DNA of 64,000 bases. Source: Puniceicoccaceae bacterium (GTDB lineage: Bacteria > Verrucomicrobiota > Verrucomicrobiia > Opitutales > Opitutaceae). The notes under the pieces were generated by a model. The model saw nothing but the letters and a program-made list of their open reading frames with translations. It did no database searches and had not been told where the DNA came from. Position 1 is the first letter of the stretch, and each line of letters opens with the position of its first letter. This document shows, piece by piece, positions 1 to 64,000 of this stretch. The position numbers were made by a program, and so were the translations under genes. The stretch covers positions 1 to 64,000 of the forward strand of contig REEB01000069.1 of the NCBI GenBank assembly GCA_007695295.1. The letters run 5' to 3'.

Positions 1-2
1 AC

Positions 3-905
3 CGCATTCCCGTGGTGCTGGTCCACGGCCTTATTTCCACACCCGGGATGTGGAAAAACCTGGTCAACGAACTGCAGGCCGATCCCGACATCGGCAAACA
101 CTACCGGTTTTACGTTTATACTTACCCCACCAGCTTGGAACCGGCTCACAGCGCCCGCTTGCTGCGTGATACGATCGCCGAGAAGAAGAACCGGCGAAAG
201 CCCGCCCAAGGCTATCTTCTCATCAGCCACAGCATGGGGGGAATCCTCAGTCGAGCCCAGTCCACGGAAATCGGTCGGCATGCCTGGGACGCCCAGTTTG
301 GCAATCGGTCCGAACAGGCATGGCGGAAAACACAGGAAGATGACTTTGTGCGCCAGATGCTGGTGTTTGATCCCGATCCCGATATTCGGCGCTTGATCTT
401 CATTGCCGTGCCCCACCAGGGCAGTCCCATGGCCACCCGCCAGCCCGCCCGTATTCTGGCTCGATTCATCCGACCGCCCGTGGAAACGACCCGCTACCTG
501 CTCAGTTCGCCGCTCGTGGCCGCGGGGCTGATGGATCCGCAGGCCAAACCTACCAGTGCGGACGGCCTCTCCCCATCTTCACCGTTCCTGCAGGCCATGG
601 CCGATCTGCCTACGGTGTCACCCGCTCACTCCATCATCGGCGATCGTGGCAAACCAGGAGAGCTGGAGATGTCTTCGGACGGCGTTGTCCCCTACTGGAG
701 TTCTCATCTGCCCTTTGCCGAAAGCGAACGCGTCGTGCCCGCGGGCCACAGCGCCTACCGCGACGCCGAAGCCATCCGGGAGGTGATGCGCATCCTTCGT
801 GAAGACCTGCGCCAGAGACCTCCGGCGGGCCAGACACAGGCCTCCCTTACTCCTCTGAATGCCAGCAACCCGCTGGCAGATGCCGATGGGCGCAACGAAC
901 GGTGA
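3..905 (+). CDS. alpha/beta hydrolase, lipase/esterase-like (5' truncated)
   Basis: The frame is open from the first bases of the window (R-I-P before the V-V-L-V-H-G strand), so the true start lies upstream and the GTG at 12 is probably internal. A strand followed by HG (oxyanion hole) opens the visible part. The nucleophile elbow is S-H-S-M-G-G, with the catalytic Ser codon at 231-233; the usual first Gly is replaced by Ser. A candidate catalytic His lies in the 'VPAGHSAYRDAEA' segment near the C-terminus, preceded by 'MSSDGVVPYWS', which may carry the acid. This fits an alpha/beta hydrolase of the lipase/PGAP1-like type acting on an ester. No signal peptide can be judged because the N-terminus is missing. 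The substrate is unknown. Confidence 0.8.
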   Translation, partial: RIPVVLVHGLISTPGMWKNLVNELQADPDIGKHYRFYVYTYPTSLEPAHSARLLRDTIAEKKNRRKPAQGYLLISHSMGGILSRAQSTEIGRHAWDAQFGNRSEQAWRKTQEDDFVRQMLVFDPDPDIRRLIFIAVPHQGSPMATRQPARILARFIRPPVETTRYLLSSPLVAAGLMDPQAKPTSADGLSPSSPFLQAMADLPTVSPAHSIIGDRGKPGELEMSSDGVVPYWSSHLPFAESERVVPAGHSAYRDAEAIREVMRILREDLRQRPPAGQTQASLTPLNASNPLADADGRNER

Positions 906-923
906 ACATGCGGGCGCTGCGCC

Positions 924-1425
924 TCAGTCCAGCAACTCGATTCTCAGCCTGAGGAAACGCCGGGGATGACTCGACGCCTGCATCGCCGGCGCGGCCACAG
1001 TGTCCAGGATGCGCATGGCGTCTCCGTCGGTATTGTCCTGGAGGTCCCCCCGGGAGTCATAGAGAATGTCAAAGCTGGTCAAATCCGATGATGCTTCCAC
1101 GATGTAGGCGATGTCGGTTTTGGCGGGATCGCGGTGGAAGAGCAGCGAAAGCATTCCGTCCACCACCTCGGGCTTCGCCAGGAGATGAACCCCTGGGATC
1201 GATGTCGAGGGCGTAACGCTTCAAGTTGGTCAGGCCTTCGCGGCGGGGGTCGGTCCCGGGGCCGGAGACGAGCGGATTCTCCCGATTGGCGAGATCGGGA
1301 AAAGCTGCCTCCACCCATGCCGCATGGCCGGCATCCAAAGCCGGAACGGAGACACCGTTGATAATCGCCCGGTCACCGAAGACGTGGCCCTCCCCGTCGC
1401 CGAAGAACGTCTTAAGGGGGCGCAT
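924..1425 (-). pseudogene. frameshifted C-terminal module following the GH9 gene
   Basis: Two overlapping reading frames together encode one recognisable module. The first, from ATG at 1425, has the W-V-E-A-A-F-P-D-L and 'GLTNLKRYALDIDP' segments. The second frame continues with 'LLAKPEVVDGMLSLLFHRD', 'AYIVEASSDLTSFDILYDS' and 'RRFLRLRIELLD', ending at 924. This order is typical of the C-terminal domain of many secreted Verrucomicrobia proteins. The frames join if one base is removed from the C/G run at about 1191-1198. The ATG overlaps the TAA stop of the upstream GH9 gene (TAATG), so the module may once have been part of that protein. A sequencing error in the homopolymer is the alternative. 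No function beyond a surface or C-terminal domain can be given. Confidence 0.65.
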
Positions 1426-4049
1426 TAAGGCACGACCGAGACAATGGCCCGACCGCTGGGAGTCGGCACCGTGATCTGCCCCCGCCGGTCATAGGCGACG
1501 GCCGTGAGGCGCACCTCGGCCCCGGCGGTGAGATCGCTTTCACCGGGCTGCCAGACGAGTCGGAAGTCGTTGTCGCGGTCGGCGCTTTCCCCGATGAAGC
1601 GCCAGTCGTAATAATAAGCGACCCGCTCGACCCGGCCGCACCCTTCCGCGGTGAGAACATAGTCCCCGGCGAGACTAATGGCCCCTGCGGCCAGGCGCAA
1701 CTTGACCGTCGGCCGGGAATACCTTGGCAAGGGCCGGCCGTCTTCCGGGAGGAGGTAGCCAGTGGCGAGAATATACCAAGGCTGGTTCTGGTGGATGGTC
1801 CACTCGCTGCCGGAGATGGAGTAGCGGCTGCGCATCCGCTGCTCCCCGACCGGCCAGTCATCGATTGGTGGCAGGGTGCTGGTCCGCGCCCAGACCTCGC
1901 TGCCGGGGCCGCCCACATCCCACCCGGCATAAAGCCCGTAGGCGGAGTAGCCGGGGAAGATCGGGTTGCGATAGACCGGATCCGCAAAGTCCAGCAGGTA
2001 CCAGGCATCGCAGACAAAGGCATCCTGCTCGCCCTCGAAACCGATGCCGGTAAGGCGTGAGTAGCCCTCCGGATTGCCACCGAAGACGTAGGCGAGGGTG
2101 TTGTGAATGGAACGAAAGTATTTTTCCTCCCCCGTCAGCTCGTGGGCCACGATCTGGAAAAAGACCCGCGGCACAGTAACAAGATTCATTCGTTGCCATT
2201 GATGGCCTTCGATGCCACCGAGGCGGAAGCCGAGGCTCTCATTGTTGTCGGTGACGTTGTCGGCCCGGGTGATCAGGTTTTGGCGGACGGCGGCGAGCAG
2301 CTCAGGATTAACGCCACTGTGCCCAGCGGCGAACAAAGCAAATACAGCTCCCGAAACCATGCTGGCATTGTGGCCGACCCAGGCTCCGTCATTGCGTTGG
2401 CCGTCGGCTTGCCAGGATTCCGCGAAGGCGGCCTGATAATCGGCGTCGCCGGTGGCAAGGAAGAGGCAGGCGGCGGCGAGGTGCCGCATGCGGTGAATCT
2501 CTTCGGAGCGTTCGCCGGATTCCTCCGCCCAGTTGTAGGCATCGACAGCGTCCTCCAGCCAAGAGGCACTCTCGGGATGGGAATCGCCGTGGTGGCGGTC
2601 GAGGCTGTGAGCATACCAGGCGGCGGCCCCGGCATAGGCGTAGGCCATGTCGACCCGCTCTTCGCTGATGTAGAGTACGCGTTCGTCGTTCCAGGCGGGT
2701 TGGTAGTGGGCGCCGGCATCGCGGCCGACATAGCCCGGCACCCCTCCGGTGCCCAAACCCTGGCGCATCAATTCAAGGCGGGCGCGGCGGTAGAAGTCGA
2801 TCAGCCAGCGGGCCTCGTCGAGAATATCGGGCAGACCGGATTGCCCTTCGTTGGTCCATGGATCCCCGGCCCGCTCGCGCCAAGTATTGTTATAATCGCC
2901 GTCCTGGAAGTGCTGCGGGCGGAGGTTCCAGGTCATCAACAGGATATAGGGCACGATGGTGTGGGTGTGGTAGCCGTCCCAGTCGCCGGCATCCGCATAC
3001 CAGCCCCAGATGTTATCCACCGGCCGCGGGTCGTGGATGGCGGCGCCTTCTCCCTCGACCCGGCCATAGACGAAGTCGTTCATGTCCGGGTGGTGGGAAC
3101 GCGGATACACGCGGTCAAACTCCGGCAACTGCTTGTAGATGCCGCGGCGCTGGAAAAAGACCGAACGCAGGGTCGCGCGGTGCGCGTCGACATAGACCTC
3201 CTCGCCGATCTCAAAAGGCCAGGAGCGGCCCATGCCCTCGGCGACGATGATGTAGCGGCCGGGGGTGGTCACGTCGGAGAAGTCGAGGGCGTAGACATCG
3301 GCCCCGGTCATATTGGGCTGGGCGAGGTCCGGTTCGGCGCGGGGTTTCTGCAGTTCGATGCCGTGGAAGGTACGCACGATCCGGCCGGTGCCGGCCTCGG
3401 CGAGGTGGAAAGTGCCGTCGCGGTAGCGGGCGAGATCGAGGGCTCCGCCGGGATGGTCGGCGGTGTCGAAGGTCCCCAACCATTGGGAAAAGTACGCGTA
3501 CTTGGGCGCTTCCGGGCGGTAGCCGACATGGCTGGTGTGAATGGTCGGGCTGCGCAGGGTTTTGACGTCGAAGGTCAGTTCCCGGCTGTTGGTGTTTCCC
3601 GCCAACGCGCCGACATGGATGCGGTAGGTTTTGCCCGGCTGCAGTGGCGCGGGCAATTCCACGTAAACCCGGTATTCGCGCAGAAACGGGGGTTCTCCCC
3701 ACGGATTGTTGAAGTCGTGTCCCTTGGCCTTGAAGCCGACCGCGGAGGGTGAGCGCGGCTCGGCATAGGCGGGGTCGTCTTCGCTGGTGATGAGGTAGCT
3801 GCCCGGCAGTGAGCCTGCCGCCCGATCGAACGGACTGTAGTGGACCCGGTTTTCACCCTGCGGGGCGAAAGTGCCATCCTCTCGGACCCCATTGTATTCA
3901 ATATGCCCCTCGCTGAATTGCAGCATGAGGATGCGGTCGGTCACGGGCAGGACATGGAGTAGGTCGGCGGCCATGAGTGAGGGGGGGAGACCCACTGCCA
4001 GCAGGGATGTCGTCGCCAGCAGGAGATTTGTCGTTTTTGATAACAGCAT
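1425..4049 (-). CDS. secreted glycoside hydrolase family 9 (cellulase-like)
   Basis: 874 residues. A signal peptide covers about residues 1-27 (hydrophobic core, then SLMA/AD). An N-terminal beta-rich domain is followed by an Ig-like CelD_N-type domain starting near 'TIHTSHVGYRPEAPKYAYFS' and then the (alpha/alpha)6 GH9 domain. Catalytic signatures are D353-A-G-D356-W-D-G-Y (nucleophile-water base pair of Asp) and E749 in 'SGSEWTIHQN' (proton donor). 'GLPDILDEARWLIDF' and 'GGNPEGYSRLTGIG' are further family marks. A C-terminal Ig-like segment follows (about 790-870). It should hydrolyse beta-1,4-linked glucan or a related plant polysaccharide outside the cytoplasm. It is paralogous to the GH9 gene at 5190-8003; both share a 'PVTDRIL' N-terminal segment. 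Its stop overlaps the start of the frameshifted module downstream. Confidence 0.87.
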   Translation of the reverse strand: MLLSKTTNLLLATTSLLAVGLPPSLMAADLLHVLPVTDRILMLQFSEGHIEYNGVREDGTFAPQGENRVHYSPFDRAAGSLPGSYLITSEDDPAYAEPRSPSAVGFKAKGHDFNNPWGEPPFLREYRVYVELPAPLQPGKTYRIHVGALAGNTNSRELTFDVKTLRSPTIHTSHVGYRPEAPKYAYFSQWLGTFDTADHPGGALDLARYRDGTFHLAEAGTGRIVRTFHGIELQKPRAEPDLAQPNMTGADVYALDFSDVTTPGRYIIVAEGMGRSWPFEIGEEVYVDAHRATLRSVFFQRRGIYKQLPEFDRVYPRSHHPDMNDFVYGRVEGEGAAIHDPRPVDNIWGWYADAGDWDGYHTHTIVPYILLMTWNLRPQHFQDGDYNNTWRERAGDPWTNEGQSGLPDILDEARWLIDFYRRARLELMRQGLGTGGVPGYVGRDAGAHYQPAWNDERVLYISEERVDMAYAYAGAAAWYAHSLDRHHGDSHPESASWLEDAVDAYNWAEESGERSEEIHRMRHLAAACLFLATGDADYQAAFAESWQADGQRNDGAWVGHNASMVSGAVFALFAAGHSGVNPELLAAVRQNLITRADNVTDNNESLGFRLGGIEGHQWQRMNLVTVPRVFFQIVAHELTGEEKYFRSIHNTLAYVFGGNPEGYSRLTGIGFEGEQDAFVCDAWYLLDFADPVYRNPIFPGYSAYGLYAGWDVGGPGSEVWARTSTLPPIDDWPVGEQRMRSRYSISGSEWTIHQNQPWYILATGYLLPEDGRPLPRYSRPTVKLRLAAGAISLAGDYVLTAEGCGRVERVAYYYDWRFIGESADRDNDFRLVWQPGESDLTAGAEVRLTAVAYDRRGQITVPTPSGRAIVSVVP

Positions 4050-4098
4050 AGTTCAGGGTGTAAGGAAAAACTCGAGAAAAGGGCAGGCAGCAATTGGG

Positions 4099-4162
4099 GC
4101 AAAGCGAATGAGCTTTGCTTGGCAACCACAAGGGGCCATCGACGCGGTGAATCCGTTCACCG
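4099..4162. promoter_or_regulatory. two inverted repeats upstream of the first GH9 gene
   Basis: In the 160 bp gap between the prepilin-like gene and the GH9 gene there are two short perfect inverted repeats. One has 7 bp arms GCAAAGC/GCTTTGC at 4099-4118 with a 6 nt spacer. The other has 7 bp arms CGGTGAA/TTCACCG at 4145-4162 with a 4 nt spacer. Neither is followed by a T-run on either strand, so they are not ordinary terminators. They may be operators or 5' leader hairpins for the GH9 gene. Confidence 0.35.
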
Positions 4163-4209
4163 GTCAGATGAAAGCCAAGGAGACACGAACCATCGCTGCC
4201 GGCAGCCGC

Positions 4210-4971
4210 TCAGAGAGCCTGGTAAAGTGGATTAACCATCCGACGCAGGACCATGTCTTGGGACAGGGTTTTGACATGGCCATCCATGAAGCCGAATTTG
4301 GCCCGGCCTCCCGTCCAGCGAATATTTCCGGGTTCGGAGTTGCCGGGAGTGATAGGATCATTCCCGCTGTTGGCAAGGTTGCCACCCCAGACGCCACTGT
4401 AGGTCCACCACCCACCATCGACGGTGTGAAGGTCTCCGTGTGGATGACCGCTGGACCCCAAGCCGGCGTCCGCAGCAAGGATTTGTCCGGAAGGTTCAAC
4501 ATGATTGTGGATATTCGTAAAACGCGTCATCCTCGTGGAATCACTGCTAACCGTCAGGTGGCGCATGAAGGAAAACTGAAACACACTATCCGGACTCGCG
4601 TTGCGCGCGGAAGGGTCGCGGAGAATCGGTGAATGAGCCGGTCCATCAAGCTGCAAGTCGACGGGAGCACTGTTCACATAATTGGCAAGAAGGGTCCACC
4701 ACTCACGTCCCCCGCCACGCGGGTACACAACTTGCTGGCGGTGCTCATACCCCAGCAAAACTCCGTTGTGATCGTTGGCCCAATTGAGGTTTGCCATCGT
4801 GACTTGGCGAAGGTTGCTCAATCCTTGGGACCATCGGGCGGATTCGCGGACCTTGCTGACCACTGGAATCAGGATGGAAGCGAGAATGCCAATGATGGCG
4901 ATGACAGTGAGAAGCTCGATGAGGGTGAAACCGCTGCGGCGGTCTCCTGCGAGTGAGGATAACGGGGTCAT
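4210..4971 (-). CDS. prepilin-type N-terminal cleavage/methylation protein (pseudopilin-like)
   Basis: 253 residues. A short positively charged leader ends in S-G, followed by 'FTLIELLTVIAIIGILAS'. This is the class III signal recognised by a prepilin peptidase, cleaved after Gly14, with the conserved Glu at mature position 5 (E19) and one N-terminal membrane helix. The rest is a globular domain ending in a 'FGFMDGHVKTLSQDMVLRR' stretch, resembling the H-x9-DG C-terminus of the large PVC-bacteria prepilin-like families (DUF1559-related). It is probably an exported pseudopilin of a type II secretion or pilus-like apparatus. It lies between two divergent secreted GH9 enzymes, which suggests, but does not prove, a role with their export or with cell-surface attachment. 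ATG at 4971 gives a normal leader length. Confidence 0.85.
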   Translation of the reverse strand: MTPLSSLAGDRRSGFTLIELLTVIAIIGILASILIPVVSKVRESARWSQGLSNLRQVTMANLNWANDHNGVLLGYEHRQQVVYPRGGGREWWTLLANYVNSAPVDLQLDGPAHSPILRDPSARNASPDSVFQFSFMRHLTVSSDSTRMTRFTNIHNHVEPSGQILAADAGLGSSGHPHGDLHTVDGGWWTYSGVWGGNLANSGNDPITPGNSEPGNIRWTGGRAKFGFMDGHVKTLSQDMVLRRMVNPLYQAL

Positions 4972-5111
4972 GGGTTTGGGGTGTTCGGGCCGGGCGGCAG
5001 GTCACCGACGATCAATGAAGGGTTGCCAAGCTGTGTGGGCAAGAACCGGCGTAAGGGACGTCGGCTCTTCCAATGGGTGCATGAGAAGGAGGTTTTGGGA
5101 TAAGGGCAAGA

Positions 5112-5131
5112 CAAACGCGTTTGATGCGCAT
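5112..5131. promoter_or_regulatory. palindromic operator candidate in the divergent GH9/prepilin region
   Basis: A perfect 12 bp palindrome, CAAACGCGTTTG (5112-5123), abuts a second perfect palindrome, ATGCGCAT (5124-5131). They lie in the 218 bp divergent space between the prepilin-like gene (start 4971) and the second GH9 gene (start 5190). A CG-centred palindrome with flanking A/T runs resembles LacI-family operators, which often control polysaccharide-use genes. The regulator is not in the window. Confidence 0.4.
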
Positions 5132-5189
5132 GAAGCCAATCCGGGTTGACCCCGCATGGCCTCCGGAGGTTGCATCCTGAACCAATCCC

Positions 5190-8003
5190 ATGGCCACCCC
5201 CACCTCCGCTCCCCTGGGCCGCATCCTTGGTTGCAGCCTCTTATTCATTCTGTCCGCTGCCGCCCTTCCCGCCGCCGACCTGCTCCGGATCTCCCCCGTC
5301 ACCGACCGGATCCTGCTGCTCGAATTTGGCGAAGGCCACATCCGCTATGCCGGCCTCGGGGAAAACTGGCAGACCGCCAACCGGATCGACCACCGCCCCC
5401 TGGATCTGGAGCGGGCCACCGATCCGGCCCATTACACCCTGACCAGCCCCAACGACTCCGCCTTTGGTGAAAACGGAGAGACCCCGGTCCACCTCGGCCG
5501 CAAGTCCAAGGGCCACCTCTTCCACGACCTCTACGCCTACAACCGCGGCGATCCCGATTACCTTTCCCGGCACTCCATCTACCTCCAACTCCCCCACCCG
5601 CTCCGCTCCGGCAAAACCTACACCCTGCACCTCGACAATCTCGCCTCCAACTCCAACCACTGGCTCTTCACCTTTGACGAAGCCGCGCTGCGCTCCGAAA
5701 CCATCCATGTCAACCAGGTCGGGTTTCGGCCCGCCGGTCCAAAGATCGCCTACCTCTCCCAGTTCATGGGCGACTTCCACCATGGACCGCACCAGAACGG
5801 CGGACTCGACCTCTCGGACTACGAGGGCGCGGCTTTCCGGCTCGTCCGCATGCCCGACGGCGAGGAGGTTTTCCAAGGCACCCTGGCCCCGCAGCAACCC
5901 AAAACCGCCGCCGACTCGGCCCATGCCACGGACTTTGGTCCGCACCGCAACTTTTCCAATGCCGACGTCTGGGAGGCGGATTTCAGCGCCTTCACCGGCG
6001 AAGGCGTTTTTCGCGTGGTGGTCGACCGCATGGGCGCCTCTTTTCCCTTCCGCATCGGGGCCAATGTCTACCGGGAAGCCTATGTGACCGCCATGCGCGG
6101 CATCTTCCTGCAACGTTCCGGGATCCATCGCGAAGTCCGGGAATACAACGACCTCGTTTATCCCGGCGGCCACCGCGCCAACGCCATGTATTACCAGCCC
6201 AACCGGATGCGCGTAGAATCCGGACCTCAGGACCAGATCGACCGCAGCCGGCCCGTGACCGACATCTGGGGTTGGTACCACGACGCGGGGGACTGGGACG
6301 GTTACCAGCACTCCCATTGGTCGGTGCCCGCGGCGCTCCTTCTCGCCTACCACCTCGGTCCGGAGAAGTTCGTCGACGGCGGTGTCGGCAACCGCTGGAA
6401 GCACCCCGGCGACGCGGCCTGGGTCGAAGAAGCCGGCAGCGGCCGGCCCGACATCCTTGATGAAGCGGCCTGGCTGATCGAGTTCATGCGGCGGGCGCGG
6501 CAGGCGCTCATCGCCCAGGGCCATGGGACCGGCGGCGTACCCGCCTATGTGGGCATCGATGGCGGCGGACCCACCGGCACCACCTCCTGGACGGACACCC
6601 GCGACCTCGTCCTGCACCGCGAGGACCCGGGTGTGACCGGCATTTATGCCGGCTTGGCCGCGACCTTCGCCAAGGCGCTGGAAACCGCCGGCCGCCCCAC
6701 GGCCGAGGTGGACGATTGGATCGCAGAAGCCGAGGCCGCCTACACCTGGGCCAAGGCCAACGACGGGCCGTCGGAAGAACTCGAATACGGCGCGGCCGGC
6801 CTTTATTTCGCCACCGGTGATCCGTCCTACCAAAGCGACTACCTCGGCTGGAGAAACCTCGGCATGAGCTGGGACACATGGGCGGCGACCGGCTCGCGCC
6901 ACCATGCCGCTTTTCTCTATGCCATTCTGCCACCGGATCATGACCATCTGGATACAGAAGCTCAGACCGCCCAGCGCCAGCGGCTGGCCGAGGAAGCGCG
7001 CAACCTCTGGGTCAATCCCGGCTTGCAGCGCGGCTTTCGCGCCACCCACATCTCCAGCTTCCAACGTAACTTTCTCGGCATCTTCAGCACTCCGCGCACG
7101 ATGATGGCGGCGGTCGCCCACCACGTTAACGGCGAGGAGGATTTCGCCCGGGCGGTCCAGTTCGCGGCCGACTACACCCTCGGCGGCAACCCCATGAGCC
7201 AGGTCTGGATGACCGGGCTGGGATGGCGGGCCGAGGAACAGCCCTTTCACCTCGATTCCTGGGCCTTGCTCGACCTCGACCACCCGGTCTACGTCAACCC
7301 GATCCTCCCGGGCATCACTCCCTACGGCAGCCACTTCACCTTCGACTGGTTCGGCGAGAACTACCAGCACTCGGGCTCGGAGGACTTTTCCCGCTCCTCG
7401 GCGCACCCAGTCATCTGGCGCAAAACCGGGTCCTCGCATGGTGGCCGGGGGCCGGCTTGGCAGAATCCCGCACAAATACCGGACTGGGCGCCATCCGACT
7501 CCGTGGGCGACGGACCCAAGAACGAGACTTGGTTCCCGGCGGCGGAGCAGCGCTTCCAGAACCGCTACTCCATCGCCGGCAGCGAGTTCACCATGCACCA
7601 GAACCTCGCCCACACCGCCTTCACCTACGCCCACCTGATGACAGCGCCGGAGGTGTTCAGCAGTTATGACCGCCCGCAGATCACCCTCGACGGCATCCTC
7701 GGCGAGCACGTTGGCCGGCAAGCCCTTCAACCGCTGCGGGTGGAGGCGTCGGATGATGTGGCTGAAGTGCGCTACTACCGGGACGGCCGCTTCATCGGCA
7801 GTTCCGCCGACCGGGAGGACCGGTTCGCCGTATACTGGCGCGTGGCCGACCACCCGGTGGAGACCGGTGCGACCGTCCGCATCACCGCCACCGCCCGCGC
7901 CTGGAACGGCCGCCCCACCCTGCCCACGGAAGCCGCCGAACGGACCGTGACCATCGTGGACGGAGAGGGCGCCTTCACACCGCTGGAGTCTTTCGAATTT
8001 TGA
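5190..8003 (+). CDS. secreted glycoside hydrolase family 9 (cellulase-like), second paralogue
   Basis: 937 residues. A signal peptide of about 30 residues ends in ALPA/AD. Layout matches the paralogue at 1425-4049: an N-terminal domain opening with 'DLLRISPVTDRILLLEFGEG', a CelD_N Ig-like domain from 'TIHVNQVGFRPAGPKIAYL', and the GH9 barrel. D365-A-G-D368-W-D-G-Y carries the catalytic Asp pair, and E799 in 'AGSEFTMHQN' is the proton donor. An Ig-like tail follows. It is longer than the paralogue through an insertion around 730-790 near the active-site end. It has no recognisable carbohydrate-binding module and lacks the C-terminal module found after the other GH9 gene. The likely role is extracellular or periplasmic cleavage of beta-glucan-type polymers. 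The ATG at 5190 gives the signal peptide. Confidence 0.88.
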   Translation: MATPTSAPLGRILGCSLLFILSAAALPAADLLRISPVTDRILLLEFGEGHIRYAGLGENWQTANRIDHRPLDLERATDPAHYTLTSPNDSAFGENGETPVHLGRKSKGHLFHDLYAYNRGDPDYLSRHSIYLQLPHPLRSGKTYTLHLDNLASNSNHWLFTFDEAALRSETIHVNQVGFRPAGPKIAYLSQFMGDFHHGPHQNGGLDLSDYEGAAFRLVRMPDGEEVFQGTLAPQQPKTAADSAHATDFGPHRNFSNADVWEADFSAFTGEGVFRVVVDRMGASFPFRIGANVYREAYVTAMRGIFLQRSGIHREVREYNDLVYPGGHRANAMYYQPNRMRVESGPQDQIDRSRPVTDIWGWYHDAGDWDGYQHSHWSVPAALLLAYHLGPEKFVDGGVGNRWKHPGDAAWVEEAGSGRPDILDEAAWLIEFMRRARQALIAQGHGTGGVPAYVGIDGGGPTGTTSWTDTRDLVLHREDPGVTGIYAGLAATFAKALETAGRPTAEVDDWIAEAEAAYTWAKANDGPSEELEYGAAGLYFATGDPSYQSDYLGWRNLGMSWDTWAATGSRHHAAFLYAILPPDHDHLDTEAQTAQRQRLAEEARNLWVNPGLQRGFRATHISSFQRNFLGIFSTPRTMMAAVAHHVNGEEDFARAVQFAADYTLGGNPMSQVWMTGLGWRAEEQPFHLDSWALLDLDHPVYVNPILPGITPYGSHFTFDWFGENYQHSGSEDFSRSSAHPVIWRKTGSSHGGRGPAWQNPAQIPDWAPSDSVGDGPKNETWFPAAEQRFQNRYSIAGSEFTMHQNLAHTAFTYAHLMTAPEVFSSYDRPQITLDGILGEHVGRQALQPLRVEASDDVAEVRYYRDGRFIGSSADREDRFAVYWRVADHPVETGATVRITATARAWNGRPTLPTEAAERTVTIVDGEGAFTPLESFEF

Positions 8004-8102
8004 ACCGCCCCCATGGATTGGGAAGTTGGCATGAGCGGTCCTCCCACCCCGGGGAATTGTCCACCGACTTGAAGCCCGCTCGCGAAAGGGTTTGGATCTG
8101 GC

Positions 8103-8483
8103 GTGCATCCACCACCGCCGCCCCCTCCGGATCCCTCCGAACTGGCCCGGCAACTCGGCATACCAACGATCCGGCGACACATTTTCCTCTGCTGCGACCA
8201 GACCAAACCGAAGTGCTGCGGCCGGGAGGAATCGCTGGTCGCTTGGAACTACCTGAAGCGCCGCCTGAATGAACTGGGCTTGGTCGGCGCCGGCGGCACG
8301 ACTTACCGCACCAAAGCCAACTGCCTCCAAGTCTGCACCTGCGGTCCGATCGCGGTAGTGTATCCCGAAGGCACCTGGTACCACTCTTGCTACCCTGAAG
8401 TGCTGGAGCAGATCATCCAGGAACACCTCATCCACGGGCGCCCGGTGGAACCCTACCGCTTCGCCACCAACCCGCTGCACTGA
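8103..8483 (+). CDS. (2Fe-2S) ferredoxin domain protein, thioredoxin-like fold
   Basis: 126 residues from a GTG start; no ATG precedes the conserved core. A proline run (about residues 3-9) is followed by the core '[14 protein letters not shown]' and later '[20 protein letters not shown]'. This is the layout of thioredoxin-like [2Fe-2S] ferredoxins, in which two N-terminal and two C-terminal cysteines bind the cluster; extra cysteines are present here (CC at both N-terminal positions). It ends five bases before the FAD-dependent oxidoreductase, so the two are probably cotranscribed, and it may donate or accept electrons for that enzyme. The pairing is inference from position. Confidence 0.8.
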
Positions 8484-8488
8484 CATCG

Positions 8489-9859
8489 ATGGAACCGACC
8501 GCCTCCAAAGCTGCCTTCGAGCGGGCCAAAGCGGACCTGCTGGCTGAGTTCCGTCGGCTGCGGAGGACGGCATCCTCGGTGCGGCTCGGCAAACGCACCT
8601 CCAACCTCTTCCGTGAACGCCGGCCCACTGCGGCTCCACGGCTCGATGTGAGCGCCTTCGACCGGGTCATCCACATCGATCCCGAGGCCCGGACCGCGGA
8701 GACCGGCGGCATGACCCCCTATGTACGGCTGGCGGACGCCTGTCTGGAGCACGGTCTCATGCCGGCGGTGGTGCCGGAGCTGAAGACGATCACGATCGGC
8801 GGCGCGGTCACCGGCGGGGGCATCGAGTCCTCCTCCTTCCGCCATGGTTTCGTGCACGAAACCGTCACCGAGCTGGAAATTCTGACCGCCGCCGGGGAGA
8901 CGGTGGTCTGCAAGGAAGACGGCCCCCACCGCGACCTTTTCTTCGGCTTCCCCAACTCCTACGGCACCCTCGGCTACGCGCTGCGGGTGAAGCTGGAGCT
9001 GGTCCCGGTGCGGCCCCGGGTGCGCCTCGAACACCGTCGCAGCCACGATCCGGATACGTTTTTCGGGGAATTGGAGCAAACTTGCCGCACCGAGCGGGCG
9101 GATCCCCAGGGCGCACCCTTCATCGAAGGGGTGTCCTTCGCGCCCGACGACCTCGTCGCCTCGGTCGGCCGGTGGAAGGAGCCCGGTCCCGCACAGCCCT
9201 CAGACTACCGGTTCATGAGGATCTACCACCGCTCCCTGCGGCAACGGGAGACGGACCTGTTGCGGGTGCGCGATTACCTCTGGCGCTGGGACACCGACTG
9301 GTTCTGGTGCTCGCGCGCCTTCGGGATGGAAAACCCGGTGCTGCGCTTACTCGCCGGCTGCGGCGGCTGGCTGAACTCGGCCACCTACTGGAAACTGCGC
9401 CATTGGAACGAGCGCTCCGGCCTCCTCCGCCGCCTCGGCCTGCAAAGGCCGACCGAGTGGATCATCCAAGACGTCGAGATCCCGGTCGGCCGTGCGGCGG
9501 ACTTTCTGGCCTTTCTCGACCGGGAGGTAGGCATCCGCCCGGTCTGGATCTGCCCGGCGATGGCCCGGCGGAAGACCACCCTGTATCCACTTTTCATGAC
9601 CGACCCCGAAGTGCTCTACATCAACTTCGGCTTCTGGGGCGGAGTGCCGGGGCATCACGAGCGGGGCGAGCGCAACCGCCGGATCGAGGCCAAAGTGGCC
9701 GAGCTGGGCGGGAAAAAATCCCTCTACTCCTCCTCCTACTTTTCCAAGGAGGAATTCTGGCGCCACTACAACGAATCCGCCTACCGGGCGCTCAAGGACC
9801 GCTACGACCCGAACGGCTTTTTCCCCGACCTCTATGAAAAGTGCGTGCTGGGCCGCTGA
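8489..9859 (+). CDS. FAD-binding oxidoreductase, DHCR24/Diminuto-like
   Basis: 456 residues. A PCMH-type FAD-binding domain occupies about residues 35-175, with 'TIGGAVTGGGIESSSFRHG' and 'ELEILTAAGE' as its hallmark segments. The second half has the 'RVRDYLWRWDTDWFWCSRAF' and 'WIIQDVEIPVGRAADFLAFL' segments of the delta-24 sterol reductase (Diminuto/DHCR24) family. No transmembrane segment or signal peptide is obvious. In eukaryotes the family reduces the sterol side-chain double bond; bacterial members have mostly unassigned substrates, and a terpenoid or lipid substrate is possible here. It directly follows a [2Fe-2S] ferredoxin gene. It is convergent with the ketopantoate-reductase-like gene, nine bases away. 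Confidence 0.8.
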   Translation: MEPTASKAAFERAKADLLAEFRRLRRTASSVRLGKRTSNLFRERRPTAAPRLDVSAFDRVIHIDPEARTAETGGMTPYVRLADACLEHGLMPAVVPELKTITIGGAVTGGGIESSSFRHGFVHETVTELEILTAAGETVVCKEDGPHRDLFFGFPNSYGTLGYALRVKLELVPVRPRVRLEHRRSHDPDTFFGELEQTCRTERADPQGAPFIEGVSFAPDDLVASVGRWKEPGPAQPSDYRFMRIYHRSLRQRETDLLRVRDYLWRWDTDWFWCSRAFGMENPVLRLLAGCGGWLNSATYWKLRHWNERSGLLRRLGLQRPTEWIIQDVEIPVGRAADFLAFLDREVGIRPVWICPAMARRKTTLYPLFMTDPEVLYINFGFWGGVPGHHERGERNRRIEAKVAELGGKKSLYSSSYFSKEEFWRHYNESAYRALKDRYDPNGFFPDLYEKCVLGR

Positions 9860-9868
9860 AGCCGGCGC

Positions 9869-11005
9869 TCAACCGCAAGCCGCCGCAATACGGTCCTCGA
9901 GGCGGGACTTGAGGGATTCGAAGTAGGCGGCCTCCGCATCGAGCCCGCTGGAGCGGGCGAACTTGATCAGCGGCTCGACCAGCCAGACCTCCGTCGGCGG
10001 CAGGCCCGGCCGAAGGACACCACGGGCGAGGGCGTTTTCAACCCGCTGAATGCTGGAAGGCACGTGCGGGGCGTGGACGACCGAAGTCGAGCGCAACAAC
10101 GCCATGAGATCCTCGAGGGTTTCATGCCGGTATGCGCGCACCCGGCGGCCGACGGCGAGCACCGCCCCAGCCAGTTCGGTGATGGCGGGCCAGTGCGCCT
10201 CGGCGTAAATCTCACCCACGGTAAGCGGGCGGAACCCTCCGCGGTCGTCGATCCCCCAGATCAGTCCGAGGAAATTGGAGACGAGATTGACAATGGCCTT
10301 GTCGAACTCCACCCGGGTGGGCGCCAGGTGGCCGGCATCCTCCACCCGCAGGCCGAGGCCGGCCAAGCGGCGCACGCAGGCGGCCCGGATCTCCGTCCCG
10401 CCGCCGGCCAGGCGCGTCAACCCCGGCGGCCCGGGACGGTAGACCGCCTCCGCGCCCGAGCCCTCGCGCAAACCGGTCTGGATGGTGACCCCGCGCAGAA
10501 GTCGGGCGACCAGCCGGGGCATGAGGTCCGGCCAGAGATCGGGAAGCCGTCCGAGGAGGGTGCCCTCCTCCAGCAATTCGACCAGGACCTGTCGCAGCCG
10601 CTGGAAGTAGATGCCGTTGGCGCAGAGGATGAGGACCGGGGCCGCTTCCACCCAGTCGCCCTGCGGATCGCCGGCCAGCGCGGTGATCAAAGCCACATAA
10701 TCCTGCAGCACCGGCACGAGCTGGTCGGGATTGGTGCAGACCAATACCATCTCGGGCAATCCGGAGGCTCCGGCGGCCGCCAGCCCGGGGAGAAAGCGCT
10801 CCCGCAGATCGAGAAAAGACCGTTCACCGGCCCGCTCCACCCACACGCCTCCGGCCGCCCGCAACGCCCTGCCCGAGAGCGAGCCCGGCCGCTCGATGAA
10901 CACGGCCGCGGCCGGATCGGCCAGTTGGCTGTGCAGGGCCACGCCGAGCGCCCCGGCGGGGAGGAACCCCAAGGGAGATCGTGAAGACTGCGGATCCGTG
11001 ATCAC
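9869..11005 (-). CDS. ketopantoate-reductase-like protein with altered nucleotide motif
   Basis: 378 residues. The N-terminus 'PLGFLPAGALGVALHSQLA' resembles the start of PanE/ApbA enzymes (GAGALG), but the first two glycines of the GxGxxG dinucleotide motif are replaced (L-P-A-G-A-L-G). The C-terminal half contains 'EFDKAIVNLVSNFLGLIWG', like the Lys/Asn substrate-binding helix of ketopantoate reductases. A weakened cofactor site suggests a changed activity or cofactor. It lies 14 bases downstream of the double-ACT gene on the same strand, so the two probably form an operon. The family assignment is by pattern only; an unrelated Rossmann protein is possible. Confidence 0.5.
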   Translation of the reverse strand: MITDPQSSRSPLGFLPAGALGVALHSQLADPAAAVFIERPGSLSGRALRAAGGVWVERAGERSFLDLRERFLPGLAAAGASGLPEMVLVCTNPDQLVPVLQDYVALITALAGDPQGDWVEAAPVLILCANGIYFQRLRQVLVELLEEGTLLGRLPDLWPDLMPRLVARLLRGVTIQTGLREGSGAEAVYRPGPPGLTRLAGGGTEIRAACVRRLAGLGLRVEDAGHLAPTRVEFDKAIVNLVSNFLGLIWGIDDRGGFRPLTVGEIYAEAHWPAITELAGAVLAVGRRVRAYRHETLEDLMALLRSTSVVHAPHVPSSIQRVENALARGVLRPGLPPTEVWLVEPLIKFARSSGLDAEAAYFESLKSRLEDRIAAACG

Positions 11006-11019
11006 GCCGGGACCGCCGC

Positions 11020-11430
11020 TCAGGCGGGGTGCAGCCCCTCCAGCGCCTTCACCGCCCGAGGGACCGACGACACCTTCAGGCAGAGCCGCATGGTCGGACC
11101 TTGCGGGGAGTCGGAGCCGTAGACGTATTCGATGTTCACCTCAGCCGCGGCCAGCGCCCGGCTGACCCGGGCGAGCATCCCGGGCCCGCTTTCAAGGAGA
11201 ACTTCGAGGATTTCCGCCTGGATTGCGTGGATGCCGCGGGACCTGAGCAGTGCGATGGTGCGGTCGGTGTCACTGGTCAGTATGCGGACCACGCCCTGCT
11301 CCACGTTGTCGATGAGTGAAATCGCCTCGATGCTGATGCCCTCCCGGGCGAGATCTTCACAGGCGCGGGCGAGTACGCCGGGCTCGTTTTCCAGCACCAG
11401 GCTGAGTTGCCTGCGGGTTTGGTACTTCAT
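11020..11430 (-). CDS. double ACT-domain protein
   Basis: 136 residues forming two ACT domains in tandem and nothing else. The first runs from 'LSLVLENEPGVLARACEDLA' to about residue 70, and the second starts at 'LLESGPGMLARVSRALAAA'. ACT domains bind amino acids or other small ligands and usually control an attached enzyme. A stand-alone pair like this is typically a small sensor that modulates a partner protein. The downstream ketopantoate-reductase-like gene is the nearest candidate partner. The ligand cannot be read from the sequence. Confidence 0.82.
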   Translation of the reverse strand: MKYQTRRQLSLVLENEPGVLARACEDLAREGISIEAISLIDNVEQGVVRILTSDTDRTIALLRSRGIHAIQAEILEVLLESGPGMLARVSRALAAAEVNIEYVYGSDSPQGPTMRLCLKVSSVPRAVKALEGLHPA

Positions 11431-11496
11431 GACGGGGTCAGCTTGGCAGCAGGAAGCAGTCCGGCGCGATGCGAAAGGCAGCAGCGACCGGCCGGG

Positions 11497-11952
11497 CTAA
11501 CCCCGCGCATAGCGTTCCCGCGGCGCCGGGCCGATGCGGGCAAGGATGTCGTCGTCCAGGGGCAGGGCCTGCATGGCGCCGCCGGGCCGGTCCGCCGTGG
11601 CCCGGACGGTCACCATCTCGCCGCGGGCCACCGGCTCGGCGGAGGTGGCGCCATCGCGTTTCCGGAAGCGGAAAAAGTAGCAGACGGCCCGGATGCGGAT
11701 CTCCTTCACAAAGAGGTGGACCTCGACCTCATCGCCGAAACGCACCGGGGCATGGTAGTCGCAACTGGCGCGGACCCGCGGCCAGCCGGACACCGACCCC
11801 GGCTCCAAACAGATCGGTTCGATCCCGGCGGCGCGCAAAAAGTCGGTCTCGGCGACCTCCATGAATCGAAAAAAATTAGAAAAGTGCATGATCCCGGCCA
11901 TGTCGGTGTCAGCAAACTCCACTCTCCGGACGATCAGATATTCCGAAAGCAT
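11497..11952 (-). CDS. acyl-CoA thioesterase, YbgC/4-hydroxybenzoyl-CoA type hotdog fold
   Basis: 151 residues from the ATG at 11952. The active-site segment 'EFADTDMAGIMHFSNFFRF' has the conserved Asp of the YbgC/4HBT hotdog family, followed by the long helix 'FMEVAETDFLRAAG'. It should hydrolyse an acyl- or aroyl-CoA thioester in the cytoplasm. An upstream in-frame ATG at 12000 would add 16 residues, but it would leave only 21 bases to the divergent HDOD gene and lies outside the conserved domain, so the shorter form is preferred. In YbgC systems the gene often sits with tol genes; that is not the case here. The 66 bp gap separates it from the ACT gene. Confidence 0.82.
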   Translation of the reverse strand: MLSEYLIVRRVEFADTDMAGIMHFSNFFRFMEVAETDFLRAAGIEPICLEPGSVSGWPRVRASCDYHAPVRFGDEVEVHLFVKEIRIRAVCYFFRFRKRDGATSAEPVARGEMVTVRATADRPGGAMQALPLDDDILARIGPAPRERYARG

Positions 11953-12021
11953 CGCCGCATCATGACCCAGCCCGGTGCGGTGCACAGAAGAAAAACCCAT
12001 CCCTCCCAGCCAACAGGATCC

Positions 12022-12888
12022 ATGAACCTCGCTCCCATCCCCGCCACTCTTCCCGACTGGGGCATACTCGCCGAGAAGCTGCCCGCCGCTCCCAAGATTT
12101 TTGGCCGGCTGCAGCGGTTGCTGGCCGACGGCAACTCCGACGTCGAGTCCATCAGCACGCTGGTGCGGGTGGATGCATCACTCACCAGCCGCGTCATCCG
12201 CCTGGCCAACTCGGCCATGTACAGCTTTTCCGAGCCGGTCTCCTCGCTTGAGGAAGCGATCAACCGGGTCGGGTTCCGGGAAGTGCTGCGCCTCGTGGGC
12301 CTGGTCGCCAGCCAAGGGCTCTTCTCAAGGGAGGTCGTGGCCTACGGTCTCGAAGGCGAACAGCTCTGGCAGAACTGTCTCGCCACCGCCATCGCCACCG
12401 AGATGGCCGCGCGCTGCCACAACCTCGACCCCTACGACCACTACATCCACGGGCTCCTGCGTTCGCTCGGCAAGGTCGTGCTCAACCACCATTTCATTTC
12501 CGGAGGCGGGACCGGCGATCCCTATCCCGGCTGCCGGATCGCCCCCTCCCTGATGGACTGGGAGAAAAAATCCTTTGGAATCACCTCTCCGGAGGTGGCA
12601 GCCAAAGTCCTGCGGATCTGGAGCTTCCCCGAAGAGGTTGTCAAACCCATCACCCGCCAATATTACCTCGATCCGCTCGACCGGAATCCCGGGGTCGAGC
12701 TGGAGATTCTGCGCGTGGGCATGCTGGTTGCGATCCGCCTTGGCAAAGGCCTGCCGCCGGAAGCCGGCCTGCTGGAATCCTCGGATGCGATGGCCGTCCT
12801 CGGCGGCAGGTTCTCCAACGGACAGATCGAAAACCTGATCATGGAAACCCGCAGCTCGCTCAACAGCACCCTGGGCGCACTGGACTGA
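12022..12888 (+). CDS. HDOD domain protein
   Basis: 288 residues, almost all one HDOD domain: 'LPAAPKIFGRLQRLLADGNS', 'TLVRVDASLTSRVIRLANSA' and 'SLEEAINRVGFREVLRLVG' are its signature helices. HDOD domains are HD-like but lack the metal-binding His/Asp pairs, and are used in signalling, often with chemotaxis or c-di-GMP control. No extra GGDEF, EAL or receiver domain is attached. The ATG at 12022 is chosen because it opens the domain; the frame continues upstream over the thioesterase gene on the other strand, which is not plausible coding. The partner is unknown. Confidence 0.82.
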   Translation: MNLAPIPATLPDWGILAEKLPAAPKIFGRLQRLLADGNSDVESISTLVRVDASLTSRVIRLANSAMYSFSEPVSSLEEAINRVGFREVLRLVGLVASQGLFSREVVAYGLEGEQLWQNCLATAIATEMAARCHNLDPYDHYIHGLLRSLGKVVLNHHFISGGGTGDPYPGCRIAPSLMDWEKKSFGITSPEVAAKVLRIWSFPEEVVKPITRQYYLDPLDRNPGVELEILRVGMLVAIRLGKGLPPEAGLLESSDAMAVLGGRFSNGQIENLIMETRSSLNSTLGALD

Positions 12889-12941
12889 TCCCGGCTCGGC
12901 CGGGAAGCCACCGCACCCTCCAGTGCGAAGCCGCGGACTTT

Positions 12942-13412
12942 TCAGTTCAGCCCGGGCTCGGTCTCGTCGGGTGGGACCGTGGCCACGGCCGCTTCCTCGC
13001 CGTCCTCACCATCGGGGCTTTGCGCGGCGGCATCCCCGGCGACGGTCGCCGGAAGGGATCGCTTCGGACGCACCAGCTCGAGGGCCGGGTTTAAAAAAGC
13101 CTGTATCGTCTCGCTGAGCTCAGCGGCATCGATATCGACCAGCAGCAGGGTGTGGGCGTGCTTGTGGGCGGGCACGAGACGGGAGAAGTGGAACGAGTTC
13201 GCGGTGCCTCCGGAGACTGCTTTGACCGAGAAGACAAGCAAGGGCGGTTTCTGGCCCCCATGCGACTCACGGAAGTAAAGAATGACCTCGTTTTCGCGGC
13301 CCCCGATAATCCGGGTGGCTTCGAGCACTCCGGGTTGGCCGCGTTCGCCGAGGGCGTTGCGAACAACAGACTCCGCGGCTCGGGCTACTTCAATCGGGTA
13401 GAGGGAGGGCAT
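12942..13412 (-). CDS. conserved hypothetical protein, family not recognised
   Basis: 156 residues, start at ATG 13412. The first 110 residues look like a small alpha/beta domain with 'SVVRNALGERGQPGVLEATR' and strands around 'VILYFRESHGGQKPPLLVFS' and 'HTLLLVDIDAAEL'. The last 45 residues are an acidic, Ala/Glu/Pro-rich, probably disordered tail. No signal peptide or membrane helix is visible. It is convergent with the HDOD gene and divergent from the ABC exporter. I do not recognise a family and assign no function. Confidence 0.6.
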   Translation of the reverse strand: MPSLYPIEVARAAESVVRNALGERGQPGVLEATRIIGGRENEVILYFRESHGGQKPPLLVFSVKAVSGGTANSFHFSRLVPAHKHAHTLLLVDIDAAELSETIQAFLNPALELVRPKRSLPATVAGDAAAQSPDGEDGEEAAVATVPPDETEPGLN

Positions 13413-13579
13413 ATCCTTAAACCACCTATCGGAAGCGGAAGGGGAGAATTAATCGAGGATTTTGCGGACCCGGGCAGGTCCGCCCCTCTCTTTGACCTTC
13501 CCTTTACCGAATCCACTTCAATCCGACGGATTCGTGCTTCCGGTTGCCAAAACCACCAAGGCCGCCAATCAATGGAGCG

Positions 13580-15364
13580 ATGGGATCCATCTGGCGCGTC
13601 ACGCGCTACCTTTTCCGATACCGGGGTCTGTTCTACCTCACCCTGGGCCTGGCCATCGGCAGTACGCTCTTTCTCATGGCCGTGCCCCAGGTGATCAGGA
13701 TCGTGCTCGACGACATCATCGCGCCGGGCCGGCCCGACCTCCTCCTCTGGGGCGTGGCCGCACTGGCGGGCTGCTACCTGGCCCGCGAAGCCCTCAACAG
13801 CCTGCGCATCCGCATCAACAACATCCTCGAGCAGAAAGTTCTCTTCGACCTTCGACGCGACCTTCATCGCAAGCTGTTGGAGCTGCCCGTGGCCTACTTC
13901 GACCGCCGCAAATCCGGCGAAATCGCCTCCCGCGTGATCGAGGATGTGCAGAATGTGGAGCGTGTGGTGCTCGATGGCACCGAGCAGGGCACGGTTGCGA
14001 TTCTGACCGTGCTCGGCATCGCCGTCATCCTCTTCATCCAGCAGCCCGCCCTCGCCGCCTTGGTGATTTTGCCGCTGCCGCTGGTCATCTGGCTCTCCCT
14101 GCTCCACTTCCGCGCCACCCGGCGCAACTGGAGCCGGGTCCGGGAAAGCGCGGGCCAACTCAACGCGCTCCTCGTGGAAGACATCCAGGGGAACCGCCTG
14201 ATCAGCTCCTTTGCGCTGCGCGACCGGGAGGCCGGCCGCTTCGACCACGAGGCGAACGAATTGCGCTGGCGCACCCTCAAAGCCATGTTCCGCTGGTCCT
14301 ACCACGGCCCCGCCACCAGCTTCATCATGAGCCTTGGCAGCGTGGCGGTGGTTGGCTTCGGCGGCTACCTGCTCATGCAGGCCGACCCCTCCGACCCGCG
14401 GGCCTTCGGCTTCGGAGACTTCGTGGCCTTTTTCGCCTACTGCGCCCTGCTCTACCAGCCCGTCAACCAGCTCAACGGCCTCAATCACCTCTTTGCGGCC
14501 GGCAAAGCTTCGGCCGAGCGCGTCTTCGAAATCCTCGACCACCCCGTGGAAGTGACGAGCCCGCCCGATCCGAAACCGTTTCCGGAGGGCCTGCTCGAAG
14601 TCCGCTACCGCGGGGTGACCTTTTCCTATGCCGAGCGCGCCGCCGTCATCCACAGCCTCGACCTGACGCTGCCGGCCGGCCAGGTCACCGCCATCGTGGG
14701 TCACACCGGCGCCGGCAAATCCACTCTCGCCAACCTCCTGCTGCGCTACTACGACGTCACCGCCGGCGCGGTCCTCATCAATGGCATCGACGTGCGTCAC
14801 CTGGATCTGGATGCCTTGCGCCAACACATCGGCTTCGTCGCCCAAGATCCCTTTCTCTTCGATGGCACGGTCGCGGAAAACCTCCTCCTAGCCCGGGAAG
14901 ACGCCCGTGAGGCCGACCTCTGGGAAGCGCTGGAGGCGGCCTGCGCGACGGAGTTTGTCCAGGCGCTGCCGGAAGGACTCGACACCCTCATCGGCGAGCG
15001 GGGCATCCGCCTGAGCATGGGGGAGAAGCAGCGGCTGACGATCGCCCGGGTCATCCTGCGCAATCCCCCGCTCGTCATCCTCGATGAAGCCACTTCCAGC
15101 GTGGACACGCTGACCGAGGCGCGCATCCAGACCGCCATCGACAACCTTGTGCGCCGCCGCACCACCCTCGTCATCGCCCACCGCCTCTCCACCGTCAGCC
15201 GGGCCGACCAGATCGTGGTACTGGACCACGGCACCATCCGCGAACGCGGCACCCATGCCGATCTCCTGAAGCAGGGAGGGCTCTACGCCCGGCTCTGGAA
15301 AACCCAGACCGATTTGATCCCCGACCTGGACGAGGACCTGCTCCTGCCCGACCAGCGGAGCTGA
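13580..15364 (+). CDS. ABC exporter, fused membrane and ATPase domains (MsbA-like)
   Basis: 594 residues from ATG 13580, chosen over an upstream TTG (13544) because GGAG precedes it and the first helix starts soon after. Residues about 15-300 form six membrane helices of a type IV exporter; about 330-570 form the ATPase. Walker A is G-H-T-G-A-G-K380-S-T, Walker B with catalytic E503 is 'VILDEATSS', and the H-loop is 'IAHRL'. The signature reads L-S-M-G-E-K-Q, with Glu instead of Gln at its fifth position. Half-transporters of this kind dimerise to export lipids, drugs or peptides; the substrate is not predictable. It stands alone, convergent with the chemoreceptor gene. Confidence 0.88.
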   Translation: MGSIWRVTRYLFRYRGLFYLTLGLAIGSTLFLMAVPQVIRIVLDDIIAPGRPDLLLWGVAALAGCYLAREALNSLRIRINNILEQKVLFDLRRDLHRKLLELPVAYFDRRKSGEIASRVIEDVQNVERVVLDGTEQGTVAILTVLGIAVILFIQQPALAALVILPLPLVIWLSLLHFRATRRNWSRVRESAGQLNALLVEDIQGNRLISSFALRDREAGRFDHEANELRWRTLKAMFRWSYHGPATSFIMSLGSVAVVGFGGYLLMQADPSDPRAFGFGDFVAFFAYCALLYQPVNQLNGLNHLFAAGKASAERVFEILDHPVEVTSPPDPKPFPEGLLEVRYRGVTFSYAERAAVIHSLDLTLPAGQVTAIVGHTGAGKSTLANLLLRYYDVTAGAVLINGIDVRHLDLDALRQHIGFVAQDPFLFDGTVAENLLLAREDAREADLWEALEAACATEFVQALPEGLDTLIGERGIRLSMGEKQRLTIARVILRNPPLVILDEATSSVDTLTEARIQTAIDNLVRRRTTLVIAHRLSTVSRADQIVVLDHGTIRERGTHADLLKQGGLYARLWKTQTDLIPDLDEDLLLPDQRS

Positions 15365-15384
15365 ACGGCCGCGGCGGACTCCGA

Positions 15385-17514
15385 TCAGTTCAGACCGGAG
15401 GACGGCCGTTGGTCCTCGGACTCCTCCGGTGGTTCGAATTCGAAAGTCTGCTGATCCTGCTCGGAGGGCTCGGGCGCAGCCATTTCCTTCGAGGAGGAGT
15501 GCTCCTCCCCGAAATTGAAATCAGGCAGGTTTTCGAGCCGGTTGGCCGCAGCGGACTCTACCGCGGATTGGGCGGTGAAAGCCACCGGAACGGCGGAAGC
15601 CGGCTTGGAAAAGTCGTGTGTCGGGCGGCGGCGCGCGGCGGGCGCGGGCGAGGCCGGGCGGCGGCGCGGACCGTTCGCGGGACGGGCGGGGGCAGCCGGT
15701 TTGGTCGCCGCCTGGTCGGCAACGGCCCCGGCCCCGCCGACCAACTGGGTGAGCTCGGCCACGGCCTGTTTGAGGGAGGCCGTCTGGCTTTCGAGGGCGG
15801 TGGCGGCGCTGGCGGTTTCCTCCGCGTTGGAGGCGTTGACCTGGGTTACCTGATCCATCTGGACCATGGCGGCATTGACCTGCTGGATGCCCTGGTTCTG
15901 TTCGTTGGACGCTTCCGCGATCTCGGCAACAAAACCCTCCATTTTGCGAACCCGGCCGAGGATGTCCTCAAGGCTCTGGGTGACACGGGTGGAGATATTG
16001 ACGCCGTGGGAACTCTTCTGGAGTGAATCGCTGATCTTCTGCTCCGTTTCCTTGGCGGCCTGGGCGCTGCGCTGGGCGAGACTGCGGACCTCCTCGGCGA
16101 CTACGGCGAAGCCCATTCCGGCCTCGCCGGCGCGGGCGGCCTCGACGGCGGCGTTGAGGGCGAGCAGGTTGGTTTGGAAAGCGATTTCGTCGATCGTCTT
16201 GATGATCTTGGCGATATCGTCGCTGGAGCGCTTGATGGCGTCCATGGCATCGCTCATGGCGTTCATCTCCTGGGCGCCGGCCTCGGCGGCCTTGCGTGTT
16301 TCGATGGCGAGATTCTTGGTGTTGTCCGCGTTTTCGGCCATGCGCTTGGTCATGCTGGCCATTTCCTCCATCGAAGCGCTGGTTTCCTCCAAGGAGGAAG
16401 CCTGATGGCTGGCGCCGTCGGCGAGATTGAGACTGTTGGACGATACGAGGGAAGTGGCGCCGGAGGCCTCCTCGGTGGCCTGCTCGATGTTGCGGGCGAC
16501 ACGGCGGATGTGGGAAGTGATGCTGCGGATAATGAAAAAGGCGGCCAGCATGCCAAAGCCGAGACCGGCGCCGGCGAGGCTGTTGACGGCCCAGGCGGTG
16601 CGCTGCAGGGTGGCCAGGGCGCTCTCCTGGATGGAGGCCTGGAGGGCGGCGGCGGAGTCACTGAGCTCATTGAGGCCGTGATGTATCCGTGGAATCAATA
16701 CTTGGAGCTGCTCGCGGTCGATCCGGGCGGCCTCCACCACGACCTCGCGGGTGGCGTTGAGACCGGTGAGAAACTCGCCGCTGACCGCCTTGAGCTGGAC
16801 CAGCTTGGCCATTTTGGCCGGGTCGGCCAGGGAGGGGTCGAACGCTTCCGCCTCCTCGAGGTCGAAGACCAGCCCGTCGACCTCCTCTTGCATCACTCCG
16901 ATGGAATCCATTGCGGCGCGGGCCTCGTCGGGATCGAAGGTGAGGAGGAAACGATTGGTGAAGGCGAGACTCTCGTAGAGGCTCTGAAGAGCCGAAGAAG
17001 TCTTGAAGGAGCCGCTGATGTCACCGGCATTGCGGGATGCCACCAGGAGCTCGCCGAGGATTTCGGACATCTGGTCGCCCTTGGCTTGGATAACCTCTTG
17101 ACCAAGGCGGGCCTGTTGCTGGCGCAGCCGCACGATCTCGAGAAATGCGCGGTCATAGTCCTCGATGAGGCCGGCGATCCGCTCGATGCGCTGGAGGCGC
17201 TCGGCATCCTCGACCCCATCGCACAAATCCTTGGTCAGGGTGTCGAGATCGCTGATGAGCCGGCGGTGCTCCTCCACGAGGGAGGAATCTCCTCGGACGA
17301 GGAAGTCGGCCGAATTGGATCGGAGCTCAAGAACCTGGTTTTCCAGCGAATGGACGCCGGCGGTTTCCCGGACGCTGCCGCTGAACTGGTCGAACGACAG
17401 CGAGATGCGGCGGATGGCCTGGTTCGAAGTGACGGCCAGGACGCCAAAGAGAACGAGCACCAGGGCGAGGCCGTAACCGATTTTTTTGCCGACGGACAAA
17501 GAGGCAAAGTTCAT
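15385..17514 (-). CDS. methyl-accepting chemotaxis protein
   Basis: 709 residues from the ATG at 17514; longer upstream frames run into the TonB-like gene's territory and lack a start context. A first membrane helix lies at about residues 8-30, then a long helical periplasmic domain (about 35-315, four-helix-bundle-like), a second helix at about 320-345, and a cytoplasmic signalling bundle. The hairpin tip '[20 protein letters not shown]' is the conserved CheA/CheW contact. The HAMP segment between helix 2 and the bundle is very short. A Pro/Ala-rich tail of about 130 residues follows the bundle. It should sense a periplasmic ligand and control a CheA-type kinase not in this window. A TonB-like gene lies 65 bp upstream on the same strand. 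Confidence 0.88.
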
Positions 17515-17579
17515 GGCAGATGGCGTTGGGGTGATTGTGGACGTGGGTAGACAAGAGAGCCCGGCGGACCGGGCCGTAC

Positions 17580-18122
17580 TCAGGAATTGAAACGCAAAGG
17601 AATAATGACGCGGACCTTGACGGGTTGGCCGTCCTTCTTGCCCGGCTGGAAGCGCCACTGGCGGACGGCATCGACGGCCAACTGATCAAACTCAGGCTGG
17701 TTGGACCGGTTGATCCGCGAATCGATGACCTGACCGCGCTCATTGATGATCACGGCGACGGACACCATCCCGGAGAGATTCTGGCGGCGCAGCTCGGGTG
17801 GCACGACTGGGGCAACCGTGCGCGTGGGCACGGGCGGCTCATCCACTCGGGTATGCACATCCACCTTGTCCGGATTTCGGGCCGCCCAGTTCTCGACGGC
17901 GGCGCGGCTTTCGGAGGTCAAATCGACAACCTGGATCGTCTGGCTGGATCCATCAGCCAATGTGAAGCTGATTTCTCCGTTGAGGAGCGTATCGATTTCA
18001 CCCTCGTAGCGGTTGCCAGCCTGATCCACCAAGACGGTGGCAAGGAGGGACTGTCCGGTGGCGAGCAGAAGGGCGAAGGCAAAAGCGAGAGGGCGTTTCA
18101 AAGCGGAGAAGCGGATGTTCAT
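17580..18122 (-). CDS. secreted SHD1-like/TonB C-terminal fusion protein
   Basis: 180 residues. A signal peptide covers about residues 1-28 ([11 protein letters not shown]). Residues about 30-85 resemble an SHD1-like beta-rich module ('[20 protein letters not shown]' then '[11 protein letters not shown]'), common in Verrucomicrobia and Planctomycetes. Residues about 105-180 are a TonB C-terminal domain: '[20 protein letters not shown]', '[20 protein letters not shown]' and '[18 protein letters not shown]'. It lacks the N-terminal membrane anchor of true TonB, so it is probably periplasmic and not itself an energy transducer. It is upstream of the chemoreceptor gene on the same strand. Confidence 0.78.
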
Positions 18123-18281
18123 GGCTGTCTGTGGTTAATGGTGATTAACGAAGCCAGTATCGGAAGCTGACCCGCCCACCTGAGCCATGGATGGGATTTT
18201 TTTGACGGCGAGTGGCGATGATCGCCGCCGGAACGCCGGGTTCATGTATTTTTTACCTGGCCGGAGACGATCCGCCTCCAC

Positions 18282-19775
18282 TCAAGCCAGAAAGCGATCC
18301 AGCACCCGGGCGCTGCTCACCACCCCTGGCAGACCCGCTCCGGGATGCGTGCCCGCACCGACAAAATAGAGACCTTCCACATCCTCGCTTTTATTGTGGG
18401 GCCGAAACCATGCGCTCTGGGTCAGGATGGGCTCGAACTGAAAGGCCGAACCCAAATAGGCGTCGAGCTGATTCTCGAAATCAACGGGCGTGAAGATTCG
18501 CTGAGTCACGAGGTGGCGGCGGAGGTCCGGCACCAAATGGGGTTTTTCCAAGGAGGCAAGGATACGGTCGGCATATTCCGGCCCGAGCGTCGACCAATCC
18601 TGACCGCCACCGAGATGGGGCACGGGACTGAGGACGTAAAACGCTTCGCAGCCGGCCGGCGCCAGCGAAGGATCGGTGCGTGTGGGGGCATGCAAGTAGA
18701 GAGAAAAGTCATCGGCCACGATCCGGCGGTCGAAGATATCACCGAGCAGTCCTTCGTAGCGCGGGCCGAGGACGATGGAGTGGTGCGGCAGGTGCGGGTA
18801 GGTGCGGTCGGTGCCGAAGTAGATGACGAAGAGCGACATCGCATAGCGCATCCTTTCCAACCGCCGGTCCGTCCACTTGCGGCGGTGCTCGGGGCGGACG
18901 AGCTTGCGGTAGGTGTTGGCGACATCGCCATTGCAAACGACCGCCTCGGCGGAAAACCGGCGACCGTCGGTGGTGCGGACGGCCCGCGCCCGGCCACCGG
19001 CGACCTCGATCTCCTCCGCCCGGGTGCCGAGGTGAAGCCGACCGCCAATGTCCTCGAAAAGGCGGACCAACCCCCGCACCAGAGCGCCCGTTCCGCCCAT
19101 GGCAAAGTGAACCCCCCACTCTTTCTCCAAGTAGTGAATCATGGAGTAGATGGCGGAGGAGCGGAGGGGGTTGCCCCCGATGAGCAGCGGCTCGAAGGAG
19201 AATACCTGCCGGAGCCGGGGATCCTTGATGAAACGGCCCACCCGCCTGAAGACCGATTGATCCGCCCGGAGCCGCAGGAGGTCCGGTGCGACCTTGATCA
19301 TCTCCGTGAAGCGATCGAAGGAGTGCGTGGCGAGATCGGTGAAGGCGCGGTCGAAGACCCGCCGGCTGTAGGCCTTGAAGGCGCGGTAGCCCTCCACATC
19401 GGAGGGATTGAAGCGGCGGATTTCCGCCTCCAGCGCCTCGTCCTCTCCGGTATAGTTGAAAACGGAACCATCGTGAAAAAAGATCCGGTAAAAAGGATCG
19501 CAGGGGACGATGGTGACGTAGTCGGCCAATTTCTTCCCCGCCAGCTCCGCCAGCTCCTCGAAAATAAACGGTACCGTGATGATGGTCGGTCCCGCATCGA
19601 AGACAAAACCGGCATCCTCGTAGACATAGGCCCGGCCTCCCGGCTTGTCCCGCATCTCGAGCAAATCCACCTGCCAGCCCCGGGCCTGCAGGCGGATGGC
19701 GGCGGCGAGGCCACCGAAGCCACTGCCGATGACGACTGCGGAACGCGGGGGTTTTTGAGAGGATGAGATAGCCAT
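18282..19775 (-). CDS. crtI: phytoene desaturase-family carotenoid enzyme (CrtI-like)
   Basis: 497 residues from ATG 19775. The FAD-binding motif 'VVIGSGFGGLAAAIRL' lies at about residues 14-29. It is followed by 'LLEMRDKPGGRAYVYEDAGF' and 'DAGPTIITVPFIFEELAELAG', typical of CrtI. The C-terminal flavin site is 'GLYFVGAGTHPGAGLPGVV'. CrtI-type enzymes desaturate phytoene, or a related C30/C40 carotenoid precursor, at the membrane. No phytoene synthase (crtB) gene is in the window. A diapophytoene desaturase or carotenoid oxidase of the same family is possible. A gap of 76 bp separates it from the DCC gene upstream. Confidence 0.85.
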   Translation of the reverse strand: MAISSSQKPPRSAVVIGSGFGGLAAAIRLQARGWQVDLLEMRDKPGGRAYVYEDAGFVFDAGPTIITVPFIFEELAELAGKKLADYVTIVPCDPFYRIFFHDGSVFNYTGEDEALEAEIRRFNPSDVEGYRAFKAYSRRVFDRAFTDLATHSFDRFTEMIKVAPDLLRLRADQSVFRRVGRFIKDPRLRQVFSFEPLLIGGNPLRSSAIYSMIHYLEKEWGVHFAMGGTGALVRGLVRLFEDIGGRLHLGTRAEEIEVAGGRARAVRTTDGRRFSAEAVVCNGDVANTYRKLVRPEHRRKWTDRRLERMRYAMSLFVIYFGTDRTYPHLPHHSIVLGPRYEGLLGDIFDRRIVADDFSLYLHAPTRTDPSLAPAGCEAFYVLSPVPHLGGGQDWSTLGPEYADRILASLEKPHLVPDLRRHLVTQRIFTPVDFENQLDAYLGSAFQFEPILTQSAWFRPHNKSEDVEGLYFVGAGTHPGAGLPGVVSSARVLDRFLA

Positions 19776-19851
19776 GACGGGAGTGAGAAGGGTGGCGCGT
19801 CTCCTCCACGGTGCAACTGAGACCAGTCGATTGCTCTGCCTCGCGGCGCCC

Positions 19852-20277
19852 TCAGGGAGGAGGCAAACCGTCCGGCAGGTAGCGTCGGCCGATTCCCGGC
19901 AGCGGCGGGGTGCAGGCATCGGGCGATTTGAAAAACCGCTGGCGCGACCGCGCGACCAAGTTGTAGAAACCATCCCTCAACCCGCGGGGCAGGTGCCGGA
20001 AAATCCGCAGTGCTTTCCATCCTCCCCCGAGGATGCGCAGAACCTCGAAGACTGCATCGCTGCGGAGGTGGCCGCGCCCCTCCGACCAGAGGATCATCGA
20101 GTCGGCCCGGGCGGGATCAATGCCACAGCGCCGGGCCAAGGCGGAACCGGCCGGTGATTGGACGGCCGCGAGAAGGAACCGTTCCCCGCCGTCGCGACGC
20201 AGAACCCACCGTACCAGTCCATGGCAGAGCCCACATTCCCCATCGTAAATCAGGACCGGCTTCGATTCATCCATCAT
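19852..20277 (-). CDS. DCC-family thiol-disulfide oxidoreductase-like protein (DUF393)
   Basis: 141 residues from ATG 20277. The hallmark is near the start: 'VLIYDGECGLCHGLVRWVLR', the YDGxCxLC motif of the DCC family, whose CxxC resembles thioredoxin-type redox centres. 'RADSMILW' and 'AVFEVLRILGG' follow as in other members. An alternative start is a TTG at 20310, which overlaps the TGA stop of the upstream histidine kinase gene (TTGA) and would add 11 residues and couple the two genes. Neither start has a clear ribosome-binding site. The substrate is unknown; many DCC genes lie with membrane redox or lipid genes. Confidence 0.82.
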   Translation of the reverse strand: MMDESKPVLIYDGECGLCHGLVRWVLRRDGGERFLLAAVQSPAGSALARRCGIDPARADSMILWSEGRGHLRSDAVFEVLRILGGGWKALRIFRHLPRGLRDGFYNLVARSRQRFFKSPDACTPPLPGIGRRYLPDGLPPP

Positions 20278-20306
20278 ACCATTTGCTGAGTGCTGGCGTG
20301 GTGCGG

Positions 20307-21761
20307 TCAATCCGCCTGTGGAGCCATCCCGGCCAGTGGCGCCGCTTGGCCGGCGGATTCCCCTCCAGCCGCGCGCCGCAGCGTGACCGAGAACACGGTT
20401 CCGCCCCCGGCACGTTCGGCAACCCGCAACTCTCCCCCGAGCAGGGAGGCCGATTTCCGCGCATTGGTCAGCCCAATTCCTGTCCCCGGCAGGGCCGGAT
20501 CGGCGTGCAGACGTTCGAAGGGCTGGAAAATGCGTTCGTGGTATTTCGGATCGATGCCGGGGCCCCGGTCGCCCACCTCGACCCGCACGGTGTCCTCATC
20601 TGCGGTCCAGGTGATCTCGACTTCGGGAGCCTTCTCCGGGCGGGTGTAGGTAAGGGCGTTGTCGAGGAGATTGCCGAAGACCTGAAAGAGAAGGCTGGCA
20701 TTGCCGAGGACGAACGGTGGATTTTTCGGCCACATCACCCGTGCCCCGCTTTGAGCGACGCGCTCAGCCGTCTCCTCGCGCAGGGTCTGGAAGCAATCCA
20801 CCAAGCTGACCGGCGCCAACTCGCCGCCTTTGCGCTCGAGGCGGCTGTATTCGAGAAGATCGCGGATCAACCGCCCCATTCGCTGGCATCCGCGGCTGAT
20901 CTGGTCGAGCAACCTGCGATGATCGGGCGCCAGAGAAGAGCCGACCGCTTCATGAAGCATGCCGGCATACCCGCTGATCGAGCGCAACGGTCCCCGCAGA
21001 TCATGCGAAACGGAAGCGGCAAAGCCTTCCAGATCGCGGATGGCGCCCTCGAGGTCACGGGTTCGTTCGGCCACCCGCTGTTCGAGATCGCGATTGGCGG
21101 ACTCGAGCTGGCGGCGGGCCTCCCGGATCGCCGTCATGTCATGGCCAATACAGAGGACCTGATGGACCTCGCCCGGACGATCAAAAACCGGCAGGAACCG
21201 CAACTCAAGTTCCCGGGGTTCACTCTCCCCTTCGAGTCTCACTTCAGACAGCCCCGGTTCACCCCGGAGGGCGGCCCGGAGACAGTCGCCGGACTGGCGC
21301 AAAAACTCCGCCGGCAAGACCTGCTCCACCTCCCGGCCAAGAAGAAACTCCGGTGCCCGGCGGGCCAAACGCGCCCCGGCCCGGTTGATGAAGAGGATGC
21401 GGCCGGCGTGGGACAGAATCATCAGCGGCCCCGGATAAGCTTCCACCGCCAACCGGAAACGAGCTTCGCTCTGCGCGGTCTCCCGCTCAGCCAGCAGCGT
21501 TTCCAGCACCGAGGCCCGCAAGAGAAAGAACAGGATCACCGCCACCAATGTAACGTAGAACCAGCCCTTCAGCGTCTGGAGTCTGGCAAAGCGATCGAAA
21601 TCCTGCACCAGCCAGAGCAGCAGGTGATCCGAAAGCAGAATCCAGAGCACGCTGAAGAGCAGAAACCAGGCGGCCGTGGACAATGCCACCCGCCGCGCCC
21701 GCCGGACGAGGAGATCGGGCGGAGCTTCCGAAGGCAGGTGGCCGGCAGGCGGGGATTTCAT
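20307..21761 (-). CDS. membrane PAS-domain sensor histidine kinase
   Basis: 484 residues. Two membrane helices at about 28-48 and 66-83 anchor the protein. A PAS domain spans about 95-215. A coiled-coil linker ('QLESANRDLEQRVAERTRDL') precedes the HisKA domain, with the phosphorylated H253 in 'FAASVSHDLRGPLRSISGY'. The ATPase domain has the N-box 'FGNLLDNALTYTRPEK' and G-boxes 'GDRGPGIDP' and 'GTGIGLTNARKSA'. The kinase core is close to phytochrome-type kinases that often work with single-domain receivers. No receiver gene is adjacent; the response regulator at 23463-23915 is the nearest candidate. What the PAS domain senses is not known. Confidence 0.88.
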   Translation of the reverse strand: MKSPPAGHLPSEAPPDLLVRRARRVALSTAAWFLLFSVLWILLSDHLLLWLVQDFDRFARLQTLKGWFYVTLVAVILFFLLRASVLETLLAERETAQSEARFRLAVEAYPGPLMILSHAGRILFINRAGARLARRAPEFLLGREVEQVLPAEFLRQSGDCLRAALRGEPGLSEVRLEGESEPRELELRFLPVFDRPGEVHQVLCIGHDMTAIREARRQLESANRDLEQRVAERTRDLEGAIRDLEGFAASVSHDLRGPLRSISGYAGMLHEAVGSSLAPDHRRLLDQISRGCQRMGRLIRDLLEYSRLERKGGELAPVSLVDCFQTLREETAERVAQSGARVMWPKNPPFVLGNASLLFQVFGNLLDNALTYTRPEKAPEVEITWTADEDTVRVEVGDRGPGIDPKYHERIFQPFERLHADPALPGTGIGLTNARKSASLLGGELRVAERAGGGTVFSVTLRRAAGGESAGQAAPLAGMAPQAD

Positions 21762-21882
21762 GAGACCTTGGGCGATCAGGGATCATGGAATTGCCCCTGG
21801 CGGGACACAAGGACGCAGTTGTTGCTTGGAAGCGGATGGCTTCGGGCTTGTTTCACCACTGTCGGCCGGACAAGTTGGCGGC

Positions 21883-22455
21883 ATGTCCCCTTCCGATGAC
21901 GCAGTCTCCCCCGCCCTGCCGGGCGCCGCCCTCCTTGTGGTCGATCTGCAGGACAGCGTCTTGGACCTCGTGGCGGACCGGGATGAACTGCTGCGCCGTT
22001 CCCGCTTGGCGATTCAGGCCGCGGGTCTTTTCGGCATTCCCACCTATGCCAGCGAGCAGGTGCCGGAGAAACTGGGGCCGACCACGGACGGCATTGCCGA
22101 ACTTATTCCCAGGGACCACCGCTTCGCCAAGACCGGCTTTTCCGCCCTGGCCGCCCCGGGGCTTGCCGAAAGGCTGGAGACGGCCGGGATCTCCCATCTG
22201 CTCCTGGCCGGCATTGAAACACCGGTCTGCATCTACCAAACCGCGATCGCAGCCCGCGATGCCGATTTGGATGTAACGGTGCTGACGGATTGCATCGGCG
22301 GCCGCCGCCCCCGCGATGCCGCCGATGCACTGCGCACCCTCGCCGCAGCCGGCTGCACCCTGCTGCCCGCAGAGACCGTTTTCTACGCGATTCTCGGTGG
22401 GAGTTTCCACCCTGCTTTTCGCGCCTTCACCCGCCTCGTCAAAGCCCATGGATGA
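21883..22455 (+). CDS. isochorismatase-like cysteine hydrolase
   Basis: 190 residues from ATG 21883. The cysteine-hydrolase triad is visible: D21 in 'LLVVDLQDSVLDL', K83 in 'FAKTGFSAL', and C116 in 'AGIETPVCIYQTA'. The family includes nicotinamidases and many hydrolases of unknown substrate. The length fits short family members and there is no signal peptide. Its last 8 bases (22448-22455) overlap the start of the HD-domain gene, so translation of the two is probably coupled. Divergent from the histidine kinase gene across about 120 bp. The substrate cannot be assigned; a nicotinamidase is less likely because the typical metal-site histidines are not apparent. Confidence 0.85.
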   Translation: MSPSDDAVSPALPGAALLVVDLQDSVLDLVADRDELLRRSRLAIQAAGLFGIPTYASEQVPEKLGPTTDGIAELIPRDHRFAKTGFSALAAPGLAERLETAGISHLLLAGIETPVCIYQTAIAARDADLDVTVLTDCIGGRRPRDAADALRTLAAAGCTLLPAETVFYAILGGSFHPAFRAFTRLVKAHG

Positions 22456-23446
22456 CCCCACCGCCTCCCCCACCATCGCCGGCCTGACCGCAGCCCCACC
22501 GCCGGATGGTGGACCTTTCCAGCTCCGCGCCGTCATCCGCAAGGTCGAACAACGCACCACCAAAACCCAGAAGCCCTTTCTGGTCGTCGAGTTCGCCGAC
22601 ACTTCCGGCACCCTCTCGACCAACTGCTTCGACAATTCACCGCTCTTCTCCTTTTTTCAGCAACACCGCGAGGGCACCATCGTGGATCTTTCCGGGCAGG
22701 GCGACAGCTACCAAGGCCGCTTTGCACCCCGGCTAACCGAGGCCACCGTCGTCCCCGCCAATAACCTCTCCGAGGAAGAACTGGCCCGCCTGGTGGAGCA
22801 GCCGCCGGAGCCGGTCGAGGCGTTGAAAACAGAACTCCGGGAGCACGTCCTCGCTCTTGAGAACCCCTCTCTGCGGGCGGTGGTGGAGTCTGTCTTCAGC
22901 GACGCCGGCCCCGCTTTCTTCACCTGCCCGGCCGCCATCAACATGCACCACGCCTATCCCGGCGGCCTGCTCGAACACACCGTCCGTATGGCCCGGGCAT
23001 GCCGGGCGCTCCTGCCCCTGTATCCGGAAGTCCACCACGATCTGGCCTTGGCCGGCATCCTTCTGCACGACATCGGCAAGATCGATGAATATGAAGGGGG
23101 CCTGGCCGTGCGCCACTCGGTCGCGGGAGTACTGCAGGGCCACATCGTGCTCGGCTACCAGCGGGTGCGCCGGGCCGGCATCAAGGAACGCCTCGACGCC
23201 TCCCTCCTGCAACGCCTTGAGCACATCATCCTCAGCCACCAGGGCGAGCCCGAGTGGGGTGCGGCGGCCCGCGCCGCCACCGCCGAAGCGGTTTTTGTCT
23301 CCATGGTGGACAACCTCGACGCAAAGATGGGCATGGTGCAGCACCTCCTGCGCAACCGCCGCGAGGGCGCCGTGCTCTCGGACCGTCACCCCGGGCTGCG
23401 GACCAGCCTCCTGCTGACCGAGCCGGAGCCGGAGACCGGGGGCTGA
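22448..23446 (+). CDS. HD-domain nuclease, YhaM-like 3'-5' exoribonuclease
   Basis: 332 residues from ATG 22448. An N-terminal OB-fold (about residues 20-110; 'PFLVVEFADTSGTLSTNCFD') precedes an HD phosphohydrolase domain. Metal-ligand segments are 'INMHHAYPGGLLEHTVRMA', 'LAGILLHDIGKIDEYEG' and 'HIILSHQGEPEWG'. This OB-plus-HD layout is that of YhaM-type 3'-5' exoribonucleases that act on RNA or DNA ends. The start codon overlaps the end of the isochorismatase-like gene by 8 bases. Convergent with the response regulator gene 16 bases away. A different nucleotide phosphohydrolase activity cannot be excluded. Confidence 0.83.
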   Translation: MDDPTASPTIAGLTAAPPPDGGPFQLRAVIRKVEQRTTKTQKPFLVVEFADTSGTLSTNCFDNSPLFSFFQQHREGTIVDLSGQGDSYQGRFAPRLTEATVVPANNLSEEELARLVEQPPEPVEALKTELREHVLALENPSLRAVVESVFSDAGPAFFTCPAAINMHHAYPGGLLEHTVRMARACRALLPLYPEVHHDLALAGILLHDIGKIDEYEGGLAVRHSVAGVLQGHIVLGYQRVRRAGIKERLDASLLQRLEHIILSHQGEPEWGAAARAATAEAVFVSMVDNLDAKMGMVQHLLRNRREGAVLSDRHPGLRTSLLLTEPEPETGG

Positions 23447-23462
23447 ATCCCGGCGTCAACGC

Positions 23463-23915
23463 TCAGACCGTCACCCCCGCACGGGCATCGGGCAGCTGAT
23501 TGGTTGACAGCCAGTAGCGGCCGAGATCGGCGATGGTCCGCTGAAAGGTCTCGAAATCGACCGGCTTGACCACGTAGCTGTTGGCGCCGCTGGCATAGGC
23601 CGCGGCCACATCCTCATCCTGATCCGATGAACTGAAAACGATGACCGGCACGGCCCGTGTTCTCTCGTGCCGTTTGAGGGCGCGAAGCACTTCCAGCCCG
23701 CAGACCCGGGGAAGCTTGAGATCAAGAAAAACCAGGTCCGGTGGGGCATCCGCTCCGCCGTCCGCCTCCGGGATCAGGCCGCCGAGCGCTTCTTCCCCAT
23801 CCTGGAAGACCTTAATCGAAAGCTCCAAGCCGGCACGTCGCAGGCTCATTAGAGTCAGTTCAAGATCGTCGGGATTGTCCTCGACGATGACGAGAGCGCG
23901 CTTTTTGGCTGGCAT
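23463..23915 (-). CDS. single-domain response regulator (Rcp1-like)
   Basis: 150 residues from ATG 23915, essentially one receiver domain. Acidic pocket 'VIVEDNPDD', phosphorylated D65 in 'LVFLDLKLPR', and the conserved Thr/Ser and Lys positions in 'VIVFSSSDQDEDV' and 'VVKPVDFETF' are present. The long beta4-alpha4 region and absence of an output domain match the Rcp1/CheY-like receivers that partner phytochrome-type histidine kinases. The PAS histidine kinase at 20307-21761 is on the same strand but two plus-strand genes lie between, so they are not an operon. Output is unknown; it may relay phosphate. Confidence 0.88.
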   Translation of the reverse strand: MPAKKRALVIVEDNPDDLELTLMSLRRAGLELSIKVFQDGEEALGGLIPEADGGADAPPDLVFLDLKLPRVCGLEVLRALKRHERTRAVPVIVFSSSDQDEDVAAAYASGANSYVVKPVDFETFQRTIADLGRYWLSTNQLPDARAGVTV

Positions 23916-24107
23916 GGGCAAATGAAAATGCAATGGTGCGGAGGCAGGACATCCTGGCGGAGGCCACGAATAGGAGACTTCCCTGACCTCTATTGCTCCA
24001 GCCGTCAAGCCAAAGCAAAAGCAGAGCTACTGGCGGGGCCCGGGGTGATCCACGGTCAACAATCTCCTTGATCCCCTCTCCGCCGAACCTAAGAAAGAAA
24101 CTTTGCC

Positions 24108-24851
24108 ATGGAGGAATTTTACATCCGCAACGAAGGCGACGAAGAGGCCCGTGGTCCCTTTACCATGGACCAGCTCTCCTCGCTGGCCGATGCCGGCCAG
24201 GTCAACCGAGAAACCTTCTACTACGATATCAACGAGGAGAAGTGGATCCCGGTGGGAGACAACGAGGCACTCCTGACGACGCTCTTTCCGGAAAAAAAGA
24301 AACTGCGGATCAAACCGAAGGAAAACATCCAGAGCCTCAACGCGAAGGACCAGGAAACCAAGCCGATCACCGTTCACGAGATGCTGGCCGCGGCCGAGGG
24401 GCGCACCCCGGAGACCTCCGGCAAACGCGATCCGCGGGTGCTGGGCGCGAAAGCGGCCTTCATCGGCATGAATGCCGCCGCGGTCATACTCGGACTCAGC
24501 GCGCTCGGCTTTCTCCTGCCCCGGCTGGGCATCATCCTCTCGCTCGATTTCGGGGTCATGCTCGGCAACCCTTTTCTCCTTCTCGGCCTCTTGGACCTCT
24601 TTCTCTGCGTGGGCCTCGGACTTCAGGTGAGCGCACTCTTTCCGCTGGTGCGCTTCCGGGCGATGGCGGGAGCCGGGTTTCTGCTCGTCCTCATGACCGT
24701 CCAAGGCGATCCGCTGCTCGGCCTGCTCTTTGCCCTGGCCGGCCTGGCGCTCTTCTTCAACACCCTGCTCCTGCGCATCCTGCCGGTCATCATCGCCAGC
24801 ACCGTGGGCATCCTGGCCAGCCTCACAGCCGCCCTGATGATGATCTTCTAG
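24108..24851 (+). CDS. GYF_2 (DUF4339) domain membrane protein
   Basis: 247 residues. The N-terminal 60 residues form a GYF_2-type module: 'FYIRNEGDEEARGPFTMDQL' and 'FYYDINEEKWIPVGDNE'. A linker of about 45 residues follows, then four or more hydrophobic helices in the C-terminal 140 residues. The protein is thus a cytoplasmic GYF-like domain tethered to a membrane domain, a layout seen in many PVC and proteobacterial proteins of unknown role. It begins the plus-strand run that continues with BrkB, ATP-grasp/alpha-E and transglutaminase genes, 49 bp before the next start. Confidence 0.75.
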   Translation: MEEFYIRNEGDEEARGPFTMDQLSSLADAGQVNRETFYYDINEEKWIPVGDNEALLTTLFPEKKKLRIKPKENIQSLNAKDQETKPITVHEMLAAAEGRTPETSGKRDPRVLGAKAAFIGMNAAAVILGLSALGFLLPRLGIILSLDFGVMLGNPFLLLGLLDLFLCVGLGLQVSALFPLVRFRAMAGAGFLLVLMTVQGDPLLGLLFALAGLALFFNTLLLRILPVIIASTVGILASLTAALMMIF

Positions 24852-24900
24852 GCGTCCTCGCCCCAACCATTCCCGGGGAGCCCCTCCCCCCGGCTCCTCC

Positions 24901-26343
24901 ATGACCGACCTGCAGGCCAGATTCCGCCAACGCTGGCACCATTTGGGCACGCTGCTCCGGACCACCATCTGGCAGCCGGAGCACTTTGACGACCGCTCCG
25001 CCCGGGGATGGCTCTTCGCCGTCTTCAGGGTCATCTCCATCTGCCTCAGCGGCCTGCAGGAAAACAAACTCACCAACCGGGCCGCCGCCCTCAGCTACAG
25101 CTCGCTGCTCGGAGTGGGACCATTGGTCGCACTCATTGTCCTGTTGAGCGGCTTTCTTCTCGAGCGGACCGATCCGGACGACATCATCAATGCCGCCACC
25201 CGGGGCCTATATTTCATCGCCCCGCAGTTGGAAGAGCTGCAGCAGATCCTGCGGGAGGAGGATCCGGAGACCACGTCACCGTTGGGCACCCTGCTCAACA
25301 CCTTTGTTGAAGGAAGCCGCTCTGCGGCCGTGGGCTTGGTCGGGATTGCCGCCCTTGTCATCATCGCCATCCAGCTCTTCACCTCCATCGAACAATCCTT
25401 CAATGCCGTCTGGGGTGTGCGGCGAGGGCGCTCCTGGCAGGCGCGCATCCTCCTTTACTGGACCTTGATGAGCCTGGGCGCACTGCTGGCCATAGCCGTG
25501 GCCACCATGGTCTCGGCGCTCACCCTGGGCGCATTGGTGGAGACCCTGCCTTGGGCGAGCGGCTTGGTTCGGATGGCGGCCATGCTGGGGCCGGTCCTGT
25601 CCTTCGGCCTGCTGGTGCTGCTGCTGGCCGTCTTTTACCGCTTCATCCCCAACATCCGGGTGGACTGGGGAGCGGCGATGGTCGGTTCGGTCGTGACGGC
25701 CCTGCTGCTCAACCTGAACAACTACCTCGCCTTTCTTTACTTCCGGCGGGTGGTGATATCGCAGAGCCTGTACGGCTCACTCGGCATCGTCCCGGTGCTG
25801 ATGATCGGTCTTTTCGTCTTCTGGCTTATCGTGCTCCTTGGCGGCCAGCTCATCTATGCCATCCAAAACGCCGGGCACCGCAGCGGCCAAGCCGCCTGGC
25901 AGGAACTGAACCACGCCACCCGGGAAGCCCTCTCCCTGCTGGTGCTCATCCAGATTGCACGGCGTTTTTTCAAGGCCGAGCCGCCACTGGGCGCCGATGA
26001 ACTCGCCGCCATCGTCCGCGTGCCATCCCAGGTCCTCAATGAATCCATCAACCGCCTGATCGACATCGGACTGGTCTCGAAAATCCCCGCAGCCGACAAC
26101 CGGAGCGGCAGCAACGACCGGTATCAACCGGCCCGGCCGCTGGACAAAATCGGGCTGCTCGACTTCAAACGGAGGTTCGACCGCTTCGGGGAAAACCCGG
26201 ATGACAGTCTCATGGACTCGGCGGATCCCCTCGTCGCCGCTTTCCATGCCAGGCTCACCCGGGCCGAAGGTTCCGCCCTGGCCGATCAAACCCTCGATGA
26301 TTGGCTCCGTGAAGAAACCGCCAGCAAAGCGAAATCCTCCTGA
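24901..26343 (+). CDS. YihY/BrkB family inner-membrane protein
   Basis: 480 residues. After a cytoplasmic N-terminus the BrkB/YihY core begins at 'LTNRAAALSYSSLLGVGPLV', followed by 'AIQLFTSIEQSFNAVWGVRR' and several membrane helices to about residue 325. A C-terminal cytoplasmic extension of about 150 residues includes a winged-helix-like stretch ('LAAIVRVPSQVLNESINRLI'). The family was once called RNase BN in error and is now regarded as a membrane protein of uncertain function; a role in lipid or solute flux has been proposed. The stop is three bases before the ATP-grasp/alpha-E gene, indicating an operon. Confidence 0.86.
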   Translation: MTDLQARFRQRWHHLGTLLRTTIWQPEHFDDRSARGWLFAVFRVISICLSGLQENKLTNRAAALSYSSLLGVGPLVALIVLLSGFLLERTDPDDIINAATRGLYFIAPQLEELQQILREEDPETTSPLGTLLNTFVEGSRSAAVGLVGIAALVIIAIQLFTSIEQSFNAVWGVRRGRSWQARILLYWTLMSLGALLAIAVATMVSALTLGALVETLPWASGLVRMAAMLGPVLSFGLLVLLLAVFYRFIPNIRVDWGAAMVGSVVTALLLNLNNYLAFLYFRRVVISQSLYGSLGIVPVLMIGLFVFWLIVLLGGQLIYAIQNAGHRSGQAAWQELNHATREALSLLVLIQIARRFFKAEPPLGADELAAIVRVPSQVLNESINRLIDIGLVSKIPAADNRSGSNDRYQPARPLDKIGLLDFKRRFDRFGENPDDSLMDSADPLVAAFHARLTRAEGSALADQTLDDWLREETASKAKSS

Positions 26344-26346
26344 GCC

Positions 26347-28842
26347 ATGCCCATTCCCCGCGCCCTGCTGCCACCCCCACGCTCCATTCCGCAGGGAGAC
26401 GCCATTCCCCGCAGCGAACGCCAACGTCTCCGCGGCCGGCTTCACCGTTCCATCGCAGATCTCGGCATCGCCTACACCTCCGAGTCCGGAGGCGATTCCC
26501 ACAGTGCCATCCGCTGGATGCCCGACCCCCTCCCTCTCGTCCTGGAGCCGGAGACCTGGACCCACCTGGCCGAGGGCGTCGCCCAGCGCGCACGCCTCGT
26601 CAACGCCCTCCTCGCCGACAGCTACCGGGAGCGTCAGGCTCTGCTCACAGGGAGCATCCCCCCCGCCACCATCCTCGGAGACCCCTTTTACCGGCGCCCC
26701 TGCTACCAACTGCTGTCGGCGCGAGCGACGCCGGCCACGGTCGTCCGCATTGATGTGACCCGCGACGCCGAAGGCACCTGGCGCGTGCTCGACACCTTTG
26801 CCAACACCCCCTTCGGCATCGCCTTCGCCGTGCAGAACCGGCGCCTGCTGGGCCAGGAAGCGCCCTGGATCTTCGAGCAACAAGACATCCACCCCGGACT
26901 GATAGATTACCCGCTTCGTCTCCTGGACCGACTGCAGGGCCTTTGTCCCCGTAATTCAGGCAACCCCAATCTCGTCGTACTCAGCGCCGGCCCCAGGGAT
27001 CCGGCCTTCTTCGAACACAGTTTTCTCGCCCGCAAAATGGGCCTTTCGCTGGCCACGGGCGAAGACCTGCTCGTCCTCGACAACCAAGTCTATTTTAAAA
27101 CCATCGGCGGGCTGAAGCGCATCGACGTTTTGTACCGGCGGATCAGCGACACCCACATCGACCCGGCGGTTTTCTCGACCCCGATGCCGGATCGCGGCGT
27201 GCCCGGCCTGCTGGGCTGTATCCGCGCCGGCACCGTGGCCGTCGCCAACGCTCCCGGGGCCGGCCTGGCCGAAAACCGCGCTTTCGAAGCCTGTCTGAAC
27301 CGGTTGCTGCGGTTCTACCTCGGGCAGCGGCCGATCCTGCCTGGGTTTCCCACCTACCATTGCGCGGATATCGACCAGCTTGAGTTCGCCCTCGGCGAAG
27401 CGGATCGCATGACCTTCCGGCCGCTCCACCACGAGTGGGAACGCTTTCCCGCGGCCGGGCCGGGCGATCCCGCCCGCCAACGCGAGCGCACCCTGCGTGC
27501 GGTCCAGCGGGAGCCTTCCCGCTACGTTGCTCAGGCCATCACCACGCCACCGGAGGAAAGCGAAGCACTCCGTTTGAGCTGTTTTGCCCTCTGCCAAGGC
27601 GAGGATGTCGAAGTCATCCCGGGCGCACTTGTTCGCCGCCTGCAACCCCGCCGCCTGGGCCTGGCCGGCCCTTGGCAGATCGGGCACACCACCGACCTGC
27701 TTCTGCTTAACGGCAAGGCCGCTCCGAGGGGGGCGCCTTCCCTGCGGCCACCGGCCCGGCTGCATCCCCTCGACCTGGGCTCGCGGGCGGCGGAGTCGCT
27801 CTTCTGGTGCGGACGCTACCTCGAACGAACCGAGGCATCCTCCCGCATGCTCGGCATCCTTGAGGACATCGGGCTGGAGGAGTTCGGGATGCGTGAGCGG
27901 CTGGCTTGGCTGCCGGTGTGGCGGGCCATTCTCGAAGCCACCGGCCACAAACAGGAGAAAGGCGGCCGCATCCCGGAAGCCGGATTCACAGCCGAGAACG
28001 CCTGGCGCTTTGTTCTCGACCCGGCCAATGCCAGCTCCCTGTTCGCCTCGCTCTCGGCCGCCACCGCCAACGCCCGCCGGCTCCGCGATTACTTCAGCCC
28101 GGAGGCCCTCGGGATACTCACTCACCTACATGACGACCTTGCCTCTCTCGCCCGGCGCCGGCGCCGGGCCTCAAAGGCCGTCATCTCCAGCGCCCTGAGT
28201 CGGCTCAACAGCGGACTGGCGGCGTTTTTCGGCACCGCCGAGCGGACCATGCTGCAAGACGACGGATGGCACTTCTACAGCATCGGGATCCATCTCGAAC
28301 GCGCCATCATGACGGCCGGCGGGCTCCGCCATGTCCTTCGCGAGGCCGAGCGCGCGGCCCGCTACCAGCGCCGCGAAGAGGCGGACCTCTCCGCTTTCCT
28401 GCGCATGCTTTCCTCCCAGGATGCCTATCGCCGCATCTACCAGGCCCGGGCGGAACCGCTCTTCGTGGCCGAGCTGTTTCTGCTGCATTCCCGGGCCCCG
28501 AAAAGCATACGCTTCAGCCTGCTCTCGGTGTTGAACAGCCTTGAATCCCTCCAACCCGGAGGAAGCGGGGAGCGGCCCACCGTCGCCTTCGCCCGGTCTG
28601 TGCTGGGGTTCCTGGAAAATCTCAACCTCGAGGGAACCTTCAAACAGCGGACCGACAGCCCCCGGCCCGCCCCGGCCGTCAGCCCCGCGCCGGGCCCGCG
28701 GGCCCGCGACCCAGGCCTCATCTCACCGCTGGTGCGCACGCTTGCCGATCAACTCGGCACCCTCGGCGATCTCATCCACGACTACTACTTCAGCCACCAG
28801 GCCCGCCTCGGGCGCGGCACCCAGCAGGAGTTTATCATCTGA
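26347..28842 (+). CDS. fused circularly permuted ATP-grasp / alpha-E domain protein
   Basis: 831 residues. Residues about 30-470 are a circularly permuted ATP-grasp domain (DUF404/DUF407 type): 'VVRIDVTRDAEGTWRVLDTF', 'VLSAGPRDPAFFEHSFLARK' and 'DVLYRRISDTHIDPAVFSTP'. Residues about 480-800 are the alpha-E helical domain (DUF403): 'SRAAESLFWCGRYLERTEAS' and 'HFYSIGIHLERAIMTAGGLR'. In many bacteria these are two adjacent genes, next to a transglutaminase, and the set is predicted to make or modify peptide bonds on an unknown substrate. Here the first two are one polypeptide, 7 bases from the transglutaminase gene. No biochemical role is established. Confidence 0.87.
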   Translation: MPIPRALLPPPRSIPQGDAIPRSERQRLRGRLHRSIADLGIAYTSESGGDSHSAIRWMPDPLPLVLEPETWTHLAEGVAQRARLVNALLADSYRERQALLTGSIPPATILGDPFYRRPCYQLLSARATPATVVRIDVTRDAEGTWRVLDTFANTPFGIAFAVQNRRLLGQEAPWIFEQQDIHPGLIDYPLRLLDRLQGLCPRNSGNPNLVVLSAGPRDPAFFEHSFLARKMGLSLATGEDLLVLDNQVYFKTIGGLKRIDVLYRRISDTHIDPAVFSTPMPDRGVPGLLGCIRAGTVAVANAPGAGLAENRAFEACLNRLLRFYLGQRPILPGFPTYHCADIDQLEFALGEADRMTFRPLHHEWERFPAAGPGDPARQRERTLRAVQREPSRYVAQAITTPPEESEALRLSCFALCQGEDVEVIPGALVRRLQPRRLGLAGPWQIGHTTDLLLLNGKAAPRGAPSLRPPARLHPLDLGSRAAESLFWCGRYLERTEASSRMLGILEDIGLEEFGMRERLAWLPVWRAILEATGHKQEKGGRIPEAGFTAENAWRFVLDPANASSLFASLSAATANARRLRDYFSPEALGILTHLHDDLASLARRRRRASKAVISSALSRLNSGLAAFFGTAERTMLQDDGWHFYSIGIHLERAIMTAGGLRHVLREAERAARYQRREEADLSAFLRMLSSQDAYRRIYQARAEPLFVAELFLLHSRAPKSIRFSLLSVLNSLESLQPGGSGERPTVAFARSVLGFLENLNLEGTFKQRTDSPRPAPAVSPAPGPRARDPGLISPLVRTLADQLGTLGDLIHDYYFSHQARLGRGTQQEFII

Positions 28843-28849
28843 ATTGCGG

Positions 28850-29791
28850 ATGCGCTTTTCCATCGTCCACAAAACCAGCTACCGCTATGCCATGCCGGCC
28901 TATGAGTCGTTCATGGAGGTTCGCCTGACCCCCCTGACCAACCGGACCCAGCGTCTCATCCAGCGCCACCTGCGCATTGAGCCGGACACCGGCACCGCCC
29001 GGTACCTCGATTACTTCGGCAATGCGGTGGAGCATTTCTCGGTCATCCGCCGCCACTCCTCGCTCAGCCTCACCGCCGTTTCCGAGGTCGAGACCTTTCC
29101 GGCGGAGGTCTCACCCGAGGCCGTCGATATCTCCCTCTCCGAAGCCCGGCAGATATTCAACCGCCGCACGATCGATCTGTTCGAATACCTCATGCCCTCG
29201 GCCGCCATCGCCCTGAGCCGGCCCATCCGCCGGCAGGCAGCCCTTCTCCTCCACCCCGGCGACCAACTCGGCGAAGCCCTCCAGCGCCTGCTGGCGTGGT
29301 TCCGGGAGAACTTCACCTATGAAGCGGGCAGCACCAGCATCGACACCCCCGTCCACGAGGTCTTGGAGACGCGCCGGGGAGTCTGCCAGGACTTTGCCCA
29401 CCTCTTCATCGCCCTCCTGCGCAGCAGCGGCATCCCCGCCCGCTATGTCTGCGGCTACATCGAAACCGAAGCCGAACGCCGGGCCTCGGAGGGCACGGCC
29501 CCGCGCCTCGTGGGGGCCAGTGAGAGCCACGCCTGGGTGGAAGTCGCGCTGCCGGGAGGAGAATGGTACCCGCTCGACCCCACCAATCATTGCCTCGCCG
29601 GCGAACGGCACGTGATGGTGGCCTGCGGCCGCGATTACCACGACACCACCCCTACCCGGGGCGTCTTCAAAGGCGCGGTCAGCCAGCGCCTCGATGTATC
29701 CGTGAAGATGAGACGAAAAGCGGTCCCGCTCCGCGGAACAGGTCCGGCGGAACGAGACCACCCTGCCGCCCCTTCCCAAAGCGGGCGGTAA
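28850..29791 (+). CDS. transglutaminase-like protease family protein
   Basis: 313 residues from ATG 28850. An N-terminal bacterial transglutaminase-like region ('FSIVHKTSYRYAMPAYESF') precedes the papain-like core. The catalytic triad is visible: C179 in 'RRGVCQDFAHLFIALLRSSG', H227 in 'SESHAWVEVALP' and D243 in 'YPLDPTN'. No signal peptide or membrane helix is seen, so it is cytoplasmic. It follows the ATP-grasp/alpha-E gene by 7 bases. This family in this context is thought to cut an isopeptide or peptide made by the ATP-grasp enzyme, but that is inference. Confidence 0.88.
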   Translation: MRFSIVHKTSYRYAMPAYESFMEVRLTPLTNRTQRLIQRHLRIEPDTGTARYLDYFGNAVEHFSVIRRHSSLSLTAVSEVETFPAEVSPEAVDISLSEARQIFNRRTIDLFEYLMPSAAIALSRPIRRQAALLLHPGDQLGEALQRLLAWFRENFTYEAGSTSIDTPVHEVLETRRGVCQDFAHLFIALLRSSGIPARYVCGYIETEAERRASEGTAPRLVGASESHAWVEVALPGGEWYPLDPTNHCLAGERHVMVACGRDYHDTTPTRGVFKGAVSQRLDVSVKMRRKAVPLRGTGPAERDHPAAPSQSGR

Positions 29792-29827
29792 CGGCCGGAG
29801 CAGCGGGACACCCCGGCTCGGATCGGT

Positions 29828-30334
29828 TTACTTGGCCTTGCTTGCCTTGGCTGCCGCCTTGTTGTGCGGGCAGTTGTCGGGATCAAGACACTCCTTCGCA
29901 AAGAAGGTCAGCGTGTGGGAGACGTCCTTATAACCACGGTTGGCGACGAGGCGCTCCATATCCGAGGCGATGCAGAAACCGATCGGCTCGGTATGGCGGC
30001 AACGCTTGCAGATAATGTAGTCCTCATGACTCCGGCCCATGTCCAGCTCGTAGAAACTGGTGCCGTCGTCAAAGAAACCCCGGTGTACGATTCTCACTTC
30101 CTCAAAGCTGCTCATGCACCGGTAGACTGTGGCGAGGTCGCAGACCCCGCGGCCGAGGCGGCGATGGATGGCTTCGTTGGTGAGCGGCTCCTTGCTGTCG
30201 ATCAGAACCTGGATGATCCGCTTGCGCGGCTGGGTGATGCTGAGGCCGTTGGCCTTCAGAGCCCGAAGGCACTGGTCCATGATGGACAGCTCCTCCGGGC
30301 GTTTTTTGGTGTTGGGACCCCTACGTTTCGTCAT
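29828..30334 (-). CDS. Fur-family transcriptional regulator (Zur/PerR/Fur type)
   Basis: 168 residues from ATG 30334; two upstream ATGs (30355, 30376) would add 7 or 14 residues. The winged-helix domain has 'ALKANGLSITQPRKRIIQVL' and the recognition segment 'LATVYRCMSSFEEV'. The dimer/metal domain has C109-x2-C112 and C149-x5-C155, forming the structural zinc site. A Lys/Ala-rich tail ends it. Missing the run of histidines of iron-type Fur at the N-terminal side ('GRSHEDYIICKRC' is present), so Fur, Zur and PerR cannot be told apart. Convergent with the transglutaminase gene; divergent from the MBL hydrolase across 155 bp. Confidence 0.87.
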   Translation of the reverse strand: MTKRRGPNTKKRPEELSIMDQCLRALKANGLSITQPRKRIIQVLIDSKEPLTNEAIHRRLGRGVCDLATVYRCMSSFEEVRIVHRGFFDDGTSFYELDMGRSHEDYIICKRCRHTEPIGFCIASDMERLVANRGYKDVSHTLTFFAKECLDPDNCPHNKAAAKASKAK

Positions 30335-30489
30335 AGGCCCATCAGAGTGCCCCATTTCACCAATGCCGTCCAGCAAAGATTTTGCCCATCGCTACGATCG
30401 CGCATTTCGGTGCACCTGTCGCGCAATTTCAGGACCGAAGGTCGGGGCGGCTTGCCCTCGACGGAGATCGCCCCGAGAATGGGGGTGCC

Positions 30490-31176
30490 ATGCTCATCAC
30501 GTACCACTCCCACTCCTGCGTCCGGATTTCCACCCGCAGTCACGAAGTACTGGTGGACCCGTTTTTCACCGGCAACCCCGCGGCCCAGACTTCCGCCGAC
30601 GACGTCCCGGCGGATTTCATCCTCCTCACCCACGGCCACCAGGATCACGTCGGCGATACCGAAGCGATCGCCCGGCGCACCGGGGCGACCGTGGTCGCCA
30701 ACTACGAGATCGCCAGCTATTTCGGGCACAAGGGGCTCTCCACGCACGGGATGTCGATCGGCGGGGCGCATGACTTCGCCTTCGGGCGCCTCAAGCTAAC
30801 CATCGCCCATCATGGCTCCGGCTACCCAGGGCCGGATGGAAACATGCTCTATTTCGGCCAGCCCGCCGGGCTGCTCATCTCGGCCGAGGAAAAAACCGTC
30901 TACCATGCCGGGGACACCGCCCTTTTTCTCGACATGAAGCTGATCGGCGAGCGCCACCCCATCGACCTGGCCATCCTGCCGATTGGCGACAACTTCACCA
31001 TGGGGGTGGACGATGCCCTCCACGCCCTCGAGCTGCTCAAGCCCAAGTCCGTTCTCCCGGTCCATTACAACACCTTCGAGCTCATCCGTGCCGACGTGGA
31101 CGGCTTTGCCAAAGGAGCCGAACAGCGCGGGGTGCGGCCCGTGGTGCCGGAAGTGGACCGGCCCTTCGAACTATGA
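30490..31176 (+). CDS. metal-dependent hydrolase, UPF0173/UlaG-like MBL fold
   Basis: 228 residues from ATG 30490, preceded by a GGGGGT stretch; the longer frame from 30382 lacks support. Metallo-beta-lactamase motifs: 'LLTHGHQDHVGDTEAI' (HxHxDH-like), 'AHHGSGYPG', 'VYHAGDTALFLDMKLIG' and 'VLPVHYNTFE'. Length and the YHSHSC start match the UPF0173 family of metal-dependent hydrolases, related to UlaG. Two metal ions are expected; the natural substrate is unknown. The stop overlaps the start of the next gene (ATGA), so the small lipoprotein downstream is translationally coupled. Confidence 0.88.
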   Translation: MLITYHSHSCVRISTRSHEVLVDPFFTGNPAAQTSADDVPADFILLTHGHQDHVGDTEAIARRTGATVVANYEIASYFGHKGLSTHGMSIGGAHDFAFGRLKLTIAHHGSGYPGPDGNMLYFGQPAGLLISAEEKTVYHAGDTALFLDMKLIGERHPIDLAILPIGDNFTMGVDDALHALELLKPKSVLPVHYNTFELIRADVDGFAKGAEQRGVRPVVPEVDRPFEL

Positions 31177-31577
31177 AAACCCTCCTCCTGGCGGCGGCCC
31201 TGGTTCTCCTGGCCGCCTGCGTCGCACCCATGCCCTCCCCTCCCACCGCCGACCACCGGCCGACCGAAGTGTCCATCCAGCTCGAAACTCCCTCCGCCGG
31301 CTGGGAGGTCCGGCTGGAGCGTATTTATATTCTGGATGCGGAAATCCTCGCCGTTTCGCGCCTGCACCCGCCGGACGGACCGGCCGCCACCGTCATCTCC
31401 ACAGTGGAGGACAGGGTGGTGCTGCCACTGCCCGATTGGCCCGTGCGCCATGCCGTGCTCGGCAAGACTTGGGCCTGGACCCCCGAAGGCGGGCATTGGT
31501 TTCCGGCCGGCGAAGCCGAAATCGAGGACCGGACCGGCGGCGAAGCCCCGGTCTGGACGCAGCCGGCACCGCCCTGA
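31173..31577 (+). CDS. small hypothetical lipoprotein
   Basis: 134 residues. A lipoprotein signal peptide is clear: 'MKTLLLAAALVLLAAC', with a lipobox LAAC and the lipidated Cys at residue 16. The rest is a beta-rich domain ('EVSIQLETPSAGWEVRLERI', 'VVLPLPDWPVRH') ending in an acidic, Pro-rich tail. The start overlaps the stop of the upstream MBL hydrolase (ATGA), so the two are coupled. It ends six bases before the convergent GH10 gene. I do not recognise a family and give no function. Confidence 0.72.
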   Translation: MKTLLLAAALVLLAACVAPMPSPPTADHRPTEVSIQLETPSAGWEVRLERIYILDAEILAVSRLHPPDGPAATVISTVEDRVVLPLPDWPVRHAVLGKTWAWTPEGGHWFPAGEAEIEDRTGGEAPVWTQPAPP

Positions 31578-31583
31578 GCGGAA

Positions 31584-33008
31584 TCACGGGGCACCGCCCC
31601 CCTCCACTCGCGGCCACTCGATGGTGAGGGCGCCCTCCCTGCCTTTGGCGAGGTCGAAGGTCCGCCCCGCAATGCCCAAAGGCCCACGGAGCCGGCGGAC
31701 GGCGTAGCGGCCATGGAAGCCGCGGAAACGTACCACACCCTGGTCGTCGGTGCGGCTTTCCAAGCGGGTGCGCCACTCCTCCCGAAGAAGTGACCGGATG
31801 CGATGAAACAACCGGCGCGGCTCATGGCCGGAGCGTTCACCCCAACGGATGGCCTTCTCCATGAAACCCCAAAAAAAGAAACCCTCGACGCCGGGATGGG
31901 CGAAGGCGGTGGTGAGGTAATTGGCGGCATATTCGGTGACGAGGTCGTTGACCGCTTCCTCAGAATAGCGGCCGGACTGTTCCAGCTCGCGGGTCTGAGC
32001 CCAGAACTCAGTCACATGGACCGGCAAGCCGGTGGAGGAAAACTCATCGTAAACCGCCCATTGGCGGGGGTGGTCCATCCAGCCGGTGTGAGACTGGAGG
32101 CCGATCGCATCCGGCGCCTGTCCCAGCTCACCCAGACGACGGATGAGAGCGGCAAAGCGGCGGCGCTGGGAGGCGGCGGTGACGGTCGAGCCGTCGTTGC
32201 CCTGCAGGTGCCGGCCTTGGTCCTGCTCCATGCCGTAGTCATTTATCAGATACAGGGCATCGGGATCCTCCTCGCGGCACCAGCGCAGCACATCGGCAAC
32301 CATCGCCGCGATCGACTCGATCGGTTCGAGGTGCGGCCATTGGCGCCGCTCGAGGTTGCCGAGGGTCGCCTCCCAAAGCGGCTCGTTGACGGCGTCCCAG
32401 ATGCGGACCCGGCCCCGGAAGCGGGCCACGAGGTTGCGGACGCGGACCTCGGCGAAGCGCATCCGCGTGGCGGGATCATAACGGTGGACCCAGTCGGGCA
32501 CGCACTTGGGGATGGACCAGAACAATGGATGGCCTTTGGGCGTGAGGCCGGTGGCCAGGGACCATTCGACGGTGGCGGCAAAGTTCTCCAACCGGGGTTC
32601 ACCTTGGGCTTCCTCGGTTTTGGAGGCATCGTTGCGGGGGCGCTCGGTCCAGTAGCAGAGATTGGTCGAGGCATTGAAAACCTCCGCGAATCGCCTCCGC
32701 CAGGCGCGCGCCCGGTCCGTCTCCCACTCCCCGTGACGGTGCATCGCATCCAACGGCCAGACTTGGTCGCCGAAGGGGAAGGCGTGGCCGAGCTGCTCTA
32801 TGCGGACCGGCTCTCCGGCCAGCGGACGGCCGCGCCGATCGACCAGCCGCAGCTCGCACTCGGATGTCCTGACATCCTGGATACGATTTCGCGCGGTGCG
32901 GAGAAAATCGTCGTAGGATTCGGGCCGGTAGGACTGGGGACCGAGGTCGAGGTCGCGCCACTCCTCGCCGCCGGCCGCGGCGGGATCGGGGGTGGGTTCA
33001 GAGGCCAT
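31584..33008 (-). CDS. glycoside hydrolase family 10 (xylanase-like), no signal peptide
   Basis: 474 residues. GH10 signatures: acid/base E209 in 'RIWDAVNEPLWEA' and nucleophile E334 in 'LPVHVTEFWAQT', with 'GHPLFWSIPKCVPDWV' and 'LYLINDYGMEQDQ' between. An N-terminal beta-rich module (about 30-70; 'ELRLVDRRGRPLAGEPVRIE') precedes the barrel; a C-terminal beta module (about 425-470) follows. No signal peptide or membrane helix is seen at the ATG or upstream, so the enzyme is probably cytoplasmic and may act on imported oligosaccharides. Xylan or a related beta-1,4-glycan is the likely class of substrate. It is 33 bp downstream of lysA on the same strand. Confidence 0.86.
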   Translation of the reverse strand: MASEPTPDPAAAGGEEWRDLDLGPQSYRPESYDDFLRTARNRIQDVRTSECELRLVDRRGRPLAGEPVRIEQLGHAFPFGDQVWPLDAMHRHGEWETDRARAWRRRFAEVFNASTNLCYWTERPRNDASKTEEAQGEPRLENFAATVEWSLATGLTPKGHPLFWSIPKCVPDWVHRYDPATRMRFAEVRVRNLVARFRGRVRIWDAVNEPLWEATLGNLERRQWPHLEPIESIAAMVADVLRWCREEDPDALYLINDYGMEQDQGRHLQGNDGSTVTAASQRRRFAALIRRLGELGQAPDAIGLQSHTGWMDHPRQWAVYDEFSSTGLPVHVTEFWAQTRELEQSGRYSEEAVNDLVTEYAANYLTTAFAHPGVEGFFFWGFMEKAIRWGERSGHEPRRLFHRIRSLLREEWRTRLESRTDDQGVVRFRGFHGRYAVRRLRGPLGIAGRTFDLAKGREGALTIEWPRVEGGGAP

Positions 33009-33041
33009 GGCGGACCGAGGATGCCTCCGGCCGCGGGCCGG

Positions 33042-34319
33042 TCAAGTGCCCGGAAGGAGGTCCGCCGGAACCTCGTCGCCGTAAACGGCCTCGGCGGCCT
33101 GCCGGCGGCGGATGAGCACAAGGCTGCCGTCGGACCGGAGGAGGATCTCGGGTGCCCGGGGGAAGGAGTTGTAGTTGGTGGCGGCCATGGAGGAGCAGTA
33201 GGCTCCGGCCCCCTCGATAACGCAAAGGTCGCCGGCCTGCGCCGCCATCAACCGCCGTGGATCGAGCCGTTCGGGGTCACCGGGGGCGGGGGTGAGGATG
33301 TCACCGGATTCACAGCAATGACCCACGACCACATAGTCGCCGGTCGCCTCCCGGTCCGGTCCCTCGCCCGGCACGATCACGATCGGGTGGCGGGCGCCGT
33401 AGAGCGAAGGACGGAGGATTTCGGTCATGCCGGCATCGAGTTTAAGAAAACGGTAGCCCCCGGCTCCGGTCACGGCGGCATCGTGGACCGAGGCGACCAA
33501 CGCTCCCGCCCCGGCGACGAGGAAGGTGCCGGGTTCGATTTCCAAGTGCAGGGCGCGGCCCGTCTCGCGGGTGAAAGCCTCCAGCGCTTCGCGGACAGAG
33601 TCCCCCACCCGCCCGAGGTCGGTGCCGGTCTCATCCGCCATGCGTGCGATCTTGAAGCCGCCGCCGAGGTTGACGGTGTGGACTTCGGGAAAGGATTTGA
33701 CGATTTCGAGGGTCATGCCGGCGACCCGCTGCCAGACCGTGGGATCGCCGCCGGAGCCGATATGCGAGTGAATCCGGACCGCCCGCAGGCCGAGCCGTGC
33801 GACCTGCTCCCGGATGGTTTCACGGGTTTCATGCCAGATGCCGAAGCTCGAGGCCGGGCCTCCCACATTGGTGCGGTTGGTGCCGCCGGTGCCGAGGCCG
33901 GGGTTGAAACGCAGACCCAGCTCGCCTCCGGACCGCGCCCGTGCGAAGGACTCGATCTGCGCCGGAGAACAGGCGTTGAACTGGATGCCGAGGGCGAGCA
34001 GCTCTTCCAAATCCTCCGGGCATTCCTGACTGCTGAGGCTGATCGCGGAAGCGGGCACCCCGGCGTGCAGGGCGCGGCGGCACTCGAAGCCGGAGCTGGC
34101 GTCGATCCCCAGGCCGAGGCGGGAAAAGAGCCGGAGGATGGCCGCGTTGGAAGCCGCCTTCATCGCGTAGCGGGCGGTCAGCGGATGCGGACGGGCAAAG
34201 GCAAGCACCGCCCGGGCCTGGCGGAGGAGGCTGGCCTCATCATAGACGTAGGCGGGAGTGCCGAAGCGCGCGCGCACCTCGCGGACCCGTTCGGGCGTCA
34301 AAAAGCGGAGTTTTTCCAT
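33042..34319 (-). CDS. lysA: diaminopimelate decarboxylase
   Basis: 425 residues from ATG 34319. LysA decarboxylates meso-2,6-diaminopimelate to L-lysine with pyridoxal phosphate in the cytoplasm, the last step of lysine synthesis. The PLP Lys is K54 in 'TARYAMKAASNAAI'. Other family segments are 'IHSHIGSG', 'VNLGGGFKIARM', 'EIEPGTFLVAGAG', 'VVGHCCESGDIL' (active-site Cys) and 'GAYCSSMAATNYNSFPRAPE'. The length is normal. It follows the rpoC terminator, so it is probably transcribed from its own promoter between 34320 and 34383. Related PLP decarboxylases of substrates other than DAP cannot be wholly excluded, but the CESGD motif supports LysA. Confidence 0.85.
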   Translation of the reverse strand: MEKLRFLTPERVREVRARFGTPAYVYDEASLLRQARAVLAFARPHPLTARYAMKAASNAAILRLFSRLGLGIDASSGFECRRALHAGVPASAISLSSQECPEDLEELLALGIQFNACSPAQIESFARARSGGELGLRFNPGLGTGGTNRTNVGGPASSFGIWHETRETIREQVARLGLRAVRIHSHIGSGGDPTVWQRVAGMTLEIVKSFPEVHTVNLGGGFKIARMADETGTDLGRVGDSVREALEAFTRETGRALHLEIEPGTFLVAGAGALVASVHDAAVTGAGGYRFLKLDAGMTEILRPSLYGARHPIVIVPGEGPDREATGDYVVVGHCCESGDILTPAPGDPERLDPRRLMAAQAGDLCVIEGAGAYCSSMAATNYNSFPRAPEILLRSDGSLVLIRRRQAAEAVYGDEVPADLLPGT

Positions 34320-34383
34320 GATTAACGGCCGGCCCAACCAGACCGGTGATGAGCTTTTGAAGTCGGGAAAATCCGAGGACGAG

Positions 34384-34411
34384 AAAAAAAGGCCGCCCTG
34401 CAAGGGCGGCC
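34384..34411 (-). terminator. intrinsic terminator of the rpoBC operon
   Basis: On the minus strand a perfect 9 bp stem (GGCCGCCCT/AGGGCGGCC, 34391-34411) with a 3 nt loop is followed by a run of seven T (34390-34384). It lies 27 bases after the rpoC stop, so it should end rpoBC transcription and isolate lysA. Confidence 0.9.
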
Positions 34412-34437
34412 CGAAAAGAGACGGCGGGACGGGCGAC

Positions 34438-38553
<4,116 letters not shown>

Positions 38554-38587
38554 GGTAGGTGCTGCTGGTTCGTGGTACGGGGGGAGG

Positions 38588-42367
<3,780 letters not shown>

Positions 42368-42429
42368 GGGATGTGCCGGTTGCGGGGATGCGACGGGGGT
42401 GAGCGCCTAGACGGGGCGCTCTGAAAAGG

Positions 42430-42468
42430 AAAAAGCAGGCGACGGGAAAACAGCGTTCCGGTCGCCTG
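42430..42468 (-). promoter_or_regulatory. attenuator-like hairpin between rplL and rpoB
   Basis: On the minus strand an 8 bp perfect stem, CAGGCGAC/GTCGCCTG (42468-42461 and 42443-42436), with a 17 nt loop is followed by C and five T (42434-42430). It lies in the 182 bp rplL-rpoB gap, matching the position of the partial terminator that lowers rpoB expression in E. coli. The long loop and single C make partial read-through likely. Confidence 0.65.
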
Positions 42469-42549
42469 AAAAAACGCATCCGCACGGATCGGCGCTGGCC
42501 GGTCCGGCGGAAAACGGGAAGACGTGATGCGAAGGAATGACGGGCAACC

Positions 42550-42936
42550 TTACTTGATCTCGACCTTGGCGCCGGCCGCTTCGAGCTTGGCCTTGATGCT
42601 CTCGGCCTCGTCCTTGGAAACGGCTTCCTTGACGGGTTTGGGCGCGCCTTCGACGAGATCCTTGGCCTCCTTGAGGCCGAGGGAGGTGACGGCGCGGACC
42701 TCCTTGATGGCGGCGATCTTGTTGGAGCCGGCGGCCACGAGAATGACGTCGAACTCGGTTTTTTCCTCGGCGGGGGCGGCGGCTCCGGCGGCGCCGGCGG
42801 GAGCGGCGGCCACGGCCACGGGAGCGGCGGCGCTGACGCCCCACTTTTCCTCGAGGTCCTTGACGAGGCCTGCGATATCGAGAACGGACTGGTTGCTGAG
42901 CCAGTCGATGACTTGGTCTTTGGTGATGTCTGACAT
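42550..42936 (-). CDS. rplL: 50S ribosomal protein L7/L12
   Basis: 128 residues. L7/L12 forms the ribosome stalk dimers that recruit elongation factors. The N-terminal dimerisation helix ('[20 protein letters not shown]'), Ala-rich hinge (about 35-55) and C-terminal domain ('[20 protein letters not shown]', '[19 protein letters not shown]') are complete. A Shine-Dalgarno-like AAGGA precedes the ATG. A 144 bp gap with a structured RNA candidate separates it from rplJ. Confidence 0.97.
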
Positions 42937-42950
42937 GGGATTCCTTGAAG

Positions 42951-42999
42951 GGCTAGCGATCCCCCGGGGGGATGCGTTTAAGGGCGGAAGCCCCTAGCC
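42951..42999 (-). promoter_or_regulatory. three-way-junction RNA candidate in the rplL leader
   Basis: On the minus strand a 6 bp closing stem (GGCTAG, 42999-42994, with CTAGCC, 42956-42951) encloses two hairpins. One is GGGC-TTCC-GCCC (42993-42982); the other is built on C6G5 with AT/AT ends (42973-42959), 6 bp with a 3 nt loop. Linkers are 8 and 2 nt. The structure ends 5 nt before the AAGGA ribosome-binding site of rplL and 14 nt before its ATG. It could control rplL translation, or be a processing or pausing site. Confidence 0.5.
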
Positions 43000-43080
43000 G
43001 GGTTCTTTGGATGGATGTGGTATTGGGTTGGCTTCTGGCCGGTGGCGGCCGGAAAGTGGACAGGGATGGCTCGGGGCGGT

Positions 43081-43599
43081 TCAGTTTTCCTCCGCCTGGC
43101 GAACCTTGGCCTGGAGGACCGTGACCATGGAGGTGGGGACGGCGTTGAGCACCCTGACGAGCATGGAGGCGGGCTGGTTGAGAAGGCCGAGGAACTGGGC
43201 GCGGAGCACTTCCATGGTGGGAAGATCGGCGAGTTGCTTGACCTCATCGGGTGAGATAACGCGCTGTTCGAGGACACCGGCCTTGACCTCGACTTTGGAA
43301 CTCTCGGCGAAGAAGGACTTGATGATTTTGGCGACTCCGCTGGGATTGTTTCCCCCGATGACGATGGCGGTGGGCCCTGCGAGGAAGTCCTCGAGGTCGG
43401 GCAGGGAACGCTCCTTGGCGGCGACACGCAGGACGCTGTTTTTGACCACGTGGAACTCGGCCTGCTCGGCGGCAAGCCGGTCGCGGAGGTCGGAGACTTC
43501 CGAAACGGTGATGCGGTCGTAGTTGGCGAGGAAAACGTAGTCGGACTTCTGGAGGTGACGGGACACCTCATCGACGAGAAATTGCTTTTCAGGTCTCAT
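43081..43599 (-). CDS. rplJ: 50S ribosomal protein L10
   Basis: 172 residues. L10 anchors the L7/L12 dimers to the large subunit near L11. N-terminal rRNA-binding domain: 'RPEKQFLVDEVSRHLQKSDY' and 'HVVKNSVLRVAAKERSL'. The C-terminal helix that binds L12 is 'QPASMLVRVLNAVPTSMVTV'. Six bases follow rplA, so no room is left for a leader between them. Confidence 0.96.
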   Translation of the reverse strand: MRPEKQFLVDEVSRHLQKSDYVFLANYDRITVSEVSDLRDRLAAEQAEFHVVKNSVLRVAAKERSLPDLEDFLAGPTAIVIGGNNPSGVAKIIKSFFAESSKVEVKAGVLEQRVISPDEVKQLADLPTMEVLRAQFLGLLNQPASMLVRVLNAVPTSMVTVLQAKVRQAEEN

Positions 43600-43605
43600 G
43601 GGAAA

Positions 43606-44298
43606 TCAGAATTTGGCGTATTCGGAGGGGGCCAGGCGGATGCCGGGGGCCATGGTGGCGGTAAGGGTGACGCTGAGGATGAAGCGGCCTTTGAGGGATT
43701 CCGGCTTGGCCTTGGCGACGGCGTTGAGGAGGGTGGAGGCGTTTTCCAAAATCTGCTCGTTGGAGAACGAACGTTTGCCGATGCCGACGCCGATGTTGGC
43801 GGTTTTGTCCATTTTGAACTCGACCCGGCCGGCCTTGACTTCACGGATGGCGCCGGCGATGTCGGCGCTGACGGTGCCGGACTTGGGGTTCGGCATGAGC
43901 CCCTTGGGGCCGAGGATGCGGGCGATGGTGCGGACCTCCTTCATCGCCTCGGGGGTGGCCACGGCGGTGTCGAAGTCGAGCCAGCCACCCTGGATTTTTT
44001 CCATCAGGTCCTTGAGGCCGGCATGGTCGGCGCCGGCGGCGAGGGCCTCGTCGGGGTTTTCGGTGAAAGCGAGGACGCGGACCTTCTTGCCACTGCCGTG
44101 GGGCAGGGAAACGGTGCCGCGCACCATTTGGTCGCCTTGGCGGGGATCGACCCCGAGGCGAAAGGACAGCTCGACGGTTTCGTCGAAGCGGGCCTTGGGA
44201 AGTTTGCTCAAGGCTTCGACGGCCTCGGCGAGGGAATACTCGCGGGAGAGATCGGTGGCCTGCTGGGCGGACTTGTAGCGTTTGGACAGTTTAACCAT
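43606..44298 (-). CDS. rplA: 50S ribosomal protein L1
   Basis: 230 residues. L1 binds 23S rRNA at the mobile stalk by the E site and can also repress its own operon mRNA. 'KTANIGVGIGKRSFSNEQIL' and 'LGPKGLMPNPKSGTVSADI' are the conserved RNA-binding segments. Length matches the family. The gap to rplK is 51 bp; no clear L1-binding leader was identified in it. Confidence 0.97.
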   Translation of the reverse strand: MVKLSKRYKSAQQATDLSREYSLAEAVEALSKLPKARFDETVELSFRLGVDPRQGDQMVRGTVSLPHGSGKKVRVLAFTENPDEALAAGADHAGLKDLMEKIQGGWLDFDTAVATPEAMKEVRTIARILGPKGLMPNPKSGTVSADIAGAIREVKAGRVEFKMDKTANIGVGIGKRSFSNEQILENASTLLNAVAKAKPESLKGRFILSVTLTATMAPGIRLAPSEYAKF

Positions 44299-44349
44299 GG
44301 GGGGACTCCTTGCAGTGCGGGCGCCGTGAGGCTCCTGCGGTGAGTGGGA

Positions 44350-44775
44350 TCAGTCGATAACCTCGATGCCCATGCTGCGGGCGGTGCCGGCGATGACCGC
44401 GATGGCGGCGTCATCGGAGCGGGCGTTGAGGTCCTTCTTCTTGGTGTGGGCGATTTCGAGAAGCTGTTTGCGGGTGACCTTGCCGACCTTGTCGCGGTTG
44501 GGGACGGCGGACCCCTTGGCCAGACCGGCGGCTTTTTTGAGCAGGACGGCGGCAGGAGGTGATTTGAGAATGAAAGTGAAGGACTTGTCGGCAAATACCG
44601 TGATGACAACCGGCAGGATCATGCCGGCCTGGTCCTTCGTGCGGGCGTTAAACTCTTTGCAGAACGCCATGATATTCACCCCTTGGGCACCGAGGGCGGG
44701 ACCCACGGGAGGGGCGGGATTGGCGGCTCCGGCGGGAAGTTGGAGGCGGATATAACCAGTGATTTTCTTGGCCAT
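44350..44775 (-). CDS. rplK: 50S ribosomal protein L11
   Basis: 141 residues. L11 forms part of the GTPase-associated centre and is needed for stringent response activation. '[20 protein letters not shown]' then '[20 protein letters not shown]' and the C-terminal '[20 protein letters not shown]' are diagnostic. Six bases follow nusG. Confidence 0.98.
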
Positions 44776-44781
44776 GGCGAT

Positions 44782-45357
44782 TTACTCGGTGGAGCGCTCC
44801 ACCTGCCAGTATTCGAGCTCGACAGGGGTGAAGCGTCCAAAAATGGAAACGGAGACTTTGAGTTTGCCGCGCTCGGGATCGATTTCGTCGATGCGGCCGG
44901 TGAGATTGAGGAAGGGACCGTCGGTGATTTTAACTTCTTCGCCGACCTCGTATTGCACCTTGGGGACCTCTTTGCCGGAGGCTTCGGCGACTTGGCGCTG
45001 GATGAGGTCGATTTCGGACTGTTTGAGAGGAGTGGGACGATCGCCGCCGACGAAATTGATCACACCCGCGGCTTCGCGCACGAAATACCACGGTTTGTTG
45101 ATGAGTTGGCCTTCCTCGTCGTAGAGGCGCATGTGAAGGAAGACGTAACCGGGATAGAACTTGCGGACGGTCTGGGTCTTTTTGCCCCGCTTGACCTCGG
45201 AAACCATCTCCGTGGGCACGAGCACATCGAAAAGATAATCCTCCAGCTCCTCGGGTTTGGTGTACTTCTCGAGGTATTTCTTAACCTTGCCTTCCTGACC
45301 CGAAAGAGTCTGGACGACAAACCACTGGGCTCCGGTCTTGGAGGAGGTTTCGGGCAT
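44782..45357 (-). CDS. nusG: transcription termination/antitermination protein NusG
   Basis: 191 residues. NusG binds RNA polymerase to raise processivity and links it to Rho or ribosomes. The NGN domain opens with 'AQWFVVQTLSGQEGKVKKYL' and has 'FYPGYVFLHMRL'. The KOW domain is 'VGEEVKITDGPFLNLTGRID' and ends near residue 185. It lies 9 bases downstream of secE and 6 upstream of rplK in the cluster. Confidence 0.97.
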   Translation of the reverse strand: MPETSSKTGAQWFVVQTLSGQEGKVKKYLEKYTKPEELEDYLFDVLVPTEMVSEVKRGKKTQTVRKFYPGYVFLHMRLYDEEGQLINKPWYFVREAAGVINFVGGDRPTPLKQSEIDLIQRQVAEASGKEVPKVQYEVGEEVKITDGPFLNLTGRIDEIDPERGKLKVSVSIFGRFTPVELEYWQVERSTE

Positions 45358-45366
45358 AAGGCGGTA

Positions 45367-45570
45367 TCAGCTGACCCAGGTGGTGAAAAGGTCCACGACC
45401 TGGACGAGGGAAAAGTCGGCGATGCTGACGAAGAAACCGAGGATCACGATGGCAATGAGGACCACAATGGTGGAGTCCCGCAGCTCGGTGAGCGTAGGCC
45501 AAGTGGCCTTCTTCAGCTCGGTCATCATTTCGCCGAAGAAGATGCGGACGCTGCGGAATGGATTTTTCAT
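45367..45570 (-). CDS. secE: preprotein translocase subunit SecE
   Basis: 67 residues from ATG 45570; an in-frame start further upstream would overlap the tRNA-Trp gene. One amphipathic segment ('SVRIFFGEMMTELKKATWPT') precedes the single membrane helix ('STIVVLIAIVILGFFVSIA'). This is the short one-helix form that holds SecY in the SecYEG translocon. It lies just after the tRNA and before nusG. Confidence 0.95.
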   Translation of the reverse strand: MKNPFRSVRIFFGEMMTELKKATWPTLTELRDSTIVVLIAIVILGFFVSIADFSLVQVVDLFTTWVS

Positions 45571-45588
45571 GCCCGGAAATGGTGAAAC

Positions 45589-45664
45589 TGGCAGGACAGG
45601 AGGGACTCGAACCCCCAACCGACGGTTTTGGAGACCGCTACTCTACCAATTGAGCTACTGTCCT
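45589..45664 (-). tRNA. tRNA-Trp (CCA anticodon)
   Basis: 76 nt on the minus strand. Acceptor AGGACAG pairs with CTGTCCT, D-stem GCTC/GAGT, and anticodon stem GCGGT/ACCGT encloses loop CTCCAAA with anticodon CCA. The 3' CCA is encoded. It lies between tuf and secE, a common arrangement. Confidence 0.95.
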
Positions 45665-45742
45665 TTATGAGGGAGATGGAAATGCGGTCGCCGGGATCCA
45701 ATTGGAGGACCCCGGCGGCCTGTTGAATTGGGCCTGGATGGT

Positions 45743-46933
<1,191 letters not shown>

Positions 46934-46999
46934 TTGGTGAGAGGTGAATGATGATAAAGGGGATTTTTCCCGAGAATTCCGCGGAAATCAGTCCGGACC

Positions 47000-47075
47000 T
47001 GGAGCCCTCGAGCGGATTCGAACCGCCGACCTCGTCCTTACCAAGGACGTGCTCTGCCAACTGAGCTACAAGGGC
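47000..47075 (-). tRNA. tRNA-Thr (GGT anticodon)
   Basis: 76 nt on the minus strand. Acceptor GCCCTTG pairs with CGAGGGC (one G-U), the D-arm is GCTC/GAGC, and the anticodon stem CGTCC/GGACG encloses TTGGTAA, giving anticodon GGT. The T-arm contains GGTTCGAATCC and the 3' CCA is encoded. It precedes tuf in a thrT-tuf arrangement. Confidence 0.95.
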
Positions 47076-47154
47076 CGGATGACTACAGGTTGGAAAAACG
47101 GAAAAGAGATGAAACTGCTGGTCGCACTCCTGTCCGTCAACTGATTTTTTGACG

Positions 47155-47179
47155 AAAAAACGAGCCCGCCGAAACGGGC
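47155..47179 (-). terminator. intrinsic terminator after the TonB-like gene
   Basis: On the minus strand a 5 bp GC stem (GCCCG/CGGGC, 47179-47164) with a 6 nt loop is followed, after TCG, by six T (47160-47155). It lies 50 bp after the TonB-like gene and so should end the TPR-ExbB-ExbD-TonB operon before the tRNA-Thr/tuf promoter region. Confidence 0.6.
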
Positions 47180-47228
47180 GTGAGCGACGACTGAACCACT
47201 CCGTTTCAACAGAAGCAAGCCGGATATT

Positions 47229-47999
47229 TCACGGGCCGGCCAGAATCAGATAATACCCGGGCGGCAGGCGCCATGCCACCTGGAGGTTGCGTTCCAAATA
47301 CTGTGCGAAAAAACCATCGACTGCTTCGTTGCCGGAGGTTTCAAGCAGGAGCGGAGCGCCGATTGCGCCAGTGGCGTCGACCAGAGCCACGAATTGCGCC
47401 ACGACCCATCCTCCGAGGTCGAGTCCGCCCAAGTCGGCTTCGGGCACCACCCGGCGAAAGACCGTCCCTGGTGACTCCAGGGAACGGATTTCGACCATGG
47501 CTCCCCGCGGGGGCAGCGCATCCAGGGGGCGGTCCCGCCGGCCGAAGGAAGCCCCGGACTCAAGGCGCAGGCGATCGAGAATAGCGGCGGGGGGCTGTTC
47601 CCGCGTTTCCACCCAGAAACCCTGGAAGGGGGGCTCTGCAGCGGCAAAAGAAAGGCTCGGTTCGTAGGGAGGGAAAAGGCCGGCCGCCGGGGCCGGGGCC
47701 GGAGGAAGCGAATCCACCACCGCGACATTCAACCCCGTGGGGAGGAAAAGCGGGGCCGGATCGAGCAACAGCCACTGGTCGAGCCATTCTGCCGTGGACT
47801 CGTCGGCGCCGCGCCAAGTGAGATGCAGGGAGGGGCGGGAGGGAGCTTCGACCGCCTCGGGAACCGGGGGAACCCGGATGAGCAGAAACCCGGCCAAGTG
47901 AATCCCCACTCCGATGGCAATGGCGAGGCTCCACCTTCCCCATGCGGCGAGGGAGCGGGAGGCTCGGGAAAGACGTTCGGTCTGGAGCGGGTCCGCCAT
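47229..47999 (-). CDS. TonB-like energy transducer (divergent)
   Basis: 256 residues from ATG 47999. One membrane helix at about residues 21-42 contains H34 ('AIGVGIHLAGFLLIR'), as in TonB, where a His in the helix contacts ExbB/ExbD. A Pro/Ala-rich periplasmic spacer follows, and the C-terminal 60 residues ('GGWVVAQFVALVDATGAIGA', 'LLETSGNEAVDGFF', 'AWRLPPGYYLIL') resemble a TonB fold but lack the standard motif order. It follows exbD by 7 bases and ends the TPR-exbB-exbD operon, so it is probably the transducer for that motor. A pure structural role is possible. Confidence 0.7.
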   Translation of the reverse strand: MADPLQTERLSRASRSLAAWGRWSLAIAIGVGIHLAGFLLIRVPPVPEAVEAPSRPSLHLTWRGADESTAEWLDQWLLLDPAPLFLPTGLNVAVVDSLPPAPAPAAGLFPPYEPSLSFAAAEPPFQGFWVETREQPPAAILDRLRLESGASFGRRDRPLDALPPRGAMVEIRSLESPGTVFRRVVPEADLGGLDLGGWVVAQFVALVDATGAIGAPLLLETSGNEAVDGFFAQYLERNLQVAWRLPPGYYLILAGP

Positions 48000-48006
48000 T
48001 GGGAGG

Positions 48007-48456
48007 TCAGAACGGTGCGGCCGCCGCGGGAGCGGACTCCGCCGCGAGGTGGATGCGCTCGAATCCCGCATCCCGGGCGACCTCCGAAATCCGGACGAGG
48101 GTCTCCAGGGAAACCCGGCGATCCAACCGGATGAGCAGAACCTCATCCCGGGTGGGCTTCTCCAGCGTGGGCAGAAGACGCTCGAGGCCGGCCAGATTGA
48201 GGACGCGGCCTTCGAAAATCAGCAGTTCGGAACCCTCGACCTCTTCAACGGTGAGAATGCGAAAACGCGCGGCGTGGTCGACCGGCTCCCCGGCGGTGCG
48301 GGGAAGTTCGAGGGAAAGCCCCGGAGCCACCACAAAACCGGACTGAAAGAGCCCGAAAAAGAGCAGAATCAAAGCCACATCAAGGATGGGCAGGAGAGGA
48401 AAGCGGCGGGTCGGCCGAGGCAGTTGGTCCTGCAGATTGAGCGGGCTGAGCTTCAT
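48007..48456 (-). CDS. exbD: ExbD/TolR-family biopolymer transport protein
   Basis: 149 residues from ATG 48456. One N-terminal membrane helix ('FPLLPILDVALILLFFGLFQ') carries the essential protonated Asp (D26), and a periplasmic domain follows ('EVLLIRLDRRVSLETLVRI'). ExbD with ExbB forms a proton-driven motor that powers a TonB-type transducer. The start overlaps the stop of exbB (ATGA). Assignment to ExbD rather than TolR rests on the TonB-like neighbour. Confidence 0.87.
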   Translation of the reverse strand: MKLSPLNLQDQLPRPTRRFPLLPILDVALILLFFGLFQSGFVVAPGLSLELPRTAGEPVDHAARFRILTVEEVEGSELLIFEGRVLNLAGLERLLPTLEKPTRDEVLLIRLDRRVSLETLVRISEVARDAGFERIHLAAESAPAAAAPF

Positions 48457-49163
48457 GCGGAACTGCGGCCGGACGCGGTCCGCGCGGGCGGCTGCGGCTG
48501 AGAGTCGGCGCGAAGGGCGCTCCGCTCCTGGCGGAGAAACTCCAGCAAGTTGTGGCCCACCCACTCCATGTCGTGGATGACCGCGCGGACCCGGCCGTCG
48601 AGAAAATGATGGCCGAGGAGACAAAGCACCCCGATGGCGATGCCCGTGGCCGTGGTGATGAGAGCCTGCCAGAGCCCGCCGGCAAGCAGACCCGCATGCA
48701 CATAGGCACCCTCGATTTCGAAGCGGTGAAAGGTCTGGATCATGCCGAGGATGGTCCCGAGCAGCCCCACCATCGGCGCGGCCTGGCCGATGGCGCCGAT
48801 TGCTCCGATCCGGCGCTGGAGTGCGGGAATTTCCACCAGGGCGGCCTCCCGCACGGCATTGCGAATGGTTTCCTCATCCTCCTCATAGTGGAGAAGGCCG
48901 GCCTTGACCATCGCCGCGACCGGACCGGGGGTGTCCTCGCAGACCGTGAGGGCTTCGACCAAGCGGCGTTTGCGGACGATGTTTTTAATCCCGCTGAAAA
49001 ACGCCGCCGAGCGAATCTGGCCCCGGTGCAGGTAGAGAACCCGCTCCAGGAACAGAACCACGGCCAGCAGGCTGAGCGCCAGCAAAGCCCACATGATGGG
49101 TCCGCCGAGCGCAAAGAGCTCCAGGAGAGAAAGGCTTTGCCAGTCAGGCGAAATCGCGGGCAT
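48453..49163 (-). CDS. exbB: MotA/TolQ/ExbB proton channel protein
   Basis: 236 residues. Three membrane helices at about 18-40, 127-149 and 160-190. The conserved core 'QAAPMVGLLGTILGMIQTF' and 'WQALITTATGIAIGVLCLLG' contains the helix 2-3 Thr/Gly pattern of ExbB/TolQ. It forms the pentameric proton channel around ExbD. Between TPR gene (21 bp upstream) and exbD (ATGA overlap), so part of one transcript. Confidence 0.9.
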   Translation of the reverse strand: MPAISPDWQSLSLLELFALGGPIMWALLALSLLAVVLFLERVLYLHRGQIRSAAFFSGIKNIVRKRRLVEALTVCEDTPGPVAAMVKAGLLHYEEDEETIRNAVREAALVEIPALQRRIGAIGAIGQAAPMVGLLGTILGMIQTFHRFEIEGAYVHAGLLAGGLWQALITTATGIAIGVLCLLGHHFLDGRVRAVIHDMEWVGHNLLEFLRQERSALRADSQPQPPARTASGRSSA

Positions 49164-49184
49164 GGAGGAAAGGGCGGCGAGCGC

Positions 49185-51809
49185 TCATGAATCGGAGGGG
49201 AAACGGGCGAGACGGGCGCGGGCCAAACCGGCGCCCGGGAGATTGAGGGCGAGCATGCGCTCGTAGGTTTCGCGGGCCCGGTCGGCCGCCCCCTGCTGTT
49301 CATAGAGGCGGGCCGATTCGAACAGGCTGCGGGCAGCCCAGGTGCGGCCCTTGACGCCCAGATTGCGGGCCGCTTCCGGATCGGCGAGAAAGCGCTGGAA
49401 AATTTCCAGGTAGACCTGCTGGGCACGCTGGAAGTCGCCCCGGCTCTGCCAGCCGTTGGCCAGCTTGAAGCCCGCCTCCACGCGCAGGTCGAGCGGGGCG
49501 CCGGGCAGATCGAAAAGTCGCTCATAGCGGGCGACGGCGGCATCAAAGCGGGCCGGTTCGGTGGTGGCCTGGGCCATCAAACTGTCGGCCAACGATATCT
49601 GGGCGAGCAGGCGGTCGGGGCGGTCGGGATAGTTGTTCTCCAGAAACTCATAGATCTGCTCGGCGGCGCCGAATTGGTTGAGCTTGCGGAGAAGATCGGC
49701 TTGGCGCAGGCGGGCGAAAAAAACGTAGTCATCTTGTGGATACTCGCGGACGAGGCGTTCGAGCAGGTGGTTGGCCTCGGTGAGGAACGCCTCCTGTCCG
49801 CGGCGCTCGGCATTGAGGGCGGCCTCAAAGAGCGCGAGCGGAGCGAACTCACTGGCGGGGTGGTTGTCGGCCAAGGATATGAGCAAGCGCTGGGCTTCGA
49901 CGGTTCGATTGGCGGCGGCATAGGCGCGGGCCTGGACGATGTAGGAAAAGATGGCGGCCCGGCTTCCGGGGTGCTGCTCGCGCAGGCCCTCGAGCCGCGC
50001 GATGCCGCGCTCCTCCTCTCCGAGGGCAAGATCGGCTTTGGCTTCGAGGAGGCGACCTTGGCTCTTGACCTCCCGGAGCAGGGAAGGGTCTATGGTGCCG
50101 GCGGCCGCACCCTCGGCAAAGGCGACCAAGGCCGCCACCCTGCCCTGGGTTTCCTCCGGACGGCCCGCATCGAGTGAGAGCCGGGCCGCCAGCCAAAGGT
50201 AGCGCAAGCGCAGTTCAGGAGGTCCACGAAAGTCAGCCAAGATGCTGGCGATCCGGGCGAAAGCTTCACGGGTGCGGCCCTCTTCCTGGAGGCGGAGGCA
50301 GAAATTCCACTCCGCCCGCCATCGGTTTTCGGGATCGATGTCGGAAGCGGTGCCGAGTTCGAGCAGAGCCTCGGCACGCTCGGTCTGCCCGGCGCCCAAC
50401 TCGGATAGGACTTGTTGATAGAAGAGCCGGCCGGCGGAGATGCGCGCGGGCCGCTCGCCGCGGACAAGCCCGTAGACATTGGCCGCATTGCGGAAGTCCT
50501 CGGAGCTGCCGGCCTGGAGACCGGCCCGGAAATGGCTGTCGGCCAAAAGCACGCCCAGCTCCGAGCGACGCTCGCCGGGGTTCATTTCCTGGCGGATCCG
50601 GCTGAGATAAGAGGCGGCGGTGCGGTAGCGCTGGCGCTGCCAGGAGGATGAGGCGAGCAGGGCCAGGGCGTCGGTCCGCAAACGGGAGCCAGGGAAGCGG
50701 GTCAGGATTTCCTGGGCGGAATCCTCGGCCGCATCGAACTGGCCCGCTCCGAGAGCGAGTTGAGCCCGGAAAAAAAGTAGGTTTTCCATCAGCGGATGGC
50801 CTGCCTCCCGGTCGATCAGGTCGTCGAGCAAACGACGGAAGGCCAGGGTTTCCGCCCCTTGGTCGGGACCGGCGGTGGCGGCGAGCCGGCGCAGAGCCAG
50901 TTCCTGCAAGTCCATTTGGCGGCCCGTGAGCAGGAGTTGGCGGAATGCATCCCGCCCCACGGAAGTGCCTCCGCCGGCGACGAGGCCGAGCAGGAGCAGC
51001 GTCTGTTCCCTCAAGTCGCTTTCCTCCGGCGGCAAGAGGCGGAGCTGGCGCTGCAGGATTTCGATGGCCTCCGGTCCGCGGCCCAGTTGGTCGAGCACCA
51101 CTGCGTACTGAAGGGCGAACTGGTGACCGATGCGACGGCCGGCAAACTCCTCCATTTGATTGCGGAGGCGGACTGCGAGATTGTCGGTCGCGGGCCCGGC
51201 GCTGAGCCGAAGCTGGTACTGGGCGAGTTGGAAAAAAGAACGCTGGGCGGCGGCCACGGAGGCTTCTTCGGCCCGGTTGAAGGCTTCCTCGCTACGGGAC
51301 GACTGCCCTGCCTGGTGGTAGTGGACCCCGCGAAGAAAGTGATACCAGCCGCGTTCGGCCGGGGGCAGCGTCCGGAGATCAACCCGGGCCAAGTCCTCTC
51401 CGGAAAGGGAATCACCGGCCTGATAGGCGGCCACGAGCCACCGGATCCAATAAGGGCCGTCCCGGGGGCCCTCGAACTGGTCGAGCAGCGCACGTGCCTC
51501 CTCCCAGCGTGACCGGCCCAGCAGAGAGGAAACCAGCCCCAGCTCCAGCGGACGCTGCATGGCCGGCTCCACCTCCACACCCGCCAGAGCTTCCCGGTAA
51601 AAACCTTCCGCGACCCCGTGAAAACCCAGCTCCACCGCCCGGTCGCCGAGCTCTTTTTTCCAGAGGAGGTCGCCGAGGGCGGTGCGTTCCTGATCATGGC
51701 GGTGGTCGGCAAAAGGGACGGCCTCCGTCTCCACCCCGACCGCCGCGAGTGAAACGACGAATGAGAGCCAGAGTAGGCCCGATAGGATGAGAGTATTGAT
51801 AATTCCCAT
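49185..51809 (-). CDS. large secreted/periplasmic TPR protein
   Basis: 874 residues from ATG 51809 (ATG 51824 is a possible alternative). A signal peptide or anchor covers about residues 1-24 ('GIINTLILSGLLWLSFVVSL'). The remainder is almost all helical TPR-like repeats ('LYEQQGAADRARETYERMLA', 'EILTRFPGSRLRTDALALLA', 'FLENNYPDRPDRLLAQISLA'). It heads the operon with exbB, exbD and a TonB-like gene, so it is probably a periplasmic scaffold that binds the motor or its partner. It matches TPR proteins found with Exb genes in Bacteroidota and Verrucomicrobiota, but its partner is not known. Confidence 0.85.
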   Translation of the reverse strand: MGIINTLILSGLLWLSFVVSLAAVGVETEAVPFADHRHDQERTALGDLLWKKELGDRAVELGFHGVAEGFYREALAGVEVEPAMQRPLELGLVSSLLGRSRWEEARALLDQFEGPRDGPYWIRWLVAAYQAGDSLSGEDLARVDLRTLPPAERGWYHFLRGVHYHQAGQSSRSEEAFNRAEEASVAAAQRSFFQLAQYQLRLSAGPATDNLAVRLRNQMEEFAGRRIGHQFALQYAVVLDQLGRGPEAIEILQRQLRLLPPEESDLREQTLLLLGLVAGGGTSVGRDAFRQLLLTGRQMDLQELALRRLAATAGPDQGAETLAFRRLLDDLIDREAGHPLMENLLFFRAQLALGAGQFDAAEDSAQEILTRFPGSRLRTDALALLASSSWQRQRYRTAASYLSRIRQEMNPGERRSELGVLLADSHFRAGLQAGSSEDFRNAANVYGLVRGERPARISAGRLFYQQVLSELGAGQTERAEALLELGTASDIDPENRWRAEWNFCLRLQEEGRTREAFARIASILADFRGPPELRLRYLWLAARLSLDAGRPEETQGRVAALVAFAEGAAAGTIDPSLLREVKSQGRLLEAKADLALGEEERGIARLEGLREQHPGSRAAIFSYIVQARAYAAANRTVEAQRLLISLADNHPASEFAPLALFEAALNAERRGQEAFLTEANHLLERLVREYPQDDYVFFARLRQADLLRKLNQFGAAEQIYEFLENNYPDRPDRLLAQISLADSLMAQATTEPARFDAAVARYERLFDLPGAPLDLRVEAGFKLANGWQSRGDFQRAQQVYLEIFQRFLADPEAARNLGVKGRTWAARSLFESARLYEQQGAADRARETYERMLALNLPGAGLARARLARFPSDS

Positions 51810-52060
51810 GGTGGACGATAACATGGTGCGTCGCTGCCAAACCTTCGGACAAGGCGCCGGTGGAAGCAAGCCCGCGGCAAACCCTCCGACCCCGCGAAGA
51901 TTGGAGGGTTCATCCCAACCTTCGGCAATGGCGGAGGCCGTGAAGTGGAAACCCCAACCATTCTCCGCGCTTGATCGATGGGGCGGAAGTCTCCATTAAA
52001 CCCAGATCACGGCCGGCTTCCGGCCACCCCTGCCTCAACGTTCGAACTTCCTTTTCCGCC

Positions 52061-52654
<594 letters not shown>

Positions 52655-52695
52655 AGCCGCGGCCTCGGCACAGCCGGCCTGGATCCACCCGCACC

Positions 52696-54657
52696 ATGGA
52701 TTTTTTCGAAGTCCAGGACTTGGCCCGGCGCAAGTCCCGCCTGCTGGTGGTCTACTTTGCGCTCGCGGTCATCGGCATCATCCTCGCGGTCTATGGCGCT
52801 TACATCCTGATCGCGGAGTTGGTCGGCCTTGGTTTGGACGAGCAAGGCACAGGCCTTGGCTGGTGGCAGCCGGAGGCTTTCCTCTGGGTCGCGGGCGGCA
52901 CGTTCGCCCTGGTCGTCGTCTCCAGCCTGGGCAAAATCCGCTCCCTGCGCTCCGGCGGGGGCCAGGTGGCGCGCCTGTTGGGGGGCCGGCAGGTGGATCC
53001 GGCGACCACCGATCCGCTGGAGCGTCGCTTGCTCAACGTGGTCGAGGAGATGGCCATCGCCGCGGGCATGCGGGTGCCCGATGTTTATCTCCTGCCCGAT
53101 GAAGGTGGCATCAACGCCTTTGCCGCCGGTTACTCGCCGGATGATGCCGCGGTGGCCTTCACCCGCGGCTGCTTGGTCAACCTGACCCGAGACGAACTCC
53201 AGGGGGTGGTGGCGCATGAGTTCAGCCACATCCTCAACGGCGACATGCGGCTGAACATCCGTTTGATGGGGCTGATCTTCGGCATCCTGGTGATCGCCAT
53301 CCTCGGCCAGATCGTTTTGCGATCGGTGGGCCGGGCATCGCTCTATGCGGGCGGCGGCCGCCGGGGAAAGGGAGCCGCCGTAGTGGTGGTGATCCTCCTG
53401 ATGGCTTTTGCGCTGATGGTCATCGGCTATATCGGCGTCTTTTTCTCCAGGCTCATACAAAGCGCGATCTCCCGGCAGCGGGAGTTTCTGGCCGACGCCG
53501 CGGCGGTTCAATTCACCCGCAATCCCGACGGGATAGCCGGGGCGCTGAAGAAGATCGGCGGCCTGAGTTCCGGCTCCTCCCTGCGCAATCCCCATGCAGC
53601 GGAAGCCGGACACCTCTTTTTCGCCAACGGGCTCTCCGGGTTCTGGATGAATCTCTTCGCCACCCACCCGCCCCTCGACCGCCGCATCGGGGCCATCGAC
53701 CCGTCCTTCGACGGCCGGTTTCCCAAGGTCACGCCCGCGGCCATGGTCCAGGACCGCGCCCCACCCCCGGGTACGGCTCGCGGTTTTGGCGGCGGCCCCG
53801 GCGCCGGTGCCACGACCGGCCCTCCGCCGATCCGGCCCGAGCTGGTGGTGACCGGCATCGGCATGCTGGGGGCGGCCCAAATGACGGCGGCCCGCCTGAT
53901 CCTCTCCCGGGTGCCCGAAGAACTCCACCAAGCGGCCCATCGGCCGGAGACCGCCCGCCTCGTGATTTTCGCGCTCCTGCAGGAGGAGAATGCGGAAGAC
54001 CACCAACGCCAGCGCGAGCTGCTGGCCCGGGTGCTCCCGGCCGCCGACCTCACCGCGCTGGAACGCTTCGACGCCGCGGTCCGGCAAGCGCCCTCCGAGG
54101 TTCGCCTTCCCCTCATCGATCTTTGTCTGGGCAGCTTGCGGCAGTTGGGAGAAACCGCCGCCGCCGCCTTCAAGCGGCAGATCGAAGACACCATCCAAGC
54201 CAATGGCCAAGTGTCGCTTTTCCAATTCGCCGCCCGCAAAATCATCCATCGCCATCTCCAGCCACCCTCGGCCCACCAGCGGCGCGGCACCGTGCAGTAC
54301 TACGGCGTGGGAACCCTGGGCGAGGAAATCGGCTTTCTGCTGTCCGTGGTGGCCGGAGCGGCCGGGCGGACCGGCGCCGCGGTGGACCACGCCTTCCAGG
54401 CGGGCGCGGGGCGTTTGCCCGAACTCCGAAGATCCCTCCGGCGGCTCCCACAAAACGAACTCAAGGGCGAACACTTCGAGGAAGTTCTGGAACACCTTGA
54501 TCTCGCGGCCCTGCCGGTGAAACGGCGCATCCTCGAGGCGTGCGCTCACGCCGCCGCGTCGGACGGGCGCATCGCGCAGGACGAGGCCGAGCTGCTTCGG
54601 GCGGTTGCCGCGGCCCTCGACTGCCCGTTGCCGCCCTTCGGCAGAACGGCGGCCTGA
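52696..54657 (+). CDS. M48 family membrane metallopeptidase with C-terminal TerB-like extension
   Basis: 653 residues. Two membrane helices (about 16-40, 58-75) are followed by the peptidase core, with zinc ligands and catalytic Glu in H174-E-F-S-H178 and the downstream 'QREFLADAAAVQFTRNPDGI' segment carrying a further ligand. Two more helices lie at about 190-260. About 370 residues follow the core, ending in 'ACAHAAASDGRIAQDEAELL' and 'AAALDCPLPPFG', which resembles a TerB-type domain. It is similar to HtpX-type quality-control proteases and is coupled with LemA. The TerB-like tail is a pattern match only. Confidence 0.86.
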   Translation: MDFFEVQDLARRKSRLLVVYFALAVIGIILAVYGAYILIAELVGLGLDEQGTGLGWWQPEAFLWVAGGTFALVVVSSLGKIRSLRSGGGQVARLLGGRQVDPATTDPLERRLLNVVEEMAIAAGMRVPDVYLLPDEGGINAFAAGYSPDDAAVAFTRGCLVNLTRDELQGVVAHEFSHILNGDMRLNIRLMGLIFGILVIAILGQIVLRSVGRASLYAGGGRRGKGAAVVVVILLMAFALMVIGYIGVFFSRLIQSAISRQREFLADAAAVQFTRNPDGIAGALKKIGGLSSGSSLRNPHAAEAGHLFFANGLSGFWMNLFATHPPLDRRIGAIDPSFDGRFPKVTPAAMVQDRAPPPGTARGFGGGPGAGATTGPPPIRPELVVTGIGMLGAAQMTAARLILSRVPEELHQAAHRPETARLVIFALLQEENAEDHQRQRELLARVLPAADLTALERFDAAVRQAPSEVRLPLIDLCLGSLRQLGETAAAAFKRQIEDTIQANGQVSLFQFAARKIIHRHLQPPSAHQRRGTVQYYGVGTLGEEIGFLLSVVAGAAGRTGAAVDHAFQAGAGRLPELRRSLRRLPQNELKGEHFEEVLEHLDLAALPVKRRILEACAHAAASDGRIAQDEAELLRAVAAALDCPLPPFGRTAA

Positions 54658-54672
54658 TCCTCACGGGAGCCC

Positions 54673-54906
54673 TCAGAACCGCAACCGGCCGTTGCGGAGA
54701 CCGCAGCGCGGACAATTCAGCTCCTCAGCCCCGGCGCGGCCGGCGTACAGTTTGTCACAACGGATGCAGTGAAAAATAACCCGGCGGCGCTCGTCTTCGA
54801 AGAGCCTGCGGTCGCGGTAGTCGTAGTAGACCCACAGGGACGCGATCAGCCCCATGCCGCAGAGGAGGTAGACAATGGCGCCGACTGAAAGCGAGAGGGT
54901 TATCAT
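54673..54906 (-). CDS. small membrane protein with C-terminal zinc ribbon
   Basis: 77 residues. An N-terminal membrane helix ('LSVGAIVYLLCGMGLIASLW') is followed by a charged segment and two CxxC knuckles, C-I-R-C and C-P-R-C, forming a zinc ribbon near the end. It is convergent with the M48 peptidase gene. Function unknown; small ribbon proteins of this type are often annotated as hypothetical. The reading frame ends in 'GLRNGRLRF'. Confidence 0.65.
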   Translation of the reverse strand: MITLSLSVGAIVYLLCGMGLIASLWVYYDYRDRRLFEDERRRVIFHCIRCDKLYAGRAGAEELNCPRCGLRNGRLRF

Positions 54907-55002
54907 GGCGGAGACTCAGTGGTTGCGGAAGGGCGATGCAGCCATGATTAACGCAGCCATTCCGAGTGACAAGCATGGCGACCGCTGGCATCGGGAGAAG
55001 CC

Positions 55003-55032
55003 AAAGAAAAGCGCGCCGGGTGTCCGGCGCGC
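55003..55032 (-). terminator. intrinsic terminator of the alpha/spc operon
   Basis: On the minus strand a perfect 9 bp GC stem (GCGCGCCGG/CCGGCGCGC, 55032-55011) with a 4 nt loop is followed by TTTTCTTT (55010-55003). It is 37 bp downstream of rplQ and should end the ribosomal-protein operon. Confidence 0.85.
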
Positions 55033-55069
55033 ATTGAAAAGGTGCGGAAGTGAAAAGGGACGTACGACG

Positions 55070-55651
55070 TCAGCCCTTCTTTTCCTCCCCGGCGTCGGGA
55101 GCGGGTGCTTCTCCGGCTGGTTTTTCCGGCGCCGCTTCCCCATCCCCGGCGGCGGGTGTCTCTGCCGGCGCCTCGGCGGCGGCTTCGGCAGCCTGAGTCT
55201 CGGTGGCGGCCTCTGCGGCGACCGCGGCGGCGGGGGTGGGTTTGGCGGCCTGGGCTTTGCCGCGCCCGCGGCCTTTGCGGTAACCGGTGTCTTCGGGGCC
55301 GACAAACTCAATCAAGGCCATTTCGGCGGCATCTCCAATCCGGCGCTGGGCCAGCTTGTAGATGCGGGTATAACCTCCGGGGCGGTCTTTGAAGAGGTCG
55401 GCTTTTTCGTTAAAGAGAATGGCAACCGCCTCTGGATCCCGCAGGCGGGAGGCCGCCAGACGGCGCTGGGCCAGCCCGCCTCGCTTGGCGAGGGTAATGA
55501 GCCGCTCGACAAAAGGCCGAAGGGCTTTCGCCTTGGCCAGCGTGGTGCGGATCCGGCCCTCACGAATGAGGGCGGCGGCGAGATTAGCCATCAGGGCGAG
55601 GCGGTGCTCTTTTTTGACCCCGAGTTGGTGACGGTGCTTGCTGTGGCGCAT
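55070..55651 (-). CDS. rplQ: 50S ribosomal protein L17 with long C-terminal tail
   Basis: 193 residues. The L17 core covers about 1-120: 'MRHSKHRHQLGVKKEHRLAL', 'LIREGRIRTTLAKAKALRPF' and 'GYTRIYKLAQRRIGDAAEMA'. A tail of about 70 residues rich in Ala, Glu, Pro and Lys follows and has no counterpart in most bacteria (E. coli L17 is 127). Last gene of the operon, 27 bp after rpoA. Confidence 0.96.
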   Translation of the reverse strand: MRHSKHRHQLGVKKEHRLALMANLAAALIREGRIRTTLAKAKALRPFVERLITLAKRGGLAQRRLAASRLRDPEAVAILFNEKADLFKDRPGGYTRIYKLAQRRIGDAAEMALIEFVGPEDTGYRKGRGRGKAQAAKPTPAAAVAAEAATETQAAEAAAEAPAETPAAGDGEAAPEKPAGEAPAPDAGEEKKG

Positions 55652-55678
55652 GGCGGGAGGAGCGGGCGGCGGCCCGGA

Positions 55679-56680
55679 TCAGATGTCTTTTTTGGTTTCG
55701 AGAAGGCGCTCGTCGAATTTCATGCCCAGGGAAAGACCGAGCGATTCGAGCTTGTCCTTGATTTCGTTGAGCGATTTCTTGCCGAAATTACGGTATTTGA
55801 GCATTTCCTGCTCGGTTTTCATGGCCAACTCGCCGACGGTGGTGATGTTGGCGTTGTTAAGGCAGTTGGCGGCACGGACGGAAAGCTCGATCTCGTTGAC
55901 ACTCATGTTGAGCAGCTTGCGGAGCTTGTTCTGCTCCTCGCTGACTTCGGCACCTTCGTCCTCGAACTCGAATTTCTCATCGGAGACATTGTCAAACACA
56001 TCGAGGTGGTGCTTGAGGACGGCGGCGGCTTGTTTGAGTGCGTCATCGGGCAGGATGCGGCCGTCGGTGGTGATCTCGAGGATGAGCTTGTCGTAATCGG
56101 TGATCTGGCCGACGCGGGTGTTTTCCACGCTGTAGCGGACCAGCCGCACGGGGCTGTAGAGGGAGTCGATCGCAATCACGCCGATGGCCTGGTCCTCCTT
56201 TTTATTAAGATCCCACGGGCAGTATCCCCGGCCGGTGCGCACCTCCAGCTCGGCGGAAAACGTCATCGGCTTGTCGAGGGTACAAATGACTTGGTCGGGA
56301 TTGATGATCTCGATGTTGGAGTCAGCCTGGATGTCCGCGGCGGTGACGGGACCCTGGCGGTCGACCTTGAGAAAAAGGATGACGGGCTCCCGCTTGTGGG
56401 AGATGAGGATGATCTTCTTGAGGTTGAGGACGATGTCGGTGACATCCTCCACCACTCCATCGATGCTCTGGAACTCGTGGCTGACGCCATCGATCTTGAC
56501 CGAGGCGATGGCCGAACCCTCAATGGAGCTGAGCAGCACCCGTCGCAGGGAGTTGCCGATGGTGTGGCCGTAGCCGGCTTCGAAAGGCTCGGCGATGAAT
56601 TTGGCGTAAGTGTTGGACGAACCTTCCTCGACTTTGACGAGCCGGCTGGGCAACTCAAACTTTCCGATACGTTTGGGCAT
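55679..56680 (-). CDS. rpoA: DNA-directed RNA polymerase subunit alpha
   Basis: 333 residues. N-terminal dimerisation and assembly domain: 'FEAGYGHTIGNSLRRVLLSS' and 'TGRGYCPWDLNKKEDQAIGV'. The C-terminal UP-element domain is 'LSVRAANCLNNANITTVGEL' and 'MLKYRNFGKKSLNEIKDKLE'. Length is normal. Within rpsM-rpsK-rpsD-rpoA-rplQ. Confidence 0.98.
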   Translation of the reverse strand: MPKRIGKFELPSRLVKVEEGSSNTYAKFIAEPFEAGYGHTIGNSLRRVLLSSIEGSAIASVKIDGVSHEFQSIDGVVEDVTDIVLNLKKIILISHKREPVILFLKVDRQGPVTAADIQADSNIEIINPDQVICTLDKPMTFSAELEVRTGRGYCPWDLNKKEDQAIGVIAIDSLYSPVRLVRYSVENTRVGQITDYDKLILEITTDGRILPDDALKQAAAVLKHHLDVFDNVSDEKFEFEDEGAEVSEEQNKLRKLLNMSVNEIELSVRAANCLNNANITTVGELAMKTEQEMLKYRNFGKKSLNEIKDKLESLGLSLGMKFDERLLETKKDI

Positions 56681-56713
56681 GGCTGATGGGTGGGTTAAGG
56701 AATCCGGAGGGGA

Positions 56714-57325
56714 TCAGAACCGGCTGTAGAACTCGACGATCAACTGTTCGTTGACGCCGGGCTCAATATCTTCCCGGGTGGGAAGGCGATTGATGATGCC
56801 GCGGAACGACTCGTCCTGGCGGGTCATCCAGGCCGGGGTGTTGCGCAGGCGGGTTTCTTCGATGTTGCGGGTGGCGAGCTGGCGGGAGGAAGTGGCGTTG
56901 CGTACTTCGACCTCGTCGCCGGGGCGAACCGTGTAGCTGGAAATGTCGACCTTGCGGCCGTTGACGCGGATGTGGCCGTGATTGACGAACTGGCGGGCGG
57001 CCTGGCGGGACTTGGCCCAGCCGAGGAGGTAGACCACGCTGTCGAGCCGGGTTTCGAGGAGTTGGAGAAAACGCTCGCCGGTGATGCCGCGTTGCTTCTT
57101 GGCCGCCTCGAAGGTACGGCGGAACTGCCGCTCCATGAGGCCGTACATATAGCGCAGCTTCTGTTTCTCGTTGAGACCGACGGCATACTCGGAGAACTTG
57201 CGGCGTGAGCGGGGGCCGTGGATGCCGGGCGGAAAGTTGCGCTTTTCGAGAGACTTGTTGGTGCCGAATATCGGCTGCCCGAAGCGGCGGCTGATGCGGG
57301 TGGTGGGACCGGTGTAACGAGCCAT
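56714..57325 (-). CDS. rpsD: 30S ribosomal protein S4
   Basis: 203 residues. S4 initiates 30S assembly and is a translational repressor of its operon in E. coli. 'RYTGPTTRISRRFGQPIF' at the start and the S4 domain 'ETRLDSVVYLLGWAKSRQAA' and 'QFVNHGHIRVNGRKVDISSY' are complete. It lacks the N-terminal zinc cysteines (C- form). Confidence 0.97.
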   Translation of the reverse strand: MARYTGPTTRISRRFGQPIFGTNKSLEKRNFPPGIHGPRSRRKFSEYAVGLNEKQKLRYMYGLMERQFRRTFEAAKKQRGITGERFLQLLETRLDSVVYLLGWAKSRQAARQFVNHGHIRVNGRKVDISSYTVRPGDEVEVRNATSSRQLATRNIEETRLRNTPAWMTRQDESFRGIINRLPTREDIEPGVNEQLIVEFYSRF

Positions 57326-57354
57326 GATGGATAGAAGTGGAAGGTGGCTGGTGA

Positions 57355-57966
57355 TCAGACCCGGCGGCGCTTGGGAGCGCGGCAGCCGTTGTGGGGCACG
57401 GGAGTGACGTCGATGATAGCGGTGATCTCAAGCCCGAGGGCCTGGAAGGCACGGATGGCGGAGTCGCGGCCCATGCCAGGGCCTTTGACCTGAATGGCGA
57501 CCTCCTTGAGACCGTGGGCCATGGCGGCGCGGGCGGCATCCTGGGCGACGACTTGGGCGGCGTAGGCGGTGGATTTGCGGGAGCCGCGGAAGTTCATCTT
57601 GCCGGCGCTGGACCAGGAGATGGCGTTGCCCTTCTGGTCGGTGATGGCCACGATGGTATTGTTAAAGGTGGCGAGAATATGAGCCACGCCGGCAGAGACA
57701 TTCTTGCTGCCCTTGGCCTTGCGGATCTTGACGGCACCGATCTCGTCCTTGAGGAGGTCGGCGGCCGTGGGAGCCTTGGGGCGCGTGCTTTCGCCCTCGG
57801 CGGGTGTTTCGCTCCCGGCGGCGGCGGGTGCCTCGGTGCCGGGCGCAGGTTTTTCGGCTTTGGGCGCTTTCTCGGTCTTGGGCGCCGGGTCGGTCTTGGA
57901 AGGTTGGGCGCCGGAGGCGGATTGGGCTTGGGCCTCGTCGGGCTTGCGGGTGGATTCTTCAGCCAT
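57355..57966 (-). CDS. rpsK: 30S ribosomal protein S11 with N-terminal extension
   Basis: 203 residues from ATG 57966. The S11 core starts at about residue 80 ('[20 protein letters not shown]', '[20 protein letters not shown]') and ends '[18 protein letters not shown]'. The first ~75 residues are an Ala/Pro/Lys/Glu-rich, low-complexity segment absent in E. coli S11 (129 aa). No internal ATG lies between the extension and the core, so the extension is likely translated. Confidence 0.95.
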
Positions 57967-57992
57967 GAGAAAAGAGTGGATGGGGTTGGTGG

Positions 57993-58367
57993 TCAGGATT
58001 TGCGGGTGGCGCCAACGGTGCGGCGGGCGCCTTTGCGGGTGCGGGCATTGGTGCTGGTGCGCTGGCCACGAACGGGCAGGCCGCGGCGGTGGCGGAGGCC
58101 CCGGTAGCAATTGATGGCCTGGAGACGCTTGAGGTTGGCGGAGATCTCGCGGCGGAGATCGCCCTCGACCACATACTTGTGATCGGTGATCAGGGCCATG
58201 ATCTTGTTGATCTGTTCCTCGTTGAGATCGTCGGCCCGGGTGGTGGGCTCGATGCCCGCATCGACCACAATGGTGCGCGCACGGGCGGGCCCGATGCCGT
58301 AGATGTAGCGGAGGGCATATTCGATTTTTTTCTTACCGGGGATGTCGACGCCGAGAATTCGTGCCAT
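57993..58367 (-). CDS. rpsM: 30S ribosomal protein S13
   Basis: 124 residues. S13 contacts the P-site tRNA and the 50S subunit at the head. '[20 protein letters not shown]', '[18 protein letters not shown]' and '[20 protein letters not shown]' are diagnostic. It is 49 bp downstream of map with no rpmJ or infA between. Confidence 0.98.
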
Positions 58368-58416
58368 AGCGGGAAAAGATTACAGATGAAGTTAAAAACG
58401 TTAAATGGTAAAAGAG

Positions 58417-59205
58417 TCAGGAGGAAGTGGAGACCGGAACGGGTCCGGGGAGGGTGAGAATTTCGGGCTCACCCTCGGTGACGAGGACGGTGTGCTCGTG
58501 ATGGGCGGAAGGGAGACGATCGCGGGTGACGACGGTCCAGCTATCATCGAGAACCTCCACTTCGGGGCGGCCGAGGTTGACCATGGGCTCAATGGCCAAG
58601 GTCATGCCGGGACGAAGTTTCGCGCCCGTCTTTTTGCGGCCGAAATTGGGAATCTGGGGCTCCTCGTGCATGCTGCGGCCGATACCGTGGCCAACGAAGT
58701 CGCGGACGACGGAAAACCCCCGGGACTCGACCCAGTTCTGGATCGACCAGGAGATATCCCCCACCCTGCAACCCGGCCGGACCTTGGTCAACGCCCGGGA
58801 AAAGGCGTCCTCGGCGCACCGGATGAGGGCGAGACAACGGGGGTCGACTTCGCCGACCGGGATGGTGCGGGCGTTGTCACCGATGAAACCACGGTAGCGA
58901 ACGACCACATCAAGCGCAACGACATCACCCTCGGCCAGAATACGGCGGATACTGCCGATCCCGTGCACGACCTCTTCGTTGACCGAGATGCAGATGAATG
59001 CCGGGAAGGGCTTGTGGGTGCCATGGTAGTTGTGACAGGCACTTTCGGCCCCGCGGTCTTCGATGAGGCGGCGGGCGAGCTGATCCAGGTCGTAGGTGGT
59101 CACGCCGGGAATGGCCGTGCGGGCGACGGCATCGAGCACTTCTGCGGCCACACGGCAGGCCTCACGCATGCCGGCGATTTCCTCGGCTGTCTTGATCGGA
59201 ATCAT
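58417..59205 (-). CDS. map: methionine aminopeptidase type I
   Basis: 262 residues from ATG 59205. MAP removes the initiator Met from nascent proteins. Metal ligands are D99 ('VALDVVVRYRGFIGDNA'), D110, H173 ('FVGHGIGRSMHEEP'), E206 ('LAIEPMVN') and E237 ('HHEHTVLV'); the substrate His is H81. No zinc-finger extension is present. The start overlaps the stop of the adenylate-kinase-like frame (ATGA), so the two are coupled. Confidence 0.97.
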   Translation of the reverse strand: MIPIKTAEEIAGMREACRVAAEVLDAVARTAIPGVTTYDLDQLARRLIEDRGAESACHNYHGTHKPFPAFICISVNEEVVHGIGSIRRILAEGDVVALDVVVRYRGFIGDNARTIPVGEVDPRCLALIRCAEDAFSRALTKVRPGCRVGDISWSIQNWVESRGFSVVRDFVGHGIGRSMHEEPQIPNFGRKKTGAKLRPGMTLAIEPMVNLGRPEVEVLDDSWTVVTRDRLPSAHHEHTVLVTEGEPEILTLPGPVPVSTSS

Positions 59206-59603
59206 GAGGCCGCGGGGAGCGCCGCGGTGAGACCCCGGGCTTGGTAGTGGTCGAATACCTCGCTGAAACCGATGCCGGCCTCGGCCGCCCCGCGGGACGC
59301 AACCGCGAACAGGCAGGCTGAGAGCGATTCCTGCCGGGCGTCGAGCCACTCGTCAAAAACGAGGGCTTGGGCGCGGTTGGCCGGAAAGCCGCGCAGCAGG
59401 AAGGAGGAACCGGGCTTGCGGGCCCAGAACCAACGGCGGACGTCGGCCGCAGCGGTCGGGGTTTCGGGTGCGAAGCACACCAGATTGGAACTCAAAGAAC
59501 AGAGAGCAGTTTCCACCCCGGCATTGCAGCCGGCGGGAACCAGCAACAGACACCTGGATCTCCCGATTTCAAGGGCGGAAAAGGATAAGGAACTGTCAAA
59601 CAA
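59202..59603 (-). CDS. short degenerate adenylate-kinase-like protein
   Basis: 133 residues from a TTG start, in the position (between secY and map) normally held by adk. Segments recall adenylate kinase: the strand before the P-loop ('CLLLVPAGCNAGVETAL'), 'FLLRGFPANRAQALVFDEWL' (like the DGFPRT-Q-A-x-x-L segment) and 'VFDHYQARGLTAALP' (like the Y-x-x-x-T-x-P-L end). But the P-loop GxPGxGKGT is lost (no Lys in the right place), the NMP-binding and LID regions are missing, and the length is about 60% of Adk. It is thus probably inactive as a kinase. It could be a remnant, or a re-purposed domain. Its stop overlaps the map start by ATGA. Confidence 0.5.
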   Translation of the reverse strand: MFDSSLSFSALEIGRSRCLLLVPAGCNAGVETALCSLSSNLVCFAPETPTAAADVRRWFWARKPGSSFLLRGFPANRAQALVFDEWLDARQESLSACLFAVASRGAAEAGIGFSEVFDHYQARGLTAALPAAS

Positions 59604-59626
59604 GGGAAGTGCTGTAAAGCCGGAAT

Positions 59627-61126
59627 TCAGAAACTTCTGAGGATCCAGGCGATCATGCCGATGCCGAAGATCACTCCCAGGGCAAGATAGAGGCTGCCGA
59701 CATTGCGGAGGTCGGTGGCCCCGGCGATGGTGGAAGCGCGGGCGGCGGTGGGGTTGCGGCCACGAATCCGGCCCTTGCGCAGGAAGCCATCGTAATGGCG
59801 TTGCAGCAGGAAGGTTTCGATCTGCCGGAGGGTGTCGAGCAACACGCCGACGGTGATGAGCATACCGGTGCCGCCAAAGAAGATGGCTATGCGCATGGGC
59901 ACATTGAACTCGTAGAGGAGGAAATCCGGAAAGATCGCGATGATGGTGAGGAATATGGCTCCGGCCAGGGTCAGCCGGGTCATGATGAAGTCCAGAAACT
60001 TGGCCGTGGGCTCACCTGGCCGCACCCCGGGAATGAAGCCCCCGTACTTCTTCAGGTCGTCGGCGATCTGAATCGGTTTGAACATGACCGACACCCAGAA
60101 GTAGCTGAAAAACAGAATCAGCCCGGCCATGATCAGGTAGTAGGTCCAGTGGCCCCGGAGCAGGTTGTTGGAGAAATCGACCAAGAAGCGCCAGTCAAGG
60201 GCCGCGCCGAGCTGAGAGAAGATCTGCTGCGGGAAAAGAAGAATGGCGCTGGCGAAGATGACCGGCATGACGCCGGAGTAATTAACCTTGAGCGGAAGGA
60301 AGGAGCTTTGGCCGCCGTAGACCTTTCGGCCCACCACCCGCTTGGCATATTGGACGGGGATTTTGCGCATCGCCTGGGTGACGGCGACAATACCGGCGGT
60401 GACAGCGATGAGGAGGAAGCCCATCAACACCGCCTCCGGCGCCCCGAGGGTGGTCACACCGACGGGAGCGAAGAAAAGCTGGTAGGTGGCCTGCACCGCC
60501 CCGGGGAGATCGGCCAGAATGCCGACCGTGATGAGAAGCGAGATCCCGTTGCCGATGCCACGCTGAGTGATCTGCTCGCCGAGCCACATGAGCAGTACGG
60601 TGCCGGCGGTCAGAAAGATGGTCGAGGTGACGAGAAACCAGGCCTTGCCGGTGATGACAATGGCTCCGTAGGTCTCTTGGTCGAAACCCGCGAAGAGCCG
60701 TTCGGGGTTTTGGAGAGCGAGAATGAGCAGCACGCCCTGGACGAGACAGATGGCAACGGTCGCGTAGCGGGTGTACTGGGTGATTTTCTGCCGACCGGTG
60801 TCGCCTTCCTGCTGGAGCCGGCTGAGGGCCGGGACCACCGCGGTCATGAGCTGGAAAATGATCGCCGCGCTGATGTAGGGCATGATGCCCAGGGCACAGA
60901 CCGCTCCCCGGAGCAAGGCACCGCCGGTGAACATATTGTAGAGCCCGACGAGGCTGCCCGCTCCACCGGCGGTCTGGGCGGCGAAAAAGTCCTGCAGCGG
61001 CCGGGGATCGAGGCCGGGCAGGGGGATATTCGCGCCCACGCGGGCGACAAACAGGAGGGCGAGGGTAAAGAAAATCTTGGAGCGGAGCTCCGGTATTTTC
61101 AGGGAGTTGGTAAAAGCGGAAAACAT
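59627..61126 (-). CDS. secY: preprotein translocase subunit SecY
   Basis: 499 residues. SecY is the protein-conducting channel. Ten membrane helices with the plug region after helix 1 ('ARVGANIPLPGLDPRPLQDF', 'SLVGLYNMFTGGALLRGAVC', 'ALGIMPYISAAIIFQL') and the cytoplasmic loop 'IPVQYAKRVVGRKVYGGQSS' are conserved. It is longer than E. coli SecY (443), by a longer first periplasmic part and loops. It follows rplO by 25 bp. Confidence 0.97.
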   Translation of the reverse strand: MFSAFTNSLKIPELRSKIFFTLALLFVARVGANIPLPGLDPRPLQDFFAAQTAGGAGSLVGLYNMFTGGALLRGAVCALGIMPYISAAIIFQLMTAVVPALSRLQQEGDTGRQKITQYTRYATVAICLVQGVLLILALQNPERLFAGFDQETYGAIVITGKAWFLVTSTIFLTAGTVLLMWLGEQITQRGIGNGISLLITVGILADLPGAVQATYQLFFAPVGVTTLGAPEAVLMGFLLIAVTAGIVAVTQAMRKIPVQYAKRVVGRKVYGGQSSFLPLKVNYSGVMPVIFASAILLFPQQIFSQLGAALDWRFLVDFSNNLLRGHWTYYLIMAGLILFFSYFWVSVMFKPIQIADDLKKYGGFIPGVRPGEPTAKFLDFIMTRLTLAGAIFLTIIAIFPDFLLYEFNVPMRIAIFFGGTGMLITVGVLLDTLRQIETFLLQRHYDGFLRKGRIRGRNPTAARASTIAGATDLRNVGSLYLALGVIFGIGMIAWILRSF

Positions 61127-61151
61127 GCCCGGTGCGATGGAAGCGGCCGGC

Positions 61152-61598
61152 TCAGGCGGTCTCGGCTTGGCCGCCGGCGGCTTCGAGTTTGGCCTTGGCG
61201 GAGGCGGAGAATTTGGCGGCGGTCACGGTCAGGGCGCGGTCGAGTTCACCTTGGCCGAGGATTTTGAGCGGACCGGAGGAGCGGCGGAGGACTCCCAATT
61301 CGACCAGCTTGGCATGGTCGATGGTGGTGACGGATGGATCGAGCGCGGCGAGGTCGCTGATATTAAGGATGGAAAACTCGGTGCGGAACCGAGCCTGGTT
61401 GAAGCCGCGGTGCGGCAGTTTGCGGTAGAGGGGCATCTGGCCGCCTTCAAAACCGGGGCGGATGCTGCCGCCGGAGCGGGCGGTCTGGCCCTTGCCGCCG
61501 CGACCTGAGGTCTTGCCTCGGCCGCTGCCTTCACCGCAGCCGATACGTTTGCGGCGGTGAACCGCGCCGGGGACATTGGATAATTGGTGCAATCTCAT
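61152..61598 (-). CDS. rplO: 50S ribosomal protein L15
   Basis: 148 residues. 'RLHQLSNVPGAVHRRKRIGC' at the start, the Gly-rich 'GEGSGRGKTSGRGGKGQTAR' RNA-binding loop, and 'FEGGQMPLYRKLPHRGFNQ' are diagnostic. It is 42 bp downstream of rpsE with no rpmD (L30) between. Confidence 0.97.
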   Translation of the reverse strand: MRLHQLSNVPGAVHRRKRIGCGEGSGRGKTSGRGGKGQTARSGGSIRPGFEGGQMPLYRKLPHRGFNQARFRTEFSILNISDLAALDPSVTTIDHAKLVELGVLRRSSGPLKILGQGELDRALTVTAAKFSASAKAKLEAAGGQAETA

Positions 61599-61640
61599 GG
61601 CTTCTGGTGATGGAAGAGGTTCGGATGGGGGGCGGTCGGA

Positions 61641-62150
61641 TCAGGCTTGGCGAACACGCTGGTAATCCTCTCTGAGCCGGAGCTGGAGAAGACCGTCGAG
61701 AGTGGCCTGGACGACCGCGATGTGGTTGTTGGAGCCAAGGGACTTGGAAAGCACGTTTTTCACCCCGGCAGCTTCAAGGACGGCGCGCACTCCCCCGCCG
61801 GCGATGATGCCGGTACCGGTGGTGGCGGGGCGCAGGAGCACCCGCCCGCCATCGTGCTGGCCGATGACCTCGTGGGGAATGGTGTCACCCTTGAGGCGGA
61901 CATCGACCATGTTGCGGCGGGCCTGCTCGGAACCTTTGCGGATGGCTTCCGGGACTTCGTTGGCCTTGCCGTAGCCAACGCCGACACGCCCCTTCTGGTC
62001 TCCGGTGACAACAAGTGATGAAAAACTGAAGCGGCGGCCCCCTTTGACCACTTTGGCGCAGCGATTGATGAAGACGACCTTCTCGGTAAGCTCAGGGGCA
62101 TCCGATTGGCCGACGGCGGGGGACATGGTTTTTTGTGAAGAGTATCTCAT
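61641..62150 (-). CDS. rpsE: 30S ribosomal protein S5
   Basis: 169 residues from ATG 62150; ATG 62126 is an alternative that drops 8 residues. S5 binds 16S rRNA near the mRNA entry and affects fidelity. The dsRBD-like '[20 protein letters not shown]' and '[20 protein letters not shown]' and the S5 C-terminal '[20 protein letters not shown]' are present. Confidence 0.96.
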
Positions 62151-62161
62151 GGGAACAGGAG

Positions 62162-62524
62162 TCAGAACTGGAGCCCGCCTTCGCGGGCGGCGTCGGCGAA
62201 GGCCTTGACACAGCCATGGTAAAGGCGGCCGTTGCGGTCGAAGACGACGCGCTCGATTTTCCGGGCGCGGGCCGCATCGGCGACGCGCTTGCCGAGGATG
62301 GACGCTCCGTTGAGATTGGCGGCGAGCTTTTCGCCCCGCTCCTCCTTGCCGAGGCTCGAGGCGAAGACGAGGGTGCGGCCGGCCTCGTCATCAATGCACT
62401 GGGCGTAGATGTGCTTGTTGCTGAAGTGGACGGTGAGGCGCGGGCGCTCGGCGGTGCCGGAGACCTTTTTGCGGATGCGCCAGCGACGTTTTTGCTGAAG
62501 AACGGCTTTCTGCTTGGTGTTCAT
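62162..62524 (-). CDS. rplR: 50S ribosomal protein L18
   Basis: 120 residues. L18 binds 5S rRNA. '[20 protein letters not shown]' then '[20 protein letters not shown]' and the C-terminal '[20 protein letters not shown]' are the family marks. 34 bp downstream of rplF. Confidence 0.97.
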
Positions 62525-62558
62525 GGGAGCAGGCGGATGGTACAGGGGTTCTTGGGGA

Positions 62559-63095
62559 TCAGGCGACGGTCTTGCCTTCCTTGCGGCGGATGCGCTCGCC
62601 GGCGTAGCGAACGCCTTTGCCCTTGTAGGGCTCCGGCGGGTAGAAGCGGCGGATGGAGGAGGCGACGGCGCCCACGACCTGCTTGTCGGTTCCCTCCACC
62701 TTGATCTTGGTGTTTTCCGCGACCGTCACGGTGATCCCTTCGGGGATGGGAAACTGAATCGGGTGGGAATAGCCGAGGGAGAGATCAAGGACGGTGCCCT
62801 TGACGGCGGCGCGAAAACCGACCCCGTGGATTTCCAAATCCCGGACATAGCCTTGGGTGACGCCATGGACCATATTCGCGATGATGGCCCGGGCGGTGCC
62901 GTACATGGCGTTGGCGAAACGGGTCTCCTGGCTGGGCGTGACCTTGACGGTGCCCTCCTCCACAGAGATCGAGACGGCGGGATTGAAGGTCTTGCTGAGT
63001 GTGCCCTTGGGGCCCTCGACCGCGACGGTGGTGCCATCGACAGTGACTTTGACCTTTTCGGGGATGGGGACTGGGTTTTTTCCGATGCGGCTCAT
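62559..63095 (-). CDS. rplF: 50S ribosomal protein L6
   Basis: 178 residues. '[20 protein letters not shown]' at the start, '[20 protein letters not shown]' in the middle and the C-terminal '[20 protein letters not shown]' are diagnostic of L6, which lies near the factor-binding site. Confidence 0.98.
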
Positions 63096-63108
63096 GGCGG
63101 GGAGGAGA

Positions 63109-63501
63109 TTACCAAACGTTGCAGAGGACTTCGCCGCCGAGTTTTTCGCGGCGGGCGTCGCGGTCTTTCTTCAGTCCGCGGGACGTGGAGAGGATGGAGA
63201 TGCCGAGGCCGTTGAGGACCTTGGGGATTTCGGCGGTGCCGGAATAGATGCGGCGGCCGGGTTTACTGACGCGGGTGAGACCGGCGAGGGCGGGCTGGCC
63301 ATCGACGTATTTCATCTGGAGCACGATGGTTTTGTGGCCGCGTTCGTCGGTCCCCTCCTCGACGCCGGCGAGGAACCCCTCGTCGACGAGAATCTTGGCG
63401 ATGGCGAGCTTGAGCTTGGAGTGGGGGGCCACGCAGCGGGGCAGGCGGGCCGAGCTGGCGTTGCGGATGCGGGTGAGAAAATCGCTGATCGGATCTGTCA
63501 T
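63109..63501 (-). CDS. rpsH: 30S ribosomal protein S8
   Basis: 130 residues. S8 binds helix 21 of 16S rRNA and in E. coli represses the spc operon. 'DPISDFLTRIRNASSARLPR' and 'GISILSTSRGLKKDRDARRE' plus 'LGGEVLCNVW' at the end are diagnostic. Confidence 0.97.
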   Translation of the reverse strand: MTDPISDFLTRIRNASSARLPRCVAPHSKLKLAIAKILVDEGFLAGVEEGTDERGHKTIVLQMKYVDGQPALAGLTRVSKPGRRIYSGTAEIPKVLNGLGISILSTSRGLKKDRDARREKLGGEVLCNVW

Positions 63502-63571
63502 GGGAAGTGTGGTTGGGCCGCCGGGCGATATCCGGACCTCCGGCGGAGTGAAGCGGAAAAGAAGAGGTGGT

Positions 63572-63877
63572 TTACCAAGAGGATTTGGTCACTCCGGGGA
63601 TCTTGCCCGAGAGGGCGAGTTCGCGAAAAGTGAGGCGGCTGAGGCCGAAGCGGCCCAGGTAGGCGCGCGGGCGGCCGGTGATGGAGCAGCGGTTGCGGAT
63701 GCGGACGGCGGAGGAGTTGCGCGGCAGTTTGGCCAGCTTGCGCTGGGCGGCGAAGAACTCCTCATCGGCGGAGTCCGGATTGGCGAGGATGGCTTTGAGC
63801 TCGGCGCGCTTGGCGGCGTATTTCGCCACCAGGCGGATGCGGCGATTGTTTTTCTCGATGGATGATTTTTTGGCCAT
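63572..63877 (-). CDS. rpsN: 30S ribosomal protein S14 (zinc-free form)
   Basis: 101 residues from ATG 63877; a longer in-frame start would overlap rplE. '[20 protein letters not shown]' and '[20 protein letters not shown]' then '[20 protein letters not shown]' match the long, cysteine-poor S14. It begins 7 bp after rplE. Confidence 0.95.
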
Positions 63878-63884
63878 GGGGAAA

Positions 63885-64000
63885 TCAGGCGGCGGTGGAC
63901 TTGACGGGCTCGGAACGGCGGAAAGGCATGCCGAGCAGGCGGAGCAGTTCGCGCCCCTCGGGGTCGGTTTTGGCGGTGGTGACAATGGTAATGTCCATGC
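63885..64000 (-). CDS. rplE: 50S ribosomal protein L5 (C-terminal part, truncated by window edge)
   Basis: The last 37 full codons: '[20 protein letters not shown]' followed by '[17 protein letters not shown]'. The [13 protein letters not shown]...LLxLLGMPF pattern is the L5 C-terminus. The rest lies beyond the window. L5 links the 5S rRNA to the large subunit. Confidence 0.93.

Follow-up and report, generated by a model that had tools for sequence, protein, structure and literature searches.

Results

A three-way junction RNA in the rplJ–rplL gap

A structured RNA of 49 nt that folds as a three-way junction is present directly ahead of rplL on the minus strand of the window (the whole 64,000-nt stretch of a Puniceicoccaceae bacterium contig analysed here), and it is both real and wider in distribution than first thought. 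Its analogy with known L10-binding RNAs suggests a conserved cis-acting RNA of the rplJ–rplL mRNA through which L10–L12 would control the translation of rplL, a reading to which we give an even chance.

In the ORF listing of the window, rplJ, rplL, and rpoB are encoded on the minus strand; the names rplA, rplJ, rplL, and rpoB are those we presume from the sequences and gene order. The rplJ–rplL gap measures 144 nt (the rplJ stop ends at 43081 and the rplL start is at 42936), and the junction occupies 42999–42951 within it. A terminator scan found no intrinsic terminator in this gap on either strand, and we infer transcription of the element from its place inside the operon. The features of the locus are as follows.

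42550..42936, minus strand: rplL, presumably ribosomal protein L12, 128 aa (ORF; named from sequence and neighbours)
42942..42946, minus strand: Shine-Dalgarno-like AAGGA of rplL (sequence)
42947..42949, minus strand: P0 3' strand UUC, directly abutting the Shine-Dalgarno-like sequence (minimum-energy fold and flank-pairing test)
42951..42999, minus strand: whole three-way junction P1-P2-UUAAA-P3-P1' (fold, R1 match, weak R2 match)
42951..42956, minus strand: P1 3' strand CUAGCC (fold and A2 alignment)
42957..42976, minus strand: hairpin P3, CG, bulged C42974, AUCCCC CCG GGGGAU, CG (fold)
42977..42981, minus strand: junction strand UUAAA, unpaired (fold; kept in relatives)
42982..42993, minus strand: hairpin P2, GGGC UUCC GCCC, stacking directly on P1
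42994..42999, minus strand: P1 5' strand GGCUAG, pairing with 42951-42956
43003..43005, minus strand: P0 5' strand GAA, forming an outer helix with UUC 42947-42949 (minimum-energy fold and flank-pairing test)
43009..43011, minus strand: UCC able to pair with GGA (42944-42942) of the Shine-Dalgarno-like sequence (minimum-energy fold)
43081..43599, minus strand: rplJ, presumably ribosomal protein L10, 172 aa (ORF)
43606..44298, minus strand: rplA, presumably ribosomal protein L1, ending 6 nt ahead of rplJ (ORF)

The first-pass annotation had drawn a closing stem with two internal hairpins in these 49 nt, and this fold is indeed found on the minus strand, with a minimum free energy of −23.9 kcal/mol, a P1 of 6 bp, a P2 of 4 bp, the unpaired UUAAA, and a P3 of 2+6 bp. 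The drawing was described as free of mismatches; it contains none, but one C (42974) is bulged in P3. Compared with shuffled sequences, the 49 nt gave z = −1.74, with 12/200 shuffles folding as well, and the wider region gave z = −0.84, with 40/200 folding as well. Since the energy alone is little better than chance, the case is settled by comparison with relatives.

Covariation of the element within Opitutales

Loci were collected from rplL matches, which were found in 129/150 genomes of the same family, and from an rplJ search of named genomes, which gave 77 loci. The gap was measurable in 206 loci, and 197 were left once seven loci from other phyla and two copies of the window itself had been removed; some loci of the rplJ search share genomes with those of the rplL search, and the counts are not independent. 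The motif T[TC]AA[AT] was present 28–75 nt ahead of rplL in 197/197 of these related loci, which were located with that same pattern. Because the motif is short and may occur by chance, the weight rests on covariation. Among the 189 distinct gaps, the motif was TTAAA in 148, TCAAA in 34, and TCAAT in 7, and a C stood immediately before it in 187.

The 197 loci gave 176 distinct regions, of which 175 were parsed and 137 had a near-minimum fold, six (L033, L049, L050, L052, L054, and L204) having been left out by name before the 137. Removal of near-duplicates reduced these to 58, and L046 and L191 were dropped by hand to give alignment A2 (56 sequences). In A2, whose cores were picked by a pairing-demanding parser that favours paired cells and whose shuffles ignore relatedness, 88.3% of the cells were paired, compared to 69.8% in shuffled alignments and at most 45.4% when slid by 1–3 columns. 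Both sides had changed in 14/17 pairs (10.8 in shuffles), double-change cells numbered 167 (50.0 in shuffles), and the covariation score was 0.490, as against 0.179 in shuffles (0/500 reached the observed value) and at most 0.211 when slid. By helix, the paired cells amounted to 95.5% in P1, 98.7% in P2, and 75.8% in P3, with both-side changes in 5/6, 3/4, and 6/7 pairs, respectively. The P1 variants seen by eye include GGCUAG/CUAGCC, GGUUAG/CUAACC, GGUUCG/CGAACC, GGAUCG/CGAUCC, and GGCUCG/CGAGCC. For the same stretch, the parsed fold and the minimum-energy fold coincided in 73/175 sequences, and the parsed fold was within 2 kcal/mol of the minimum in 126/175. When 55 full regions were analysed by MAFFT and RNAalifold, unsupervised, P2 alone was recovered owing to the varying length of P3.

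Relatives were also compared for a lack of covariation or stem conservation, which would speak against the element, and covariation was strong both in A2 and in the alignment of the other families described below. The unremarkable energy would be in keeping with a chance fold of a GC-rich gap; however, the covariation and the placement in relatives lead us to reject this explanation, whose probability we regard as negligible.

A covariance model of the Opitutales element (R1) matched the element in the genome of the window with 59.7 bits (E 4.2e-15), and this was the sole strong match, the next having an E value of 5.6. Among 286 sampled class genomes, in which the positions of R1 matches and rplL were compared by eye, R1 matched at rplL in 28/29 other genomes of the same family and 14/22 other genomes of the same order. 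The sole family member missed (G015) had no rplL match either. In seven of the eight order members missed at rplL (L261–L266 and L268), the UUAAA strand is present together with P1 and P2, and in one family among them P3 is reduced or absent. A smaller R1 search, which gave 91 matches in total in 100 sources, reached three of the eight (L262, L265, and L268). R1 also gave weak matches in five class genomes outside the order; in G365, G375, and G389, rplL is on another contig. The eighth order member, L267 (G269), has a strongly diverged element with a GGUCCC...GGGACC closing stem and a UUAAUU junction.

Elements of the same layout in other families of the class

In other class families, reading of the gaps revealed the same layout before rplL with unrelated stems, for example GGUUCC-UCGUCG-P2-UCAAA-P3-CGACGA-UACC and CCUAG-P2-AUAAU-P3-CUAGG. 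A layout parser accepted 41/49 non-Opitutales gaps of the class at a level of at most 5/100 dinucleotide shuffles, and 25/49 with stricter settings. The parser accepted 35/47 sampled Opitutales gaps, 2/8 further gaps of the class, and 1/31 gaps from elsewhere in the phylum, three of these 31 being too short to contain the layout. Four loci of the phylum outside the class (L324, L326, L336, and L354) have longer rplJ–rplL gaps with other hairpins; in L324 and L354, GUGU and UAA occur near the start of the gap and ACAC before rplL, which may be a different design serving the same purpose.

Alignment A3 was derived from the 49 non-Opitutales gaps: from the 41 parsed, 10 irregular ones were removed by hand and five because of insertions or deletions, leaving 26 sequences over 55 columns. 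With a choice of rows that favours paired cells, and with shuffles and swaps that ignore relatedness, 95.5% of the A3 cells were paired, compared to 66.9% in shuffles. Both-side changes were observed in 20/25 pairs (the 25 include four loop-loop pairs), with 172 double-change cells (51.8 in shuffles) and a score of 0.789 (0.255 in shuffles). The junction strand contained UAA in 14/26 sequences, CAA in 10/26, and GAA in 2/26.

The loop-loop pairs of A3 join four P2 loop positions with four of P3 in a fixed register; 95.2% of their cells were paired (82.1% in shuffles) with a score of 0.515 (0.277), cells and score both being above all shuffles. Both-side changes occurred in 1/4 pairs and did not exceed the shuffled level: one pair is found as both G-C and C-G, in two pairs a single side varies, and the fourth is invariant. 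A loose swap test of loop-loop pairing on the 41 parsed gaps gave 9.45 vs 9.41, with 233/500 swaps as high. Limited to the central 6 nt, the test was marginal at a minimum of 3 bp (8.86 vs 8.13, 33/1000 swaps), and at a minimum of 4 bp it gave pairing in 34/41 gaps vs 23.9 and a score of 7.89 vs 5.61, reached by 0/1000 swaps.

The model built from A3 (R2) matched 165/234 class genomes outside Opitutales at E 0.01 when the 286 class genomes were searched with stricter filters. Among the listed matches for which both coordinates were known, 87/88 lay on the rplL strand, 15–89 nt ahead of the rplL match. A comparison that had been proposed among Opitutia was thereby widened, and it places the element in many families across the class. 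Searched against the gaps themselves, R2 matched 32/37 class loci at E ≤1 (five of the 32 being A3 rows) and 0/32 loci outside the class. At E 0.1, 10/96 genomes from elsewhere in the phylum had a match, none of them near rplL when positions were compared by eye.

The two models hardly cross-match. R2 gave zero matches at E 0.01 within Opitutales among the 286 class genomes, and R1, searched up to E 10, had no match in any of 28 sources, of which 21 have the other element type. R2 matched the element of the window weakly at its exact coordinates, 42951..42999 (11.7 bits, E 0.89), its best match in that genome lying elsewhere (contig 66, 21.4 bits, E 0.02), and it matched one other Opitutales element at rplL (G157, E 0.065). 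A common origin thus rests on place, topology, and the junction strand, from which we infer that the two element types may share an origin.

Outer pairing and the ribosome-binding site

The 3' end of P1 (42951) is separated by 4 nt from the Shine-Dalgarno-like AAGGA. The flanks that would form the outer helix P0 were compared in 123 Opitutales sequences, and the mean pairing score was 6.79, compared to 3.38 for swapped 3' flanks (sd 0.23, maximum 3.99 among 200 swaps), in a control that ignores relatedness and covers Opitutales only. The comparison of sequences therefore supports P0 as a predicted helix in Opitutales, adjoining the ribosome-binding site. UCCAAnGA, which covers the UCC at 43009..43011, appears in the majority consensus of 55 relatives; this is agreement in sequence, the pairing with the Shine-Dalgarno-like sequence being predicted from energy. 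In three relatives (L196, L197, and L199), the junction UUAA could take UUAG in the P1 5' strand as its partner, which would lengthen P2 at lower energy; this alternative pairing is a possible switch partner.

In 139 Opitutales sequences, the end of P1 lies 12–21 nt from the rplL start; 109 of them have a match to a loose Shine-Dalgarno pattern after P1, and 30 do not. Several non-Opitutales families have no obvious Shine-Dalgarno sequence before rplL by eye. A model in which the element blocks the Shine-Dalgarno sequence is perhaps not general, because of these 30 sequences and these families.

L12 is needed in several copies, in excess over L10. A role of the element in the supply of L12, or of L12 relative to L10, is a natural guess from its place. 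Such a role might need no ligand at all: the RNA could act as a translation enhancer or spacer that keeps the rplL start open for a fixed high rate of L12 synthesis, or could protect the mRNA between the genes. The demand for excess L12, the compact fold, and the families lacking a clear Shine-Dalgarno sequence by eye, in which the RNA might itself aid initiation, fit this explanation. However, the junction strand (mostly UUAAA or UCAAA) is kept while the stems change, suggesting a surface that is recognised or a fold that must be precise, and we consider an element without a ligand rather improbable. An RNA-processing or decay signal, such as an RNase site that separates the rplJ message from the rplL–rpoBC message, would suit an intergenic place in a long operon, but the short helices, the conserved junction, and the 12–21 nt to the rplL start fit the control of initiation better, and we hold such a signal to be very unlikely.

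Absence of an L10 leader ahead of rplJ

A search with Rfam 15 gave no match at gathering score over the element; two tRNAs were found elsewhere in the window. The L10 leader model RF00557, with which E. coli's own L10 leader scores merely 13.7 bits, had no match in the window and none up to E 10 in the window's gap. It exceeded its gathering score of 44 bits in 0/188 class genomes; its weak matches numbered 42 in 33/188 genomes, and the 20 that were checked fell at loci without these genes. Up to E 1, RF00557 matched none of 20 Opitutales loci and 20 other loci.

The spacing of 6 nt between rplA and rplJ in the window means that an L10 leader cannot fit there. The rplA–rplJ gap was 5–83 nt in Opitutales loci (≤40 nt in 193/194) and 4–48 nt in 19 measurable further loci, nine of the order and ten of other families. 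The first-pass annotation had set a structured element at rplL apart from the well-known control ahead of rplJ. The element is real and lies at rplL, but with such short rplA–rplJ gaps and no RF00557 match it does not look like an addition to an rplJ leader; rather, it is perhaps the relocated L10(L12) control site of the operon.

Comparison with RNAs that bind ribosomal stalk proteins

The RF00557 consensus, as read from its weak alignment with the E. coli leader, consists of P1, a stacked P2, an unpaired CUUAAuuau, and P1'. The rplL element thus has in common with the L10 leader (E. coli, Bacillus, and others) P1, the stacked P2, the unpaired CUUAA strand, and the operon, and the same ligand is proposed by analogy. 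They differ in place, the L10 leader being ahead of rplJ and the element ahead of rplL, and in the extra hairpin P3 that follows UUAAA in the element, L10 leaders being without P3. According to the accessible part of PMC4538822, the published target of L10(L12)4 is a kink-turn together with an unpaired UAA; the kink-turn of the L10 target also appears in PMC10931766. By eye, no kink-turn was seen in the flanks of the element, which carry the predicted Watson-Crick P0 instead and no opposed GA/GA. An unpaired UAA beside a stem-hairpin is present in the window (within UUAAA) and in 148/189 Opitutales gaps, 41/189 having CAA; UAA is short, and this likeness, which may be shared by chance, is accordingly limited. 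As model match, place, and kink-turn all fail, we do not file the element as RF00557. Judged by its sequence, a conserved and covarying RNA that immediately precedes an r-protein gene, it is of the r-leader kind.

The GTPase-associated region of 23S rRNA, helices 42–44, offers a second likeness. E. coli 23S 1051–1108 folds as P1, hairpin, AUUUAAAG, hairpin, P1', which is the same order of parts, and both RNAs have a G-C pair closing P1; in the elements this pair closes P1 at the junction in 55/56 sequences of A2 and 26/26 of A3. The two hairpin loops of helices 42–44 contact each other. Meeting hairpin loops are thus common to both RNAs, in the element outside Opitutales, whereas the loop sequences differ (with E. 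coli rRNA as the sole reference) and the kink-turn of helix 42 has no counterpart in the element.

Proposed control of rplL by L10–L12

Binding of, and repression by, L10(L12)n is proposed on the grounds of the shared part order, the (C)UUAA strand of most members, the G-C pair closing P1, the gene position, and the loss of the leader slot ahead of rplJ. The free L10(L12)n stalk complex would bind the junction as it does on helices 42–44 of 23S rRNA and hold P1 and P0 closed; the closed helices would hinder the loading of 30S subunits at rplL and lessen L12 synthesis. When free complex is scarce, the element would open and L12 would be made. Because the element acts after rplJ, it would tune L12 relative to L10. 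The missing kink-turn, the UAA that is not invariant, the unmatched RF00557, and the extra P3 weaken the L10 reading.

L12 is the sole multi-copy ribosomal protein. A more far-reaching form of the proposal, which we advance tentatively and hold to be possible but somewhat doubtful, is that in the ancestor of the class the L10(L12) feedback moved from the rplJ leader to the rplJ–rplL gap, where it became a compact mimic of the stalk base with a UUAA junction and kissing loops, sensing L12 stoichiometry and acting on L12 alone. The occurrence of UAA in 14/26 rows of A3 and the lying elsewhere of the best R2 match in the window's own genome lower both this relocation and the L10 reading.

The rRNA site of L11 is the same helix 43–44 junction. 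The RNA might bind this or another ligand, for example L1 or a non-ribosomal protein, and control rplL or rplL–rpoBC through a steric effect of the same sort. The topology does resemble the L11 part of helices 42–44, as does the pairing between loops in the families outside Opitutales, and the missing kink-turn and non-invariant UAA that weaken L10 count in favour of another ligand. Conversely, the hairpin loops are unlike those of the E. coli rRNA site, we know of no L11 autoregulation, and a place between the genes for L10 and L12 speaks for the stalk proteins; a ligand other than L10–L12 seems to us unlikely.

To our knowledge, how bacteria make several L12 per L10 is understood in a few model species only. 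A strongly covarying RNA before rplL in many families that have no room for an L10 leader is a concrete candidate for a control site. If the element is a mimic of the stalk base, it would be a new design of rRNA mimic, and a feedback site could move within its operon. The covariance models R1 and R2 could help to annotate genomes across the class.

Other structured RNAs at rplL

In E. coli, rplJ and rplL are subject to long-range translational coupling, in which the rplL start region pairs with a distant part of the rplJ coding sequence. In both cases the rplL start is, or in the present case would be, controlled by mRNA structure in the same operon; the window differs in having a local conserved junction. 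An rplL leader as such is not without precedent: the accessible part of PMC8040213 describes HMP2_2105 (Treponema) and HMP2_254 (Collinsella) as candidate structured RNAs directly upstream of L7/L12 and suggests them as possible ribosomal-protein leaders. Compared by position and description alone, as far as that text gives them, these candidates occupy the same place before rplL in other phyla. Among the literature matches listed, which consisted of titles and abstract starts and included few subscription papers, the element itself was unreported, the candidates of PMC8040213 aside; a compilation of 20 r-leaders (PMC7247131), in the accessible part of its main text, has nothing on L10, L12, Verrucomicrobia, or Opitutus.

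In the rplL–rpoB gap of E. coli (L321, 2931–2992), RF00630 (P26, listed as a Pseudomonas sRNA) matched right after rplL with 74.5 bits. P26 may therefore be an operon-internal RNA, not a separate sRNA gene. A second GC hairpin (CCGGCC...GGCC, flanked by UUUC and AGAA, without a T-run) lies between the element and the end of rplJ, at 43032–43056 on the minus strand of the window. A similar hairpin, for example UUUCCGGCGCAAGCCGGGGAA, recurs at roughly the same position in many Opitutaceae relatives.
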